Virus record (IMG/VR): IMGVR_UViG_3300030451_006341
Span: 29,510-93,509 of that record
Direction: 5' to 3' (one strand)
Length of the DNA: 64,000 nucleotides
Source of the DNA: a virus
Positions within the stretch are counted from its first letter, which is position 1; every line of letters begins with the position of its first letter. The translations under genes were made by a program, and so were the position numbers. Under the pieces are notes generated by a model that worked only from the letters and a program-made list of their open reading frames with translations, ran no database searches and had not been told where the DNA came from. Of the stretch, positions 1-64,000 are shown piece after piece.

Positions 1-331
1 TTACAAATTCTTCGGGTAGTTCAAGTCTTGGCGAGTCTTCTGTATGCTGTGATTCAGCAAATAAATCAGCAAATCTTTCAAGATCGGACCTGTTCGTAAT
101 TGAGTCCCATGCTTGTAGTTGTGTAAACGAACCAAAACGCCTAATAGCGCGCCTAATATTACGACCCCGATAATCACAAATCCAACACTTATAAACATTT
201 TTATTGAGATTAACAGAGAACTTATGTTTTCTGTGGCCGCACGAAGGACACCTAAAAAGAAGTTCGTTACCCTTGTCATGATATGTGCCAAAAGTTTCAT
301 GTAATATTTTTTTTGCTTCTTTCTTGTTCAT
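1..331 (-). CDS. gp61: DNA primase, gp61-like, N-terminal part (cut by left edge)
   Basis: This is the start of a DNA primase that would make RNA primers for lagging-strand synthesis with a replicative helicase. The frame from ATG at 331 stays open to base 1 (110 codons). Its first 60 residues form a zinc-binding domain with pairs C28/C31 (CPSC) and C49/C52 (CWIC), followed by a basic stretch (RGRNIRRAIRRFG). This is the layout of T4 gp61 and DnaG-type zinc domains. A GAGGG ribosome site lies just upstream, and the gene has its own TTGACA/TATAAT promoter behind the FKBP terminator. The catalytic TOPRIM part lies outside the window. A shorter reading frame covering 1 to 300 in another phase is a shadow of this gene. 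Confidence 0.85.
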   Translation of the reverse strand, partial: MNKKEAKKILHETFGTYHDKGNELLFRCPSCGHRKHKFSVNLNKNVYKCWICDYRGRNIRRAIRRFGSFTQLQAWDSITNRSDLERFADLFAESQHTEDSPRLELPEEFV

Positions 332-341
332 GAGCCCTCAT

Positions 342-368
342 ATTATAACAACAAGAAGTGTTTGTCAA
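342..368 (-). promoter_or_regulatory. Sigma70-like promoter of the primase gene
   Basis: On the minus strand a perfect TTGACA (363-368) and a perfect TATAAT (342-347) are separated by 15 bases, two short of the ideal 17. The -35 box begins directly after the T-run of the FKBP terminator, and the primase ATG is 10 bases past the -10 box. Confidence 0.6.
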
Positions 369-370
369 GT

Positions 371-392
371 AAAAACCCCGCCGAAGCGGGGA
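371..392 (-). terminator. Rho-independent terminator after FKBP gene
   Basis: Read on the minus strand, CCCCGC-TTCG-GCGGGG forms a six-pair GC stem with a stable UUCG tetraloop and is followed by TTTTT. It starts a few bases after the FKBP stop codon. Confidence 0.9.
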
Positions 393-396
393 TTTT

Positions 397-945
397 TTAT
401 GCAGAAAGTGCTTCGATAATTTGCGCTTTAGTAGAGCGTGTATTTACGTTTAGTCCTTGGGACTTTGCAATCTCAAGCAATTCGGCTTTTTTCATTTTTG
501 GTGTCCAATTAGCCATTACTGGATGCGCTTCCATCAATTCAACTTCGAAAGTTAAATTTTCTCCTGCGAGTGGGTGATTAAAATCAAGAGTAATGGTGTC
601 ATCTTGCGTAGATAAAATTTTAGCAACAAATGGACCATCAGGTGTTTGTCCTCTGATAATTTCACCAACTACAAATTCAAACCCAGGCTCAAATGAACTA
701 CGAGGAACATTTTGAACTGCTTCTTCATTACGAGGGCCATACGCTTGATTTGCTTCAAGAGTAAATGTTTTAGATTCTCCAACGGTCATGCCAACAATCG
801 CGTTATTAAAACCTTCAATCATGTTACCAGACCCTAAAGTAAAGTCAAGTGTCTGTCCTCGGACCCTTGAATTATCAAACTCTGTGCCATCCTCTAATGT
901 GCCTCTGTAGTGGACACTCACTTTTTGACCGTTGGTAGTTGTCAT
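397..945 (-). CDS. FKBP/SlyD-type peptidyl-prolyl isomerase with SAP-like C-terminal domain
   Basis: A 182-residue prolyl cis-trans isomerase, expected to speed folding of phage or host proteins. Residues 5-70 are an FKBP domain (VHYRGTLEDGTEFDNS, and IEGFNNAIVGMTVGE near 43-57). The part after residue 70 has the SlyD-type flap insert, and residues 121-137 carry the SlyD signature DFNHPLAGENLTFEVEL. There is no His-rich metal-binding tail. Instead residues about 148-180 (KKAELLEIAKSQGLN...TKAQIIEAL) resemble a SAP or Rho-N-like helix-extended-helix nucleic-acid-binding motif. The gene stands alone between its own promoter and terminator, next to hsp20. A GGAG ribosome site precedes ATG 945. 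The FKBP call is strong; the SAP call is by pattern only. Confidence 0.9.
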   Translation of the reverse strand: MTTTNGQKVSVHYRGTLEDGTEFDNSRVRGQTLDFTLGSGNMIEGFNNAIVGMTVGESKTFTLEANQAYGPRNEEAVQNVPRSSFEPGFEFVVGEIIRGQTPDGPFVAKILSTQDDTITLDFNHPLAGENLTFEVELMEAHPVMANWTPKMKKAELLEIAKSQGLNVNTRSTKAQIIEALSA

Positions 946-971
946 GTTATCTCCTTGTATATGACTTTAAT

Positions 972-1000
972 AATATATCATTTTGTTTTCTACTTGTCAA
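972..1000 (-). promoter_or_regulatory. Sigma70-like promoter of the FKBP gene
   Basis: TTGACA at 995-1000 and TATATT at 972-977 on the minus strand are separated by an ideal 17 bases. The -35 box directly follows the T-run of the Hsp20 terminator, in the same TTTTTACTTGACAA context as the primase promoter. Confidence 0.7.
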
Positions 1001-1002
1001 GT

Positions 1003-1027
1003 AAAAAATGCCCCCCTTTCGGGGGGC
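1003..1027 (-). terminator. Rho-independent terminator after hsp20
   Basis: On the minus strand GCCCCCC-GAAA-GGGGGGC makes a seven-pair stem with a GNRA loop, followed by ATTTTTT. It starts 7 bases after the hsp20 stop. Confidence 0.9.
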
Positions 1028-1034
1028 CTGTGTA

Positions 1035-1520
1035 TCATTGAATTTCAATCTTGCGCACTTCGGGCACCGTGTTCGTTGGTTGTACCTTCGGAAGTGTAAT
1101 AGTTAAAATTCCATTTTCAAACGCTCCACTAATGTAGTCTTCGACCAGATTCTCCCCAAGTCGAAATGAGCGGGCAAATGCGGAGCGCTTTACTTCACGT
1201 TTTACATATTGTGAATCTTCTACATCTGCGCGCTGGTTGCTCTCGGCTTTAATCGTCAGTACGCCGTCCACAACTTCTACGGTCACGTCATCTTTTGTCA
1301 GCCCAGGAATTGCGGCTTCAATCTCGACGCGATCATCAAAATTCAACACATTGCACTTTGGATATGATCCTTGTGCAAAAAAATTATCTCCAAATTCTTG
1401 ATGGATTGATGGGAACATGTCTCCCATTAAATTGTTAAAGATCTCATCAAATGGAGTCAAGAACTCTCGCTTTGACATGTTGCGCGCAGGAAGCGCGTTT
1501 CTACGAATTAAATTTGGCAT
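1035..1520 (-). CDS. hsp20: Small heat-shock protein Hsp20 (alpha-crystallin family)
   Basis: A 161-residue holdase chaperone, likely a cytosolic oligomer binding unfolding proteins during infection. The alpha-crystallin domain covers about residues 52-147 (VEIEAAIPGLTKDDVTVEV, then NGILTITLP at 136-144). The C-terminus carries the I-x-I motif (IEI, 158-160) that links subunits. Hsp20 genes are common in T4-like cyanophages, and this one has their usual length. The gene has a promoter that starts inside the end of the RuvC-like gene, an untranslated leader of roughly 60 bases, an AAAGGAG ribosome site, and its own terminator. It forms a chaperone pair with the FKBP gene downstream. Confidence 0.95.
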   Translation of the reverse strand: MPNLIRRNALPARNMSKREFLTPFDEIFNNLMGDMFPSIHQEFGDNFFAQGSYPKCNVLNFDDRVEIEAAIPGLTKDDVTVEVVDGVLTIKAESNQRADVEDSQYVKREVKRSAFARSFRLGENLVEDYISGAFENGILTITLPKVQPTNTVPEVRKIEIQ

Positions 1521-1586
1521 TTTATTTCTCCTTTTATCTGTTTAGCATAAAATGACGAACAGGTGCAGTACTCTGCTCGCTCTATA

Positions 1587-1614
1587 AATATAACCTTTTT
1601 TTAAATAATGTCAA
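1587..1614 (-). promoter_or_regulatory. Sigma70-like promoter of hsp20
   Basis: TTGACA (1609-1614) overlaps the stop codon of the RuvC-like gene. TATATT (1587-1592) follows after 16 bases on the minus strand. It is the third TTGACA promoter in 1.3 kb. No such promoter was noticed elsewhere in the window. Confidence 0.55.
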
Positions 1615-2186
1615 GCTTTTTCTTGATTATTTTGCTCTAATTGCCACCCAGCTTTTGCAATTACTATTGCATCAGCCCTGTCAAACGATTCTGGTTTTGG
1701 ATTTCCATGCTTGGTATATTCTATTTTAAATGCTGGTTCTGTTTTTAGCAAATGTTCTAATACTACCTGCTTGGCTTTTTGTCCTCTAGGTACCTTAATT
1801 CCTGCCTGTTTACGTGCAGATGTAGCGCCAATAAACTCTGGGCGTATTTCAAATAATTCAAATACAAGCCATGATACTATACCATTAAATCTTGTTAGAG
1901 TAGACAATGTTTTTGCTGACGATTTTCCACCCATGAACATGTGTAATGATTGTTCTATATAAATATGTTTTATTGGGAACTGAGAATTACCTATTCTCAT
2001 AGCTCCTTCATCATTATTACATTGATACATCTCGTATAAATCAAGTAATTTTTCTTTTATTGCAATTGTTTTGTCAAATATATTTTTATATTTTCTTAAA
2101 TCAATTGAGTCATAATAAACAAGTTGCCCTTCAGCAACAACCGCAAAACCAGTTATGCTGGTGCTAATATCAATTCCTAAAATCAT
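1611..2186 (-). CDS. RuvC-like Holliday-junction resolvase/nuclease
   Basis: A 191-residue RNase H-fold nuclease, expected to cut branched DNA during recombination-dependent replication and packaging. The acidic active-site residues of RuvC are in place: D6 in MILGIDIS, E78 in HIYIEQS, and D169/D172 in the C-terminal FDRADAIVIA helix. T4 itself uses endonuclease VII for this job, so the gene is a functional replacement. It follows the 470-residue virion protein by 12 bases. No clear ribosome site precedes the ATG, and a TATAAT sits 7 bases upstream of it. Confidence 0.8.
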   Translation of the reverse strand: MILGIDISTSITGFAVVAEGQLVYYDSIDLRKYKNIFDKTIAIKEKLLDLYEMYQCNNDEGAMRIGNSQFPIKHIYIEQSLHMFMGGKSSAKTLSTLTRFNGIVSWLVFELFEIRPEFIGATSARKQAGIKVPRGQKAKQVVLEHLLKTEPAFKIEYTKHGNPKPESFDRADAIVIAKAGWQLEQNNQEKA

Positions 2187-2198
2187 AATGTTATTATA

Positions 2199-3611
2199 CT
2201 ATATGTCTATCTTAATTTTAAACGAAATATCATCAGTATCGTTTTTTAATATTGGTCTCGATAGGGTTGCTAAGCCAATTAAGTTTTTATACTGGTCATA
2301 CACTCCTATTCTAGATATAAACACTTGTCTTTTAAATGGTGCTGCATAATCTGAATAGCTTGAGCTAACTATATTTTTTATTAAAATGTCATTTTTTTGC
2401 TCATATACATGTGAAGATGTGTGCTCAATTCTTTGTTGACCTTTCTGAATATATGTTGGATTGTTTGAATAATTTGCCTGACCACGATTTGCATGAGCAA
2501 ACATAGTCATAACTTGAGTCTCAGTGTGTCCGTCAAAAGACATATCAAATGAAGCGCTCCTAAATGTAGAAACTGTATTAGTTGACCCTGTGCTATCATG
2601 CATACCCGCACCATAATAAATCCATCTTGGCTTATCAGAAGTTGTAGAATCACCTATAAAACCAAAGTCTTGAGTATTGAGAGACCAGCTACCAGTCAAC
2701 AAGACAATGCCTTCATCGTACAATGCTACTCCAGCAACTGAGCCTGTGCCTGTAGAGCCTGGTGGTCCAACTTGCACCAACTCTCCATTTTGTTTATAGT
2801 CTTTTAGTTCACCCACCATTGAGCCACTAATGTAAAATCTTAAGGAAATTGAACCAGGATTAATTTTTGTGCCGTAAAATATTGATGGAATAGAAATTAA
2901 ATTTAAAGTTTGTTCATTTTTATTTCCAAGCGAAGACGAAACTACATGTGCTCTACTTCTATATCCATAGTAATTTAATCGATTTCTTAATGCTACGTAA
3001 TGAGCATTATACCTACCATCAGACGCCGATGGGTGAGTAATATATTCACGAGATACACTGGCTGATAACGGATAAACGGCAGTTAAAACATCGCCATATT
3101 TAAACGCCGTTGAGTAATCAACACTAGTTACTGTTTTCCATGATGAGCGGGCACCGTTTTTAGTAATGTATGGATAGATGATACCCAAATCTTGAACAAA
3201 ATCAATGGGAGTACCTAAAGAATCATAAAAATCTTTTCTATTTGAATAAGTTGTGACGTTTACAAAGTCGCCGTCTTTTTCAGCATTTAAGCCTGTAAAG
3301 CTACCAACTATTCTATCAGTTTGTAAGTACGGTCTATCAATGTTATATTCATATAAACTTACATGACCTGAACCTATGTTTCTTACATTTTTAAAAGTAT
3401 TAGTGTTTGTTACCGTGGCGCCTTTATTAAACTCTGCAGCATCTGGTGGCACTTGTGGAATATTTACGTTACCAGCTACATTACGAACACCGTCTTGCTC
3501 TGGCACATTGTTATAGTAAACTTTTCCTTCATGCACATAAAAGCTTACTTTTGGAAAAGATCTTACAGTATTTGTAAAGAAATCATTTTTTCCAAATTTC
3601 CTAAAAGACAT
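2199..3611 (-). CDS. Virion structural protein (tail/fibre-associated), C-terminal paralogue of its neighbour
   Basis: A 470-residue protein, rich in Ser, Thr, Tyr and Asn, with no membrane segment and no enzyme motif. Function is not recognised. The last 100 residues carry YSNNPTYI and a closing strand pattern (RIGVYDQYKNLIGLATLSRP...ISFKIKIDI) that matches the end of the next protein upstream (YSSNPTYL; TVGLYSAANELLATAKLSEP...LILRVRLDY). The two are likely tandem duplicates with a shared C-terminal domain. It is the last gene of the late virion block. A GGAG ribosome site precedes ATG 3611. Confidence 0.7.
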   Translation of the reverse strand: MSFRKFGKNDFFTNTVRSFPKVSFYVHEGKVYYNNVPEQDGVRNVAGNVNIPQVPPDAAEFNKGATVTNTNTFKNVRNIGSGHVSLYEYNIDRPYLQTDRIVGSFTGLNAEKDGDFVNVTTYSNRKDFYDSLGTPIDFVQDLGIIYPYITKNGARSSWKTVTSVDYSTAFKYGDVLTAVYPLSASVSREYITHPSASDGRYNAHYVALRNRLNYYGYRSRAHVVSSSLGNKNEQTLNLISIPSIFYGTKINPGSISLRFYISGSMVGELKDYKQNGELVQVGPPGSTGTGSVAGVALYDEGIVLLTGSWSLNTQDFGFIGDSTTSDKPRWIYYGAGMHDSTGSTNTVSTFRSASFDMSFDGHTETQVMTMFAHANRGQANYSNNPTYIQKGQQRIEHTSSHVYEQKNDILIKNIVSSSYSDYAAPFKRQVFISRIGVYDQYKNLIGLATLSRPILKNDTDDISFKIKIDI

Positions 3612-3641
3612 ACACTATCTCCAGTATTAATTAGCACAATA

Positions 3642-4718
3642 CTAATAATCTAGTCTAACACGGAGTATCAATTCGTTGCTTGGATCTTTCTTGAGTGGTT
3701 CTGATAGTTTTGCAGTTGCCAATAATTCATTAGCCGCACTGTAAAGGCCAACTGTTGTAATATATGAAACAGGTGGATCAGTTGCTACTTCTTTTACAAC
3801 AATTTTTGAACCACTTAGGTATGTTGGATTGGAGCTATAATTATACTTATTGTGTGGCACACGACAGAAATAAATCTTAGAGTTGATTTCAGTTGTATTG
3901 TTGAATGATAAGTTTTGAATTCTGTGCCTAAATGCATCACATGCGCCGCTTATTGATGATGACGCTAAAGTTTGCAACGCAGTTCTATCAGAATCAGTAG
4001 CAGATAAGCCATATACTGAACCACTTTGAAAATCAGATACACCACCAAAAACTGATGAGCTAAGAACCGCGATTCCTGCTTGATAGAATATAACTCCGTG
4101 GGATACTGTGTGGCCTCCCGTACTGCTAGACAGAATTAATTCTCCATAATCTCCACCAACTGTGTTAGTAGTACCAGCAGTTGCGGATGAGGAAATATCA
4201 AAAAGTGTTCTAGTACCTGCAAATGGGGCAGCGTGTGAGCCTGTACCTAGTGTAATACTAAACGATCCTTTTTTGATTTGATCTTTTGTTAATAATCTTG
4301 AAAAATTTATGAAGAAACAATTTAACATAGAGCCAGTTGAGTCTAACGTTAAATCATTTTCAAATTTTCTAACACCATCGGTAGTTGAGCCCGTGTACCC
4401 TAATAGTGTTTGAGCAAACTGATTATAAAGATTGATTTTTTTAGAGTTTTGCGTAGTGCTAGAACCTGAAAGTGTGCTTGTTTCATCAAACCCAATTGTT
4501 AAATCAAAAATATGGTTGGCCGATGAGCTTAAATATGGGTAGTCATAAACAGACTGAAACATTCCGTGAGAATAATTCTTTATATTTTCATCATTCGGAA
4601 AAGTTCCATACGTTCCACTAACAATGGTTCCAGTCAAAGGAATTACTTCGTGCAAAAGCGTTCTTGTTGTTGTGATGTCTGAATTAATGTCTAAATTTTC
4701 ATAATTTTTTACGGGCAT
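3642..4718 (-). CDS. Virion structural protein, C-terminal paralogue of the 470-residue protein
   Basis: A 358-residue protein of unknown exact role, very rich in Ser, Thr and Gly, as is usual for beta-rich fibre or tail-surface proteins. It shares the C-terminal module (YSSNPTYL, then the TVGLYSAANELLATAKLSEP stretch) with the protein encoded at 2199-3611. A GGAG ribosome site precedes ATG 4718, 15 bases after the stop of the gene upstream. It could be a tail-sheath accessory, neck or fibre protein; the sequence does not decide. Confidence 0.7.
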   Translation of the reverse strand: MPVKNYENLDINSDITTTRTLLHEVIPLTGTIVSGTYGTFPNDENIKNYSHGMFQSVYDYPYLSSSANHIFDLTIGFDETSTLSGSSTTQNSKKINLYNQFAQTLLGYTGSTTDGVRKFENDLTLDSTGSMLNCFFINFSRLLTKDQIKKGSFSITLGTGSHAAPFAGTRTLFDISSSATAGTTNTVGGDYGELILSSSTGGHTVSHGVIFYQAGIAVLSSSVFGGVSDFQSGSVYGLSATDSDRTALQTLASSSISGACDAFRHRIQNLSFNNTTEINSKIYFCRVPHNKYNYSSNPTYLSGSKIVVKEVATDPPVSYITTVGLYSAANELLATAKLSEPLKKDPSNELILRVRLDY

Positions 4719-4733
4719 TTATTTTCTCCAATT

Positions 4734-5747
4734 TTAGCCGCTGGCATATCTAATAAGTCTTATTGGTAATTGAGTTACTACAGTAGAATTGTTTCCAATT
4801 ACATTTATAGTGGTATCAATATAATCATACAAAACGCCGTCACCATAAACATTTTGTGATACTTTACCACTTCTATTGTATTCTTCTGGCCTTGTTGCTG
4901 TCGATATGCTTCTTAGTGAATCAATAATGTTAACATTAAAGCACGCAAAAACACCTCGGGGGCCACTGATTATTGAATGATCTATACGATCAACCGTTGG
5001 TGCATATAATAGATTTTGAGCAGTTGTAATCATATAGTTGCTATAGTTAACAAGCCCAGCAGATACACCACCTGCTGGCACTGTTGTTTCTGAATTAAAT
5101 GCAGGAATTGTAGATTCAGTTGATGTTGCACCTGCAGAAAAAGTTCTACGATCAATGTGCATACCGTTAAAAAATCTGTTGTCCGCTTGCACAGTCATAG
5201 TAGTGTCGATTAAATCATTTCCAACTAAATATGTATTTCTATTTGTAGAATTAGCTGCTAACTCAGTTGTATCAAGACCAGTTTCAAGGTAAATAACTTT
5301 TGCATCATCGCCAGTAGAAAGAGCATTTGCTTTGCCAATAAATTTGCTTGCGGTACCGCCACCTAAAGAAGTGAGTAATTTTGTAGCTGTTTCAGCGTTA
5401 ACAGCAAATGTTAAAACTCCATCTCTTGGCGTAACACAATGTGTAATTTTTGTATTTAATCTAATATCTGGCATATATAAAAGGTCGCGTCTTGTGATTG
5501 ATAAAAGACCATAATTGATGGCAGAGTTTTGAGCGGTAACAGCTTCAAAAACTGGTGTTTGTAAAATTTCTAAATCGTAATATGCAGATCCTGATGCATG
5601 TTCCTTGTTGTATAGCCTGTAATCAATCTCGTCATCACCTAAAGCAAATTTAACGATATTAAAATTACCGTTTGCCATTCTACGGCGGCCTACTTCTGTC
5701 AAAACTGCATCAAGTATTATGTCGCCAGAGTTATCTAAAAAAGCCAT
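4734..5747 (-). CDS. Virion structural protein with ALT-x-x-GR N-terminal module (copy 1)
   Basis: A 337-residue protein paralogous along its full length to the next one (5809-6825). Both begin MAF-D-GxIIxDAxLTxxGRxxMAxGxF, continue VKFALGDDEI, and end GxLYDxIDTTI...IRLIRYASG (or IPLRIVRYVEG). Proteins with this N-terminus are familiar as virion proteins of marine T4-like phages, but the function is unknown. A GAGGAAA ribosome site and a candidate late-promoter motif lie upstream. Confidence 0.75.
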   Translation of the reverse strand: MAFLDNSGDIILDAVLTEVGRRRMANGNFNIVKFALGDDEIDYRLYNKEHASGSAYYDLEILQTPVFEAVTAQNSAINYGLLSITRRDLLYMPDIRLNTKITHCVTPRDGVLTFAVNAETATKLLTSLGGGTASKFIGKANALSTGDDAKVIYLETGLDTTELAANSTNRNTYLVGNDLIDTTMTVQADNRFFNGMHIDRRTFSAGATSTESTIPAFNSETTVPAGGVSAGLVNYSNYMITTAQNLLYAPTVDRIDHSIISGPRGVFACFNVNIIDSLRSISTATRPEEYNRSGKVSQNVYGDGVLYDYIDTTINVIGNNSTVVTQLPIRLIRYASG

Positions 5748-5767
5748 TTAATTTCCTCTCTCTTTCA

Positions 5768-5773
5768 TAAATA
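5768..5773 (-). promoter_or_regulatory. Candidate late-promoter motif CTATTTAT
   Basis: The minus strand reads AACTATTTATGAAAG with TATTTA ending 20 bases before the ATG at 5747. The same heptamer occurs at matching distance before four other virion genes. Confidence 0.35.
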
Positions 5774-5808
5774 GTTTGTTTTTTGTTTGTCGACACCATA
5801 AAATATAA

Positions 5809-6825
5809 TTACCCTTCAACATATCTTACAATCCTAAGTGGTATCGAAAGTCTATAATTTGTTGAAAGTCCTTGTATGTAAATAGTTGTATCAATAAAAT
5901 CGTATAAATTACCACTACCAAACAAGTCATTACTTGTATTACCTAAAAAAGAATACCTATGATTTCCATCACCAGTTGGTTCGTTTAACAATTCAGGTAT
6001 TAGCTCAAAATTTAAACCAGCTATTGAAGCACGAGGGCCATCAAATGCAGAATATTTTTCACTGTGAGCAGCACTGGAGTACTGATATATTTTATTGTCG
6101 GTCATAGTTATTTTATACACTTCATAAGTGTCGTCTATCTTAGGTAATGATATTTTAATAGCTTTTTGTAGTGGGCCAAAATTTTGTTTTAAATTATTAT
6201 TTGCGTCGTTTTTAAAAATTGAATTTGATGGAGACACTAATAAATTTTTAATTAGTTTTGAATCAGCATACGCCAAAACATATTTGTCATATAACCCTAA
6301 ATTTAAAATATAAGTATTTTTGTTTTCTACAGTGGGCACAAGTTCTGCCGCTACAAACTCTGAGGGTATTTCAATTCCTGATTCTATTAAAATTTTATTT
6401 TGTTCATAGTTGGCTTGATTAAGAATTTTATTTGAATCCTGTAAGTCTTCCTTTAATTTTCTTGTCGTAGTCTTGTTTACGGACAAATAATAATATCCAT
6501 CGCTATGTTGTTTTACTGACGAATCTACCTTGTCATTAGTTTTTAATATTGGTATGTATAAAATATCTGGTCTTCTCAAATTTAAAAGTCCGTGTGTTAT
6601 ATTAGCTTCCTGCGAACCAAATGCTTCCAAAACAGGCGGCAATAATGAATCATCAATTGTAGCACTACTTGTGCCCGAAGCTTTTGTTACAAATTCATAA
6701 TTAATTTCGTCGTCACCAAGGGCAAACTTGACAACTTTAAATTTTCCTTGAGCCATGTATTTTCTACCTAGATCAGTTAAAGCTGCGTCAATTATAATCC
6801 CGCCTGCGCTATCTTGAAATGCCAT
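5809..6825 (-). CDS. Virion structural protein with ALT-x-x-GR N-terminal module (copy 2)
   Basis: A 338-residue tandem paralogue of the protein at 4734-5747, of nearly equal length and sharing the N-terminal (DAALTDLGRKYMAQGKF, VKFALGDDEINYE) and C-terminal (LYDFIDTTIYI, LRIVRYVEG) blocks, with a diverged middle. The N-terminal module also appears in the protein at 16439-17503. The duplication suggests two related subunits at one site of the virion. The ribosome site is weak (AGGG 9 bases before ATG 6825). Function is not known. Confidence 0.75.
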   Translation of the reverse strand: MAFQDSAGGIIIDAALTDLGRKYMAQGKFKVVKFALGDDEINYEFVTKASGTSSATIDDSLLPPVLEAFGSQEANITHGLLNLRRPDILYIPILKTNDKVDSSVKQHSDGYYYLSVNKTTTRKLKEDLQDSNKILNQANYEQNKILIESGIEIPSEFVAAELVPTVENKNTYILNLGLYDKYVLAYADSKLIKNLLVSPSNSIFKNDANNNLKQNFGPLQKAIKISLPKIDDTYEVYKITMTDNKIYQYSSAAHSEKYSAFDGPRASIAGLNFELIPELLNEPTGDGNHRYSFLGNTSNDLFGSGNLYDFIDTTIYIQGLSTNYRLSIPLRIVRYVEG

Positions 6826-6850
6826 ATTGTTTTACCCTAAAATATACTTA

Positions 6851-9800
6851 TTAAGTTTCTCTTGTTGATTCGTTTCCTAAATTATATTTAATATTTAAAT
6901 CAATTTTTTTACCTGTTTTTTTAGATGTTAACCTAAATTTAAACTTTTTACCCCATATTAATTCCTTTGCAGTGCCTACTGGAATTTGGGCATCGTCGTA
7001 TAATCGTTCAATATCTATGCCTGTTGTGCCTGATTGGCCTGGGATTTCAGTATGTCTAGGATTGGGTGTAATTTGAATTAATTTTTTGAAATCAATTGAT
7101 ATTTGTTTTGGATTATATTGCACTAAATCTGTTTCAAACATTGTGTCAAAAACAGCATACTTGTAGCCACCATCATCAACCAGTTCAGCAACTTGTATAG
7201 GAGATACATAACCTGTTACACCATTTGCATTAACAAACTTAAACAAGTAATAATATTTTTTATTTGTTTTTACAGCTTCTTCATAGAAACAGTTTGTATA
7301 ATTGTAATCATAATCATATTCTACACTTAATTGTTTTTGAAAAACTAGATTATTATCAAAATCTTTTAAAGTTTGTGGTTTATAATCTATTCTATAAACG
7401 TTTACTGTTGTTATTGGAGATATTGAGTAATCATAAATCATTTGCTGCTCAAGCATGCTATTTGAAGATAAATAATTTGATTTATTCAATTCCTCAGCTG
7501 GTGTAATTGGTGTTGGATATAACCCATATTTACTGTTTACATCTTGAAATTTTTTTTGTGATTCTGAATTCAATGAAGGTGACTCTTGGTTAATATAAAA
7601 CCCTATAATGTTTGAGTTATCTTTTCTTTGATAAGGACTAACATCGCAAGCAACAGGTGGATGATCTAAAACTTTAAATGAATGTGTGCTCAGTGGTACT
7701 TGTATTATTTTTAATCCTGGTTCAACTTCGTAATGAAAATCGGCTAAATATTTATTTGCTGCTTTGATTGTTGCATTTGTTACATATTGACTTATCAATG
7801 ATTTGTCAACCAAATCATAGGTTGTTCCTACGGGTGGTGAACCAGTGGATGCCCAAGAAGCCCAAATTCCACTTCTAATAGAATAAGTTTCATTTATTTT
7901 TGCCCAATCTTTATATAAATTCATTAGTGCTCTATCGTCTGTCATAACGCTGCTCTCAATAGTTCCATATTCTTCTGAGAATAGAGTATTTAAAGCTGCA
8001 TAAGCGGCGGTACGGCCTGCTCCTTCTAATAAATTGTGCCCTGTTAAGTCATATACCCAATCTATAAATGCTACACCAGCATTGGTATATACACCTGATT
8101 CTACAAATGGATAAACAACTGGACTTTCTAAAGAGGCAAGTATATTAGTTTGTGTGTCCATCAGTTGACTTGTTGGTTCGCCACTTTCAGGATCAGTAAA
8201 CTGAACACAATAAATCTCTGGACTACCTGGAACAGCAGCATCTACTGTAAGAGATGTTATAATTTCATCACTACCTACCAAATTTGTTCTTCCAATTAAT
8301 TTACCTATTCGTAAATTAGAATATTTTTGTTTAATACCAGGGACAACCATGTATGCATACAAAGAATAAGTATATTCTTCACCATATTTTACTTGAGTAT
8401 CATAATATGTAAACACATCACCATCTTTTGATAGGCCATTTTCATAATTATTAAAAAGATAAATATCTTGTATTTTTCGGCGCGCTGTAACTGATTCGCC
8501 TACAGGTGGACCTCCCACTTTTTCAATTCTATACGCTATTACTTCTGGTTCTGTGGTTAAAGTATCATCAAAAATTTGATCAGTTATTCTTACAAAATTT
8601 GTAGCTTCTGCAACAGTGGATGTGTTAAAGTTATATTTTAAATCAAAAAAACTATTAATATTTGAAACAGATTTTTCTAATGCCCTAAGTGCGTTTTGTG
8701 TTTTGTTATATCTATATGCAGCCACAGGGTTTCTAGAAAAATTTATTTCATTCATATTAGAATTTATCACAAACTCGTCAAATTCTTCTTGTACAGTATT
8801 ATTTTTCATAATATCAAATAGCATTCCAAAAAAATCCACTGAATTTGAGTTTTGTTCAAATGATTGTGTAATTTGTGTAATTGTGCTGAGTTCAGAATCT
8901 GTTTCATAAAATTCGCTTTGATTAACAAATTCAATAGTTTGAGTCTGACCTCCCATTGAGCCACCCACAAAAGAACCTCTCAAGTATGACAGTACTTCTT
9001 CTTGTAAATTATTATCAGAAATTATTTTTGTGTAACTGTCTTTTGTAGAATCTGCTGCGCTTGTAGCAGATGTTGGGTGAACAGGAAAACTAATTCTACC
9101 GTACATTGGATAACGAATAATTCTTGGGTCATCTTCAGATTCTTCTTGGAATTCGGCTATTACATCTCTCAAAGCAAGTCCTGTAAAGTACAAATTTTTT
9201 GTTTTATCTTCAATATAATCAGAAGTAGCTTCACTTACATCATTTTTTACAAATGAGTTTTTCAAATAATTTCTTAAATATAGTGCTCTATCTTTGTGAT
9301 TGCCGTCACCAGTTCTATCAGTAGCGCCAATTTTAATTGATAAAATATATGGTGGTGGCGATTTAGTGAGTTGTTCATCTTTTGGAGCATGTGGATTTTT
9401 TATAAACGTGTCCACATTTTCTCTAGAAACAAACGCCTCAAGTTCTGGTCTTACATTTTCGGCAAATTCAGTTTCGTCACCATCTGTTGAAAGTGCATAC
9501 ACTTCATTAAAATATATATTTGGTAATTGTTTTTCCTCTAAATTGGCAATGTGCTCTTGATAAGTACGTAAATAGCTGTTGTATTTATAGCCTATATCGT
9601 AACTGTTTAAGTCTGGCTTGGATATGCCCGCATTTTCAGCCGCTAATTCTATTTTATTCTTTTCTAATTGATAGTAATATGTATCATATTTGTGGCCATA
9701 CGTATCATATACTCCATCAGTAAAAATTTTTTCATATTGTTCAGGACCGTACTGACCTCCTAAAATAATACTTTTCCATTCATCACTATTTTTTATTTCG

Positions 9801-10144
9801 CTATCTTTACCAATAATTCTAACAGGGTATCGATATCTTTTAATAGGACCAGTTGAAGAAGTGGTTATCATATCAGCGTTTAATTGTATATATTTTACTT
9901 TATATGGCGTGGTAAGTTCATAGGCATCAACATCATTTAATTTTCCAGCATGAGCTGTATCAACTTTTTTGACCCTTAAATATGTTCCTATTGATGGAGG
10001 TTCATCGCCAATAGTAATCCCTGGATCGAAGCTAGAACGATAAGTGCCTCCTACCAATCTTCTAAAAGTATCAGCAGAACCAGTAAAAAAGTTTTTATCC
10101 AATTTAAATACTTTTATATTTTTTGTAAAATCTGAAGTTGACAT
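6851..10144 (-). CDS. Large virion protein, 1097 residues, with fibronectin-III-like segments
   Basis: An unrecognised large structural protein from the late block. Two segments look like fibronectin type III folds: one around residue 590 (YDTQVKYGEEYTYSLYAY) and one around residue 960 (TNKKYYYLFKFVNANGVTGY), each with the strand pattern Tyr-x-Tyr-x-x-x-Ala/Val-x-Asn. The rest is acidic and Asn/Tyr-rich. No membrane segment or catalytic motif is seen. ATG 10144 lies 2 bases after the stop of the upstream gene with no clear ribosome site, so coupled translation is likely. It is probably part of the tail fibre or baseplate periphery. Confidence 0.75.
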   Translation of the reverse strand: MSTSDFTKNIKVFKLDKNFFTGSADTFRRLVGGTYRSSFDPGITIGDEPPSIGTYLRVKKVDTAHAGKLNDVDAYELTTPYKVKYIQLNADMITTSSTGPIKRYRYPVRIIGKDSEIKNSDEWKSIILGGQYGPEQYEKIFTDGVYDTYGHKYDTYYYQLEKNKIELAAENAGISKPDLNSYDIGYKYNSYLRTYQEHIANLEEKQLPNIYFNEVYALSTDGDETEFAENVRPELEAFVSRENVDTFIKNPHAPKDEQLTKSPPPYILSIKIGATDRTGDGNHKDRALYLRNYLKNSFVKNDVSEATSDYIEDKTKNLYFTGLALRDVIAEFQEESEDDPRIIRYPMYGRISFPVHPTSATSAADSTKDSYTKIISDNNLQEEVLSYLRGSFVGGSMGGQTQTIEFVNQSEFYETDSELSTITQITQSFEQNSNSVDFFGMLFDIMKNNTVQEEFDEFVINSNMNEINFSRNPVAAYRYNKTQNALRALEKSVSNINSFFDLKYNFNTSTVAEATNFVRITDQIFDDTLTTEPEVIAYRIEKVGGPPVGESVTARRKIQDIYLFNNYENGLSKDGDVFTYYDTQVKYGEEYTYSLYAYMVVPGIKQKYSNLRIGKLIGRTNLVGSDEIITSLTVDAAVPGSPEIYCVQFTDPESGEPTSQLMDTQTNILASLESPVVYPFVESGVYTNAGVAFIDWVYDLTGHNLLEGAGRTAAYAALNTLFSEEYGTIESSVMTDDRALMNLYKDWAKINETYSIRSGIWASWASTGSPPVGTTYDLVDKSLISQYVTNATIKAANKYLADFHYEVEPGLKIIQVPLSTHSFKVLDHPPVACDVSPYQRKDNSNIIGFYINQESPSLNSESQKKFQDVNSKYGLYPTPITPAEELNKSNYLSSNSMLEQQMIYDYSISPITTVNVYRIDYKPQTLKDFDNNLVFQKQLSVEYDYDYNYTNCFYEEAVKTNKKYYYLFKFVNANGVTGYVSPIQVAELVDDGGYKYAVFDTMFETDLVQYNPKQISIDFKKLIQITPNPRHTEIPGQSGTTGIDIERLYDDAQIPVGTAKELIWGKKFKFRLTSKKTGKKIDLNIKYNLGNESTRET

Positions 10145-10146
10145 GT

Positions 10147-10818
10147 TTAATAAGTAGTGCTGGTAATAGTTGTTGTGAGTGTTGTATCAATATTAAGGTT
10201 TGTGGTTCCAGTGGTTGACGTTTCATCTTGCAGAGTTTCAAAAGTTCCCAAATCTTTATCAACTCTAATTACATTTGGGATATTTTCTCTTGTGGTGATA
10301 GTCATAGCTAAATCGCTTGTATAAGTTTTTATTTTTGTATCAATAACATGATCTAAATGTGACACTCCCGTTGGTGTAGTTGGTATACTTGAATATTCTA
10401 AACCACCAAATTTATATTGCAGTGCTTTTTTTTCTCTATCATCATAATCGATATTAGAACTTTTTCCCATACCTGAAGTAGCGGGGCCAGTATAAGACGT
10501 GGCCGAACTAATACTAATGTCAGGACCCTCATCGAAATACAATGGGACTGTAGCACCGTGTCTATCTGAATAGTCTCCATCTCCAAAAGATATATCTGAA
10601 TCAAGCGTAAAGGTTGTTTTACCAATACCCACAGTTAGTTGGTCAATACTCACATCAGCACGTTCATACGAAAATTCAGCATCTAAAATATCGGTTGAAT
10701 CTAACCCAGCAGTATAATCAAATTGCATATCATCAGCAACAACAAACCCGTGGTCATCAAATGTGCTTGATGTACTAAGACCCGTTAAAAATTTTATAAT
10801 TTTATCAGATGGTTCCAT
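10147..10818 (-). CDS. Virion-block protein of unknown function, Thr-rich tail
   Basis: A 223-residue acidic protein rich in Asp, Ser and Thr. The last 30 residues are mostly Thr, Ser and Ile/Leu, a composition typical of beta-structured fibre tips. No domain is recognised. It lies 5 bases from the upstream gene and 2 from the downstream 1097-residue gene, so it is part of the late operon. An AAGGAA site precedes ATG 10818 by about 11 bases. Confidence 0.65.
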   Translation of the reverse strand: MEPSDKIIKFLTGLSTSSTFDDHGFVVADDMQFDYTAGLDSTDILDAEFSYERADVSIDQLTVGIGKTTFTLDSDISFGDGDYSDRHGATVPLYFDEGPDISISSATSYTGPATSGMGKSSNIDYDDREKKALQYKFGGLEYSSIPTTPTGVSHLDHVIDTKIKTYTSDLAMTITTRENIPNVIRVDKDLGTFETLQDETSTTGTTNLNIDTTLTTTITSTTY

Positions 10819-10823
10819 TTAAC

Positions 10824-11423
10824 TTAAATTCCTTTAAATGCTCTTATTGTTGGTACACCAGGAACAACAAAATTTAAACTTATAATTTTACTAACAACGT
10901 TGGTGCAATTAGTGTAATTTTTAACAGCTTTAATTTGTTGGTTAATTTTTTGATTATCCAGTGGTATTTCAGGGTCTAAATTGAAAATTGAGTCTTCAGT
11001 ATTTTTAAAAACATTATTGATTTGTATTGTTTCGTTTTTTAAGTTTTTAAAAAAATTAGCGTCAAATTTGTTAGGATTATCAACAACTTCAGTATCAGTT
11101 TGATCATTAACTAAACTGTAGTGTGGGTTTTTTAAAACATCATCATTTATTAGCGAGCAACCCATTAAAGACAAAATTTCAGTTGCCATTGCATTGTTAG
11201 ATGGCATATTTGAAGGTAGTATAATTTGCATTTCTCGGGCTTGTAGTGTAAGAGTTCTAATATTCGCTGAAGTCCTTGTAGGTGAATTAATAATGTAGCC
11301 AGAAATATTCAAATTTGATAAAGAATTTAAAAAAGCTCTAGATTTGCTTGTACCTAAACCTCCAGCTGGAATTCTTTTTGTAGTTCTTTTGTGTACTCCA
11401 GGTGTGAATGAAATTCTACCCAT
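10824..11423 (-). CDS. Virion-block protein of unknown function, 199 residues
   Basis: A 199-residue protein with a basic N-terminus (PGVHKRTTKRIPAGG) and Asn-rich remainder. No motif is recognised. An AAAAGGAAA ribosome site sits 9 bases before ATG 11423. The 54 bases between it and the 1656-residue gene are the largest gap in this part of the block, but hold no clear hairpin. It is likely a minor virion or assembly protein by context. Confidence 0.6.
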   Translation of the reverse strand: MGRISFTPGVHKRTTKRIPAGGLGTSKSRAFLNSLSNLNISGYIINSPTRTSANIRTLTLQAREMQIILPSNMPSNNAMATEILSLMGCSLINDDVLKNPHYSLVNDQTDTEVVDNPNKFDANFFKNLKNETIQINNVFKNTEDSIFNLDPEIPLDNQKINQQIKAVKNYTNCTNVVSKIISLNFVVPGVPTIRAFKGI

Positions 11424-11477
11424 AATATGTTTCCTTTTATATATGTAATTAGATAGTAAAAAAATTTGTTATAGCAA

Positions 11478-14400
11478 TTATGAAACGATGTCGGTAAGGG
11501 TAGTGCCAGTGCTGGTTATATCAGGGTCTGTTGCTAAATCAAGAACATCAGTTCCCTGTTGAATAGTAGCTGCACCACTAGCAAATTCATAAACACCAGT
11601 AAACATTTTCAACCTTTGGGGATAGATATCTGCAACTTTAGCCATGTTACTTGGCAAGCCACCGACGGTGGTAAACCCATATTCGTCAACATTTTGTATA
11701 AAAGAATTTCTATTTTGTACTATATCTTCGAAAATGTGCTGCTTAAGGGATAACCCATCATCAAGGGTGAAAGTTGAAATCTCTGCAAATGTAAATCCCG
11801 TCGAATTATTACCATAACTAACATAGTTTTGCGTTCTTTTTGCCATTATACAATATGTAGCTAATACAACTCCAACTAAATTATCACACAATGTTCTATA
11901 ATCTAAATAAAGGTCGCCAGAATCTTTTACACCTGCATCGATAAGATCGGCTGAGACCGCGGAGTACTCACGCGTTGCATCAATGGCATTTACATCCCTA
12001 ATTTTATTAATCACTGTCATCCCGCTTCTTTCAGATGCGGTTTCGTAACGTTTCAAAATGATATTGCCAAAATCTTGTTGTACTTTTCTTTTAACTGATA
12101 TTATGTATTCAAGTGCTATTCCTTCTGGGCTGTATCTGCCAGGTGATTCAGCCATTAAATCTGATGAGACAGTGGCTTGTTGAACTGTCATTAATGAATG
12201 TTTGTGAATCATATCAATTTGTTCAGACGTCGAAAGAAAAGCATCGTAAACAATAGCCTCAACTTCAATGTGATGTATAACTCTCTCAACTATATATTTG
12301 GCTACTGTTGTGCCAAGAATTTTATTATATGAATCATGATAACCATCACCCATAATAATGGCACTGTAAAACGTTGCATCATAATATCCAGATAAATATG
12401 AACTCACATCGCTATAACTAAGGCCCCCATAGTCATCAGCTCCCGAACTAATCGAATCAAGCATTGTGCGTAATGCGCCACTATTATAATTGTACATAGC
12501 AAAATATTGTCGATGTAAAGAACCATCGAAGATCACGATCCCTGCTGCGCTAGAATATGTATAGTCTGGTATGTGACCTTCAACACAATAGTAAGACACA
12601 AGATATCTTGAAAATTTCCAAATTTGACTTACACAATCACTCATTATATCCAAGCCTTCTGGCATGCCATCTGAAATTGTATTAACAAAATTAATTGGTT
12701 CTGGTATTTGATTAAACATTTCACACTGCAATGTTGTTTCTGAGCCATCTCCATTACCATTGTGAAATCTACGAGTTTCAACACGGCCTGCTAACTCGCT
12801 AATATTAGTAAACTCAGAAAATCCACCCAAAACCATTCTTTGCATAATTGACGTGCCAGAATCAATCCCGCCAAAACTGGAACCTGGAAATTGCGTTTCT
12901 ATCAAATCTCTTACTTTAGCATCAAAAGCTAAAAGGCCTGTTAATGTTCCATTTGTGGGGGCTATTTTTTCACTTTCGCGCAGTGCTTCGTCAAACATCA
13001 AAGCAGTGTTTCCACCGTATACGTCAAAAATCATATCAATTTGCATGTGATATAAAATACACATTTGAAACCATGGAGCAGATGTTGGGTCATCCTCATA
13101 ATCAGCTATAATTTTAGTAATAAAAAATTCATTAAATTTTTGATCATATGAATTATAGTTACAATCTTCAATAGCAGCATCAACATATCTTTTAAAATTT
13201 TCATTATAGTAATCCATAAATCGTTTTACTATTGCAGCAACAACTTGACCAGTTTTATCTTCGACCATCACTTGATGTTGCAAAAATGAATATGGAAATT
13301 CAACTTCTGTTAAAAGGTCAGTTTCAATATATGGGCCTGCGACTTCTTGGTGTTCAAAACAAAAAAGCCTATATCCAGTGTCATCAGAAGTAGCATAAAA
13401 TCTATCTGCTGAATTTGAGTAGCCAGAAAGTTCTGCTGAAGGGAATTGAAAAGCTCTATTAGTTAGGTATGTATACTGTGTTCCAGTTTGATCTATTATA
13501 TCACGACCCAATTCCAAGGCTGCTAAACCTCCAATATCTGTTGGATCTGTGACGGTACCAACATTATATTCAGGCTGATATTGTGTAACATTGAACTGCA
13601 TTGAACGACCACCAATCCCGCTAGTTCCCATAGAATCAAAATCAACTATTGGGTCAAAAGCAAGAAAAGATGTTTCTTCAGCTACAACATGATTAGAAAC
13701 TACATGTGTGCCGTCAGAATTAAAAACACATTGTATTCTTCCTACATTTTCTAATCTCTCATCCGATGGCGTAACACCAACTCGCCCACTAGCAGGTGTA
13801 AATTCTTTTGAAAGTTTTCTTAAGCTGTTGCGTTTTTGATGATATCTTCGAACAGATGCATCTGTTACTTTGTACGTATGGCTAAAAATTGCAGGTCCAA
13901 AATAATTTTCAACATTACTAATCTTATAAGCGTACGATGCCATTGATGTTTGTTTTAAAGCTTTTTCATAATCAAACCACCAATAACCACCTAAATAAGC
14001 ATTTGTTTCAGTAATTTGAGCAACAGAACCAGCACTTGTAGCATATTCTAATTTCATAAAAAGCTCAATAGCAATCGACAATGAATATAACACACAAAGA
14101 ATACTATTTGGATTGGTTAGTGCGTAGTACATTTGGGATCTCCTAACTGGGCCTGTGCTTCCAGGGCCAGAAGATGCAGGATCCACAAGGGCATTCCCAG
14201 TGGTAACTTCGCCAACGATACTGTAATAATTTTCCCATGCTTCGGAAGCTCTCTCTGAAAATTTATTAGCAAGTGTGACCACTACTTTTTTTATGGAAGT
14301 GGATGCGCTGCCACGCGATCCCTCGGTAACAACATCATCAAGTGCATCAGCGAGTTTATTATATATTGAGCCTGCTTCTTCTTTAGCTAAAACTCCATCG

Positions 14401-16448
14401 AATCCCTGGCCGCCAAGACGAACAGTAACCCTATCAACCTCATCATTGTCACCATAAGGATTTGTTTCTATCTCACCTTTATGCTTTAATACTGCTGCTG
14501 GGTACCAGTAACTTTTATTATCACCCGTGTATACTAAATCTGTAGCAGCAATGCTGGTTAAATCATCAATTAATTGTTGAAAAGCAACTACTCCTGAAGG
14601 TACAGAACCGTAAGTTCTGAAAGTCCTGTCACCAACGTAGCTTTCTGCTAATGCTGCCGCAAGTTGCTCGATATATGAATCGTGGCTGCTGGTCCATCCT
14701 GTTGTTCTTGAATCTCTGAAAGAAGTTCCAACGGCTTCTGTAGCGCCTTCTGCGCGGAATCCAGATTGCACTACATATTTGGCAATTACCTCACGACAGG
14801 CAGCCGCGGCTGCAACTGAATCAGTCCAGTCCGCAGAAAGATTAAAATCATAAAACTCAGATGCACTAATACCAAAAGTGGACAATAATTCAGCTAAATC
14901 ATCCCCAACTGGGTATTTTTCTATTTTGTTTGGATCCGTAAAGCAGTGATATGCAGCTGGTAAGTGTTTGTCGTCTGACGCATTAGCAATCACATAATTA
15001 TTATTTTTATCTGGCAAACGAAACATAAGAGAACCTGCCGCAGTTGAAAATATATCAAGTTCTACTGGGTATGTAAATGAAGTCTTAGAAATTAAATCTA
15101 CAACAATTCTGTTTAAATTAACTGATTTGACAACTTGAGTTCCTCTTTTAACAGCATTATTTGTATTATACAGTGCTAATTGAAATCTTTCATAAAAAGC
15201 GCCTGTGGCAGTTGTAGTGCTTATTTGTGGAAAAGTTTTTTCATAAAGTCTTAGTTTTGGCAATAAATCAATTTTTTGCGAGCTTCTGAACAAAATTATT
15301 TTTAAATTGTCAATTGCGTCCCTAAGTGTTGATACTTCAGATGTATCAACACCAGGATATCCTGTAGAGATATCATAAGACATAGGTACTGATGAGTCGG
15401 CAGAATTTAAGGCGGCTTCGGCGCCGTTTATTAAATTATTAAAAACATCAATAACATCTTCTCTCTTAATACCTTCATCAGTATAGTATAAAGAATCAAT
15501 TGCTTGTAAAATATCGCCTGGGGAGTAAATTTCTCCAGAATCTACTAATTTAAAAACAGGTCTTGCTACTGATTCTAAGGAGCCATTATTTGAAACGGTT
15601 TCGTATGTAACATCTGAAATCTGTTTTGTATAAAACTCTTTCATTGTTTTATTTGTATAAGCTCTATCTGGACATGAGCTAGGGTCAAAACACGCATAAT
15701 TGGTGTAAAAGTCTGTTTCTAAATCTAATGATGTAGTAAACGATAACATATGAAATTTTGCAAAATCTAACATTGCTTCCACGTATAGATAATTTCCACC
15801 AGAAATCTCCGCTGATGGATCATATACGTCATAATCATCATTTGCTATCGAAAACGTTTGTTTTAATCTGCATCTTATAATTTCGTTTCCAAAATTATCA
15901 TATAATACATCATAGCCTTCAAAAGCATCGTCTGCTAATGTATAAAATAAGGCGTCAAAATCAGTTTCCGTTTTAGGTACATAAATACGATTTGTTCCAT
16001 CTATATGGCTGAAAGAATGAAACCCGCTTGTTGTTTCATTGCGAACTTGTGACAGATTACAAAATCTCATAATTTCAAAAATATTGCTTGAGTCTTGTTT
16101 TAATACATTTTCTATATCTAATCCATTGCCATTGCCGTCATAATTAAAAATATTATTAAAATTTTCTACACCCTCTTCAGTTAAACTATAATCGTCAGTG
16201 ACGCCTATAATTCCAGGAATGTACGGTGTAACAGAATCAGGTATTAAAATATTAACAAGATACAATTCAGAAAGTGTATCTCTGACATAATCTATGAATG
16301 AATCTTCTGTAGTGTTTTCAGGTTTCAAAAAATAACATGAAGACATAACAGTAACTTCTGTTGTCATTACTTGTATTTCATCCATATATGCAGTTGGTAA
16401 ATTTTTACCAAACTTTGCTACTTTATTTCCGTTTATGTTTATAGACAT
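11478..16448 (-). CDS. Very large virion structural protein, 1656 residues
   Basis: An unrecognised 1656-residue protein, acidic and Ser/Tyr/Asp-rich, with long runs of predicted helix (for example around YAYKISNVENYFGPAIF and IEVEAIVYDAFLSTSEQIDM) mixed with beta-rich parts. There are no membrane segments and no enzymatic motif that I can see. Its start overlaps the upstream gene by 10 bases, with GGAG 8 bases before ATG 16448. Proteins of this size between gp6 and the end of the late block are usual in marine T4-like phages and are thought to build the baseplate and fibre network. That role is inferred from position. Confidence 0.75.
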   Translation of the reverse strand: MSININGNKVAKFGKNLPTAYMDEIQVMTTEVTVMSSCYFLKPENTTEDSFIDYVRDTLSELYLVNILIPDSVTPYIPGIIGVTDDYSLTEEGVENFNNIFNYDGNGNGLDIENVLKQDSSNIFEIMRFCNLSQVRNETTSGFHSFSHIDGTNRIYVPKTETDFDALFYTLADDAFEGYDVLYDNFGNEIIRCRLKQTFSIANDDYDVYDPSAEISGGNYLYVEAMLDFAKFHMLSFTTSLDLETDFYTNYACFDPSSCPDRAYTNKTMKEFYTKQISDVTYETVSNNGSLESVARPVFKLVDSGEIYSPGDILQAIDSLYYTDEGIKREDVIDVFNNLINGAEAALNSADSSVPMSYDISTGYPGVDTSEVSTLRDAIDNLKIILFRSSQKIDLLPKLRLYEKTFPQISTTTATGAFYERFQLALYNTNNAVKRGTQVVKSVNLNRIVVDLISKTSFTYPVELDIFSTAAGSLMFRLPDKNNNYVIANASDDKHLPAAYHCFTDPNKIEKYPVGDDLAELLSTFGISASEFYDFNLSADWTDSVAAAAACREVIAKYVVQSGFRAEGATEAVGTSFRDSRTTGWTSSHDSYIEQLAAALAESYVGDRTFRTYGSVPSGVVAFQQLIDDLTSIAATDLVYTGDNKSYWYPAAVLKHKGEIETNPYGDNDEVDRVTVRLGGQGFDGVLAKEEAGSIYNKLADALDDVVTEGSRGSASTSIKKVVVTLANKFSERASEAWENYYSIVGEVTTGNALVDPASSGPGSTGPVRRSQMYYALTNPNSILCVLYSLSIAIELFMKLEYATSAGSVAQITETNAYLGGYWWFDYEKALKQTSMASYAYKISNVENYFGPAIFSHTYKVTDASVRRYHQKRNSLRKLSKEFTPASGRVGVTPSDERLENVGRIQCVFNSDGTHVVSNHVVAEETSFLAFDPIVDFDSMGTSGIGGRSMQFNVTQYQPEYNVGTVTDPTDIGGLAALELGRDIIDQTGTQYTYLTNRAFQFPSAELSGYSNSADRFYATSDDTGYRLFCFEHQEVAGPYIETDLLTEVEFPYSFLQHQVMVEDKTGQVVAAIVKRFMDYYNENFKRYVDAAIEDCNYNSYDQKFNEFFITKIIADYEDDPTSAPWFQMCILYHMQIDMIFDVYGGNTALMFDEALRESEKIAPTNGTLTGLLAFDAKVRDLIETQFPGSSFGGIDSGTSIMQRMVLGGFSEFTNISELAGRVETRRFHNGNGDGSETTLQCEMFNQIPEPINFVNTISDGMPEGLDIMSDCVSQIWKFSRYLVSYYCVEGHIPDYTYSSAAGIVIFDGSLHRQYFAMYNYNSGALRTMLDSISSGADDYGGLSYSDVSSYLSGYYDATFYSAIIMGDGYHDSYNKILGTTVAKYIVERVIHHIEVEAIVYDAFLSTSEQIDMIHKHSLMTVQQATVSSDLMAESPGRYSPEGIALEYIISVKRKVQQDFGNIILKRYETASERSGMTVINKIRDVNAIDATREYSAVSADLIDAGVKDSGDLYLDYRTLCDNLVGVVLATYCIMAKRTQNYVSYGNNSTGFTFAEISTFTLDDGLSLKQHIFEDIVQNRNSFIQNVDEYGFTTVGGLPSNMAKVADIYPQRLKMFTGVYEFASGAATIQQGTDVLDLATDPDITSTGTTLTDIVS

Positions 16449-17503
16449 ATTTCAGGCTCCGTCACTGGTCCATAAATATCATAGTACGAAATATCAATAT
16501 CACTTTCTTCGCACTCAAAATCAATATCTATGTAATAACTATCTTTATTAAAAATTTCTATACCCTTGCAGGCAGCTTGCTTATCAACCATATGATCAGC
16601 TTGAATATTAAAATAATATTCTACGTTATTTGTAGTTGGTTCCACGTAAGGATTATCTAAATTATTTAAATAATTTTCAGTAATATTTGAACCGTTAAGA
16701 GCTTTAAAGTCTTTTACAAAATCTTTACGATGTAATATATCTTCTAATCCTTCTTGTGAGCCTGTAATTTCAAAAATTTCTACTTCAAAGTTTTTATTCA
16801 AAAGTATAGTATTTAGTTCTTCGGCATAAATTACTAAATCATCTCTCTCTAAACTTAGATATCGCTCGTCGTCAAGAATTATTAAATTTGCAAAATCGTT
16901 TTCAATATTAAACAGATCAGGACGGGTAAATTCCAATTCTTTTGTTGAACCAATTTTTAAATTATAATTTAATTCTATGTTAATTTGAGGAATTTGTATA
17001 TCAAATTTAGTCCCAAGTGTGCCTGAAGGTATGTTATTTTGTGAACTTGATATTTGACCTTGTAAAGTTACCACCTTCCAAGCAGGAATATTTTGTGTGT
17101 CACCTTCTAGAAAAGCATCACCAATCATTTGTTCAAATCTGAAAATATCTTTTCTTGGAATATTTTTAGTTGGTGTTTGTATATTATAAAATGTTATTTC
17201 TCTATCTGAATATCCATCGGATTCCGTATATTCATAACCAGTGTCATCGTGTGTTGGTTCAGTAACTTTTTCTATTTCTTCAAACAGTATTTGGCCTTCG
17301 AGATATTGGGTTTCATTTTTAATCCGATTAATAATGTTATTTTGTGTTTCAACAATATTAATATATGAGCCGTCGTATATAATATTATCATCAAAAAAAG
17401 CATAGTATATTGGTCTTAACGTGCCTTGTGACAGCATATGTTTACCGTATGATGTAAGCTTAAAATCATACACTTGTTGTTTTTTGTCTAAAAACTTACC
17501 CAT
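16439..17503 (-). CDS. Virion structural protein sharing the LT-x-x-G-K/R N-terminal module
   Basis: A 354-residue acidic protein. Residues about 13-45 (DFKLTSYGKHMLSQGTL...YYAFFDDNIIYDG) follow the same pattern as the start of the proteins at 4734 and 5809 (LTDLGRKYMAQGKF...VKFALGDDEINY), so this module is shared by three virion proteins. The remainder is not recognised. It shares one base with the stop of the giant gene upstream and has a strong AGGAGG ribosome site inside that gene's last codons. Function unknown; the shared module may be an anchoring domain. Confidence 0.7.
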   Translation of the reverse strand: MGKFLDKKQQVYDFKLTSYGKHMLSQGTLRPIYYAFFDDNIIYDGSYINIVETQNNIINRIKNETQYLEGQILFEEIEKVTEPTHDDTGYEYTESDGYSDREITFYNIQTPTKNIPRKDIFRFEQMIGDAFLEGDTQNIPAWKVVTLQGQISSSQNNIPSGTLGTKFDIQIPQINIELNYNLKIGSTKELEFTRPDLFNIENDFANLIILDDERYLSLERDDLVIYAEELNTILLNKNFEVEIFEITGSQEGLEDILHRKDFVKDFKALNGSNITENYLNNLDNPYVEPTTNNVEYYFNIQADHMVDKQAACKGIEIFNKDSYYIDIDFECEESDIDISYYDIYGPVTEPEICL

Positions 17504-20500
17504 TAATATTGGCCTCCTGTTCCTTGACCACCACCAGTTTGTCCTGTGTTGCCGCCAGTTTGTCCTGTGTTGCCGCCAGTTTGTCCTGTATTGGGGCCGC
17601 GGCGCCTAGTTGTATCCGCATATCGTGTTCGAACTTGATTATCTGCATCACTAGAGCGGGCAAATTGTTGTCTATCATTTGCAAATTGTTGTGCCATAGT
17701 TTGTTCTTGGTTTTGTTGCTCAGGATTTGAATATTTAATATCGACATTTAATTTAATCATTTCAACAAATGACATATAGTCGTATGGCCAATTATGTCTA
17801 AGTTTATAATTAGAATCATTTCCTTCTTGTAAATTAAACTGAGACTGGTTCATGTTATCGTTATTATAGCTAGGCGTCTTAGTACTTCCTTTAGCCTGCT
17901 CGTCCACATAATCCCAGTAATCTTCTTGTCCTTTTTGTTTAACTTTAAAAATCATCCATCTTAAATGTTCGTTATTTTCTAGAATTCTTTCAGATAATAT
18001 TTCATTGTCAGCTAATACGTGAGCAACAGATTCATGTTGATATGAAATTTTTTCATAATCTCTAGGTGCTAAGTTTTGCCAAATATACGATAAGTCGTCA
18101 CGATCAAGTTCATATTTAAACTCGAATATATACATAACAAATGGATCAACTGCTGAGTCGGGATTATTAATAAAATCAAACTGTGGTGGTAAAATGTATC
18201 TTTGCATTTTTTGTAGCTGTTTGCTAATGCTAGGTCCTGCTGCCACAAATGAGTCACCTGCTGCTGAATTAATTGCTTCTTTTTTAGCTGCATCATATCT
18301 TTCTTTTGGAATTGATATAAACCTTTTATTTACAGAAGAACGCACACTTGGGGTATTGCCAGTTTGAGATGTACTTTCAATTATATATGGAATTGCTACA
18401 ATAGCCTCCCGCACGACTGTTTTAGTCTTAAGTTGCCCCAATTTAATTTTTTCGCTTTTGTTAAAGCCAACTAAATCTGCTAGTGATTTAACTTTCTTAT
18501 TGAGTGCCAATGAATTACCGATTGTGGGGCCTGGATTCTGGCCAGAATATGGGACACCCGCATTATACGAAGACGAATACTCTAAAACCTCGTAATGATA
18601 GCGAAGCCAAGGTCTTGGAATATCCTCAATTGACAAAAATATACCTTCTTTTTGTTTTGGTAGTCTTCCAAATTGATGCCATATTCCCTTGGCGACCTGT
18701 TCACCACCAAATGAGCTTGGATATGTTATTTGAGAGCCAGTAATATCAGCAAAGTTCATCATTGGAGTTTCGAATTTAGGTCTAATTACCCAGCGTTGGC
18801 CAACAGATTGACCTGGCCTTTCAGATTGCAAATTACCAAACTGATCAGTTTCAGTAAACGGAACCTTTTCAATCCCAAAAATATTTAAAGATGCACTTAA
18901 TTGCATACTGGCATCATTGATACTTTTTCCACTGTATGGTGCTATCGGACCATTGTTAGGGTTTAGTCTTTCAAATATAAGTGCTCTAGTTTGACGACCA
19001 TCTTCCTGGCCATTAACATCTGGAATTCGCCCTGGATCAAATCTTCTGAATACTGTTTGTGTTTCGGAAATAATATCTTCAATTTTATATTCTTTATCTG
19101 CTCTTGGTCTAAAAATCAAATCGCACCAAGCTTCGCCATTATAATAAGGAGGCGTATATGCTGGGTTAAATCCAGAAAACGAATCCATTGAACCACTGTA
19201 GGTAGCTGAAGAACTAAGAAGATCTTCACTTGTGCTAGGATTACCGCCTTGACCCGTATATGGCCTTCCTGCTAAATTTGGACCAAAAGCGGACGGTCTA
19301 CTATACATTGTAAAAGTTTCTCTAAATGGTGTACCGACTTGACCTGTAGCACTAGTTCCCGAATTAGCATAGCGCGGATCTTGTGGTATAGGGAAAAAGC
19401 CTCCCGAAATAAAATCATCTGCAGGTTGAAACGGTCTTCCACCATTTGGTGTAAAAGAACTTGAAACCCCAGAACCGCTAAAACTTAAGCCAAAGCCATC
19501 AATTTCATGTGCATATGTTCTAAGGCCCTCAGTTGAACGGTTCATTTTAAGCCTCATCATGTAAACTTCTGAGCCATCAAACACAAACGAATCAGTTTTT
19601 ACACTTGATTTTAAACTAGCAAATTTTGAATTTTTAAGGAAGAACGATGGGACAGCGCCGAAAAAGTTTCTTGCCATTTGTGGATACACTGAATCGTCGA
19701 CGTTGACTGTAAAAGAAGCTGTAACGTTATCACTTAAACGTGTCCTTGGGTTTGCTTCCATATCATAAAATGCTTTCCCACCCAAGTGCTTTACAGGCTC
19801 AAGCAGTGTTTCAAAAGGTAATCTTTCGTCAAAGAAGGAAGAAGTGTTTGTTAATATATCTTTAACAGGAATGCCAGGTCTAAAAGTTACTGCCCATGCT
19901 GATGATGATGCATTAGCGCCATAAGCTGGATTAGATGAATATGCATCTGCGTTAAAGTTTTGACGTGAAAATTTCTCTGGATATGTTATGATAGGAAAAT
20001 CTACAGCCATGCCTGATTTAATAGTATTGTAAAGAATCCCAGGAGAAAAAATGGTTTGTGCTAGCGGCCTATAAATGCTTGAAATAGCAGATCCTGTTGC
20101 TGGATTAAAACCTTCGCCGCCCGCTAAAGGACCTTCAGAGCTTGTACCTGCTGAAAACGGAACGCCGTTAAAAATACCACCAAAGTTTTCTTGATACGAA
20201 TCTTTAAATTGTTCCACTAAGTTAACTGTTCTTTGTGCAGGGTAAAAACCTTTGTATGGATTAAATCTAATCGCACCAGTACATGTCAACCTAATTTCTG
20301 TAGCGTTTAATAAACTTTCTCGTTTTATTTTTAGAAAATCTTTTAAAAATTCAGAGTTTGAATAACTAATATAAAAAGAGCCATCATTTTTTGTATCAGC
20401 CCCAGGAACATGTGGGATTTCAAGCTCTAGCTCTTGAAAGGGGTTATCTTTTTCATTGTCACGAATATATTTGGTTACGTTTTCACTAATTCTATATTCA

Positions 20501-23500
20501 GGAATTACTGAAAATCCTTTTGCCATTAATTTCAAATCAAAATTATAATCGTCGTAGTCATTAAACCATGGTTTTGACGGTCTTGAAATGAACTCTAATT
20601 CACCTGCTGCATTTTTTTGATAATATCCTGCATTTGCTGCAGCATCCCAGTTTGCCGCTCCACCGCCTAATGAAGCGCTTCCTAAAATGTTTGATGCGTT
20701 AAATGCGCTAGACATTTCGGTTGGTAAAATATTACTTGAACTTTGATAAGCATAATGAGATCTGACCCCGTATGGAGAAACAATTGATGTTGGAATTTCA
20801 CAATCATGTGGACGTGCTAACAATGGGGCAGTTGTTCTGTATATTTGTCCTTGCAGCAACAATTCTGAAATGTCTGCGTACTCATCCAAGTCCAAGTTTA
20901 GATAGTAGCTATATTCATTTTGTAATTGCCCAGCAGATGAACTATTAAAAACAGCTTCTGCGTTGTTTTGAGTATCAACAAAACCAGTGTTTCTGTCAAC
21001 AAAATTAGTTGGCCCATCTAATGTCCATGCACTTTGTGAGCAGTAATATCCTAAAGCATTTGTAGAAACATAAGCACCTAATGGTGCACCAGTTATTTCA
21101 TTTGCACCTGGTGTATTTAATGTGGCATTAATTTCATTTCTTTCTTGTCTGTTGTCTCTCCAAAACCTATTATTGTAGGTTGGCTTACTGTAGCATCTAT
21201 TTATAAACTCATTTCTTATCGCGGGAAACAATTGTTGTGTTTGTATAATCCAATTTAGTTTATGATCTATGGAACTACCAACACTAACAACGTTTTCAAA
21301 TGGTGTAGCAAACGATAAAGCACTTGGAGACAAAACATTGTTCATTGTGAGAGTGTTAAAATATATATTTTCATTTTCATGAGTTGCTTTTACAACATAA
21401 ATGTTTCGATTTATATCTTCAAAATTAACAATATTTGGCATCCCTCTGTTAGAAACAGGTGGCATTTCATAAGTTACCAAATTATCAGGATTGCCATCCT
21501 TATCAACAATAGTTAAGGTATTGGTAGCTCTTTGGTTTCTAATAATTGGGTTATCTGCCTGTCTTAACTGTTTCCAGGATGGGTAACCATATTGATAACC
21601 TCTCTTGAACATAAGATTATTAAATATTAAGGGCTCGGATGCGGTGCTAGGTTCAACTTCTATTAATCCTCCAGGATAATTAATATAACTTGTTAGCGCT
21701 GCGCCATCATACCCTAATGTGCTCGTTGAAGCTGTAAAGGGTTCGTTAATGTTTAAGTTTAAATCTCTAACTTGCGGCAAAAATCCAGATGTTGCAAAAT
21801 TAAAATCACCAAACCTTCTTCCAGCGGATGTTGGTATTGCAGAACCAGCTTCACTTGCGCTTAAAAAGTCATATACAGGTATGTATTCGTTTCCAGTGCG
21901 ACCAAGTACTGATACCTTTGTTAAGAAATCTTTGGGTGCATAACCGACCCAATTATTGTCATCAACTATTGATGCTGTAATCCACGCATACTGCTTAGAA
22001 CTTCTTGGAATTTGATGTTGTACATAATAGTTATCATAAACTTTGTCATCTGAGTATCCTGTTATAATTTCATATGTATATTGAGCAGCCGTGTTGCCAG
22101 TTAGATAGTTTAATGATGATGTTCCTATTGCTAAATTATTTCCAGATTCTGCTGTGAGATAAGCAAATGAAAGCTCTTCTGATCCTGCGCCGCTATCTAA
22201 AGCAGGTGCTACGTTTGCTACTCTTGCGTTTGTAGAGTCTATTGCGGCAGCCGAGCCTGAGCCTGCGGTAATGTCTTCAGGTGCATCGCCCATTCGAAAC
22301 CAAGCTAATAGTGAACCTGTGGCTGGGGCACCTGAAGCTGTTAAATTTAGTGGACGTCCAGAATTATATAACGTTGTCACTTCGGTGCTTGAAAGTGTTT
22401 TCTTGTATAATGAAGTTTCATCCGCAAATCCATTAAACTCGCGTTTTTGTGCAGCACCGCTTCCAGTTGAATTTATTGAACCAAAAAATGCAACAGGTTT
22501 AGCAAAAGTGTCTGCATATCCTCTGAATCCTACAAAATCAGAACTAGTTTGAAAAAGTTCTTGATTTGGCTTGGCCGTTCCGTTACTAATTATTGTTTCA
22601 GTTCCATCTACAAATAGTTTAACTATAATGCCATCTGTATTTAATCTGCCGTGTGAGCCTGAGAAAGTAAATACAAAATGATGCCAATTGCCATCATCAA
22701 TTACAGGTAAATCATTGACGCTTTGTAAATATTGCCTTGTACTACTTACACCCGCTCCGTCTGTAGATGCAAAATAAAATTGAGCCTGGCGATTATCAGG
22801 TCTAATATAAAGTCTTTGAAGAGGCTTATTTAAAACTGTGTTATAGCCAAAATCAAAAATAGCTTGCATTACATTAAGTTGCCCAACAAATTTAATCCAT
22901 GAAGAAAAACTATAATTAACTGCCTTATCAGAACCTCCATAGGTTTCTGCCCAGGCTGCATCGAAAATTCTTTGCGATCTAGGTGAAGCATCATCAATTG
23001 TTTTACCTAAATACATGATATTATCATCAATAGAACTATGGTTTAGTTTTTGCCAAAAAAGAGCTTTTTCATTTAAAAGTGTAGGCGCACCACCTGGAAT
23101 GTCTCTTCTTTCTTCGCCATATACAATTTTATTTCTGCGTAAATTATTTCTGTGAACCTTATGATATCCTGGTAACTCATCATAGGTGGCTCCTGTTTGA
23201 TCAACAGGTACATGGAGCGAGTCTCGACCAAATCTACCTGTGTGACGTGCAAGGTGCGAATAAAGGCCATAGTCTTCGCCATGAATATCAAATACTTGAA
23301 TATTTGTAGTATCACCATTAACAGCTGGCGTAGAAAGTGTACCTGATGGTCCTTGAGATGGCCGAAGCACTGATAGATTGCGATAACTTATAGAGTTGTA
23401 TACCGAAAACTCACTTGATTTAAAATCTTGATAGCCGCGGGACATAACTTCAATGCCGCCAGGACTAGAAAATCTAGATATTATAACAGATTTATTTGAA

Positions 23501-26500
23501 GAGCCGCTTAAATACGCAGTAGAATACTCTGATACATTTTGAGAATGCTCGTTTTTTGTTCTATGAATATCTAAAAAGCTTCTTATGGAAGTAGCTGATT
23601 TTGCTTGTTCATTAAAAGCTTCAGGAGGAAGACTAGGTTGATTGTCAACAAATCTTCTGGGATTTTCAAATGCACCAACAGTTTGTATGTATTCATACGT
23701 ATCAGTATAATTTCCAAGTGCTTTTATGCCTGGTCTAATTTTAATATTCTTAATGTTGACAGGACGTTTAGCAACCATGTCCCTATAGTAAACAGCTTTT
23801 CTATATGGCTTATATGGATACGCATCGGGCCCACAGACATGTGAAACATCAATTGGGTAGTCTGGGCCTACCAAGCCAATAGACCCAGATGGTATTGTTT
23901 CAGTGCACGTTCCAACAACTATTCGCCATGCTTCTGGTCTTGTAAAATTACTATCAGTACCAGTATTAAGTTTAACATGTCTAGATTGATGACCACCAAC
24001 ATTTTCATCTGTAAACGGACCTTGTATTGGTCTTTCTAAATCATTACCGTAAACATCATTATGTAAATTTGTGATTTGTAAGCTTGCACCTGTTAACCTG
24101 TTGTTTAGTAACACTTGGTGGCCAGATGTCACTGTTGTTTCATAAATACTAAATGGAAATGCTAAAGAAGATTTGAGGTTGTAATAACCTAATCCTTCAT
24201 CATATTCACGACCGCTTAAAACTTTAAAATGTCTTTTGGTTTTAACAGTTTCTGGTTTTGGATCATTATTGGTTTTGATTGCAGTTAGGTCGCTCACAAA
24301 CGCAAGCAAAACATTTAAAGGAACAAACCTAGTGCCACAATCAGTATTTATTGGTCCTTGTGGGGCAACAGACGAATAAGCAAAATGTATATTTTTGTTA
24401 TTATCAAAATTTGATCCGCCTTTATAAATTTTAGTTTTATTAACTTTGTATGCTCTTGTTTTTATAAAAACCCTTCTGCTATATAAATCAGGAGTATATG
24501 TTGACCCTGCTCCAAATAAAACGCCTTCAAATCTACTTAAGTGTGGATTAGATACAATAATTTTTCGATATATTTCTCTGTGTGAATCAATTGTAGAATC
24601 GCCCGATGTAATTTCAATAGCGCTTCTCTCTGCACGATCTTTCCAATACTTTGCTCTTATTGTTGTATCACGAGGCGATTGTGGTAAAGATGAGAAACCA
24701 ACTGCATAAGGATATGATTTTTCAGTAACTCCATACATTACACCGTCTGGTGTTGGATCTTTTGTTTCAATTGTTGGGAATCTTGTTTGATATTTATTTC
24801 TTTCTAAGACATGGCTTTCAATTACGTTCATAACTCTATCTAAGCCATCACCAGAGGCAGGCAAGAGTTGTTTTACTATTGTTGTAATTGCATCATCAAA
24901 CCATTTATAATATTCAAAATATTTTTCTGCTTCTGTAACAGTTCCGACTTTTTGAAAAAATATATCTTGTAATTTTTCCATGTCTTTGTATCTTTCTCGA
25001 TACCTATTTACTGGTGTTCCTATTAAGTTGTTGAAATCAAGGACGCCAGCAAAAAATGTTAACATCTCAGAAGATACAGCTTCATAAATATTCTTCTCTA
25101 TTGTATACAAATAACTTGGTACAGTTTGATCAATGCCAATTACTTGATCATCTTCACTCAAAATATTAACCATATCAGTGCTAACGACTTGTTCTGGCTC
25201 AACTGTCACAAATGAATTTAATTTTCTTTTTTCAATAACTGATTCAGATGAAGCACCAAAGCCGTGACCATAACCACTATGTTGAAATCCAGAAATTTTT
25301 CCAAGCCAGCCATAATTATCTCTAATCAATGCCGAACCTGAGCTAGCATCTGAGACAACAAAATTTCCACTACTATCAGAACCAGTGACATTATTAAAAG
25401 TCCAATCTAACGCTAAAGTACGTAAGTTTGTTAAGTCAAAGTTTTTACCTTCGTGCAGCGGAGAAATATTCTCGCTGGCATTTTTAATACCTGAATTTTC
25501 GCTACCATAATTGTGTGATAACAAATCTGAATTTTCAATGCTTTTTGCCCACGCACGACAATTCAAAATCACTACATCTGATTTGTTTATAAGTGAACCA
25601 GTAAGGTTTTCTTTTTGTGCACCAACATAAACTCTTTTGTGCTTTTCTAAAAAGCTTTCGGCAGTTGAATTAGAAATTGTTCCAGATATTTCAAATTGGT
25701 TAACTGTTGTCCCTAAAACATCATTAACGCCACGGAAAATAACTTTATAATTTTTGTCCGAATATGATGGTGCCTCATCATAAATTTTGTCTTCCCAATT
25801 AGGTTCAATTCTTACAGAAATATTCCATCTTGTATTATCATAAACAGTTGGGAAATCACTACTTGTTAAAGTTGGAATCGGGTAAGGACTATTAGATGAA
25901 GTTAATTTAAAATAAACATTTTTTGAGTACTCTCTGTCTCTAACAGCAAACACTTGAAAGTTTGCAACATCAGATGCTAAAAACGTTGTATCAACACCTG
26001 TTAAATTATCTGCGACTGATTCGTCTACACCATGAATACCAAAAAGTGATGAGGTTATAAAATTACGATTTATATTATCGTATCTTGTAAAATAATTCGG
26101 GAACAAAACATCTGTTTCAAGCGTAAAACCATGAAGTTTTTCTTTTGAGTTTACAGCTGTTCCGAGTGAGCCAGAAATGTAACCAGAGGAATCATTATTT
26201 GTGCTATCCTTTCTTTGGTAAACGTTAGCGCCAACATTTTCTGGTCTATTAAAATTAACACCATTTTTTTCAACAATTACTTGAGAGAAATTGTTTTGTA
26301 ATTCATATGTGGCGTTTACATTATAAGTTTTAAGTTTTAGCAGTTGATCATCTAAATAAAAGCATCTCATTACATTTTTGATTGCTTTTTCTGTTCCTTT
26401 AGACTTATAAATGTTTGTAAGATTATTATATAAATTTAAATAAATTGAATTTTTAATATTGTTCAAATCTGCTTGATGTAACGTAGTTTCACTTCTGTTC

Positions 26501-28203
26501 TTAAACTTTTCTAAAATTGTAGAATCAATAAAGAGTTCTGGAACGTACATACCAAGAGATGTAGGTAAATGAGAGGCAAATGGAATTGGTGAGCTTGATG
26601 CTGTTGTATAAGTTGCGTGCCTAAATTTTGGCATTTCTTTTGATAAAAGATACATTTTATCAAAATATGCACCGACAATATGAGATATAATTTTTAAATT
26701 TTTATTAGTAGTGTCTTCGTGTTCGTCTATGACCCAGGAAGGTGCATATGTTAAGAAAGAACTGTTGTTATTTAAATCGTAAGCACTACCAGTAAATTGT
26801 AACTCATCTTTTAACGATATAAAATCAGGGTGAGATGAATATACAACTGGCTCTCTATATTCATATTCTGCAGCAGACGCTGAAACAATAGCTGATCCTG
26901 TGTTTCTTGAATTTGTTACATAACCAGTCCATGTACCATTACTTATTCTACCAGAGTAGTCAAGAACTGTACTATCAATGGCTGTGTTGCCAGTTTTACC
27001 CTCATTAAATTTGTAATACAGACCAAGTGTAGTATTTGAAATGTCTGTGTTTGTACCGCCACCTATGGCAGCAAAATAATTTATACCAATCTCACGAGGA
27101 TTTCTATCAGCTTTCCAAAATCGAAACTCATCAATAGAGCCGCTTAATTTTCCTGCGCCAGCTACTGCACTTGAGCCTGATGGGGCCGTTACAAGAGCGC
27201 CGAGTCGACCAATCATTTCAGATGTAGTTATTTCTCCTATTGCAGCGCCGCTGTATGTTTTTGTATCTTCTATGGCGCCATCTACATACATTTTTACAAC
27301 AAAATCATTTGAATTATTATAAAATCTAAATGCGTAATGATGCCAGTTTTCTAAAAATGCTGTGTCAGTTTTTATACCTATCTCTGCCTGCACTGGTACA
27401 CCTGTTGCGGAAGTTCCAGACTGGGCAGTAATTCTGAATCTAGATGTTGAAGCATTATTTAATTCAATTCGTAAGCGGCCATATTCATCGCTAGCGTTGG
27501 AGGCACTATTCCATAAATCAAAAATAACTTGTTTGTTAGTTTCATTAGTAACAGTAGTGAAGTCTGTAGCTTTTAGCCAAAACTCGACTGTTACCCCTGT
27601 ATCAAAATTTGATTTTAAATTTGATAATCTTGTACCTTCGCCATAATCGTTGGGCAGCCCCGCTGTTTTATAAAGTGTTTCATCATAAATGTTAGCAGAC
27701 TGATACTTATTGTTTTCTGGATTATTTGTAATGGTGTTAAGTGCATTCGTGTTAGATGTAGAGTGTGGACCACCTTTAAAAGTAATGTACTCTTTTGTTA
27801 CTGGTTCTCCATAACCATCCGTAATACTAGTACGCGTGCCCCATCCTTCTGGTGAGAACAATGCATAACCAGTAAATCTAGGATATAAATTGTCAAGAAT
27901 ATATTTTTCACCATCAAAAAGAGAATTGTAAAAATTATTCTTTTCTGCTTCTGAACCATCATAAGGATAGTAGTCAACAATTTTATTAAGGGCGCCTTCG
28001 TAATATAACTCTGCAGAACCAAATTTTATAAAATTTCTTGGCTCTGAAAAATCAACTTGTGGAACGAACGTATTTGATTTAATTTGTAACGCCAATGCGT
28101 TATCAATTGACTCTACGTCTTTAAAAAATCCCTTTTCAGTATTATATTCCGAGTAATTTCGTGAATTATTCCTGAAGTCTGTGAACAGGTTTTTGATGCT
28201 CAT
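17503..28203 (-). CDS. Giant virion/baseplate protein, 3566 residues, two LamG-like domains
   Basis: The largest gene here, 10.7 kb. Residues about 200-375 and 1765-1925 look like concanavalin/LamG folds (VTVEFWLKA...ENWHHYAFRFYN...SGSIDEFRFWKA, and FSSWIKF...GNWHHFVFTFSG...FNGFADETSLY), a fold that often binds glycans. Around residue 600, NIYKSKGTEKAIKNVMRCF resembles the conserved helix of baseplate proteins of the P2 gpI/T4 wedge type. The rest is beta-rich. The C-terminus is a low-complexity tail with three copies of GGNTGQT-like units. It probably forms an extended baseplate or fibre component that touches the host surface. A weak AAGGA lies 13 bases before ATG 28203. Confidence 0.8.
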   Translation of the reverse strand: MSIKNLFTDFRNNSRNYSEYNTEKGFFKDVESIDNALALQIKSNTFVPQVDFSEPRNFIKFGSAELYYEGALNKIVDYYPYDGSEAEKNNFYNSLFDGEKYILDNLYPRFTGYALFSPEGWGTRTSITDGYGEPVTKEYITFKGGPHSTSNTNALNTITNNPENNKYQSANIYDETLYKTAGLPNDYGEGTRLSNLKSNFDTGVTVEFWLKATDFTTVTNETNKQVIFDLWNSASNASDEYGRLRIELNNASTSRFRITAQSGTSATGVPVQAEIGIKTDTAFLENWHHYAFRFYNNSNDFVVKMYVDGAIEDTKTYSGAAIGEITTSEMIGRLGALVTAPSGSSAVAGAGKLSGSIDEFRFWKADRNPREIGINYFAAIGGGTNTDISNTTLGLYYKFNEGKTGNTAIDSTVLDYSGRISNGTWTGYVTNSRNTGSAIVSASAAEYEYREPVVYSSHPDFISLKDELQFTGSAYDLNNNSSFLTYAPSWVIDEHEDTTNKNLKIISHIVGAYFDKMYLLSKEMPKFRHATYTTASSSPIPFASHLPTSLGMYVPELFIDSTILEKFKNRSETTLHQADLNNIKNSIYLNLYNNLTNIYKSKGTEKAIKNVMRCFYLDDQLLKLKTYNVNATYELQNNFSQVIVEKNGVNFNRPENVGANVYQRKDSTNNDSSGYISGSLGTAVNSKEKLHGFTLETDVLFPNYFTRYDNINRNFITSSLFGIHGVDESVADNLTGVDTTFLASDVANFQVFAVRDREYSKNVYFKLTSSNSPYPIPTLTSSDFPTVYDNTRWNISVRIEPNWEDKIYDEAPSYSDKNYKVIFRGVNDVLGTTVNQFEISGTISNSTAESFLEKHKRVYVGAQKENLTGSLINKSDVVILNCRAWAKSIENSDLLSHNYGSENSGIKNASENISPLHEGKNFDLTNLRTLALDWTFNNVTGSDSSGNFVVSDASSGSALIRDNYGWLGKISGFQHSGYGHGFGASSESVIEKRKLNSFVTVEPEQVVSTDMVNILSEDDQVIGIDQTVPSYLYTIEKNIYEAVSSEMLTFFAGVLDFNNLIGTPVNRYRERYKDMEKLQDIFFQKVGTVTEAEKYFEYYKWFDDAITTIVKQLLPASGDGLDRVMNVIESHVLERNKYQTRFPTIETKDPTPDGVMYGVTEKSYPYAVGFSSLPQSPRDTTIRAKYWKDRAERSAIEITSGDSTIDSHREIYRKIIVSNPHLSRFEGVLFGAGSTYTPDLYSRRVFIKTRAYKVNKTKIYKGGSNFDNNKNIHFAYSSVAPQGPINTDCGTRFVPLNVLLAFVSDLTAIKTNNDPKPETVKTKRHFKVLSGREYDEGLGYYNLKSSLAFPFSIYETTVTSGHQVLLNNRLTGASLQITNLHNDVYGNDLERPIQGPFTDENVGGHQSRHVKLNTGTDSNFTRPEAWRIVVGTCTETIPSGSIGLVGPDYPIDVSHVCGPDAYPYKPYRKAVYYRDMVAKRPVNIKNIKIRPGIKALGNYTDTYEYIQTVGAFENPRRFVDNQPSLPPEAFNEQAKSATSIRSFLDIHRTKNEHSQNVSEYSTAYLSGSSNKSVIISRFSSPGGIEVMSRGYQDFKSSEFSVYNSISYRNLSVLRPSQGPSGTLSTPAVNGDTTNIQVFDIHGEDYGLYSHLARHTGRFGRDSLHVPVDQTGATYDELPGYHKVHRNNLRRNKIVYGEERRDIPGGAPTLLNEKALFWQKLNHSSIDDNIMYLGKTIDDASPRSQRIFDAAWAETYGGSDKAVNYSFSSWIKFVGQLNVMQAIFDFGYNTVLNKPLQRLYIRPDNRQAQFYFASTDGAGVSSTRQYLQSVNDLPVIDDGNWHHFVFTFSGSHGRLNTDGIIVKLFVDGTETIISNGTAKPNQELFQTSSDFVGFRGYADTFAKPVAFFGSINSTGSGAAQKREFNGFADETSLYKKTLSSTEVTTLYNSGRPLNLTASGAPATGSLLAWFRMGDAPEDITAGSGSAAAIDSTNARVANVAPALDSGAGSEELSFAYLTAESGNNLAIGTSSLNYLTGNTAAQYTYEIITGYSDDKVYDNYYVQHQIPRSSKQYAWITASIVDDNNWVGYAPKDFLTKVSVLGRTGNEYIPVYDFLSASEAGSAIPTSAGRRFGDFNFATSGFLPQVRDLNLNINEPFTASTSTLGYDGAALTSYINYPGGLIEVEPSTASEPLIFNNLMFKRGYQYGYPSWKQLRQADNPIIRNQRATNTLTIVDKDGNPDNLVTYEMPPVSNRGMPNIVNFEDINRNIYVVKATHENENIYFNTLTMNNVLSPSALSFATPFENVVSVGSSIDHKLNWIIQTQQLFPAIRNEFINRCYSKPTYNNRFWRDNRQERNEINATLNTPGANEITGAPLGAYVSTNALGYYCSQSAWTLDGPTNFVDRNTGFVDTQNNAEAVFNSSSAGQLQNEYSYYLNLDLDEYADISELLLQGQIYRTTAPLLARPHDCEIPTSIVSPYGVRSHYAYQSSSNILPTEMSSAFNASNILGSASLGGGAANWDAAANAGYYQKNAAGELEFISRPSKPWFNDYDDYNFDLKLMAKGFSVIPEYRISENVTKYIRDNEKDNPFQELELEIPHVPGADTKNDGSFYISYSNSEFLKDFLKIKRESLLNATEIRLTCTGAIRFNPYKGFYPAQRTVNLVEQFKDSYQENFGGIFNGVPFSAGTSSEGPLAGGEGFNPATGSAISSIYRPLAQTIFSPGILYNTIKSGMAVDFPIITYPEKFSRQNFNADAYSSNPAYGANASSSAWAVTFRPGIPVKDILTNTSSFFDERLPFETLLEPVKHLGGKAFYDMEANPRTRLSDNVTASFTVNVDDSVYPQMARNFFGAVPSFFLKNSKFASLKSSVKTDSFVFDGSEVYMMRLKMNRSTEGLRTYAHEIDGFGLSFSGSGVSSSFTPNGGRPFQPADDFISGGFFPIPQDPRYANSGTSATGQVGTPFRETFTMYSRPSAFGPNLAGRPYTGQGGNPSTSEDLLSSSATYSGSMDSFSGFNPAYTPPYYNGEAWCDLIFRPRADKEYKIEDIISETQTVFRRFDPGRIPDVNGQEDGRQTRALIFERLNPNNGPIAPYSGKSINDASMQLSASLNIFGIEKVPFTETDQFGNLQSERPGQSVGQRWVIRPKFETPMMNFADITGSQITYPSSFGGEQVAKGIWHQFGRLPKQKEGIFLSIEDIPRPWLRYHYEVLEYSSSYNAGVPYSGQNPGPTIGNSLALNKKVKSLADLVGFNKSEKIKLGQLKTKTVVREAIVAIPYIIESTSQTGNTPSVRSSVNKRFISIPKERYDAAKKEAINSAAGDSFVAAGPSISKQLQKMQRYILPPQFDFINNPDSAVDPFVMYIFEFKYELDRDDLSYIWQNLAPRDYEKISYQHESVAHVLADNEILSERILENNEHLRWMIFKVKQKGQEDYWDYVDEQAKGSTKTPSYNNDNMNQSQFNLQEGNDSNYKLRHNWPYDYMSFVEMIKLNVDIKYSNPEQQNQEQTMAQQFANDRQQFARSSDADNQVRTRYADTTRRRGPNTGQTGGNTGQTGGNTGQTGGGQGTGGQY
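17531..17593 (-). repeat. Three tandem 21-base repeats coding a Gly/Asn/Thr/Gln tail
   Basis: Units at 17531-17551, 17552-17572 and 17573-17593 are nearly identical (one difference in the first, one in the third) and encode repeats of seven residues of the GQTGGNT type at the very C-terminus of the 3566-residue protein. Copy number could vary by slippage. Confidence 0.9.
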
Positions 28204-28236
28204 TTAAATTTACTATTCCTTGGGCGCCTTATATAA

Positions 28237-29760
28237 TTATTCTTCTACTCTAAATTTGAATTCTTCTTGTTGTTCATTCCAAGAATTAGCTCTTGAATCA
28301 TAAAATGCAAATTTAAATTTGTATTCGTATCCAGGTTCAAGCAGCTTCATATCAAAATCAAAATAATTTCCTTTTACATCGTACGATAAAACAGTGTGAT
28401 TATCTGAGCCAGTTCCATAATTAACTGCCGTGAGATTATCTAAAGTTCTTACAACTTTATATGAGGCACTTTGTATGCTTGTTGTTTGTACAATTGTATT
28501 TGCTTTAGTATAAATTGTTGGATTCCAATTTTTTGGTCTAACATACAAATTGAATCTTTGTATTTGTTTTGGTTGATATGTGTTTTGTAAGTTAGTAATG
28601 TTAATAATGTAAGTTTCATTATTTTCTGTGGGTGATCCAGCATGAACCTTTGGAGTTATTGAGCCAGTATAAAATTGTGTTGAGCCACTAAACCAAACAT
28701 CATACAGTGGTGATACTGAAGAAGATGCAACTCCTACTGAGCAACTATAAATACCAGTTGATACATATCCGCCTGTAAGTGCCGTACTGTTGTCATATAA
28801 TGTTATTTTTGAACCTGATGGTGCTGTATTTGCGGTAGAGCCAGAGTACAAACTAACATAAATTGAACCTGTACCAATTGAAGGTATGTTAGTCAACTTA
28901 CCTCTAATAAAATTATATAAATACAATGTATTTAAGTTATCAGCAGCTGGTGCAAGTGAACTACTGAAATAAAAATCTGCTCTGTTATCTCTTACTGCAT
29001 CATCCCATCTAGCCTCAATTACTGGTCTTTTAAAGAAGTATTGAGTTCCGCGAGCAAAAAATCTTTTTGTAAAATATGATTTTGTAGCACCGTCTGGATT
29101 GTGGAGAACACTGCCTGAACGTGTGCCACTTGAGCTTGAAAAATAAGCCTCATAACTAGATGAAAGGAACACACCAACACCATAGTTAGTAGTTGTCCCG
29201 CTTAGCCAGCTTTCCACTAAAGGAGTAATGTTTATTTCTAAGTCTTCGGTGCCAGTTTCAAATGTTTGTTCATAAATTAAACTAGCATTTGTTGTAAGAT
29301 AATCGCCCCCTGGAGTTGTCCAAGCAGATGAATCTGATGCAGACATCCAGTTTGAACCTGGATTACCTCTTGTTAAATCCTTGTATCCCTCAAGATCCAG
29401 GCCAGTTCCTTCTTGCCACGATTGAGAAACAGGCTGTACAACAAGTTTGTAATCTCTCGGAACCGTTTTTGAATGTGCAGCATTAAAAAGCTTAAGATAA
29501 AAACTGACACTACCGCTTGCAGGTACAGTCCCAGCAGATCTGTCGCTTGAAATACTATCAATTGGAAACTGAACTAATATTCTTGATAATTCTTGTGATG
29601 CAGCTGCCACAGAACTAGAAACTGTTTCTCTACCGTAAATTGAGTAAGTCTCAATAACATCTGCAAGGCCAGAGTTGGAACCAGTGCCTCGCGTATTAAG
29701 TCCAGCTTGAAATGCATTTACAATGGTGTTGTCTGCTGAAGCAGTATATCTTGTAATCAT
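28237..29760 (-). CDS. Virion structural protein with DNRLRE-like region, 507 residues
   Basis: A 507-residue protein lying between the gp6-like gene and the giant gene. The N-terminal half (ASADNTIVNAF...WQEGTG...ITPLVESWLSGTTTNYGVGV, about residues 1-200) follows the pattern of DNRLRE-type beta-sandwich domains found in secreted and fibre-like proteins. The C-terminal half is Ser/Gly/Tyr-rich beta structure. No active-site motif is visible. Its start shares one base (TAATG) with the gp6-like stop, so translation is coupled. It is probably a baseplate-attached fibre or wedge accessory. Confidence 0.7.
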   Translation of the reverse strand: MITRYTASADNTIVNAFQAGLNTRGTGSNSGLADVIETYSIYGRETVSSSVAAASQELSRILVQFPIDSISSDRSAGTVPASGSVSFYLKLFNAAHSKTVPRDYKLVVQPVSQSWQEGTGLDLEGYKDLTRGNPGSNWMSASDSSAWTTPGGDYLTTNASLIYEQTFETGTEDLEINITPLVESWLSGTTTNYGVGVFLSSSYEAYFSSSSGTRSGSVLHNPDGATKSYFTKRFFARGTQYFFKRPVIEARWDDAVRDNRADFYFSSSLAPAADNLNTLYLYNFIRGKLTNIPSIGTGSIYVSLYSGSTANTAPSGSKITLYDNSTALTGGYVSTGIYSCSVGVASSSVSPLYDVWFSGSTQFYTGSITPKVHAGSPTENNETYIINITNLQNTYQPKQIQRFNLYVRPKNWNPTIYTKANTIVQTTSIQSASYKVVRTLDNLTAVNYGTGSDNHTVLSYDVKGNYFDFDMKLLEPGYEYKFKFAFYDSRANSWNEQQEEFKFRVEE

Positions 29761-31556
29761 TATCTAATTTTTCCTTTGATATCAGTATCTGGAAATTTAA
29801 TTTCTAAAATAGCGTTGGCAGGGCAAACAAGGTGAGTTCCATCTTGAGACATGTTTGAGTTTATATCCAATCTAATATTTGAATGTTGACCACCTGTTTT
29901 GTTTACTAATTTTACTTTTATAACATCGAGAATATCTTGTGATTTTTTTAATTCTGAATAAATATCACTAAGGTAAATTGGCTCACCAATAAAAAACCCA
30001 CTGGAAAATTTTTGTTTAATTGTGGCAATTGAATTATCTAGTACTTCTGCTTTATTGGCACCACTTACAGACTTCACAACAAATTCCACACCAACATTAA
30101 CAATGTAGGCATCCAGAATATCAACAGTATCATTTAACATTCTATACTGATTTATCCAAGTTTTTAAATTATTTTTTATTGTATTGTTAGTGGCAATCAG
30201 TTTTCCTTGTGGATCTTCTGAAATGCAATACATATTTAAGTTTCTTTTTAACGAATCTTGATCTTTCTGAACAGACACCCTTTTTATTGAACCAAATTTT
30301 CCTGGCATTCTGTATGCCAAACTTTCATAATCGCTTTGTGTCACTGCACGGTTTTGTGTAGGAAACGTATCGTAAATTCTTCTTTTTAATTCCGCAGAGC
30401 TAATATTAGAATTATCACCTGTGATTGGTGTTTCATTTTGAACTTCTAAAGAACCCCTTACTGTGGAAACAATTGCTTGTGATAAATTAGACTCGTTTTC
30501 AAAAGCCATCGAAGTGGTAACAACTTTATTTAATTGATTAACGGCAACATTTGAATCAGTTGGGTTAGTGGCGCGATATGTTATTATTAATGTTGTGTTA
30601 GAGGGCACTGTTCCAAAGTTTGAATTTTTTGATATTTTTGTTGGATCAAACGTAGTGTCGGTAACGTATGCTTTACCAAACACATCTAAAGCAACTTGTT
30701 GTGGGTTTGCAATTACATTTGACTCTGTTTCTGTGCCAGATCCAAATTGTAATACAGCGCCATCTATACTTTTTTCAATAGTAAATTTTCTAGATACTAA
30801 CATTGGCTTTAAAATTGATGGAGCATTGTCATTTTTAAAGTTAGAGTTTGGTATTTCTTTAAAAATCATATCTTGAGACAAATACTCAACTTCAAAATAC
30901 TGATTACCGTCGCTATCAAAAACAGATATAATTTCGGAAGTATTTGGTATATTTAAATTAATTCTCTTGAAGCTTTCATAAGCTCCAATTTTTATTTCTT
31001 TTTGTGCAAACTGGCCAGAAACCACGTTTCCATATGCTTTAATAGCATAATGTGTTGGGGCACCTGTAGTATTGTTAACTCTGGCAACTACAATTTGATT
31101 TTTTGAGTTATTAAAATCAACATTGTCAATCAAAACAAAATCAGAACCAGAATCCGATGAAAAGCTTGTGCCTCTTTTTACTATTGGTATGTAATTTTTA
31201 TCAGGACCCATACCACTAACATTTGCAGGTACAAGAATATACAGTGCCACTATACCATAAGTTGAGGGGCGCCCTGGATCTTTATAGCCTAATGCTCTAC
31301 CGTGTCTTATAATATTTTTTGTTTCAAACGCAGTATCTAAAAAAGATTCATTTATATTAAAATCAATCTGAAGTGCCATCTGGTCTGCTACATATGCAAC
31401 AGCGTCAATCATCATCGAACCAAACGAAGCTTCACTAAAATCTTGAAAATTATCGGGATAAAATCTTTCCGCTAATTCCATCAGATCGTTTCTGATTGTT
31501 GTAAATTCTCTACTAGTATAGTTTATAGGTAAATTCTTTTTTTGCTCGTTAGACAT
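29760..31556 (-). CDS. gp6: Baseplate wedge protein, gp6-like (baseplate J family)
   Basis: A 598-residue baseplate wedge subunit of the T4 gp6/baseplate J family, which forms the ring around the central hub. Visible marks are the N-terminal INYTSREFTTIRNDLMELAE, then FSEASFGSMMIDAVAYVADQ and the INESFLDTAFETKNIIRHGR helix, and in the C-terminal half RAVTQSDYESLAYRMPGKFG, the usual J-family signature. It directly follows gp25, the normal partner order. GAGGAAA lies 7 bases before ATG 31556, and a candidate late-promoter motif overlaps the gp25 stop. Confidence 0.92.
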   Translation of the reverse strand: MSNEQKKNLPINYTSREFTTIRNDLMELAERFYPDNFQDFSEASFGSMMIDAVAYVADQMALQIDFNINESFLDTAFETKNIIRHGRALGYKDPGRPSTYGIVALYILVPANVSGMGPDKNYIPIVKRGTSFSSDSGSDFVLIDNVDFNNSKNQIVVARVNNTTGAPTHYAIKAYGNVVSGQFAQKEIKIGAYESFKRINLNIPNTSEIISVFDSDGNQYFEVEYLSQDMIFKEIPNSNFKNDNAPSILKPMLVSRKFTIEKSIDGAVLQFGSGTETESNVIANPQQVALDVFGKAYVTDTTFDPTKISKNSNFGTVPSNTTLIITYRATNPTDSNVAVNQLNKVVTTSMAFENESNLSQAIVSTVRGSLEVQNETPITGDNSNISSAELKRRIYDTFPTQNRAVTQSDYESLAYRMPGKFGSIKRVSVQKDQDSLKRNLNMYCISEDPQGKLIATNNTIKNNLKTWINQYRMLNDTVDILDAYIVNVGVEFVVKSVSGANKAEVLDNSIATIKQKFSSGFFIGEPIYLSDIYSELKKSQDILDVIKVKLVNKTGGQHSNIRLDINSNMSQDGTHLVCPANAILEIKFPDTDIKGKIR

Positions 31557-31570
31557 ATATTTTCCTCATA

Positions 31571-31939
31571 CTAAATAGTAAATTCTAACAAATCATCTAG
31601 CCCAGCGCTGGCTAACTTGTAATAAACTTGAAATGCTAATGAATTTGTGTCAGGGTTTGTTTGAAAAAATGTTATTTTGGTTATTTTAACAGCTGGCATA
31701 TATGTGGCTACTTGTTGTGTGATTTTATCATATATTTCAGATTGTATTCCTTCGTTAAAATTAGCGAAAAGATAAGTTTTTATACCCACACCAAAATCTG
31801 GATCCATTATTCTTTCACCAGGATTTGTTAGTATAATCATTTTTAAATTTTGTTTAACAGTTTCTTGAATAGTTTTCAACATTTGAAAACCATCATTTGA
31901 ACTTTTTAGTAATGGTATTGCAACCCCAATCGATGACAT
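31571..31939 (-). CDS. gp25: Baseplate wedge protein, gp25-like (lysozyme-fold, GPW/gp25 family)
   Basis: A 122-residue baseplate wedge protein that helps start sheath assembly. The family signature LTNPGERIMDPDFGVGIKTY is at residues 37-56. ATG 31939 is preferred: it has GAGG 7 bases upstream and gives the family's length. An upstream in-frame ATG at 31966 would add nine residues (MTYLYRGFK) and overlap the previous stop as ATGA, so it cannot be excluded. Together with gp6 it fixes this block as T4-type baseplate genes. Confidence 0.92.
   Translation of the reverse strand: MSSIGVAIPLLKSSNDGFQMLKTIQETVKQNLKMIILTNPGERIMDPDFGVGIKTYLFANFNEGIQSEIYDKITQQVATYMPAVKITKITFFQTNPDTNSLAFQVYYKLASAGLDDLLEFTI
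31572..31577 (-). promoter_or_regulatory. Candidate late-promoter motif CTATTTAG before gp6
   Basis: The minus strand reads TTTACTATTTAGTATGAGG; TATTTA ends 15 bases before the gp6 ATG and overlaps the gp25 stop. Confidence 0.35.
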
Positions 31940-31954
31940 TTTGAATCCTCTATA

Positions 31955-31960
31955 TAAATA
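31955..31960 (-). promoter_or_regulatory. Candidate late-promoter motif ATATTTAT before gp25
   Basis: The minus strand reads CATATTTATATAGAGG; TATTTA ends 15 bases before ATG 31939 and begins 2 bases after the stop of the 2155-residue gene. Confidence 0.35.
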
Positions 31961-31962
31961 TG

Positions 31963-34900
31963 TCACTCATCATTTTTAGTGCATAATTTACCGCGACCAT
32001 TAAAAGGTGAAGTTTTCATCAATCTTCCCCAGTCCCACCAAGATAAAAATCCAGCACCAGGTGGTAGCGAAAGTATTGCTTTTAGATTTTGTGCATATAT
32101 GTTTCCACCATTATCAAGTTTACTTAAACTTTTTACAGAAGATTCAAAGTCTCTTGAGTTATAAAGTGGCTTAAAAAGTCTTTTAATTACAGATCTTGAA
32201 TTTCTTAAAAGTTCTTTATCCCACTCATCCCAAGTTCTATAACCAATAGACCAGCCTCTATTTCTGTCTTTATAATGTTCCCATCCAGGATTGCCTTCAA
32301 TACTTTCAACCACACCTTCTTCTGTAATAGTTGCTGTTAAACCTGGCTTGTCTCCAAGGCTATCTGTCTGATTGTCACCTTTCTCAACAGTTAATTGACC
32401 AATTGAAGGTAAAAATCCTAAATCGTTATAAATTGCTATAAGTGAAGTAAATTTATTAACTGGTATCACATAATTCATTAATATCTTAAATTTTTCATCA
32501 TCTCTAAGCATGTTTATTAAACAATAAAGTAGTTTCGAATTTGGTTCAATAGTAGGCATTTGAGAACATTTTAAATCAAGAGCATCCATTTCCACTGTTG
32601 TGACAGTTCTATTTTTTCCATTAATCCTAATTGAAAACTGTAATCCATACCTTACACCTAATTGACCTGTTGTTCCAATAACTCGATCTTGTTCGTCTTT
32701 AACCAACTCTAGCGTCCCAGGGTAAACATCAGAGATATTTTTTGTTGGGTCATTACTTTTAATAATACTTACGGCTTCGCTTGGAGAATACCTAGTTCCA
32801 TTAATAGAAATATATTTTTCTATTTTTAAAGGTTTATTTTCTGATGTGGAAGGTGCTGAACCATAACCATCGACATCTCCAATTTCTATTTCTACTTTGT
32901 GCGCAAACAATGTAAGCTCTTCATGTGTCTCATCAGAGTGCGCCTCGCCAACCATGTATATTTCTACACCATCTTCGTTTTCATGTTTGTGAAAATATCC
33001 AACATATTCAGTGCCATCTGGTAATGATAACTCGCCGCCACTGGTGTATAGATTTTCATCATCATCTACTTCACCCAAATCTACAACTTTTTCAACAATT
33101 TCTTTATCCATGTCAAGTGATTCTGCACCAACAGCAAAGTTTTTTAATACATACAGCATTAAGTCATTATACTCTGGCTTGAGATTATATTGTTTAGAAT
33201 TTTTGTTAAATGTTTCAGCAATTACTGTAAGTTCTTTTGCAACAAATTCTTTTAAAATAAGCTTGGCATCCTCTTCAGTTGCTTGAACAGCATCTAAATT
33301 TTTCTCGTATCGCCAACTTTTTAATGTTTGAAGCCTTTGAGCACGACGGGTTGCTTTAGCAGCTTTAAGTCTTGTTTTATTAGGGTATTTGTATTTTTCT
33401 TGTTTGTCGTTCAGTCTATACATTGCTTGTAAAACAGGCTCAGGTGGGATAACTCTACCTTCATCAGCTAAGCGGGCGTAGGTTTGCACTGATTGTTCCA
33501 AAAATGCATACCAAAACTCTTCATCCTTAAAGGTATTGAATGCTTCAAGAAAGTCTCCTTGAGCATCTTTAAAATCTTTTTCCATAATTTCTACAATATA
33601 AGCAGAAAATATAGAACTGTAATTTTCTTTAATTGTGGTGTTAAATGTTGTAAAAGTGGCCATAGCTTTAACAAAATGAACTGAAGCATATATTCTGCAA
33701 GCTGCTGTTATTAAACTTTGAATAGTGGCTTTTGATTCTCTCATTAAAATTCTGTTGTAAGGATTTTCAAGCACGCAGTCAGGATCGCCTTTTAATCTTT
33801 GATCTTCTGGCATTGTATTATATGACTCTGCAGTTGAATCAGTAATCTGTTTAAAATCAACTAAGTCAGTATATTGTGGTTTACATGGACCAGCATCTGG
33901 AAACATAACATCAATCATACCAAGCCAGCCTGTGTTGTCCATTGGTTTAATAAATATTTTAGGTCTTGTGTAGCTGCCACCGTATGTTGTTGGATCTAAG
34001 AAAAATACTCTGTTTTCTTTCTCGCCTTTAAATTGCATGTGGCTGATACCTAAAATCATATCATCGTTACTTATTTTTCTATCCCCATCTGCTTTACCAT
34101 CCGAGTCATAGTCGGTAACTCTAGCTTTGCCATACGGTGTGCCTCCAGGTGATACTTCACTTTGCCCTCTTTTAAGAACATATTCCATGTCTTCTTCTGT
34201 TAAATCATCAACTGCTGCCCCGTATAACCAAGCAGCTTTAGTTGGATAATTTGTGCCGTCAATATCTTTAGCAGTACCACATACATCGCTAAGCATTTTT
34301 TGCAATAAAGTAGTTAAGAAACTATCATGAAATGATTTTATATTAGCGCTGGGTTCAAGACCAGTTAAATCAGCAAGCATATATATTTGTGGAATAAATT
34401 CTTTTAAAGTATTTTGAGTGCTTAAGTAATGTGGATAATTTACTACCTCTATACTGTCAAGTGTGTTATCAACAGACAAAAATTCATATTTTCTTTCCCT
34501 TATAAAATCATTGTCAGGATTAATGTCATTTTCTTTGGTAACCTCATCACTTGGCTGTCTATCGAAAGTTTTATAAATAATAGCTACTCTTGCATTATCA
34601 TCAAATCTATTAACAAAGATTTTTTCACTATTTGAGTTCTCTTTATAACTGTGAACATCAGAAACCCACATTTTCAAATCAAATCCAAAACCAAATTTTT
34701 GATTTCTATCTTTTTTATCTAAACCATCGTTATTATCTTGAAAGCTTAAAATTACATCGGCTTTGTCTTTTCTTGCGCCTTTTTTGATAACCACTCTTTC
34801 GTTGTCCATGTCAACAGTAAATCGAGTATTGTATCCAAAATCAGGCATTGTCAACAAGTTAACGTTTAAAGTTCCAAAAAATCCTTTATAACCTAAAGCT

Positions 34901-37900
34901 TCAAAAGATCTGTACATTCTTCTACCTGTTCTGACATTATCCTCAGTGTTGTCACTGTTAAATTCGGCTTTGTTGCTCAACACACTTTCATTATTTGAAA
35001 GCTTATACATTTGCTGCCACAAATGTTCTGCGACATAAGTTGGGAACTGACCCTCTTGTCTACTCACCCCTACTCCATCAATGTTAGTCGGGCCAAACAG
35101 GCTCGCTTCGGCTGCTTCAAGAAATGTTGGGGCGTCTTTTTCAACTTGACTAGCATAATCAACATATCTTTTTCTACTTGCAGATCTTCTTCTATGGGTG
35201 CTTAGTGCTCTCCCCTTTGTATCTGCCAAAACCATATTCATCAAGCCCCAATCATCTTGCCCAGCAAAAAGACCACCATTGCCAAGCATATCTTTTGAAT
35301 AGGCTACTTGTAGCTGCTGTAAAACTCCATCAACTAATCCTGTAGTGACAGCATTATCTAACTCATTTTCATAAGGTAAAATACCATCGTCACAGCCAGG
35401 TGTTGATATTAAAGGAGGCAAAGCATCAGAGATTGCGTTTGCAACACCACCTTGTGTGAGTCCTGTGAGTTCTTCCAAATCTTCTAACAAATCATTTTGC
35501 AAACCATCAAACATTGTTTGGCACTGTTCACGCGTAGCTCTACCCTCAAGCAACATACAGCGTCTATCTCTAAATGCATCTAAATCTTCAGTTGTGGCAC
35601 ACAGTGAAGGATTAGCTGGCAAATCATCCTCGGCTGGCAGATTGTCAATAAAATCTCTAAAGTTTGAGCGTACGCCTGCAGGCATTAAATTACCAACATT
35701 AGTAAATAAATCGGCTAAATCTTGTTGTGTTGGAATTGCATCAGCAAATTCAGGAAACTGATTTAAAAGTATGGTGTGCCCTGCCTCTAAGAACTCAGGT
35801 GATGCGTCACCGACTGTAGCGCCGATGCATTCTTTTCTTGTAGTGGCGCTAGATAGTGCTTCGCAAAATTCTTTAATTCTTTCAGAATTTGATAGGGCTG
35901 CACCACCAACACCAAATTTTGCAAACATGTCTGCAATTGTAGCGTCTACTTGCTCTTGTGATGCGTTTGGTCCACAAATTGACTCTTTAACAATATTGCT
36001 GATTGTATCTCTGCCAGAGACCAAATCAGGCAATGAAGCAACTAAACTGCCAACTGTCTCCAAAGCTTTACAAATAGCATCACCAATAAGTTGGCACACT
36101 TTAACAAGAATTCTGAACAATATTCTTAACAAAACCTGCTGGATTGCAACAATTAGTGCCTCATAAAGTTTTTCTAAAATGTCTGACCACTCGGGGATCC
36201 AGCCAAATGGATTTTGCAACATTGGTAGCTGGATTTCATTAATGTTTCTGCAAAATGGTAAATCAATACTGTTTAAAAAGTCTGCAAAATTTGGATCAAA
36301 CGTAGGTGGTGCTGGACAATCAAATATAGAAATAATTTTTGCAATGATTTCTGCTCCAGGAAATTGATTTAATTGATCAACAAGTGAAAGCAGATCATTG
36401 CTGTAAACTTCTATTAGCGCAATAATATATGCGTCCATTATTGAATCAGGGTTTATACCAAAATTATTATTTCCTTCGGATAGTGTTTGGCGCGCTTCAT
36501 CGTATTTTTGTGCTAATGTGCGCTGATTTTTTTGAGCATATGGATTGTTTAAGGATACCTGCCTTACTTCGTTGTCATAGTTACCATAGCTTTTGGTTGC
36601 TAATTCTCTTTCTAATAATTCTTCATCTTCCCATGGTTTACTAAATGTAATCTTGCCAAATAATGGAACATTGTCATCACCCCTTTCTACATCATCTAAT
36701 CTTTGATCAGATCTAGCTGGCGGTTCTGAAAGTTTTTTCTTAACAAGCTCATCTAATTCTGCTTGCTTATCAGGTGGTAATCCCACAAAAAGAGTGCCCC
36801 AGTTATTTAATGGAAGGGCTTTCAATGCAGATTTGAGAGCAACTTTTAGGGCCTCTTCTAATGTTAAACCTTTGAATAAACACTTAATCGCATCCATCAT
36901 AAGATCAAGTAGCCCGCACAGTTTTAAGCGACCTAAACCATCACGATAGAGAGATCTGACAATTTCATCTGTTGAAGTTCCGAGCGGCAAGGATGTAGCC
37001 AACAATGCTGCACACATTTGTACAAACACCTGATCATCTGATTCTAATTGCTCAAACGCTTGAGATGTGGCCATGGCTGCAATTGATTTTGTTTCGCCAG
37101 TTTTTGGATCTTTTAGTTTATTAAAAGCAACTCTTTGTTTACCTTTTTTGTTTGTTTTATAAACAATACCCATTTGTTCTAATTCAGTATTGATATCTCC
37201 CATGGATCTTTTACAAACATTTTTATGAAATGCATAAGCAACTGCATCCCCAATACTAAAAATATCATCGACAATATCTTGACCAAGCTGTTTAGCTTCA
37301 TTAGCTAAGTTATCGGTAACACAACTTAAAGCAGTTTTTAAGTTGTCATTGTCATTTTCTGGCGCTGGAAATTTTTGTTGCGTTACGACTTTTGGGTAGG
37401 TAAACTCTTGCACAAACTCTAACCACGGACGTGCCACTCTTGCGCTTAAAAATGTATCAATTTCATCAAGTCTGGAAAAGTACGCTAACGCTGTTGGATC
37501 TTTATATGCTGCTTTACTGTTTAGCGATGTTAATCTTTTTTTACCAAAAACTTTAGGTTTTTCACGACAACCAACTGTGTATATTTTAAGCTTAGTAAGC
37601 TTATATTCTGCACTAAACTCCATTGTAAACTTTGTTACATTGTTAAAGCTAAAAAGATATTTAAAATCTTTACCAGGGTTACCTAAAAATAAGTTGTAAT
37701 TTCTATCGTTTAAAAAATTATCTAATTCTTTCAAGACGTCAGCCATTCTTGATGATCCAACAAAAAACCCAGGATCTCCATATCTATCAAATTTATTATG
37801 TGCAAAAACTGCACCGCTGTCTTCAAAAAAAAGATTGCCACCTTCCACGCCAGTAAAAACACGATAATATCTTGAATAAAGATACATTGCTTTTCTAAGC

Positions 37901-38430
37901 TTCATTAACTTAGGAAAAACGTCTTTTGTGTCATAGGTAACAGTAACGGGCCCTGCTGGCTCTTTGTCCTCATCTGCTTCTGGTATTACATCATCTTCTA
38001 TTAATGCAAATTGTTCAACAGGTACCGAGTACAATAATTTTACTGGTAAACCTTCTCGGGGGCTCAAATCATATTTAGAATACTGAACATGTGTTCTAAG
38101 CATATCAATAGTTTCAGCACTAGATATTTTATTAAAGTTATCAAGCAGAGAATCTAGTGCAATTGATTCATATTGTTCAAATAATTCATCAACATTTTCT
38201 GGTAGTGCAGTTTGCTCAGTGACAACTGTGCACTGCATTAAACAATATTTTTCGTTAAACCATGGTTCTTGTGTATCTCTTTTTTTCCAATTAGGAACAA
38301 CTGCGTTTGGATTTCTTGTGCATGGTGGACATTTATTAACCAACAAAATATCACTGGTAAAATCTTTACAAACGTCAGGAAGACCATCATTATTTTTATC
38401 TTGATATCTTAAAAAGGGTGATTTAGCCAT
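31963..38430 (-). CDS. Very large virion structural protein, 2155 residues, Cys-rich N-terminus
   Basis: An unrecognised giant structural protein upstream of gp25. Its first 70 residues hold a thrombospondin-3/EF-hand-like calcium loop (DKNNDGLPDVC, 11-21) and a Cys cluster (C21, C34, C37, C63, C67). A second calcium-loop-like stretch (DYDSDGKADGD) lies near residue 1445. Around residues 720-810, long hydrophobic helices occur (LEKLYEALIVAIQQVLLRILFRILVKVCQLIG). The gene sits between the tail-lysozyme module and gp25, so a central baseplate or tail-tip role is likely but not shown. An AAAGG site precedes ATG 38430. Confidence 0.75.
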   Translation of the reverse strand: MAKSPFLRYQDKNNDGLPDVCKDFTSDILLVNKCPPCTRNPNAVVPNWKKRDTQEPWFNEKYCLMQCTVVTEQTALPENVDELFEQYESIALDSLLDNFNKISSAETIDMLRTHVQYSKYDLSPREGLPVKLLYSVPVEQFALIEDDVIPEADEDKEPAGPVTVTYDTKDVFPKLMKLRKAMYLYSRYYRVFTGVEGGNLFFEDSGAVFAHNKFDRYGDPGFFVGSSRMADVLKELDNFLNDRNYNLFLGNPGKDFKYLFSFNNVTKFTMEFSAEYKLTKLKIYTVGCREKPKVFGKKRLTSLNSKAAYKDPTALAYFSRLDEIDTFLSARVARPWLEFVQEFTYPKVVTQQKFPAPENDNDNLKTALSCVTDNLANEAKQLGQDIVDDIFSIGDAVAYAFHKNVCKRSMGDINTELEQMGIVYKTNKKGKQRVAFNKLKDPKTGETKSIAAMATSQAFEQLESDDQVFVQMCAALLATSLPLGTSTDEIVRSLYRDGLGRLKLCGLLDLMMDAIKCLFKGLTLEEALKVALKSALKALPLNNWGTLFVGLPPDKQAELDELVKKKLSEPPARSDQRLDDVERGDDNVPLFGKITFSKPWEDEELLERELATKSYGNYDNEVRQVSLNNPYAQKNQRTLAQKYDEARQTLSEGNNNFGINPDSIMDAYIIALIEVYSNDLLSLVDQLNQFPGAEIIAKIISIFDCPAPPTFDPNFADFLNSIDLPFCRNINEIQLPMLQNPFGWIPEWSDILEKLYEALIVAIQQVLLRILFRILVKVCQLIGDAICKALETVGSLVASLPDLVSGRDTISNIVKESICGPNASQEQVDATIADMFAKFGVGGAALSNSERIKEFCEALSSATTRKECIGATVGDASPEFLEAGHTILLNQFPEFADAIPTQQDLADLFTNVGNLMPAGVRSNFRDFIDNLPAEDDLPANPSLCATTEDLDAFRDRRCMLLEGRATREQCQTMFDGLQNDLLEDLEELTGLTQGGVANAISDALPPLISTPGCDDGILPYENELDNAVTTGLVDGVLQQLQVAYSKDMLGNGGLFAGQDDWGLMNMVLADTKGRALSTHRRRSASRKRYVDYASQVEKDAPTFLEAAEASLFGPTNIDGVGVSRQEGQFPTYVAEHLWQQMYKLSNNESVLSNKAEFNSDNTEDNVRTGRRMYRSFEALGYKGFFGTLNVNLLTMPDFGYNTRFTVDMDNERVVIKKGARKDKADVILSFQDNNDGLDKKDRNQKFGFGFDLKMWVSDVHSYKENSNSEKIFVNRFDDNARVAIIYKTFDRQPSDEVTKENDINPDNDFIRERKYEFLSVDNTLDSIEVVNYPHYLSTQNTLKEFIPQIYMLADLTGLEPSANIKSFHDSFLTTLLQKMLSDVCGTAKDIDGTNYPTKAAWLYGAAVDDLTEEDMEYVLKRGQSEVSPGGTPYGKARVTDYDSDGKADGDRKISNDDMILGISHMQFKGEKENRVFFLDPTTYGGSYTRPKIFIKPMDNTGWLGMIDVMFPDAGPCKPQYTDLVDFKQITDSTAESYNTMPEDQRLKGDPDCVLENPYNRILMRESKATIQSLITAACRIYASVHFVKAMATFTTFNTTIKENYSSIFSAYIVEIMEKDFKDAQGDFLEAFNTFKDEEFWYAFLEQSVQTYARLADEGRVIPPEPVLQAMYRLNDKQEKYKYPNKTRLKAAKATRRAQRLQTLKSWRYEKNLDAVQATEEDAKLILKEFVAKELTVIAETFNKNSKQYNLKPEYNDLMLYVLKNFAVGAESLDMDKEIVEKVVDLGEVDDDENLYTSGGELSLPDGTEYVGYFHKHENEDGVEIYMVGEAHSDETHEELTLFAHKVEIEIGDVDGYGSAPSTSENKPLKIEKYISINGTRYSPSEAVSIIKSNDPTKNISDVYPGTLELVKDEQDRVIGTTGQLGVRYGLQFSIRINGKNRTVTTVEMDALDLKCSQMPTIEPNSKLLYCLINMLRDDEKFKILMNYVIPVNKFTSLIAIYNDLGFLPSIGQLTVEKGDNQTDSLGDKPGLTATITEEGVVESIEGNPGWEHYKDRNRGWSIGYRTWDEWDKELLRNSRSVIKRLFKPLYNSRDFESSVKSLSKLDNGGNIYAQNLKAILSLPPGAGFLSWWDWGRLMKTSPFNGRGKLCTKNDE

Positions 38431-38439
38431 GTTATACCT

Positions 38440-39630
38440 TTATGTTGTAAACACGTTTTGGCTTACAATATATTTTGCGCCCGCGGGCGATAAATATCCA
38501 ATGTTTACAAGTTTTGAATTAATTCTTAAATGATGCACTGAGTTATTGACAAACATTTTCAAAAGCAGCGCTGTAATAGTGGCGCCCATTGCTTGGACCC
38601 CATGAAAAGGTGTTAGCGAAAATATTCTAGCAAATAATTGGAACATTTGTGCTTGTTTCTGGACACAACCCATAAGCAAGCCAATAGACTCTTGCATTTC
38701 CAATAAACAATCTGTTAAGTTTTCTCCATAAGGAACACCTTGTAAAAGCTGAACATTTTGCGGAGTGTTAAAAAGGCCGCCCCATAATTTACGCGTGCCA
38801 TCTACATTTCCAGCTATTAGTTCAATGGGTGCTGCTCTGGGTATTGTGCCGCCTAATGAATTTGTTTCAACTTGACCAGCGGCGTATGAACGCCCAGTTA
38901 CAATTTTAACTCCCTCGCTTCCAAAAACTCTTACTTTATCAGACTTTATTCCTATGGCTGCACGTGATGCGGTAGGCTTACCCATCATTGCGTTTGAGCG
39001 CCCCGACACACCTGCAACAATTCCAAAATTTAAATCAACATCTGTAAGTTGGCTAATATAAATTCTTGATGCGTCACAAAAAAAGTTAGGGTCAACAGCT
39101 TTAATTTTTCCTTTAGAAAGCTGTTCTTGTTTACAAGACATGCGACCAACAACTATATCAATTGTATTAGCTCTTGATGAACCTTTACCACCCTTACCAC
39201 TGGCTAACGTACTAGGTCTATCAAAGCCCATAATAATAGCTGCATTATTATTTTTAGATGTTAATTTAGTTTCTCCACGACCAGAAATAAAATTTATGGT
39301 TGGAGCAAGAGGCTCACCTTGAAAAGTACCTTGGCCATCGGGATTAAGTCTGAGAGTATCATTTTTATCAAAAGGTCCTTGATTTGGATTTATAGTTCTA
39401 CCAAACCCAGCTATGTCTGATGCTTGACGAGCAGCCTCTAATCCACTAAGTTCTGATGAGTCACCTGGTGTGTTATTTAGCTTTTGAAGAATATCAAGCT
39501 CTTTTTCTAAATCAAGGCCAGCAAAATCATTTAATGCTTCTGAGTTGCTTGTGTATTGTGAATTAGCTCTTTCTAATTCGTCGTTCAAAAATTTAAGGTA
39601 TTCTTCGTCTGTATACTTCTTTTTTGACAT
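38440..39630 (-). CDS. Virion/baseplate protein of unknown function, 396 residues
   Basis: A 396-residue protein with a charged helical N-terminus (KKYTDEEYLKFLNDELERAN) and a Gly/Ser-rich centre (RPSTLASGKGGKGSSRANTIDIVVGRM), then a regular beta stretch (SRAAIGIKSDKVRVFGSEGVKIVTGR) that could be a short beta-helix. The end is hydrophobic helix. The centre and the position directly after the tail lysozyme suggest a spike or hub component, which is inference. An AGGAA site precedes ATG 39630. Confidence 0.65.
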   Translation of the reverse strand: MSKKKYTDEEYLKFLNDELERANSQYTSNSEALNDFAGLDLEKELDILQKLNNTPGDSSELSGLEAARQASDIAGFGRTINPNQGPFDKNDTLRLNPDGQGTFQGEPLAPTINFISGRGETKLTSKNNNAAIIMGFDRPSTLASGKGGKGSSRANTIDIVVGRMSCKQEQLSKGKIKAVDPNFFCDASRIYISQLTDVDLNFGIVAGVSGRSNAMMGKPTASRAAIGIKSDKVRVFGSEGVKIVTGRSYAAGQVETNSLGGTIPRAAPIELIAGNVDGTRKLWGGLFNTPQNVQLLQGVPYGENLTDCLLEMQESIGLLMGCVQKQAQMFQLFARIFSLTPFHGVQAMGATITALLLKMFVNNSVHHLRINSKLVNIGYLSPAGAKYIVSQNVFTT

Positions 39631-39645
39631 TTTTGTATTCCTGGT

Positions 39646-39661
39646 GTAAATAGTTATTTAC
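39646..39661. repeat. Perfect inverted repeat GTAAATA-GT-TATTTAC
   Basis: A seven-base palindromic pair with a two-base centre lies 16 bases upstream of ATG 39630 and includes the candidate late-promoter hexamer (39647-39652, minus). It may be an operator-like site or a chance result of AT-rich sequence. Confidence 0.4.
39647..39652 (-). promoter_or_regulatory. Candidate late-promoter motif CTATTTAC
   Basis: The minus strand reads AACTATTTACACCAGG with TATTTA ending 16 bases before ATG 39630. Confidence 0.35.
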
Positions 39662-39675
39662 TAAATTATTATATT

Positions 39676-40905
39676 TTATGTCTGATTTTGTGCGTATTCT
39701 TTGCTTAATTCAGTAGCGAGTTTGCCTCTTTCAAGGCCTTTTTTTTCTTTATTGACAGGTTTTTCAAAATCTACACATATTTGATATGCCGCATCAGAGG
39801 GTGACATAATATTACTATTGTATGCAACTGCATTTGGATTTTGAACACTTGGGGGAAACAACTCTCTCATTCTTTCTGCTACATATTCAAATTGTATATT
39901 TTCTTGAGTTATATAATTGAAAATCCTTTCTTCAGTTTCTTCATTAAACCCTTCACGATTTTCTCTCCAATCAGTAATGTTATATGCGCGTACAACAAAT
40001 TTTGCTTTATCGGTGCTTAATAACGCATTTCCTTCACCGTTAGCAGAACACAAATTTAATTGCCAGTACCCAAACGAGCAATAGTTTTTAATTGGTTGAT
40101 ACTGTCTTTTGCCAATTACACTTTCAGGATCGCCAGCATTATTACTTATTAAGCTAGATTCCTCTAACGCGTTAGCGGTAAGACCCCATAAAAAATTATC
40201 TGAAAACCCAGAAAAATGTATACTACTTTTTAATTTTTCAAAAAACTCTGCGGCTGAGCTTTTTTCTTTTAATGTCCATGTTTTTTCAGGAAACGCGTAC
40301 TCGCCTACACTAAGACCTGTACCAAACAATTCAGATAATTTACCACAACTACCATCTTCTTTGTACGCTGCAGTGGCTTCCGCTCTTACCACTTGCTCAA
40401 CAGAATCAAAATAACAATGTTGTAAGTCTATTGGCCCAGCATCACCTGCAGTAATATTAACACTAACAACATCGCCTATTTTTAGTGGGCTGCCGTTATA
40501 ATCATATTTTGATATACAGAGAGTATGCTGGTTGATTATATTTATAAGGCCTTCGTCATCTCCAGTAAACTTTGTAGTATTACATGGATCTTCTAATAAT
40601 TGATGTGGTGATAAAAATTTATTACCTACAATTCTACCCCTAAACATAATTTGCTTACCAAGATTAAAGGCTATATTTGCTGCGGCGCTTCCGACTATAC
40701 TTGCAGCCCCACCAATTGCATTCATTGGAATTATATTAGAATTTATCAGTATTGGAGGTGAAACAACTTTTACAGTTAGTGTATTAACATTGCGGTAAGT
40801 ATTTTTTCTTGTAATACTGTCTACAACATATGCGTCAAAATCGTCAACCTCTTGTGCAGTTGTTAGATTTACATCGGGTGAAATGTCGTATTCGTTGATA
40901 GCCAT
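39676..40905 (-). CDS. Tail/baseplate protein with phage tail-lysozyme domain
   Basis: A 409-residue virion protein that likely opens the cell wall during injection, the role gp5 has in T4. Residues about 235-330 resemble the phage tail lysozyme family: a helix WGLTANALEESSL with a candidate catalytic Glu near residue 247, an Asn/Gly loop, then SFGYWQLNL where the family has G-x-x-QW. The first 200 residues are a beta-rich non-enzymatic domain. It is the first gene of the virion block after gp55. GGAG precedes ATG 40905 by about 9 bases. Confidence 0.7.
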   Translation of the reverse strand: MAINEYDISPDVNLTTAQEVDDFDAYVVDSITRKNTYRNVNTLTVKVVSPPILINSNIIPMNAIGGAASIVGSAAANIAFNLGKQIMFRGRIVGNKFLSPHQLLEDPCNTTKFTGDDEGLINIINQHTLCISKYDYNGSPLKIGDVVSVNITAGDAGPIDLQHCYFDSVEQVVRAEATAAYKEDGSCGKLSELFGTGLSVGEYAFPEKTWTLKEKSSAAEFFEKLKSSIHFSGFSDNFLWGLTANALEESSLISNNAGDPESVIGKRQYQPIKNYCSFGYWQLNLCSANGEGNALLSTDKAKFVVRAYNITDWRENREGFNEETEERIFNYITQENIQFEYVAERMRELFPPSVQNPNAVAYNSNIMSPSDAAYQICVDFEKPVNKEKKGLERGKLATELSKEYAQNQT

Positions 40906-40921
40906 AGCAATGTTCTCCTGT

Positions 40922-40931
40922 TAAATAAATA
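40922..40931 (-). promoter_or_regulatory. Candidate late-promoter motif CTATTTATTTA
   Basis: The minus strand reads CTCCTATTTATTTAACAGGAG. Two overlapping TATTTA hexamers end 16 and 20 bases before the ATG of the tail-lysozyme gene. Confidence 0.35.
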
Positions 40932-40944
40932 GGAGGCGTGCAAA

Positions 40945-41244
40945 TTATTTAATTTCCTCTGTTTGGATTAAATCAAAAAGTTGCTGTTTATCGTGTTCAG
41001 ATAATTCAACAGAATTATTTTGTTCTTTTTGCTTTAGAGAAATAATTTTTACTAATTGTTCATTGGAGCGCTGTAATGTTTCTATATGCTTAGCTGCTAC
41101 TGGGCTCAAATATTTATTTTGTTCTGGTTCTTTAGCTATTTGATTAGCAACTTCATTAAGAAACTCTCTTGCAACTTTTCTGTCATTTCTAATGTTTCCA
41201 AGGGCCTCTTGCACTAAATCATCAAGTGAATTTTTTGTACTCAT
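40945..41244 (-). CDS. Conserved-looking small helical protein after gp55
   Basis: A 99-residue charged protein that is almost all helix (LVQEALGNIRNDRKVAREFLNEVANQI, AAKHIETLQRSNEQLVKIISLKQKEQ), with coiled-coil potential in the second half. It starts inside the gp55 stop (ATGA overlap), so the two are translated together. I have the impression of similar small genes beside gp55 in marine T4-like phages, but do not know a function. Confidence 0.65.
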   Translation of the reverse strand: MSTKNSLDDLVQEALGNIRNDRKVAREFLNEVANQIAKEPEQNKYLSPVAAKHIETLQRSNEQLVKIISLKQKEQNNSVELSEHDKQQLFDLIQTEEIK

Positions 41245-41951
41245 AGCGTTCCAGACTCCCAGTCAGTTTTAAAACAATAATATTTTTTTCTAAATTTTTT
41301 AAGAGAATTCACAATTTGTTTTGTGTTTAAGCCAGTGATTTCTCTAAGGTATAGATAAATAGCTTTTTTGTTAAATATTTCTATGTCCTCTTTAGAGTCA
41401 AACAAAATTATAATTGCTTGATATACTTTAAGATCATTATCTTTCATTTGGGACGAGTCCCATGATTTTAATTCTTCATAAAATAGTTTCCAAAATTCTT
41501 CTTCAACTCGATTACTAACATATGATTCATTGGTTGATAAAAATTCTTCTTCATAATTTTTTGATATGTTGTCAAAATCAACTTCTCTTTGGTTTCTCTT
41601 TTGTTGTCTTTTAACTTTATGAATAAACCAATTTTTTGTAATAACTGAAAAATATGAAAATGCTTTTGAGCCCTTAGCTGGATCATATTTATCTAAAATT
41701 GTCATTAACCATATTTTACACTCATCACGCAAATAATCTATATTTGGCAAATTAGTAAACTTATACGTAAAAACAATTTTATCCACCATTTCATTAAATG
41801 CTGGTTCAATCCAACGAACATATAGCTCGGTTCTTCTTTTACTACAATTAACTTTGCAGTATTCAATTATTGCATCTTCATGATCTTGCGTAAAATAATG
41901 ATTTTTATTTTTTGGCCTTCTGCCTCTACGCTTCTTTGTCTGTGTTGTCAT
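41241..41951 (-). CDS. gp55: Late-transcription sigma factor, gp55-like
   Basis: A 236-residue phage sigma factor that redirects host RNA polymerase to late promoters. After a basic N-terminus (KKRRGRRPKNKN), residues about 40-115 hold the region-2-like core: RTELYVRWIEPAFNEMVDKI, then LDKYDPAKGSKAFSYFSVIT and KNWFIHKVKRQQKRNQRE. A reading frame open to 42041 exists, but ATG 41951 (MTTQTKKRRG) is chosen because it removes an unlikely 30-residue hydrophobic extension inside the upstream gene. The gene overlaps its neighbours by 26 and 4 bases. It stands between the glycan island and the late virion genes it should switch on. Confidence 0.88.
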   Translation of the reverse strand: MTTQTKKRRGRRPKNKNHYFTQDHEDAIIEYCKVNCSKRRTELYVRWIEPAFNEMVDKIVFTYKFTNLPNIDYLRDECKIWLMTILDKYDPAKGSKAFSYFSVITKNWFIHKVKRQQKRNQREVDFDNISKNYEEEFLSTNESYVSNRVEEEFWKLFYEELKSWDSSQMKDNDLKVYQAIIILFDSKEDIEIFNKKAIYLYLREITGLNTKQIVNSLKKFRKKYYCFKTDWESGTL

Positions 41952-42258
41952 TAATTTGTTCCGTTTCTTCCTCTGCATCAGCATATTGATAAATAAAGTC
42001 AAATGTATCCATTTGTTCATTAAACGAGCGCGCATGTTCAATAAGAGAGCCTAATGTTTCATCACCATAAAACATTTCCATCTCATAAACTGACTCTAGA
42101 TGACCAGTGAAAGTATCTACCATACTACCTAAATCATTTAATTCCTGAGAAATAAATAATAATTTTGCTGCTACATTCCTAGCGTATATTATTAATCCCA
42201 TGTTTAACAAAATTGATAATGTAGCTATAGCAGATAAAATAATTTCAAGGCGACTCAT
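41926..42258 (-). CDS. Small membrane-anchored protein next to gp55
   Basis: A 110-residue protein with one N-terminal membrane segment (about residues 5-26, IILSAIATLSILLNMGLIIYA) and a soluble acidic helical domain (VDTFTGHLESVYEMEMFYGDETLGSLIEHA). Function unknown. The gene lies in a tightly overlapped group with the zinc-ribbon gene and gp55, and I recall similar genes at this position in T4-like cyanophages. Confidence 0.7.
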   Translation of the reverse strand: MSRLEIILSAIATLSILLNMGLIIYARNVAAKLLFISQELNDLGSMVDTFTGHLESVYEMEMFYGDETLGSLIEHARSFNEQMDTFDFIYQYADAEEETEQINDNTDKEA

Positions 42259-42505
42259 ACTCAGTACTCCGTGCTTCTTCTTTTTGTTTTTCTAAAATCT
42301 CACGATTTTTTTCAATATATTCTTTAGTTACGCTTCCAACTTTATGTTCTGTTTCCTTGCTAGACGAAGAAAAAAATTTATCAAATACTTTATTCATACT
42401 ATTTTTTGCGCCGCACTCAGAACAATCCTCAAGCGTTTCTGACATACGCAAAAATACAGTTTGTATTTGATTACAAGCTGTGCATTGGAAACGATATCTT
42501 GGCAT
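42245..42505 (-). CDS. FmdB-like zinc-ribbon protein
   Basis: An 86-residue protein with an N-terminal zinc ribbon (C8-x2-C11 and C28-x2-C31; PRYRFQCTACNQIQ), the pattern of the small FmdB family of putative regulatory proteins. The C-terminal 50 residues are a charged helix (TKEYIEKNREILEKQKEEA). It might bind a nucleic acid or a transcription protein such as gp55 nearby, which is inference only. It overlaps the downstream membrane-protein gene by 14 bases. Confidence 0.75.
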   Translation of the reverse strand: MPRYRFQCTACNQIQTVFLRMSETLEDCSECGAKNSMNKVFDKFFSSSSKETEHKVGSVTKEYIEKNREILEKQKEEARSTEYESP

Positions 42506-42708
42506 TATTTTACCATGTTTTCTAAATCGTCATTAGTAATCGCACTATTATCTGTAAATCTTACAGTTGGTGGATTAGTAACAACAAGACCTTGTTCACC
42601 TTCCTCTAAATCAAAACCTTTAAGTATTGGAACTATATCGATTTGATTTAAAAGTGACTCTTGTAGGGCCATCATTACTGCGCCAAGCGCTTGATTAGAA
42701 AATTTCAT
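42505..42708 (-). CDS. Small conserved phage protein, 67 residues
   Basis: A 67-residue protein starting MKFSNQALGAVMMALQESLL. ATG 42708 is chosen over the longer frame (to 42792) because a strong AAAGGAG site lies just upstream and the extension is inside the cupin gene. Its stop overlaps the next ATG by one base. No function is known to me; the N-terminal helix followed by an acidic strand region resembles a small protein seen near gp55 in marine T4-like phages. Confidence 0.65.
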   Translation of the reverse strand: MKFSNQALGAVMMALQESLLNQIDIVPILKGFDLEEGEQGLVVTNPPTVRFTDNSAITNDDLENMVK

Positions 42709-42709
42709 T

Positions 42710-43069
42710 TTAATCTCCTTTGTGAATACGATAGCTATCGCTATCAAAATGTTGTGTAGAAAATTCAAATAATTCAGTATCTTGTAAAGCAATCATTTGG
42801 TGTCTAAGTCCTCTATAAACATGAAAGTTGTCACCAGCTTCTAAAATAAGTTCTTTTGCTAATTTGATATCGTCAAATTCAGAATATTTTACTAAAATTT
42901 TACCAGACTGAATATAAAATACTTCGTCTTTTAAAATATGATAATGCCAAGAGCAGCGCTTTCCTTTAACAAAATATAAAAGCTTACCGCAATATTCTTC
43001 ATTGTTGACGATCCATTTTTCAAATCCCCAACCTTTAGGCACGAATTTCATTTTTAAAGAAGTCTCCAT
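42710..43069 (-). CDS. Cupin-fold sugar-pathway protein
   Basis: A 119-residue single-domain cupin. The first motif is WHYHILKDEVFYIQSGKI (residues about 41-58, with His/Glu metal ligands) and the second DNFHVYRGLRHQMIA. This is the mannose-6-phosphate-isomerase-type cupin seen in many polysaccharide clusters, where it may isomerise a sugar or bind one. ATG 43069 has AAAGGA 7 bases upstream; ATG 43051 with GGAG is also possible. It is the last gene of the glycan island. Confidence 0.75.
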   Translation of the reverse strand: METSLKMKFVPKGWGFEKWIVNNEEYCGKLLYFVKGKRCSWHYHILKDEVFYIQSGKILVKYSEFDDIKLAKELILEAGDNFHVYRGLRHQMIALQDTELFEFSTQHFDSDSYRIHKGD

Positions 43070-43367
43070 CTTTCATTCCTTTGTCATCAATGTATACATC
43101 ACCCGCGGGCTTACCTAAATGTAAACTATGAAATTTTACTCCCCATTCAATTAATTGTTTTCTAGTAAATTCATAAAATGCGCGATTAGCATATCCTGCA
43201 TTATTATTGCTCCTACCCATACCTCTGGCTGTTAAAAAAACAATTGTATTACCATCGTCATATAACTTATTAATCTTTTCTATTCTATCAATATATGGTA
43301 TGGCAAATCCATAGTTTCCATCAGTCAAACTGCATATTGTCCCATCAATATCAAAAACGTAAGTCAC
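43035..43367 (-). CDS. HAD-superfamily sugar-phosphate phosphatase, small
   Basis: A 110-residue minimal HAD hydrolase. Motif I is FDIDGT (residues 5-10), motif II FLTARG, a Lys and motif III/IV-like region KPAGDVYIDDKGM at 86-98. The zinc loop typical of the heptose bisphosphatase GmhB is absent, so it is not a clear GmhB, though it could do the same step. It starts with GTG at 43367, overlapping the previous stop as GTGA, with GGAG 8 bases before. Likely substrate: a sugar phosphate made by the kinase encoded just upstream. Confidence 0.8.
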   Translation of the reverse strand: MTYVFDIDGTICSLTDGNYGFAIPYIDRIEKINKLYDDGNTIVFLTARGMGRSNNNAGYANRAFYEFTRKQLIEWGVKFHSLHLGKPAGDVYIDDKGMKDGDFFKNEIRA

Positions 43368-43756
43368 TTGTTGTTCTCCAGTATATTTGTAGTCGAATAA
43401 TTACCTATTCTATTAAAAAACATTAATTTTTTAGCGTAGTTTTGGCCAACAACTTTTTTACCTTTCCAATCTGAACCAATAACCATTATATCAGGATTGT
43501 TTAATTTTATTAAATTTTCTAATTGTTCTGTTGAATCAAACAACAAAACTTCATCAACATACTTAATGCTTTCAAGGGCAAATTTTCTATCTTCTTGATG
43601 ATTATATGGCCTATTTGGGCCCTTGTCTTTGCTTACTTTAGAGTCTGTGTCTACTCCAACTATAAGCTTATCACCTAAAGATTTAGCATATTTTAACATT
43701 TCAAAGTGGCCGCGGTGCAAAACATCAAAACAACCATTAGTCCATACCACACTCAT
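43364..43756 (-). CDS. Nucleotidyltransferase, HldE C-domain-like (ADP-heptose synthase type)
   Basis: A 130-residue nucleotidyltransferase that would couple a sugar-1-phosphate to a nucleotide. TNGCFDVLHRGHFEMLKYAK carries the HxGH signature (HRGH), and YNHQEDRKFALESIKYVDEV and IMVIGSDWKGKKVVGQ match the HldE/RfaE second domain. ATG 43756 is chosen because it makes an ATGA overlap with the kinase stop; a longer frame to 43798 exists. The kinase and this protein together equal a split HldE. Confidence 0.82.
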   Translation of the reverse strand: MSVVWTNGCFDVLHRGHFEMLKYAKSLGDKLIVGVDTDSKVSKDKGPNRPYNHQEDRKFALESIKYVDEVLLFDSTEQLENLIKLNNPDIMVIGSDWKGKKVVGQNYAKKLMFFNRIGNYSTTNILENNK

Positions 43757-44484
43757 ATTGACGCAACTCCCATTTTTTGAACAACCTTGGTTGAACAATC
43801 ATTAGCAAATTTAATTGATAAATCAATATTGTTAGTTTCACAAAACTTATAACACAACGCAGCTACAAATGTGTCGCCTGCTCCAGATGTATCTTTTACT
43901 TCAACCAAAGGAACATCGTATACTTTATTTTGATATATGCACCCATTTGGTCCTTTAGTAACAATTAGGTTTTTCATTGTTTTGCTAGTCAAATATTGTT
44001 TTGTATTTTCATATTCATAGTGATTAATTTTTATAAAAGTAAATTCAGATGCCCAATCACCTATTATTTTTTTGGTGTCTAAAAAGCTAATACGAGAATG
44101 AACTGAAATATGTCTTAAGTCCTCTTTAGATAAAAAGCCTTTATTATAATCTGATACTACTACTGCATCATATAATTTAAAGTTAATTTCTTGAATATTA
44201 CAAATACCATATTTGTCATCGTTTTCATCTAATCTCATAAACATGTGATTTGTTCTTCTATCAACAAATCTAGTTTTAGTGATGGACTTCCAATTATTGT
44301 TTGTACATATGTTTGGATTTGCGCCCAAAGACTGTAAATTTGCATATACGTTCATAGCCATCCCGCCGTTTTTAATTAATTTTATAGCATTAAAAACAGG
44401 AACAGGGGCTTCAGGACACAGCCTGTTGCACGTTCCATAGTGGAAGATATCATTACAACTTTCTCCGATAACCAAAATCTTCAT
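43753..44484 (-). CDS. PfkB-family sugar kinase, HldE N-domain-like
   Basis: A 243-residue carbohydrate kinase. It opens ILVIGESCNDIFHYGTCNRLCPEAPVPVF, as HldE/RfaE kinases do, and closes with DTSGAGDTFVAAL, the PfkB active-site signature with its catalytic Asp. At 243 residues it is shorter than the usual ~310. It overlaps the nucleotidyltransferase gene by four bases, and the pair matches the two halves of bifunctional HldE. Expected reaction: phosphorylation of heptose-7-phosphate or a related sugar. No isomerase GmhA is present in the window. Confidence 0.82.
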   Translation of the reverse strand: MKILVIGESCNDIFHYGTCNRLCPEAPVPVFNAIKLIKNGGMAMNVYANLQSLGANPNICTNNNWKSITKTRFVDRRTNHMFMRLDENDDKYGICNIQEINFKLYDAVVVSDYNKGFLSKEDLRHISVHSRISFLDTKKIIGDWASEFTFIKINHYEYENTKQYLTSKTMKNLIVTKGPNGCIYQNKVYDVPLVEVKDTSGAGDTFVAALCYKFCETNNIDLSIKFANDCSTKVVQKMGVASI

Positions 44485-45494
44485 CTGCTTAGGTATCTCT
44501 TTCCACTTGAAATATTGTCACGCCAATAATTTAAAAGATCCAACATTGTTTGTTCAAAACTAATTTCAGGTTGCCAGCCAGTATGCTGTTTAAATTTATT
44601 GGTATCAGGAACTTGTAAATCAGCGTCAATAGGTCTTAATCTATCTGGATCAATTTCAACAGTAATGTCATTTCTAGTAGATAGTGATATTAAATAATCT
44701 AGCATGTCTCTGACAGAACAACTAAATGAGCCGCCTATATTATAGTATTCACCAGCAATTGGGTTTTGAGTTACCAACATATAATATGCACGTACAGCAT
44801 CTCTAACATCAGACCATGTTCTAAGTGAGTCAAGATTTCCAACTTTAATAATTGGTTCTTGCAAGCCAGCTTCAATCATTGCAATTTGTTTTGCAAACGT
44901 AGACTCGGCAAATACATCACCACGGCGGGGTCCAGTATGTGTAAACATGCGCGTTGTCATGACTGTCATGCCGTATGCTTCAGCGTAAAAACGCCCAATT
45001 AAGTCAGTGCCAACTTTAGAAATTGCATAGGGAGAAGCAGGGTGAAACGTAATATCTTCATGAATTGGTAAAAACTCTTTTGGCACCCGACCAAACACTT
45101 CTGAAGATGCACAAACGTGGATGATAGGATCTTGATTTAGTTTTTTAATTGCATCAAGAACTTTAGCAGTTCCTAATATGTTTGTCTCTAATGTCTCAAG
45201 TGGCGATTCAAAGCTAGTCTTAGGATAACTTTGGGCAGCTAAATGAAATACATAATCTGGTTTTATTTTATCAAATACATGAAGCATGGAACTTAAATCA
45301 TTAATATCCCCATATTCAACAAATACTCTATCTTTTTTGTTAACTCTGTTCATGAGATGTTCAATGTTATCAGTTTTATCGTTCCATCTCATAAGACCAT
45401 AAACATCCCAATCGGTATTATTCAGCAAAAAATCAGCCAAATGTGATCCAACCATACCAGTAAAGCCAGTTATAAATGCAATTTTATTTGACAT
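44481..45494 (-). CDS. gmd: GDP-mannose 4,6-dehydratase
   Basis: A 337-residue short-chain dehydrogenase that converts GDP-mannose to GDP-4-keto-6-deoxymannose, the entry to fucose, rhamnose and related sugars. The Rossmann motif TGFTGMVGSHLADFLL, the loop HLAAQSYPKTSFESP, the SSEVFG motif and the catalytic YAISK are all intact, and the C-terminal RPIDADLQVPDTNKFKQHTGW is typical. ATG 45494 has AAGGTG close upstream; ATG 45509 is an alternative. It could act on a GDP-heptose instead, given the kinase and nucleotidyltransferase downstream. Confidence 0.88.
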   Translation of the reverse strand: MSNKIAFITGFTGMVGSHLADFLLNNTDWDVYGLMRWNDKTDNIEHLMNRVNKKDRVFVEYGDINDLSSMLHVFDKIKPDYVFHLAAQSYPKTSFESPLETLETNILGTAKVLDAIKKLNQDPIIHVCASSEVFGRVPKEFLPIHEDITFHPASPYAISKVGTDLIGRFYAEAYGMTVMTTRMFTHTGPRRGDVFAESTFAKQIAMIEAGLQEPIIKVGNLDSLRTWSDVRDAVRAYYMLVTQNPIAGEYYNIGGSFSCSVRDMLDYLISLSTRNDITVEIDPDRLRPIDADLQVPDTNKFKQHTGWQPEISFEQTMLDLLNYWRDNISSGKRYLSR

Positions 45495-45993
45495 AATCAC
45501 CTTGCTCATCTCTCATTGACAACACTGGATTACTAATTGGCCACCAAAAATCCCACTCAGGATCGTTCCATTTAATTGTAAACTGTTGACCATCTTCAAA
45601 GTGTGTGTTTTGTTTATAAAAATATACTATATCTTCAAGTGCTAAAATTGAATTACCAATTCCTGATGGTAATAAAAGCATGTTTTTATTTTGTTCACTT
45701 AGTGTAAAAGATTGCCATTTTTTGTATGTTGGCGAATCGGGACGGTTATCTGCTATTAAGGCATAGCCTGCACCTTTCAGTACTGTTACCAATTTAGTGG
45801 TTTTCCAATCACCATGTAGTCCTCTAAGAACACCTTTTCTAGAAATTGATACATCATCTTGGATAAAAACTTCAGACGTGACATCTTTAAAATTTTTAGA
45901 ATCATATAACTCCATATATGAGCCACGATGATCTTCAAACCTATCAGGGATTATTAATTTAACACCATGTAGTTTAGTATCCAAAACTTGCAT
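45484..45993 (-). CDS. RmlC-like nucleotide-sugar 3,5-epimerase
   Basis: A 169-residue cupin epimerase of the dTDP-4-dehydrorhamnose 3,5-epimerase type. VLRGLHGDWKTTKLV contains the catalytic His, and DNRPDSPTYKKWQSFTLSEQN and LLLPSGIGNSILAL are family blocks. The usual AHGF stretch is changed to GNSI. Lying between the dehydratase and an epimerase/reductase, it probably works on a 4-keto-6-deoxy sugar made by Gmd. It overlaps Gmd by 11 bases and shares one base with the upstream epimerase. Confidence 0.85.
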   Translation of the reverse strand: MQVLDTKLHGVKLIIPDRFEDHRGSYMELYDSKNFKDVTSEVFIQDDVSISRKGVLRGLHGDWKTTKLVTVLKGAGYALIADNRPDSPTYKKWQSFTLSEQNKNMLLLPSGIGNSILALEDIVYFYKQNTHFEDGQQFTIKWNDPEWDFWWPISNPVLSMRDEQGDYVK

Positions 45994-46979
45994 TAATCTT
46001 TCCGTGTAAAATAATTGTTTCTTTTTTTATACAAATCTTGATTATTTAAAAACCACTCTAAAGTTTCTTGAATGCCTTCTTGTAGGCTTGTTGAGCACTT
46101 AAAACCATGTGATTGAGCGCGAGAGGTGTCCATAAGACGACGAGCATCACCTTTTGGCTTACTGGTGTCCCATTCAATTTGTATACTAGTATTATAACAG
46201 TTTCTAATAGATTCTGCAACATCTTTTATTGAAACACCATCACCGCTTCCTAGATTAACTGGTTCTGTTATGCCGTTTTCGACCATGTGAATCATACCAT
46301 CTGCGCAGTCTCCAGCATAAATAAAGTCTCTAATTGGTGTACCATCTCCCCAGCAAACGAGCGGTGATTCACCAGATACAATTCTGTTTATTAACGAAGG
46401 GATAACCATAGCGTTTTCTGGATCAAAATTATCCCATTTGCCATAAACATTAGCAGGTCGCACAATTGAAATATTGTCTTTTCCATATTGGATTTTGTAT
46501 GCATCAGCTTGTAATTCGCCTATTCGTTTCGCCCATCCAGGATGCTTATCGTTATCAGATGGGAAGGTGGTCCACACATCATCTTCTTTAAAGACTTCTG
46601 CAGGATGGTAGACCCCAACAGAACTTGTATATAAATACCAGTCTACATTACAACGCATAGCTGCTTCCATCATAGCTGTGTTAAACATTAACATTGGAAC
46701 CATAAAGCTTGCTGGTCTCTCTCTGGACATTTTGGGAGAACCTTTGATGCCAATCAAATTAAAGACGTAATTTTGACCTTCGCATGCCTTTATGCAATTT
46801 TGCAAAACAGTTAAATCTAACTTCATAAATTTAACCGAGTCGGGCAATCCCTCGGGCTCATCAAGAGATACAACAGTAACCTCACAGTTTTTTTCCAATA
46901 ACTTATCAACTAAGTAGCGGCCTATCATTCCCGTACCACCAGTGACAAGAACTTTTTTATTTTCTAAATTATTAATCAT
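45993..46979 (-). CDS. NAD-dependent epimerase/reductase, GDP-fucose-synthase-like, catalytic Tyr absent
   Basis: A 328-residue extended SDR. The NAD(P)-binding loop is TGGTGMIGRYLVDKLL, followed by YVFNLIGIKGS, TSSVGVY and RPANVYGKWDNFDPENAMVIPSLI, as in GDP-fucose synthases. In place of the YxxxK Tyr there is Pro (P147 G-W-A-K151). The paralogue at 50341 has the same change at the same position. It could still be an epimerase using another acid, or have lost redox activity. Gene context puts it with Gmd, RmlC-like and methyltransferase genes. Confidence 0.85.
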   Translation of the reverse strand: MINNLENKKVLVTGGTGMIGRYLVDKLLEKNCEVTVVSLDEPEGLPDSVKFMKLDLTVLQNCIKACEGQNYVFNLIGIKGSPKMSRERPASFMVPMLMFNTAMMEAAMRCNVDWYLYTSSVGVYHPAEVFKEDDVWTTFPSDNDKHPGWAKRIGELQADAYKIQYGKDNISIVRPANVYGKWDNFDPENAMVIPSLINRIVSGESPLVCWGDGTPIRDFIYAGDCADGMIHMVENGITEPVNLGSGDGVSIKDVAESIRNCYNTSIQIEWDTSKPKGDARRLMDTSRAQSHGFKCSTSLQEGIQETLEWFLNNQDLYKKRNNYFTRKD

Positions 46980-46981
46980 TT

Positions 46982-47740
46982 TTACTCCACTATAAAATAA
47001 GATACTCTAGAAGCGTAAGGGAAACGCTTCAATGTTATATTTTCTAAACCAAAAACATCCATTAGTGCCAAAGTTTCTCCTGGTGAATCTGGATCATTCA
47101 ACTCATCAAAACCAACTACGCTACCCTTAGTTAATCTTGGCTTAATTGCCTCTAAGCATTCTTTAGTTGGTTTATATAAATCAAAATCAAAGTATGCAAG
47201 GGAGACAATAGTTTCTGGGTTATCATTTAAATATTCATGAATTGTTTTTGTAGCGTCACCTTTACGTAATTCAAATTTTTTAATATGTGACAATGGATTA
47301 TCGCTTTCAATATTACCAACAATCTTGGATAAATATTGATCGTAATTTTCAGTGAGAGCTAATTCGCCTTCGACCATCATCGGTGAGTGGCCATCTTCTT
47401 CTGTGATTTCAGGAAACCCTTCAAACGTATCGAACGCTACTAGTTTTTTGTGCCTATTGAATGGCTCATATATACCACGTAACGCAGCAAACAATGCCAT
47501 ATTTTGGCCCCATCTAGTTCCAAACTCCATTACTACACCATGAACATCAATTTGTTTTTGATAAATGTGGTTCATAAATAAAATTCTAGAAAGATTTTTA
47601 GAATTCAAAAACAAACCTAAATTAGATAAAACTTGCTCATGCGGAATAGGACAGTCTTGAAGAAGATCGTACATTTCGTTTCTAGCGGTTCTCTCTAAAT
47701 TGTTGTCATACGTTAATATTTTTGTATTTTCGTCAGCCAT
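46982..47740 (-). CDS. TylF/MycF-type sugar O-methyltransferase
   Basis: A 252-residue class I SAM-dependent methyltransferase. The SAM site is VMEFGTRWGQNMA, followed by VAFDTFEGFP and the acidic metal-binding stretch AYFDFDLYKPTKECLEAI with FDELNDP, the marks of the TylF family that methylates sugar hydroxyls. ATG 47740 is chosen over a frame open to 47815 because AAGGA precedes it and it clears the upstream stop by 11 bases. It would cap or decorate the sugar made by the neighbouring genes. Confidence 0.8.
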   Translation of the reverse strand: MADENTKILTYDNNLERTARNEMYDLLQDCPIPHEQVLSNLGLFLNSKNLSRILFMNHIYQKQIDVHGVVMEFGTRWGQNMALFAALRGIYEPFNRHKKLVAFDTFEGFPEITEEDGHSPMMVEGELALTENYDQYLSKIVGNIESDNPLSHIKKFELRKGDATKTIHEYLNDNPETIVSLAYFDFDLYKPTKECLEAIKPRLTKGSVVGFDELNDPDSPGETLALMDVFGLENITLKRFPYASRVSYFIVE

Positions 47741-47751
47741 AATATATTCCT

Positions 47752-48855
47752 TTATTTTTGCCAAACTAATGCTGGTATTTTTTTGTCCCAACCAAAGGCT
47801 ATAACCCAAGCCCAAAATCTTAGTCTTCCTTCAATGAGATCAAATTGTTGATTGTTTACTTCTTTAAGTCTGATGGGCTTTAGAAATATTCCTTGTTTCA
47901 TTTCTTCAGATAATTCTACAGGAGAGGGTGTCATATTCATTTTGTTTTCAATTGCCTCTTCCACTGTTTGGTATACTTTTCGATTATAGTCATTAGACAC
48001 TCTAATTTGTTTTGTATCAATATTTTTTACAGGAGTTACAAATTTTTCAGACATCAAATTAAGATCATCTTTTGTTACTTTTAAATTTGCAGCTTCTGCG
48101 TTTTGTCTAGCGCGCAATGGCTTTGATGTATTCGGTATTACCATAACATTTGGGTTGTTGATTAACCATCTTAACACTAATTGGCCAGTAGTGCAATTAT
48201 ATTTTTTTGACAGTTGTGTTAGAATTTTAAGCTGCTCAGTACCATTAACCATTTTTCCTTGTGCTAATGGGCTATATGCTATTAATTTTACATCATTTTT
48301 TTTGCAAAAAGGTAGCACATTTTTTTCTATGGAGCGTTCAAAAAAATTATATTCTACCTGTAAAGTACTAAGGCTATTATTTTTTAGTGATAGTATAGCA
48401 TTCTCAGTTTCATTTATCAAAAAGTTACTAACTCCAATTTGTTTAATTTTACCATCTAAAACTAATTTTTCCATCGCTTCCATTGTTTCGCTAATAGGAA
48501 CATTTGGGTTAGGCCAGTGGACCTGGAATAAATCAATTACATCGGTCTGTAGTCTTTTTAGGCTTTGTTCAGCAGATTTTATTACGCCATTAAATGTAGT
48601 ATCATTTGGCGAAACCTTTGTTGCTAAATAAACATTGTGCCTGCCTATTCGTTTTAAAATTTGACCTAAAGCAGCCTCAGATGCACCATTACCATAAACT
48701 GGTGCTGTATCTATAAAATTAATGCCACTATCAAGAGATACTTTTATTGTCTCTTCTAAGCTATTGCCACTTTCATTTTCGGGCAAATGAAATCCTGTGC
48801 CAAAACCAATAGCAGATATTGGTGTGTCATCATTATTTATTTTACGATATATCAT
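47752..48855 (-). CDS. Aldo/keto reductase fused to ParB/Srx-like domain (AKR1)
   Basis: A 367-residue two-domain protein. Residues 1-272 are an aldo/keto reductase with the full catalytic set: D49, Y54, K80 and H113 (FIDTAPVYGNG, YLATK, FQVHW). Residues about 276-366 follow the ParB/Srx pattern: KQIRVSNDYNRKVY, then MTPSPVELSEEM, LKPIRL, FDLIEGRLRFWAW with the GxxR box at 343-346, and KKIPALV. ParB/Srx domains bind or hydrolyse nucleotides in several families. ATG 48855 is used; the frame extends to a TTG at 48864. Role in sugar reduction is inferred from the cluster. Confidence 0.8.
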   Translation of the reverse strand: MIYRKINNDDTPISAIGFGTGFHLPENESGNSLEETIKVSLDSGINFIDTAPVYGNGASEAALGQILKRIGRHNVYLATKVSPNDTTFNGVIKSAEQSLKRLQTDVIDLFQVHWPNPNVPISETMEAMEKLVLDGKIKQIGVSNFLINETENAILSLKNNSLSTLQVEYNFFERSIEKNVLPFCKKNDVKLIAYSPLAQGKMVNGTEQLKILTQLSKKYNCTTGQLVLRWLINNPNVMVIPNTSKPLRARQNAEAANLKVTKDDLNLMSEKFVTPVKNIDTKQIRVSNDYNRKVYQTVEEAIENKMNMTPSPVELSEEMKQGIFLKPIRLKEVNNQQFDLIEGRLRFWAWVIAFGWDKKIPALVWQK

Positions 48856-49939
48856 TGAAAACAAAAGCCTCTATTTTTTTTCTATTGCAAATTTTCCAAG
48901 CCCAATACTTTTTAATCTCAGAAAAATAATAATCATCTAAAATTTTATATTTACCATTTTTAAAAACAGTTCTTAATGGTGGTAGTTCGAAATTGTTTTT
49001 TAATCTTTCTGCTAAAAGCTGTGGGCTAGGAATTAAATCGTCTTTGTTGTCTATTGCTTGTTTGAAAGTAATGTAGCAACGCTCGTCAATTAATACGTCG
49101 TCAATATTTATTAAATTTTTTTTTGTACCAAACGATTGTTCTAACGTGCGACAATCATTAACCGATAAGTTTATTTTTGTAGACTTTAAATTTTGTGCTA
49201 AGTGATCGTCATTCATTGTTCTAATAATGGAAACTACATTTTTTTGTAAAACCCAAGCTAGCATTAACTGATGGATTGTGCAATTGTGTTTTGTTGTTAG
49301 TGATAAAATTTCAGGACTAAATTTTATTTTTTTACCTTGCAAAAAAGGACTATACGCTAAAAACAAATGATTGTTTTTATTGCAAAACGGTATGACTTTT
49401 TTAAGAGATTCTTTTTGTAACAAATTAAATTCGTTTTCTACAACAAAAAAATCATTTTTGTTTTTTTTATCAAACTCGTTAATCTCTGAGAACACTGCAT
49501 TGCCTATTCCATATGCTTTTATTTTACCTTGTTTTTTGAACTCTTTTAAGGATTCTATTAATTCTTGCACAGGAATTTCAGGATTACGCCAATGAGATAA
49601 GTAAAAATCTATGTAATCAGTATTTAATCTTTTTAAACTGTTATTTAAAGATGCTTGTAAATCTTTTTTGTGTGAATTTCTAGCATTAAACTTTGAACAT
49701 ATTATAGCCTGTTCTCGCCTGTTTCGTAGTGCTATACCCAATATTTCTTCAGAATAGCCACCACCGTAAAGCTCAGCTGTATCAAACATGTTAATGCCCA
49801 TATCCATAGCTTTATGGTAAAAGTAAATTCTTTTATTTACCGTATCCTCGGTATTACTGTGCTTATTGCCTGTTTTATTAACACCTAATGCTATTTGTGA
49901 GACTTTTTTATCTAAATTTTTTAAATAGATATAATCCAT
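48842..49939 (-). CDS. Aldo/keto reductase with degenerate ParB-like C-terminus (AKR2)
   Basis: A 365-residue paralogue of AKR1. The reductase part keeps D53, Y58, K83 and H116 (MFDTAELYGGG, IICSK, LSHWRNP). The C-terminal 90 residues align with the AKR1 ParB-like domain (YITFKQAIDNKDDLIPSP, LPPLRTV, YKILDD, KKYWAWKI, KKIEAFVF), but the GxxR box is lost (DYYFSEIKK where AKR1 has IEGRLRF). It begins directly after the stop of the small helical protein and overlaps AKR1 by 14 bases. The pair may form a heteromer with one active ParB-like site. Confidence 0.78.
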   Translation of the reverse strand: MDYIYLKNLDKKVSQIALGVNKTGNKHSNTEDTVNKRIYFYHKAMDMGINMFDTAELYGGGYSEEILGIALRNRREQAIICSKFNARNSHKKDLQASLNNSLKRLNTDYIDFYLSHWRNPEIPVQELIESLKEFKKQGKIKAYGIGNAVFSEINEFDKKNKNDFFVVENEFNLLQKESLKKVIPFCNKNNHLFLAYSPFLQGKKIKFSPEILSLTTKHNCTIHQLMLAWVLQKNVVSIIRTMNDDHLAQNLKSTKINLSVNDCRTLEQSFGTKKNLINIDDVLIDERCYITFKQAIDNKDDLIPSPQLLAERLKNNFELPPLRTVFKNGKYKILDDYYFSEIKKYWAWKICNRKKIEAFVFNDIS

Positions 49940-50344
49940 TTAAATACTTGGCTCCCATCCTTTTAAACCATCAGTATCAAAATTGCTCCTAACTAAGCTT
50001 TTTTCTTTATCACCAAATTCTTCTAATAAAATATTTTTCATTCTATTACGAACACCATTAATTTGGTGAGCTAATTTTAGTAATTCATCGTATCTTTCTT
50101 CATCATCTTGCATTTTGTCTTTAATATACCATATATGTACATTAATTTGCGACAAAACCATTAATACTCTTAATAGTCTTGAGTTTAAAACTATTTTTTT
50201 ATCTTGTATTAACATATCAATATCATGTGACAGTTTATCTATTTCTTCAGTAATGCTTTTGTTGTCATCAAAAAGCATCTCTTTTATTTGATCTACAGCC
50301 AATCTATCTATTAGTTCAGCAGCAGGCAATACAAATTTTCTCAT
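49940..50344 (-). CDS. Small helical protein, paired with an epimerase (copy B)
   Basis: A 134-residue all-helical protein of unknown function. It is paralogous to the 137-residue protein at 55214: both have ELIDRLxxxQxKE near residue 10, a DIDxxxxxxxxxLxS heptad stretch, VLxQxNxHIW, and GxRNxxKN. It starts at an ATGA overlap with the epimerase at 50341 and ends directly before AKR2. Because each copy adjoins an epimerase, it may be a partner of that enzyme. I do not recognise the family. Confidence 0.7.
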   Translation of the reverse strand: MRKFVLPAAELIDRLAVDQIKEMLFDDNKSITEEIDKLSHDIDMLIQDKKIVLNSRLLRVLMVLSQINVHIWYIKDKMQDDEERYDELLKLAHQINGVRNRMKNILLEEFGDKEKSLVRSNFDTDGLKGWEPSI

Positions 50345-51321
50345 ATTTTAACTCCTTTTAGCCTTGCAAGTTCTGGATTATTATAAATCCAATCAAATGT
50401 TTCTTTAATTCCTTGCTCTAATGAATATTTTTGTTTAAAGTTTAATAATTTACGGGCCCTATCCATGTTCATAATTCTAATCGGATCACCTGATGGCTTT
50501 GTTATATCCCATGTAATTTCAATGTCATCTGAATAGACCTTACAAATTGTTTCAGCGGCATCTTTTATAGAAGCCCCTGTTCCTGAGCCTAGATTTATTG
50601 GTGTACAAGCTGGCGCATTAATCATTGCTTCCAGCATCCAATACGCTACCTCTTTTGAATAAGTAAAATCTCTTATTGCTGAACCATCACCCCACACATT
50701 TAAAGGATTTTCGCCACCTAAAACTCTTGACATTAGGGATGGCAATACTTGAGCAGTAGCTGGATTAAAATCATCAAATGGTCCATATACATTACTTGGT
50801 CTTAATATTTTTACTGCATCCCATCCATACTCTTTAAGATACGTTTCACCTTGAATTTCACCAATTCTTTTTGCTAATCCAGGAATTCTATCATTTTGTT
50901 TTGGCATGCCATTCCATGCATTGTCTTCAAAATGTTCTGAGGCCTGTGGATATATACAAACACTGCTAACAAACATATACCCAGAGGCTTCAGATTTAAA
51001 TGCTGCATCCATTAACTCTGTTTGAAACCTAAGCATAGGAACAAAATAACTTGCAACTTTTGTTTCACCAATACCAACTGAGCCTTTAATACCAACTAAA
51101 TTAAAAACATAGTCCATGCCTTTGCATACTTTTAGACAATTGGATTGCTTAGTTAAATCTAATCGCTGAAAATTTACATCTCCTAATACTAACTTTGCAT
51201 ATTCAGGAGTATCCATGGACACTACTTTAATATTTGCGCCTTTTTGCTGCAGCATTTTAACTAGTGGTACACCAATTGTGCCAGTCCCACCAGCAACTAA
51301 TACTTTTTTTCCAGAATACAT
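50341..51321 (-). CDS. NAD-dependent epimerase/reductase, GDP-fucose-synthase-like, catalytic Tyr absent (paralogue 2)
   Basis: A 326-residue extended SDR, close paralogue of the one at 45993: VLVAGGTGTIGVPLVKML, YVFNLVGIKGS, VSSVCIYP and LRPSNVYGPFDDFNPATAQVLPS. The YxxxK Tyr position is Pro (P147-G-L-A-K151), as in the paralogue. ATG 51321 with AAGGAA upstream is chosen; the longer frame to 51372 runs into the transketolase gene. It may act on a different sugar or form a heterodimer with the other copy. Confidence 0.85.
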   Translation of the reverse strand: MYSGKKVLVAGGTGTIGVPLVKMLQQKGANIKVVSMDTPEYAKLVLGDVNFQRLDLTKQSNCLKVCKGMDYVFNLVGIKGSVGIGETKVASYFVPMLRFQTELMDAAFKSEASGYMFVSSVCIYPQASEHFEDNAWNGMPKQNDRIPGLAKRIGEIQGETYLKEYGWDAVKILRPSNVYGPFDDFNPATAQVLPSLMSRVLGGENPLNVWGDGSAIRDFTYSKEVAYWMLEAMINAPACTPINLGSGTGASIKDAAETICKVYSDDIEITWDITKPSGDPIRIMNMDRARKLLNFKQKYSLEQGIKETFDWIYNNPELARLKGVKI

Positions 51322-51328
51322 AATTTCC

Positions 51329-52243
51329 TTAGTGTATAAAACTTTTAATTTTTTTAATAATAGAAGACTCATCTATGTTAGCAATCTTGTGTAACATCTC
51401 TCGATCTCCAAAACTAAAATAAAATTTATTTTCTAATGCAATGCTTAAAACATTTTTTGTGTGATTGTTTTCTTTTAATAAACAAAATATTTTTTCCGCG
51501 ATTCCGCCGCTTTTAATATTTTCTTCAACAACTATGACGTTTTTATTCTTGGTAAATTTTAATATATCTTCTATTGGAAGAGGATTTATCCTAAAAATAT
51601 CCATATGTGCTAAATTAATATTATCTTGTTCTAATGATTGTAACACATTAACAATTTTTTGTGTCATAAAACCAGATGATATTATAACATTGTTGGCTTG
51701 TCGTTCGTTAATAATTTTATGACCTATGGAGATATCATCATTATCAACATATATTCTAGGTAATTTGCCCTTTTCAATTCTAAAATACTTTGGGCCACTC
51801 TGTTTGTATGAAAGCTCTGCAAGTTTTTTGGTGCTTATATCATCTGTAACATTATAAACTTGTAAATTTGGTAAGTTTATCATTGCAGACAAATCTTGCA
51901 CACCTTGATGTGTGGGCCCATCAGTACTATATGTAAACCCTGCGCCAACTCCAATTATATTTACATCTAAATTCATGGCACATAAATCTATATTTATTTG
52001 CTCCAAGACTCTTAAAGAAACAAAATTATTAATTGCATAAACATATACTTTTTTACCACATTTAGCCAAACCAGCAGCAACGCTTATTAAAGCTTGTTCA
52101 GCAATACCAACATTGATATATTGTTCGGGGTAGGCTTCTTCAATTTTTTTTAAGCCAAATGCACCATGATCAGCTGTGAGGATTACAGTATTTTTATCTT
52201 TAGCAATAATATGATGTAATTCGTCAAAGAACGCATCTCTCAT
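51329..52243 (-). CDS. Transketolase-like, C-terminal subunit (pyrimidine-binding and C domains)
   Basis: A 304-residue protein with the transketolase pyrimidine domain (MRDAFFDELHHIIA, NVGIAEQALISVAAGLA with the catalytic Glu, STDGPTHQGVQDLSAM) and the C-terminal domain (IIERINPLP-like, VIVVEENIKSGGIAEKI). Together with the next gene it makes a split transketolase, which transfers two-carbon units between sugar phosphates or related donors. ATG 52243 gives the canonical MRDAF start but has no ribosome site; TTG 52270 would add nine residues and overlap the upstream gene. Confidence 0.85.
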   Translation of the reverse strand: MRDAFFDELHHIIAKDKNTVILTADHGAFGLKKIEEAYPEQYINVGIAEQALISVAAGLAKCGKKVYVYAINNFVSLRVLEQINIDLCAMNLDVNIIGVGAGFTYSTDGPTHQGVQDLSAMINLPNLQVYNVTDDISTKKLAELSYKQSGPKYFRIEKGKLPRIYVDNDDISIGHKIINERQANNVIISSGFMTQKIVNVLQSLEQDNINLAHMDIFRINPLPIEDILKFTKNKNVIVVEENIKSGGIAEKIFCLLKENNHTKNVLSIALENKFYFSFGDREMLHKIANIDESSIIKKIKSFIH

Positions 52244-52262
52244 ATCAACTATATTTTGTACA

Positions 52263-53069
52263 TTATCCAATTTCTTTGAGAGCCTTTTCTAATGTTTCAT
52301 CTGTAATAGCTCCGTGGTGCCAATTACTTTGATTTTCCATAAAACTAACACCTTTACCTTTGACAGTATTTGCTATAATAGCGGTTGGTTTTGATGAATG
52401 TAAATCTGTTAAAGAGTCTGATATTTGTTGTAAATTATGGCCGTCAATATCAATAACGTTCCAACCAAATGATTTTAATCTTTTGTCTAAAGGGTCAAGT
52501 GGATGAATATGCTCGGTATTACCGTGAATACACAGTCTATTTCGGTCAATAATTGTAACTAAATTTGATAATTTAAGACGCGGAGCCAAACTCATAGCTT
52601 CCCATATTGAGCCTTCTCCGCACTCTCCATCACCTAAAATTACATATGTTGTGTAATCTTGCCTATTCATTTTTGCTGCCAATGCAAACCCAACAGCGAC
52701 ACTTAATCCGTGTCCTAATGAGCCAGATATAAACTCAATACCTGGTATATTGGTGTCAGGGTGTTCACCAAGTATTCCACCTTGATTCATTTTAAACAAT
52801 TCATCTTCACTAAAGAAACCCAAATCATTTAATATTACATATTGCGCGATACAAGCATGACCCTTACTAAGAATAAATCTGTTACGATTGGGGTCAGTAA
52901 TATTTTTAGTGCTTATATTTAAAATATTTTTATAGTAAAGAACACTTAGAACATCAATACATGAGAAAGCACCTCCGACGTGTCCTTTCCCAACATGATT
53001 TATAACTTTAAGAATTTTTTTGCGATGTTCTTTAGTTTTTTTTTCTATTTGTTCAAAACTTAAATTCAT
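52263..53069 (-). CDS. Transketolase-like, N-terminal subunit (thiamine-diphosphate domain)
   Basis: A 268-residue protein that holds the diphosphate-binding half of a transketolase: SKGHACIAQYVIL, SGSLGHGLSVAVGFALAA and the ThDP/Mg motif GDGECGEGSIWEA (146-158) with N177. The length is normal for split bacterial and archaeal transketolases. It starts with an ATGA overlap behind the E1-beta-like gene. If it acts as a true transketolase it could provide sedoheptulose-7-phosphate for the heptose-type kinase in the same island; a role in making a branched or ketose sugar is equally possible. Confidence 0.88.
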   Translation of the reverse strand: MNLSFEQIEKKTKEHRKKILKVINHVGKGHVGGAFSCIDVLSVLYYKNILNISTKNITDPNRNRFILSKGHACIAQYVILNDLGFFSEDELFKMNQGGILGEHPDTNIPGIEFISGSLGHGLSVAVGFALAAKMNRQDYTTYVILGDGECGEGSIWEAMSLAPRLKLSNLVTIIDRNRLCIHGNTEHIHPLDPLDKRLKSFGWNVIDIDGHNLQQISDSLTDLHSSKPTAIIANTVKGKGVSFMENQSNWHHGAITDETLEKALKEIG

Positions 53070-53599
53070 TGATTGTAATATTCTCCATACTCAACCAATA
53101 ATGTAGATTTGCTGTCTTCTCGTTCTAAGGCTTTTTTATAAGCAGGAAAAATATCTTCTTTATTTTCAAGTAAAACTACTTCAACATTCTCTAACAGATG
53201 TCTAAAAGCCTCTGTATGATCTTTTGTATGTTGTACCCCACCATTTAAAGGAACTTTAGCACCAATTGAAGTTCTTACGATAACACGCGGTTTAAATGTT
53301 CCACGAGTCATTTCTTCCATTTTATCTAAATGATTTACAAGTTGATTTACTGCTAGTAACAAAAAATCAAATCGTGGATAACAAGTGACTGGAACAAATC
53401 CTTCCATTGCTAGACCAATTGATAAGCCCATTTGTGTTTCTTCAAACACTGGGGTTTCTATCTTTCTTTCATTAGGAATCGTTTTTAGAGTATTGTAAAT
53501 AGAGTTGCCGCTATAAGCAACTGATTGGCCGATAAATATTGCTCTCGGGTCCTCTGCTAAAAATTCCATAGATTTTACTAAATGTTCTACGTACTTCAT
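53066..53599 (-). CDS. Dehydrogenase E1-beta-like thiamine enzyme subunit, short
   Basis: A 177-residue protein matching only the pyrimidine-binding domain of E1 beta subunits: IFIGQSVAYSGNSIY, PVFEETQMGLSIGLAMEGFVPV with the catalytic Glu, then VRTSIGAKVPLNGGVQHTKDH. The usual C-terminal domain (about 130 residues) is missing, and the frame is intact, so this is not a frameshift. ATG 53599 with TAGGAG just upstream is chosen. Its partner is encoded 8 bases upstream. No E2 or E3 gene is seen, so a decarboxylase or carboligase role fits better than an oxidative complex. Confidence 0.82.
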   Translation of the reverse strand: MKYVEHLVKSMEFLAEDPRAIFIGQSVAYSGNSIYNTLKTIPNERKIETPVFEETQMGLSIGLAMEGFVPVTCYPRFDFLLLAVNQLVNHLDKMEEMTRGTFKPRVIVRTSIGAKVPLNGGVQHTKDHTEAFRHLLENVEVVLLENKEDIFPAYKKALEREDSKSTLLVEYGEYYNQ

Positions 53600-53607
53600 T
53601 TTTTCTC

Positions 53608-54249
53608 CTAAAATAAAATCCATTGGCCTGTGCCATGGTGAGGGTATCCTCTTTCATATGAATAATAAAAAACATCATTTGGAAAATGACTTTTAACACC
53701 ATTCCACGTTTCACTAGTCGGAGTATTAGTGCTCATATCGTTATCTTCGATTACAAATTCTAACGGCAAATTATGTCTCCGAGAGTATTTATAAGCTTCA
53801 TGAAACCCGCCAGTTTCAGCAGTCATGTCTCCTACAAACACCCAAACTTTGCGGCCTGTGTTTTTTAATTTTTGTGCTTTAGCAGCACCTAACGCAATTG
53901 GGATAACCCCACCTACAATTGAAGATGTATATAGTTTTGGTTTTTCACAATATACACTCATGCTTTTACCAGCTACAATGAGTTCCCATAAATGTTCTTC
54001 AGGTACACCATGTAACAAAGAATGATAATGATTTCTCCATGATGAAAAAACCCAATCTTCTGGGTGAACATATTTAAAAATTTCTATCAGTTGTTCTTCG
54101 TTTCCTTTAGACATATGTACAGGTCCCGATATTGTAGCTTTCTCATACTCTTCTTTTACTCTTAATTCAAAATTTATAAGGTCTTGAGCTGTTAAGGAAA
54201 CCTCTCTAGTTTCTTGAGTTTTAAATTTTTCGGGAATATATAAATTCAT
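53608..54249 (-). CDS. Dehydrogenase E1-alpha-like thiamine enzyme subunit, short
   Basis: A 213-residue subunit with the E1-alpha core: VFSSWRNHYHSLLHGVPEEHL, YTSSIVGGVIPIALGAAKA, and the ThDP/Mg motif VGDMTAETGGFHEA (139-152) with N170. The normal family length is about 320, so the protein is reduced to the core. With the E1-beta-like partner it probably forms a small ThDP enzyme which handles a 2-oxo acid or a keto sugar. It lies 4 bases from the epimerase at 54254. Confidence 0.82.
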   Translation of the reverse strand: MNLYIPEKFKTQETREVSLTAQDLINFELRVKEEYEKATISGPVHMSKGNEEQLIEIFKYVHPEDWVFSSWRNHYHSLLHGVPEEHLWELIVAGKSMSVYCEKPKLYTSSIVGGVIPIALGAAKAQKLKNTGRKVWVFVGDMTAETGGFHEAYKYSRRHNLPLEFVIEDNDMSTNTPTSETWNGVKSHFPNDVFYYSYERGYPHHGTGQWILF

Positions 54250-54253
54250 TTTA

Positions 54254-55213
54254 TTATCCTATATTTTTTTTATACCACGCGATAGTCTTTTTTATGCCAT
54301 CATCAATGGTTGTTTTTGGTTGCCAACCTAATTCAGCGTGTGCTTTTTCAGAATTAAGTGCCAACTTTGTATTAATACTTGGTTTAGTCAAATCGTGTGT
54401 GATAGTAATATTTTTTCCAGAATGTTGAATAATTTTTTCAACAATTTCTTTTACTGAAAATGAATCACCATAGCCAACATTGTATAATTTATACATATCT
54501 TTTTGTTTGTCAACCGCTGCTGATATAAAATCTACAACATCGTCAACATACAAAAGATCTCTTTCTGTTGAACCATCTCCCCATACAACAATTTCTTCAC
54601 CGTCATTTGCGTTCATAACTTTTGTAATTGTTGCACCAAACATGTGTGATTTTTCTAAATCGTATTTATCGTAGGGACCATACGTATTGCTATGCCTAAT
54701 AACAGTGTGTTTTGTGCGGCCCAAACCAGCAAAAAACTTAGACATTTTTTCTACATAAACTTTAGTCCAACCAACTCCAAAATACCTATCGTATATTCCT
54801 TCATCTAAGTAGAAATCTTCTTCTTTCACTGGGGAGCGATCTGGGTTATACATTACACCGCAACTTAAAAACAAAAAATGTTCAACACTATGGTCATAGC
54901 AAGCTTGTAATATTATCGAATTCATAATTGCATTATCTGTAACATGCAAGTACGGTCTTTCTAAAATATCTTTTGAGCCAGATGTGTTTGCAGCTGCTTG
55001 AATAACAATATCAAATTTATTAGAACTGAACAGTTGTTCTGTTTGTTGACGATTAGTAAGATCAACATAATGAAAAACATCAAGTTCGTTATCGGGCAAG
55101 CATCGTTTTAATCCGACACCATGGACTTCGTAGCCATCAGTTTTTTTAAAATGTTTTACAATGTTTCTACCCATAAAGCCTGTGGCACCACAGACTAATA
55201 CTTTTTTAAGCAT
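54254..55213 (-). CDS. NAD-dependent epimerase/reductase, GDP-fucose-synthase-like (third copy)
   Basis: A 319-residue extended SDR with VLVCGATGFMGRNIV, VIQAAANTSGSKD, LSCGVMYNPDRSP and IRHSNTYGPYDKYDLEKSHM. The residue at the YxxxK Tyr position is Val (V147-G-W-T-K151). A nearby Tyr (Y144) might stand in. It is more distant from the copies at 45993 and 50341 than those are from each other. It starts directly after the stop of the small helical protein at 55214, a pairing repeated by the copy at 50341. Confidence 0.83.
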   Translation of the reverse strand: MLKKVLVCGATGFMGRNIVKHFKKTDGYEVHGVGLKRCLPDNELDVFHYVDLTNRQQTEQLFSSNKFDIVIQAAANTSGSKDILERPYLHVTDNAIMNSIILQACYDHSVEHFLFLSCGVMYNPDRSPVKEEDFYLDEGIYDRYFGVGWTKVYVEKMSKFFAGLGRTKHTVIRHSNTYGPYDKYDLEKSHMFGATITKVMNANDGEEIVVWGDGSTERDLLYVDDVVDFISAAVDKQKDMYKLYNVGYGDSFSVKEIVEKIIQHSGKNITITHDLTKPSINTKLALNSEKAHAELGWQPKTTIDDGIKKTIAWYKKNIG

Positions 55214-55627
55214 TTATTTACTCCAACTAATTTCCCAATCTTTAAATTCTGCTGCTAAACAATCAATTTTGTAATCTTTGCGACCGCCAGCAACTTCTTG
55301 AATTTTATTTTTGGCTGTATTTCGAATACCGTTCAAACCATGAGTTAACTCAAGATTATTGCCGTCCTTAATGCCTTTGCGATAATTTGATTCATTATGC
55401 CATATGTGTAAGTTCATTTGAGCTAATACAATAATTGCTCTAACAGTATCACTATCTAATATAACATTTTCTTCTTTAAGTGTCAAATCAATATCGTGTA
55501 AAATATCAGAAATTTCACTACCATATTCATCTTTGTGTTCAGTAATAAACACTTCTTTTAGTTGAACAATTGATAGTCTATCAATTAACTCAGAGAGAGT
55601 TGGTAAATATTTTCTTTTTTCGTTCAT
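55214..55627 (-). CDS. Small helical protein, paired with an epimerase (copy A)
   Basis: A 137-residue helical protein, paralogue of the one at 49940 (ELIDRLSIVQLKEVF, DILHDIDLTLKEEN, IVLAQMNLHIWHN, GLNGIRNTAKNK). No catalytic motif is evident; conserved Asp, Arg, His and Asn residues are lined up along helices. It touches the genes on both sides with no gap. The family is unknown to me; the recurring link with epimerases suggests a helper or accessory subunit in nucleotide-sugar processing. Confidence 0.7.
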   Translation of the reverse strand: MNEKRKYLPTLSELIDRLSIVQLKEVFITEHKDEYGSEISDILHDIDLTLKEENVILDSDTVRAIIVLAQMNLHIWHNESNYRKGIKDGNNLELTHGLNGIRNTAKNKIQEVAGGRKDYKIDCLAAEFKDWEISWSK

Positions 55628-56395
55628 TTAAATTTTTTCCTGATTATTAAAGTTGTTAATAAAGTCACTTAGGTTATTAATTTCTAGTTCTTTCATTGCT
55701 TTTCCTTTAGTGCCGTGATATGGATGTTCATCTCTTGGTAAAGCTTCTTGTTGTTCTCTTTCTTTTAAATGCTCATAATATGTTTCATCTTTGTCCATTT
55801 GGCCCCATTCAGCGTGCAAGTGTTTGATTTGTATTTTTTCAGTAAAAATAAATCTGTTACCATGACCACGATGCATTAAGCCTTTCATAACATCAGTAAG
55901 CCAATAATCGCCCCAATCACCATTAAAAATTGGCGCTAATAGATAGCCTGCTGCAGTTCTCCAGTTTTTGTGAACAAATGGAAATCCTGTACTTTGGTTT
56001 GCTCCGCCAGATGTTTGCAATAAAATAATTTTGTCTGGATAAGTTTCATTAAATATCTCTAAAACTATCTTGTCCCAATCTTTTGAATTATGCACTGCGT
56101 CGTCAGACATAATGTTAAATATTTCACCCTTAGCAGGTTTTGAGCACTGATTAATTAAATCAGAAAAAATAAACTTTTTTCTTGGCCAGACAGTGTATTC
56201 GATATTATAAGTTGAAAACTCTTGTTGTAATTTTTTAGCCATCTCAATTGATTCGGTATCGTCGTCATCGATACCATATATAAGTTCTATGTGTTCTGGC
56301 TCGGCACATGTTTCAAAACATCTTTCTGCTACTCTTCTCATAAGTTGCATTCTTTTTCTAGTAGGACATAATACACTAATTTTAATATTACTCAT
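55628..56395 (-). CDS. Glycosyltransferase family 2-like (GT-A fold)
   Basis: A 255-residue protein that opens ISVLCPTRKRMQLMRRVAERCF, as GT2 enzymes do, with IYGIDDDDTESIE and a DxD-like acidic site in IFNIMSDDAVHN (about residues 92-103). No membrane segment. It should transfer a sugar from a nucleotide donor in the cytosol. It shares one base with the upstream glycosyltransferase gene and touches the small helical protein gene downstream. Confidence 0.75.
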   Translation of the reverse strand: MSNIKISVLCPTRKRMQLMRRVAERCFETCAEPEHIELIYGIDDDDTESIEMAKKLQQEFSTYNIEYTVWPRKKFIFSDLINQCSKPAKGEIFNIMSDDAVHNSKDWDKIVLEIFNETYPDKIILLQTSGGANQSTGFPFVHKNWRTAAGYLLAPIFNGDWGDYWLTDVMKGLMHRGHGNRFIFTEKIQIKHLHAEWGQMDKDETYYEHLKEREQQEALPRDEHPYHGTKGKAMKELEINNLSDFINNFNNQEKI

Positions 56396-58185
56396 TATTT
56401 CTCCAAATTATTTAAGAAATTCATTACACTGTCCATAATTTGATCCTCATTAGTTTGTTTGAATCTTTTGGCAATTTCATAATTGTTTTTAACAGCGTTT
56501 ATTCTATCATAATAATCTTTATCAGTCAAGTTAGATAATATATTATCTAATTCTTCTATGGTGTTAAAACAAATTATACCGTCTTTGTCAAAAAAATCAC
56601 CAATGTTTGGGCAGCCTCTGAAAATAGGTATTGTGCCAAGTGCAAAACAATCAACTATGCCATCAGTAAAAAAGTTATCTTGTATTGTATTGTGTATTGT
56701 AATAGAAAAATAATAATCTTTTAACGCATCTGTTTTATTTTCAAATCTATTATTGAAAGCACCACCAAATAAATCAAATTTATATTTTGAATGTAGTTTT
56801 TCGGCAACAGTAAACCTAAATCTATGGCCTTCCATCATTTTTTTGTTGGCTGCTATCAAAGACACTAATTTAGTTTTTTTGTGAATACCCCAATCTTCGT
56901 GAGCTACTCGACATTCTGCTTGTTGAATATGCATACAATTTGAATATTTATTTATCAATTCTTTATCGTGAGTTACAACTAAATCAAATTCAGAAGCATG
57001 TTCATAAGCTGCTCTATATGGATTTGGTTTTAATTCTTTAGGTTCGAGCAACCATGCTACTTTATATTTACTGTTAACTGCTCTAACAAGATTAATGTTG
57101 GCAGCATAATCATCAACAAAAAATGTTACACCGTTATAGTTCATTTTGTTTTGAATAAATTCAACTTTTTGAGGTTTACCCCACATATCAACACCAGTGG
57201 CTGTTATATATCCCCACAATTGTTTTGTGTGTGAAAACGTATTATCAAACAGATTGACTATCTCTTTGTCGGTTTTGTAAATATGATTATATTCATTCCA
57301 ATTTGTTGGGGAAGCTTCGTGTTCTGGCATTTTGCTTGGATGAAAATCAAATCCACCTAGCTCATCAAATAAAGGTACAGGGCCATTCCATTGACCCCAT
57401 TGTAATTTATTTTTGTCAACAAGCTTATTATCTATTAACTCTTTAATTGTTATAACATCTAAGCCAAGTATATTAATTTTATCTTCATGGTATCTTGATA
57501 TTGCGCCCTTATGTACCCATTTAGTAGGAAAATTAAGATAACTTGGATCTGCAATAGCAATAATTCTTTTATCTAATTGTGCAGACTTTACAGTGCCTTG
57601 CACTTCAAAATCCCAAGGGCTCCAATCATTGTTTAAAAACTCTAATAAATACTCTTTTTCCCATATTGATGGCTGAGTAGAAATTCTATAGGGAGCGTTT
57701 TCTGGTATTTGCAAAAGCACAAAGTCGTTGCTTTTCTTTAAAACTTTATAACTTCTGTTTTTTGCAGCTGTATTGTTTCTGTCAAAAATATTTATATAAG
57801 AATCCCAAGTTATATCGCATCTTCCAACATTGTGTGTTTTTGTAAATTCAAACAACATGTTTAAGGTTTGTAAATTTGGTTTTTGTGTTGGAAAAAAATC
57901 CTCTAATGAAAAAATCACATATTCATCTTCAATAGTTTTAAAATAATTGTAAAGATATCTTGTCCATTTTTTAGCACCACCTTCTTGTTTTTCTGCCAAA
58001 GACACAAATGTGAAATTTTCTGGCAGTTCAAACTCTGGGTGCATAAAACCAAGGATGACTACTTTTTGTTCTGAGCCCCAGAATTTTTTAAATAAGTGAA
58101 AATAAATTTTTAGTATCCACAAGTTTTTATCACATATTGGAATAAAAATTGTTGGAATTTTAGTAGAAGTGCTCATATTATTCAT
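56395..58185 (-). CDS. Two-domain glycosyltransferase (GT-A-like plus GT10/exostosin-like)
   Basis: A 596-residue protein that appears to be two transferases in one chain. Residues about 1-265 hold IPICDKNLWILKIYFHLFKK, EYVIFSLEDFFP and RISTQPSIWEKEYLL...DWSPWDFE, a pattern of GT-A-like enzymes in phage glycan loci. Residues about 330-596 contain VTFFVDDYA, VAWLLEPKEL, and YYFSITIHNTIQDNFFTDGIVDCFALGTIPIFRG with CPNIGDFFD, the donor-site block of GT10 fucosyltransferases and exostosin-like GTs. It overlaps the carbamoyltransferase gene by 8 bases. Fucose-type donor use would fit the Gmd/epimerase genes. Confidence 0.75.
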   Translation of the reverse strand: MNNMSTSTKIPTIFIPICDKNLWILKIYFHLFKKFWGSEQKVVILGFMHPEFELPENFTFVSLAEKQEGGAKKWTRYLYNYFKTIEDEYVIFSLEDFFPTQKPNLQTLNMLFEFTKTHNVGRCDITWDSYINIFDRNNTAAKNRSYKVLKKSNDFVLLQIPENAPYRISTQPSIWEKEYLLEFLNNDWSPWDFEVQGTVKSAQLDKRIIAIADPSYLNFPTKWVHKGAISRYHEDKINILGLDVITIKELIDNKLVDKNKLQWGQWNGPVPLFDELGGFDFHPSKMPEHEASPTNWNEYNHIYKTDKEIVNLFDNTFSHTKQLWGYITATGVDMWGKPQKVEFIQNKMNYNGVTFFVDDYAANINLVRAVNSKYKVAWLLEPKELKPNPYRAAYEHASEFDLVVTHDKELINKYSNCMHIQQAECRVAHEDWGIHKKTKLVSLIAANKKMMEGHRFRFTVAEKLHSKYKFDLFGGAFNNRFENKTDALKDYYFSITIHNTIQDNFFTDGIVDCFALGTIPIFRGCPNIGDFFDKDGIICFNTIEELDNILSNLTDKDYYDRINAVKNNYEIAKRFKQTNEDQIMDSVMNFLNNLEK

Positions 58186-59770
58186 TTTTTTCTAGCAATA
58201 TACCTTCATCACAAAAGTACAAATAATCTATATCTGTTTTTAAAAAGCACTTAATCGCATCTTCAGGTGTTTCAACAATTGGTTCTCTATCATTAAAGCT
58301 AGTATTTAACAAAATTGGCACTTGTGTCATGTCTTTCCACTGTTTAAGAAAACCGTGAAACCATTTATTGTCTGTTTCTCTAACTGTTTGCAAGCGACCT
58401 GAACCATCATGATGTACGACAGCAGGAACTTTGTCAATTACTTCGGGTTTGAACTTAATTACAAATCCCATGTACGGACTTTCAATATCTCTAACAAACC
58501 AATTAGTTACGTCTTCTCTTAAAATAGCTGGAGCAAAGGGCCTATACCACTGGCGATGTTTAACTTTTTCATTTATAAGATCTTTCATTAGCGGAGACCT
58601 TGGATCAGCTAAAATACTTCTATTGCCAAGCGCCCTACGGCCAGATTCAGAGCCTCCAGAAAATACAGAAACAATTTTTTGATCATTTAATTTAACTAAA
58701 ACACCTGTATCATCAGTATCATGTGCAGTTACTTTATCATTAAAATTTTCTATGGCTGATAAAATTGCTTGACGGTCGTATAATTCTCCAAGATATGGAG
58801 ATGCGTTTTTGTCCCATGTTATTCTAGGATTATCCAACTCTTGATGCCATACCCACTGAGCAGAACCAATTGCTAAACCAGCATCATATGGCACTGGACA
58901 CATGTAAATATCTTCGTATATGTCTTTAAACCAATCAAACATTTTACCTGACATCACTGAATTTAATACCACACCGCCCGCTAAACAAAGATTTTTTGAT
59001 GGATATTGCTTAGCATACTTTAATATAATTGAGCGTACAATATCTTCAGTTACTTTTTGCATAGCCGCGGCAATATTAAACCTTTGTTCTTCTGACTCGC
59101 TGGCTAATTTTTGAAGTCTAGCAAAATCAAAATTTGTGTGCTGTATGTTACCCCCGTACGTTTTGAAATATTCATAATGCTCAGATGGATCTCCCATAAC
59201 AGCCATAGCCATTACAGAGCCTGCTTGGTTTCCTTTTGGGTACCCTCCTGATAGTCCAAATATGTTTGTTGTGCACAGTTGCCACATAACACCCAGATTT
59301 AATTTTTCTATAGGAATAATCATTATTGGTTTAATTTTGTTACCCTCACCTTTCCAAATAGTGAAAGTGGTGATTACAACATTACCATTTTTATCATAAT
59401 CTCTACCACCACCATCAATAGTTACGATAAGTGCTTCATCAAAATTACTAGAAAAGAATGCATTTGCAGCATGAGATTCATGGTGTCCTGGTTCATAAAA
59501 AATTCCTGAATTTTGTTTTACAATACTTTGCATTTTATTGTAAGTTTCAGGATACCTATTTCTGATCCCACCGTTCCAATTATCAACACAATGTGTAAAA
59601 TGTTTAATTTCGTTATATTCAGCATACGTATCAAATAAAAACTCTAGTGAGTCGCCTAAAGGCTCTTTGACTCTCAGATATCTTTCAAGTTCTGCATGAA
59701 TAGTTGGTACACCATTATCAAGTATTGCAAACGAGCAGTCGTGGCCCGAGCAAAGTCCTGCTATTTTCAT
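58178..59770 (-). CDS. Carbamoyltransferase, NodU/CmcH family
   Basis: A 530-residue enzyme that transfers a carbamoyl group from carbamoyl phosphate to a sugar or other hydroxyl. The N-terminal ASKHA-fold domain shows HHESHAANAFFSS (metal-binding His), IVTIDGGGRD and LCLAGGVVLNSVM. The C-terminal CmcH domain shows FSGGSESGRRALGNRSILADPR and PILLNTSFNDREPIVETPEDAI. All key blocks are present. NodU-like genes are a known part of glycan loci in marine T4-like phages. GGAGG precedes ATG 59770. Confidence 0.92.
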   Translation of the reverse strand: MKIAGLCSGHDCSFAILDNGVPTIHAELERYLRVKEPLGDSLEFLFDTYAEYNEIKHFTHCVDNWNGGIRNRYPETYNKMQSIVKQNSGIFYEPGHHESHAANAFFSSNFDEALIVTIDGGGRDYDKNGNVVITTFTIWKGEGNKIKPIMIIPIEKLNLGVMWQLCTTNIFGLSGGYPKGNQAGSVMAMAVMGDPSEHYEYFKTYGGNIQHTNFDFARLQKLASESEEQRFNIAAAMQKVTEDIVRSIILKYAKQYPSKNLCLAGGVVLNSVMSGKMFDWFKDIYEDIYMCPVPYDAGLAIGSAQWVWHQELDNPRITWDKNASPYLGELYDRQAILSAIENFNDKVTAHDTDDTGVLVKLNDQKIVSVFSGGSESGRRALGNRSILADPRSPLMKDLINEKVKHRQWYRPFAPAILREDVTNWFVRDIESPYMGFVIKFKPEVIDKVPAVVHHDGSGRLQTVRETDNKWFHGFLKQWKDMTQVPILLNTSFNDREPIVETPEDAIKCFLKTDIDYLYFCDEGILLEKNE

Positions 59771-59771
59771 T

Positions 59772-60629
59772 TTAAATAACCTCCATTATTTCTTCAATAG
59801 AAAAATTTTCAACTTCATTAGATGCGGGCCCTTCTTCAAGAATTTTTTCATGTAAGTTTTCTCCTGGTTGTAGCCCAATATGCTTAACATTCAATGTTTT
59901 ATTTTTTGGTAAATATTTTTTAGCCATTGCCTGTAAAAGATCTCCCATCTTCATAGATTTCATCTCAGGAACCCAAGGTTGACAACTATCTGCTTCTTGC
60001 AAACAAGAAAAGATAAGCTCTACCGCTTGATCACGAGTCCAAAAAAATCTTGTAGCATCTGCATCTGTAATAATAATTTGCTTTCCTTCAAGCAAAAGCT
60101 CTTTCCATTTACACAATACAGAGCCAGTTGAATATAAAACATTTCCATATCTTACAATTCTATATTTTGTATCAGGTTTTAATTTTTCATATTGAAGAAA
60201 TAGTCGCTCCATTAATAACTTGGTTGCCCCATAAACCCCACTTACTTGCGCGGCTTTATCAGTGCTAATACCAATTACAAAATCTAATTCGTTTATCAAA
60301 GATTCTTCTAATATATTTAAGCTTCCAATAACGTTTGTTTTAGTACACTCACGTGTAAAGGTTTCAGCTAAACCCACATGTTTTGATGCTGCTAAATGAA
60401 AGACAGCATTAACATTTTGCATTGCTTGTTTAATTTCAAATGCATCACAAACATCGCCAGTATAAATTTCTATACTTGGATGTTTTTGTTTTAAAGTAAT
60501 TAACTTTCCTTCATTTCTACAAAATGCACGGACTCGACCACCTTGGTCTAGAATTTTTGCAGTTAACTGTTCTCCCAAAAACCCACTGGCACCTGTGATA
60601 AGGTAAAGCTTATTTTCTTCTATAATCAT
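59772..60629 (-). CDS. PseB/FlaA1/CapD-like nucleotide-sugar 4,6-dehydratase
   Basis: A 285-residue SDR of the UDP-N-acetylhexosamine 4,6-dehydratase type. The cofactor loop TGASGFLGEQLTAKIL, HLAASKHVGLAE, IGISTDKAAQVSGVYGATK (with catalytic Tyr and Lys) and RYGNVLYSTGSVLCKWKELL follow PseB and FlaA1 closely, and ITDADATRFFWT is typical. It would give a 4-keto-6-deoxy-HexNAc. No matching aminotransferase is seen in the window. It shares one base with the upstream GT2 gene. Confidence 0.85.
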   Translation of the reverse strand: MIIEENKLYLITGASGFLGEQLTAKILDQGGRVRAFCRNEGKLITLKQKHPSIEIYTGDVCDAFEIKQAMQNVNAVFHLAASKHVGLAETFTRECTKTNVIGSLNILEESLINELDFVIGISTDKAAQVSGVYGATKLLMERLFLQYEKLKPDTKYRIVRYGNVLYSTGSVLCKWKELLLEGKQIIITDADATRFFWTRDQAVELIFSCLQEADSCQPWVPEMKSMKMGDLLQAMAKKYLPKNKTLNVKHIGLQPGENLHEKILEEGPASNEVENFSIEEIMEVI

Positions 60630-61381
60630 TATAATTTCTCCAGTCGATCATATCTTTTTAAAGAGCGAATATGTCTTTCATATTTTAATTGTAAATCTCT
60701 TTTATCTTTATGTTCATTTAATTCATTTAAATCATTCCAAATGTACAATATGTCTTTAACAAAATGAGCTTTTTCTCGACTCATTTCCAAAAGCGGATAC
60801 ATTAAACCTAAATCACCTGCAGCCTTAAAGTAACTGCCATCATCTATTATTATATCATCTTTATTGATTTTTTGCAACAATCCCATTTTATAACTTCGTA
60901 AGTGCGAAGTGCACCATTTGTAGTCTCTGTAAAGATTATTTTCAATAACTTCAGGTGGAACAGGGCTTGAAAATTTACCTACTTGTTTGTTGGATAAATT
61001 AATGTAGCTACCGTATGTCATCCAACAATCAAATTTATTATAGTGGTCATTAAGAATTGAAAGAGTTTTTTTGCTATAAAAGAAATCATCCCCATCTAAT
61101 ATAACTATAATAGTATTTTTATCTAAATCATTGTTATGAATTGTAGCTGCTTCATATGCATTTCCTAATGGTCCTAAATTTTTAGCGTTTTTAACTATAG
61201 TAAATCTATCGTCATTGCCTACTAGTTTATTACATATTTCATACGAATTATCAGTTGAGGCGTCATCTGCTACCACGCAAGTAAAATTATTATAGTCTTG
61301 AAGCATTACACTTTTAATACTTTTATCTACCCATTTAGAGGCATTATAAAAAGGCATAACAACCACAAACTTATTGTTCAT
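60629..61381 (-). CDS. Glycosyltransferase family 2
   Basis: A 250-residue GT-A glycosyltransferase: FVVVMPFYNASKWVDKSIKS, CVVADDASTDNSYEIC and the DxD motif as ILDGDDFFYSKKTL (about residues 93-106), with the acceptor-side DDGSYFKAAGDLGLMYPLLE. No membrane segments. It overlaps its upstream neighbour by 11 bases. Substrates cannot be read from the sequence. Confidence 0.87.
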   Translation of the reverse strand: MNNKFVVVMPFYNASKWVDKSIKSVMLQDYNNFTCVVADDASTDNSYEICNKLVGNDDRFTIVKNAKNLGPLGNAYEAATIHNNDLDKNTIIVILDGDDFFYSKKTLSILNDHYNKFDCWMTYGSYINLSNKQVGKFSSPVPPEVIENNLYRDYKWCTSHLRSYKMGLLQKINKDDIIIDDGSYFKAAGDLGLMYPLLEMSREKAHFVKDILYIWNDLNELNEHKDKRDLQLKYERHIRSLKRYDRLEKL

Positions 61382-62219
61382 TTATTAGCTCCACAATTTT
61401 TTTAATTGTTTTTTCTTTGTTTTTTTTCATATAATCAATCAACTCATTTCCTTGTAGTGATATCCATTTTTCATGACATGCCCCTACATTTTTGTTTGTT
61501 ATGGTGCTTACATTAAGCATGCGTGCTTCAACAACAACTCTAGATAATGTTTCAGGCGTTTTTGGTAAAAACATAAATTTTTTGTTTTTACTTAATTGGC
61601 TTAAAAAATCAGTGTAAACATTTGATGATATTAATTCATATTCTAATTTTTTTTTCTCACAATAAAAAACACATTCTTTTGTATTTTTGTGCCAAGTGGT
61701 TGAATTTAAAATCGATATTTTATCTTTTTTAATTGTACTATCAGCTGCAAGTTTTGAAATAATATCTAAAGATTCATCAGACCACAAATTACCAGAAACA
61801 TTATAAACATTATTAATGCTTAAATTTTTTTCGATTATGTTTTTGTGAAACGAACTTTGACAAAATACAGATTTTGCTTTTTTATAAAATTCTTTGTGAA
61901 CTATATGATGCTCAGGGGCTTTAAAATTTTTATAGGCTGCTGGGTTTCTGTTTTTAAGATACTTGTGGTCGTGTTCATAAATAATATATTTGCAATTTTG
62001 TGTTATGTACTCAAGCACGTTATAATTTAAGTTTACAAAATTAGAAATTATAATAAAATCATTTTTTTTGCAATCATAAATTGTTACAGTGTGAGATCTT
62101 TTTTTATTTATAGTATATTTTTTTTTAAATAATTGATTGCACAATTCAGCATCATTTAATTCACCGCCACCTATTATGTCAACGTCTAACAGATCAGCTA
62201 TATACAATACGTTATTCAT
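61371..62219 (-). CDS. Glycosyltransferase, GT-B fold (GT4-like, short)
   Basis: A 282-residue protein with the order of a compact GT-B enzyme: an N-terminal half with DIIGGGELNDAELCNQL, YIIYEHDHKYLKNRNPA and SVFCQSSFHKNI, then the C-terminal half ISILNSTTWHKNTKE and LPKTPETLSRVVVEARML, which takes the place of the E-x7-E donor motif. It is shorter and more Lys/Asn-rich than the neighbouring GT4 genes. It overlaps both neighbours. Role: sugar transfer, exact substrate unknown. Confidence 0.72.
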   Translation of the reverse strand: MNNVLYIADLLDVDIIGGGELNDAELCNQLFKKKYTINKKRSHTVTIYDCKKNDFIIISNFVNLNYNVLEYITQNCKYIIYEHDHKYLKNRNPAAYKNFKAPEHHIVHKEFYKKAKSVFCQSSFHKNIIEKNLSINNVYNVSGNLWSDESLDIISKLAADSTIKKDKISILNSTTWHKNTKECVFYCEKKKLEYELISSNVYTDFLSQLSKNKKFMFLPKTPETLSRVVVEARMLNVSTITNKNVGACHEKWISLQGNELIDYMKKNKEKTIKKIVELINEQ

Positions 62220-63495
62220 TTATAATAAATTCATCAGAAAGTTCGTTTAACCATTCGTCAACGTCTTCTATAGGGCATGCATTATTATGTTGCCAACTTG
62301 TCCACGCCTCATCAAAAATTTGTACAAATTCTGCATGCATTTTTTCAGAAGCAAACCTTTCGGTAATTCCATCTACTAAAATTCTGTTTTCGTAGTTTTC
62401 ATAAACCTCTCTCATCATTTTTTTAGCAGAATGCTCTCGTGGCACAGCCCACATACTGTCAGCAGTGATTACCCCTTGCCAAACTGAATCTTCTGGGACT
62501 TGTCTCATATCAAATGATATGGGGTAAAATTTATTTTTACCATTTTCATCAACAAGAAAATCAAGCTGGCCAGACCAAGCTGTTGCAATCACAGGTAAAC
62601 CACTATATGCTGCCTCAAACATGGTAAGTCCAAACCCTTCTCCATATGTTGTAGTTACAAAACAATGAATTTTTTCATGCTTGTACAGAGCATGCATTTC
62701 TTTATCGGTCATATCGCCATGTAATAAATAAATTTTACATTTTACATCATCAAAAGAATCAACTATTTCTTTTACTCTAGCTTGTGCTACTCTTCTATCT
62801 AATAAACAGTTTTTTGATACGTTAGTCTTTACGACAAGTCCAACATTTTTGTCATCTTTAAATTCTTCAATGAACCACTTAATTGTAGAATGGATATTTT
62901 TTCTTGTTGACCATTGATTGGTGCAAATAAAATTAAAACTAGTTTCTAAATCTAATTGTATATTTGGCAATTCATTAAAGGTTTTAACTGGATAATTAAT
63001 ATATTTTATAATACCTTGGCCGACTTTGTGCACAAACTCTTCGCCTTGAACACCGTTAGTCTGTCTAGCTGCTCTATACTCGCTGTTTTCCATCACACGT
63101 TGAGAATGTGAAGAAATAGTCATTACGCGATCCATGGAATTAATTTTTTCAATCCATTCGGGCGCCATTTTACTAGTTTCAATACCTGCAGTATATCCTA
63201 CATTAATTGGGGCCATAGGCTCAAATTCCAAAGGAATAGTTACTTGTAGCGACATATCAAATTGACCACCTTGTTGAACATATGCAATAGTTGCTTCAAT
63301 TCTTTCATCAATCCATTTTCTTTCTTCATCGTGCTCGCGAGACCAAGAAGTCACGCCCCATGTTATAGGCATTATATATATATCATAGAGATCTTCTCTA
63401 GTTCTCAAAGAACGCAATGCATATCTTGCTTGTTCTCCGTATCCTGATTGTGTTAACAAAGGGCCTTTTAAAATTACTTTTCTTTTATTACTCAT
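62212..63495 (-). CDS. Glycosyltransferase family 4
   Basis: A 427-residue GT-B glycosyltransferase. The N-terminal glycine loop is LKGPLLTQSGYGEQARYALR; the C-terminal half contains NQWSTRKNIHSTIKWFIEEF, VVKTNVSK and YGEGFGLTMFEAAYSGLPVIATAW with the E-x7-E motif. ATG 63495 is chosen over a frame open to 63516 because it makes an ATGA overlap with the upstream stop and has GGAG before it. Similar enzymes are frequent in marine T4-like phages. Confidence 0.9.
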   Translation of the reverse strand: MSNKRKVILKGPLLTQSGYGEQARYALRSLRTREDLYDIYIMPITWGVTSWSREHDEERKWIDERIEATIAYVQQGGQFDMSLQVTIPLEFEPMAPINVGYTAGIETSKMAPEWIEKINSMDRVMTISSHSQRVMENSEYRAARQTNGVQGEEFVHKVGQGIIKYINYPVKTFNELPNIQLDLETSFNFICTNQWSTRKNIHSTIKWFIEEFKDDKNVGLVVKTNVSKNCLLDRRVAQARVKEIVDSFDDVKCKIYLLHGDMTDKEMHALYKHEKIHCFVTTTYGEGFGLTMFEAAYSGLPVIATAWSGQLDFLVDENGKNKFYPISFDMRQVPEDSVWQGVITADSMWAVPREHSAKKMMREVYENYENRILVDGITERFASEKMHAEFVQIFDEAWTSWQHNNACPIEDVDEWLNELSDEFIINE

Positions 63496-64000
63496 TTGAT
63501 CTCCATTAATTGCCAACGTTTATAATCAGTTCTTTCTTCCCAAGACCCGTATTTTTCTATTGTCTGATCTATTTTGTCTACCCAGGCCTGTTCGTAATCT
63601 TCAAAATTATAGTTGGTTCTCACATGTTCAGCTCCAGATTTAGACATATTTTCATACTGTTTTTTACTACACTTCAAAGCTTTAGTTAATACTTTATTAA
63701 AATCATTTTGACTAATTCTGTCCTCATAGATATAAGGAACCTGTAACGAGCCAATAACAGATTTACTGGCTGGTTGAATGCCCCAACCAAACCATTGTTT
63801 ACCATTAGTAACTTGTTCCTGTAGTCCACCTGTCATATTAACAATAATTGGGGTTCCACATGATAAAGATTCAAGCGTTGCCAACCCAAAGCCTTCTGCA
63901 TCTGAAATATTGATAGTGTAGTCGGCAGCATTGTAGAATAATGCTAACTGTTCAGGTGACACTTTGTTAGATGAAATTAACACTTGACCTTTATCTACTC
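63492..64000 (-). CDS. Glycosyltransferase family 4, C-terminal part (cut by right edge)
   Basis: The frame is open to base 64000, so the 5' part is outside. The visible 169 codons are the donor-binding half of a GT4 enzyme: VSPEQLALFYNAADYTINIS, DAEGFGLATLESLSCGTPIIV (E-x7-E) and GGLQEQV, then a C-terminal helix. A GTG at 63983 is only an internal Val codon. It overlaps the next glycosyltransferase gene as ATGA. Confidence 0.85.
   Translation of the reverse strand, partial: VDKGQVLISSNKVSPEQLALFYNAADYTINISDAEGFGLATLESLSCGTPIIVNMTGGLQEQVTNGKQWFGWGIQPASKSVIGSLQVPYIYEDRISQNDFNKVLTKALKCSKKQYENMSKSGAEHVRTNYNFEDYEQAWVDKIDQTIEKYGSWEERTDYKRWQLMEIK

What the first reader, a model, noticed from the sequence alone, without database searches (positions are those of the whole stretch)
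47752..49939. Tandem aldo/keto reductases fused to a ParB/Srx-like domain
AKR1 has a complete aldo/keto reductase (D49, Y54, K80, H113) and then about 90 residues following the ParB/Srx order: a strand with Arg-Val, a helix, a strand ending in PIRL, LIEGRLRFWAW with the GxxR box, and KKIPALV. ParB/Srx domains are known CTP switches in ParB and an ATP-dependent serine kinase in SbnI/SerK. In a glycan island this could be a nucleotide-gated or bifunctional kinase-reductase for a sugar. I know of no described enzyme of this form, especially in a phage.
Basis: partly seen in the sequence, partly recalled or inferred. Interest (0 to 1): 0.85.

Follow-up and report, generated by a model that had tools for sequence, protein, structure and literature searches.

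The report
Sugar reductase carrying ParB-type nucleotide domain
A tailed phage carries, inside a borrowed sugar-building gene cassette, an aldo/keto reductase permanently joined to a small domain of the kind that in ParB binds nucleotides; the same joined enzyme occurs in scattered bacteria of more than ten phyla and appears not to have been described.

Summary
AKR1 (47752-48864, minus strand) is a complete aldo/keto reductase with a C-terminal ~95-residue ParB/sulfiredoxin-fold domain. Four tests agree: Pfam ParB_N hits 22 of 34 related tails (best 9e-6); the tail profile finds only ParB/Noc in the PDB; its AlphaFold model (pLDDT 88) matches ParB, Noc, KorB, Srx, SbnI, SerK or PadC in nearly all of its 50 best PDB hits; and hhalign against six chromosomal ParBs gives 96.7%. 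In 496 genomes searched with the tail profile, the six weak extra hits examined were all ParB.

It is not phage-specific. The fusion is present in five phage lineages and 30 bacterial genomes of more than ten phyla, in glycan cassettes (split transketolase, sugar epimerases, RmlC-like epimerase, TylF-like methyltransferase). The tandem partner AKR2 carries the same domain with its phosphate motif GxxR changed to ExxK; this altered-tail paralogue is also found in bacteria.

Most likely AKR1 reduces a ketone on a nucleotide-activated, probably branched, sugar, and the ParB-type domain binds the nucleotide part of the substrate or senses a nucleotide. Nucleotide binding is not shown. A kinase role has no support beyond the fold; sulfiredoxin chemistry is excluded. 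A new variant of a known kind (ParB-fold fusion enzymes).

The parts
47752..48864 (-). AKR1: aldo/keto reductase with C-terminal ParB/Srx-fold domain, 370 aa from TTG (probable start ATG at 48855, 367 aa)
   Evidence: full-length AF2 model pLDDT 92.4, pTM 0.90
48040..48855 (-). AKR1 catalytic (beta/alpha)8 domain, tetrad D52 Y57 K83 H116 (TTG numbering)
   Evidence: Pfam Aldo_ket_red E 2e-62; best PDB folds 4pmj and Tm1743 5dan, 34% identity to 5dan; tetrad 38/38
47755..48039 (-). AKR1 ParB/Srx-fold domain (residues 276-370)
47875..47925 (-). Box I (C motif) equivalent: helix SPVELSEEMKQ and loop GIFLKP
   Evidence: in the loop K is at least 90% conserved and P invariant in 34 tails; motif definition from PMC12704722
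47818..47829 (-). Box II (P motif) GRLR = GxxR
   Evidence: the final Arg invariant in 34 tails, Gly at least 90%; this Arg to Ala abolishes NTP binding in studied ParB-fold proteins (PMC12704722)
48842..49939 (-). AKR2: tandem paralogue with intact tetrad
48845..49123 (-). AKR2 ParB/Srx-like domain with Box II altered (SEIKKYWAW, ExxK)
   Evidence: profile E 4.5e-11, and 5.4e-11 with a profile built without the window, L001 and L007
46982..47815 (-). TylF-like / Methyltransf_24-like methyltransferase, in the same neighbourhood as AKR1 in 32 of 35 loci
45993..46979 (-). NAD-dependent sugar epimerase/reductase, GDP-L-fucose synthase-like
45484..45993 (-). RmlC-like dTDP-4-keto-6-deoxysugar 3,5-epimerase family protein
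   Evidence: Pfam PF00908 E 1.3e-42; fused to AKR-ParB in L029
44481..45509 (-). GDP-mannose 4,6-dehydratase-like sugar dehydratase
49940..50344 (-). small conserved cassette protein without a known family
   Evidence: in 19 of 35 loci; no Pfam family at the cut-off and no NCBIfam match
50341..51372 (-). NAD-dependent sugar epimerase/dehydratase
51329..53069 (-). split transketolase: C-terminal part 51329-52270, N-terminal part 52263-53069
53066..54249 (-). E1-beta-like and E1-alpha-like ThDP pair (alpha-keto acid dehydrogenase type)

Best explanation
AKR1 is an NAD(P)H-dependent ketoreductase of a mobile cassette that builds an unusual, probably ThDP-branched, nucleotide-activated sugar for a surface glycan. 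Its C-terminal ParB/Srx-fold domain is a nucleotide-binding module attached where AKRs carry their C-terminal substrate-specificity loop. It most likely holds the nucleotide moiety of the NDP-sugar substrate, through Box I for the base and the GxxR of Box II for the phosphates, so that the sugar ketone reaches the AKR active site. AKR2 is an old paralogue with an altered phosphate motif (GxxR to ExxK), probably a partner subunit or the enzyme for a neighbouring step. Shown here: the architecture, the fold, motif conservation, the cassette, and bacterial relatives of the phage gene. Inferred: nucleotide binding, the NDP-sugar as ligand, and the ketone of a two-carbon branch as substrate.
For: Fold. 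Blind specificity test: in 496 genomes of two phyla the tail profile hits AKR fusions and otherwise only weak matches, nearly all to the Box I-Box II stretch; all six examined carry the ParB GERR motif, and in the two read in full they lie beside parA. Motif conservation: the Box II Arg is invariant and the Box I loop K-P nearly so in 34 tails, and the tail is more conserved than the AKR domain in every AKR1 comparison (for example 86% against 64% with L001). Sugar context: cassette conserved across phyla; RmlC-like domain fused to AKR-ParB in L029; Pfam of the H. mobile cassette. ThDP precedent: E1-type enzymes and split transketolases add or are proposed to add two-carbon branches to keto sugars, and the decarboxylase YerE does so on a CDP-sugar (PMC12247030); an AKR, Pau7, reduces such a branch ketone (PMC4753412). 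Other ParB-fold fusion enzymes bind ATP, GTP or CTP through this site (PMC12704722).
Against: No nucleotide binding has been measured. In the 2025 survey 17 of 28 purified ParB-fold proteins bound none of the four NTPs in vitro, and no ParB-fold domain is known to me to bind NDP-sugars. I could not inspect coordinates, so the distance between the two sites is unknown. Many AKRs act on sugars without such a domain. The conservation comparison is biased because the tail was the search seed.
Confidence: 0.42

Rival explanations
1. Nucleotide gate: the ParB/Srx domain binds a free NTP (ATP, CTP or GTP) and switches the reductase on or off, or changes its oligomeric state, coupling the glycan pathway to nucleotide supply.
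For: ParB-fold fusions to other enzymes (methyltransferase, acetyltransferase) bind ATP or GTP (PMC12704722). The Box I loop G-x-F-L-K-P resembles the ATP-binder loop GFFKP cited there (the authors call the trend unreliable). Box I and Box II are intact in AKR1.
Against: Box III, part of ParB's phosphate site, is absent because the protein ends after the last strand. No regulatory logic for a sugar AKR is evident.
Confidence: 0.27
2. Scaffold: the domain is a structural or dimerisation module that joins AKR1 to AKR2 or to the neighbouring methyltransferase, with nucleotide binding vestigial or purely structural.
For: AKR2 keeps the fold but has lost GxxR and lies directly upstream of AKR1 in the tandem loci. 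The tandem pair is old: AKR1 and AKR2 separate on one branch with 83/97 support.
Against: GxxR is strictly conserved in AKR1 across many phyla, which is not expected of a vestigial site. Many loci have AKR1 without a detected AKR2.
Confidence: 0.2
3. Bifunctional kinase-reductase: the domain phosphorylates a sugar or another small molecule, as SerK and SbnI phosphorylate serine.
For: Shared fold; SbnI and SerK are among the PDB matches (5ujd E 4e-3, 5x0j E 0.019).
Against: ParB and Noc match better by structure and are the only sequence matches. Separate sugar kinase candidates already sit in these loci (PfkB-type in the window, GHMP-kinase-like cluster in 17 of 35 loci). SerK catalytic residues could not be aligned with confidence.
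Confidence: 0.07
4. The tail is an ordinary AKR C-terminal loop or an unrelated fold.
For: Single-sequence Pfam score is below the curated cut-off (18.9 against 26.3 bits).
Against: all return ParB/Srx; the solved AKRs listed match only the first ~285 profile positions.
Confidence: 0.02

Closest known systems
ParB-CTPase-fold fusion proteins (ParB_N PF02195; Kaljevic et al., PNAS 2025, PMC12704722)
   Same: Same fold, Box I and Box II GxxR; a ParB-fold domain fused to an enzyme.
   Different: Partner is an aldo/keto reductase, not named in that paper's main text; the domain is C-terminal, lacks Box III, and lies in a glycan cassette. Tails mostly match PF02195 weakly (the window's is below its cut-off), so a PF02195 survey would tend to miss them.
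Canonical ParB / Noc / Spo0J
   Same: N-terminal domain fold; best sequence and structure match.
   Different: No HTH, no C-terminal dimerisation domain, no Box III.
SerK / SbnI free serine kinases and sulfiredoxin
   Same: Same superfamily fold.
   Different: The catalytic Cys of Srx (GCHR, from general knowledge) is Arg or another residue here (GRxR); SerK catalytic residues not demonstrated.
Pau7, AKR5I branch ketoreductase of paulomycin (PMC4753412)
   Same: AKR that reduces a two-carbon branch ketone on a sugar.
   Different: Pau7 acts on the glycosylated antibiotic; a ParB-type domain is not mentioned in the passages read. Pathway similarity is inferred from gene content only.
Stand-alone AKRs such as Tm1743 (5dan) and 4pmj
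   Same: Closest solved structures of the AKR domain, 30-34% identity.
   Different: Lack the ParB-type domain.

Membership tests
Aldo/keto reductase superfamily | (beta/alpha)8 fold and Asp-Tyr-Lys-His tetrad | tested here: met
   tetrad 38/38
Aldo/keto reductase superfamily | NAD(P)H-dependent carbonyl reduction | not testable with these tools
   needs assay
ParB/Srx (ParB-CTPase) fold | overall fold and sequence relation to ParB_N | tested here: met
ParB/Srx (ParB-CTPase) fold | Box I helix and loop, Box II GxxR | tested here: met
   conserved in the AKR1-type tails; not met in AKR2 of the window
ParB/Srx (ParB-CTPase) fold | NTP binding | not testable with these tools
   DRaCALA or ITC needed
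Canonical ParB | Box III phosphate motif, HTH and C-terminal dimerisation domain | tested here: not met
   protein ends after the last strand of the domain
Sulfiredoxin | catalytic Cys in the GCHR motif | tested here: not met
   position is Arg in the window and not Cys in any aligned relative; motif itself from general knowledge
SerK/SbnI kinase | catalytic acidic residue and phosphoryl transfer | tested here: inconclusive
   fold similarity only; catalytic residues not aligned
NDP-sugar-modifying glycan cassette | co-located dehydratase, epimerase, RmlC-like and transketolase genes | tested here: met

The most novel reading that the evidence does not exclude
A class of sugar reductases in which a ParB/Srx-fold domain acts as an NDP-sugar docking domain, a ligand class not known for this fold, with an ancient paralogue pair in which one partner keeps and the other has altered the phosphate motif, spread across many phyla and carried by phages.
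Probability: 0.33. Interest if true: 0.8.

Novelty: new variant of a known kind. Interest (0 to 1): 0.6.

Why it matters
ParB's CTP-binding domain was long tied to chromosome segregation. A conserved fusion to a metabolic reductase, in glycan cassettes of more than ten phyla and in phages, would move the fold further into small-molecule metabolism and give a testable system: is the nucleotide a switch, or a handle on the substrate? It also suggests why such proteins are overlooked: the tail matches the curated ParB_N model only weakly, so automatic annotation calls them plain aldo/keto reductases.

Tried and rejected
Ordinary AKR C-terminal loop: rejected. Phage invention of the fusion: rejected, since the phage AKR1 clade (window, L001, L007) lies inside a supported group with Nitrospirota, Chloroflexota, Gemmatimonadota and Actinomycetota proteins; L009 and L010 branch elsewhere, but a single phage clade is not rejected (AU p = 0.18), so one or several transfers are possible. 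Fusion in sequenced isolate phages: none found. Acinetobacter plasmid hit with 96% coverage (H41): an ordinary AKR without the tail. First genome scan with three tails found nothing, its patterns being too narrow. Sulfiredoxin chemistry: rejected for lack of the Cys. An interface analysis was not possible because model coordinates are not exposed.

Full report
Observation. The minus-strand ORFs are as described: AKR1 at 47752-48864 and AKR2 at 48842-49939, overlapping at their junction. Both are complete aldo/keto reductases by Pfam (E 2e-62 and 5e-54), and both keep the Asp-Tyr-Lys-His tetrad, as do all 38 family members aligned.

The AKR1 tail is a ParB/Srx-fold domain. Alone it gives ParB_N as first Pfam hit (E 1.6e-3, under the curated cut-off); the homologous L007 tail gives 3.9e-4. 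Of 34 homologous tails, 22 hit ParB_N, best 9.2e-6, with no competing family in more than two. A profile of these tails against PDB sequences finds six chains, all ParB, Noc or Spo0J, though at modest E-values (best 0.006). Profile-profile comparison with six chromosomal ParBs gives probability 96.7%, E 3.5e-10; these ParBs were themselves found with the tail profile, so this is confirmation rather than an independent draw. AlphaFold2 on the tail alignment gives pLDDT 88.3 and pTM 0.80. Nearly all of the 50 best Foldseek matches in the PDB are ParB, Noc, KorB, PadC, sulfiredoxin, SbnI or SerK, and the named viral matches in BFVD are mostly ParB/sulfiredoxin proteins. The full-length model has pLDDT 92.4 and pTM 0.90 with no disordered linker, which suggests a fixed arrangement of the two domains; I could not see coordinates or the predicted aligned error.

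Specificity of the profile. In 496 genomes drawn from two phyla (246 and 250), the strong hits were the AKR fusions in the two centre genomes, plus one partial hit in the first of them that is a broken AKR2-type tail (below). The rest were weak hits (E 1e-4 to 1e-3), nearly all on profile positions 45-104, in ORFs of about 270-330 aa. Six were examined and all carry the ParB GERR motif; the two read in full lie beside parA. So the nearest relatives of the tail outside AKRs, at this sensitivity, are ParBs. The sample also suggests that the fusion is rare.

Distribution. Scans of viral contigs gave the fusion in L001/L002, L007, L009 (548-kb contig) and L010, besides the window. One genome scan with the tail alignment gave 30 bacterial loci, in Nitrospirota, Patescibacteria lineages, Chloroflexota, Verrucomicrobiota, Actinomycetota, Bacteroidota, Bacillota (Heliobacterium mobile), Gemmatimonadota, Planctomycetota, Myxococcota, Thermodesulfobacteriota, Omnitrophota and Pseudomonadota (names from record titles and, 78 lineages; most are metagenome-assembled). 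All 30 tails are C-terminal to an AKR. The scan patterns required [LVI]R[YF]WAWVI or NRxxYxT-like words, so the family is undersampled and the WAWVI conservation is partly built in. Isolate phage genomes contain no match to the tail. The window's own record is a genuine tailed phage: terminase, portal and prohead protease, with closest terminases in Flavobacterium phages at 47% identity.

Cassette. Across 35 loci the AKR-ParB gene shares its neighbourhood with a TylF-like methyltransferase (32 loci), sugar epimerases (33), a split transketolase N part (27), a small protein of unknown family (19), an RmlC-like epimerase (17), a GHMP-kinase-like protein (17) and E1-like subunits (14) (single-linkage clusters, so some merge related families, and names outside the window and L023 rest on the representative). 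In L029 the RmlC-like domain is fused to AKR-ParB. The window adds an HldE-like kinase and a cytidylyltransferase-like protein. The cultured H. mobile locus has the same parts plus a B12 radical-SAM protein between the small protein and AKR2.

Two paralogues. AKR2 carries the same domain (profile E 4.5e-11; 5.4e-11 when the profile omits the window, L001 and L007) but its GxxR is replaced: SEIKK in the window, GELKK in Levybacteria, DHVKK in a myxococcal genome, and DQVKK in a Nitrospirales genome where the AKR2-type gene is broken by a frameshift. AKR1 and AKR2 types separate on one branch (83/97), so the pair is probably older than its spread. Forcing the named AKR2 rows into one clade is not rejected (p 0.32). 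In the tandem loci AKR2 lies directly upstream of AKR1; in L011 it is in the same cassette but not adjacent.

How it may work. In studied ParB-fold proteins Box I contacts the base and Box II the phosphates, and changing the Box II Arg to Ala abolishes NTP binding (PMC12704722). AKR1 keeps both boxes: the Arg is invariant in 34 tails and the consensus Box I loop is G-x-F-L-K-P. Box III is absent, as in many non-canonical members. The cassette points to nucleotide-activated sugars with ThDP-dependent branching: E1-type enzymes add acetyl branches to keto sugars, the decarboxylase YerE does so on a CDP-sugar, and split transketolases are proposed to add hydroxyacetyl (PMC12247030); an AKR, Pau7, reduces such a branch ketone (PMC4753412). 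From these I infer that AKR1 reduces a ketone of an NDP-sugar and that the ParB-type domain binds the nucleotide end of that substrate. The equally simple alternative, a free-NTP gate, cannot be separated from it by sequence; the 2025 survey found that neither sequence nor AlphaFold3 predicts nucleotide choice. The kinase idea has only the fold behind it.

Novelty. ParB-fold fusions to enzymes are a known kind since that survey. The AKR fusion is not in its main text (its supplements could not be read here) or in other papers found. I call it a new variant of a known kind.

Noticed in passing
window 49940-50344 and 55214-55627: Small helical protein (~135 aa, ELIDRLSxxQIKE...LNGIRN) recurs one to three times in 19 of 35 AKR-ParB loci across phyla; no confident match to a Pfam or NCBIfam family.
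   Followed up: partly
L029:7170-8822: Triple fusion AKR - ParB/Srx - RmlC-like epimerase in an Omnitrophota genome.
   Followed up: partly
L011:12674-13823: AKR2-type gene split by a frameshift between the AKR part and the ParB-type tail (DQVKKYWAW); could be an assembly error.
   Followed up: partly
window 43035-43798 and L007:10299-11006: Cytidylyltransferase-like and HAD-like (by eye) proteins are separate genes in the window but one fused gene in the related phage L007.
   Followed up: no
window 51329-54249: Two different ThDP heterodimers side by side: E1-alpha/beta-like pair and split transketolase, suggesting C-branched sugar synthesis in a phage.
   Followed up: partly
L023:4121-6001: B12-binding radical SAM protein inside the Heliobacterium mobile cassette, between the small protein and AKR2.
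   Followed up: no
L001:718-3302: Ketopantoate hydroxymethyltransferase-like and acetolactate synthase-like ORFs (by eye, from sequence) upstream of the transketolase genes in a phage contig.
   Followed up: no
L010:791-11234: At least eight tandem paralogous glycosyltransferase-like genes (237-274 aa) flank AKR-ParB in this phage contig.
   Followed up: no
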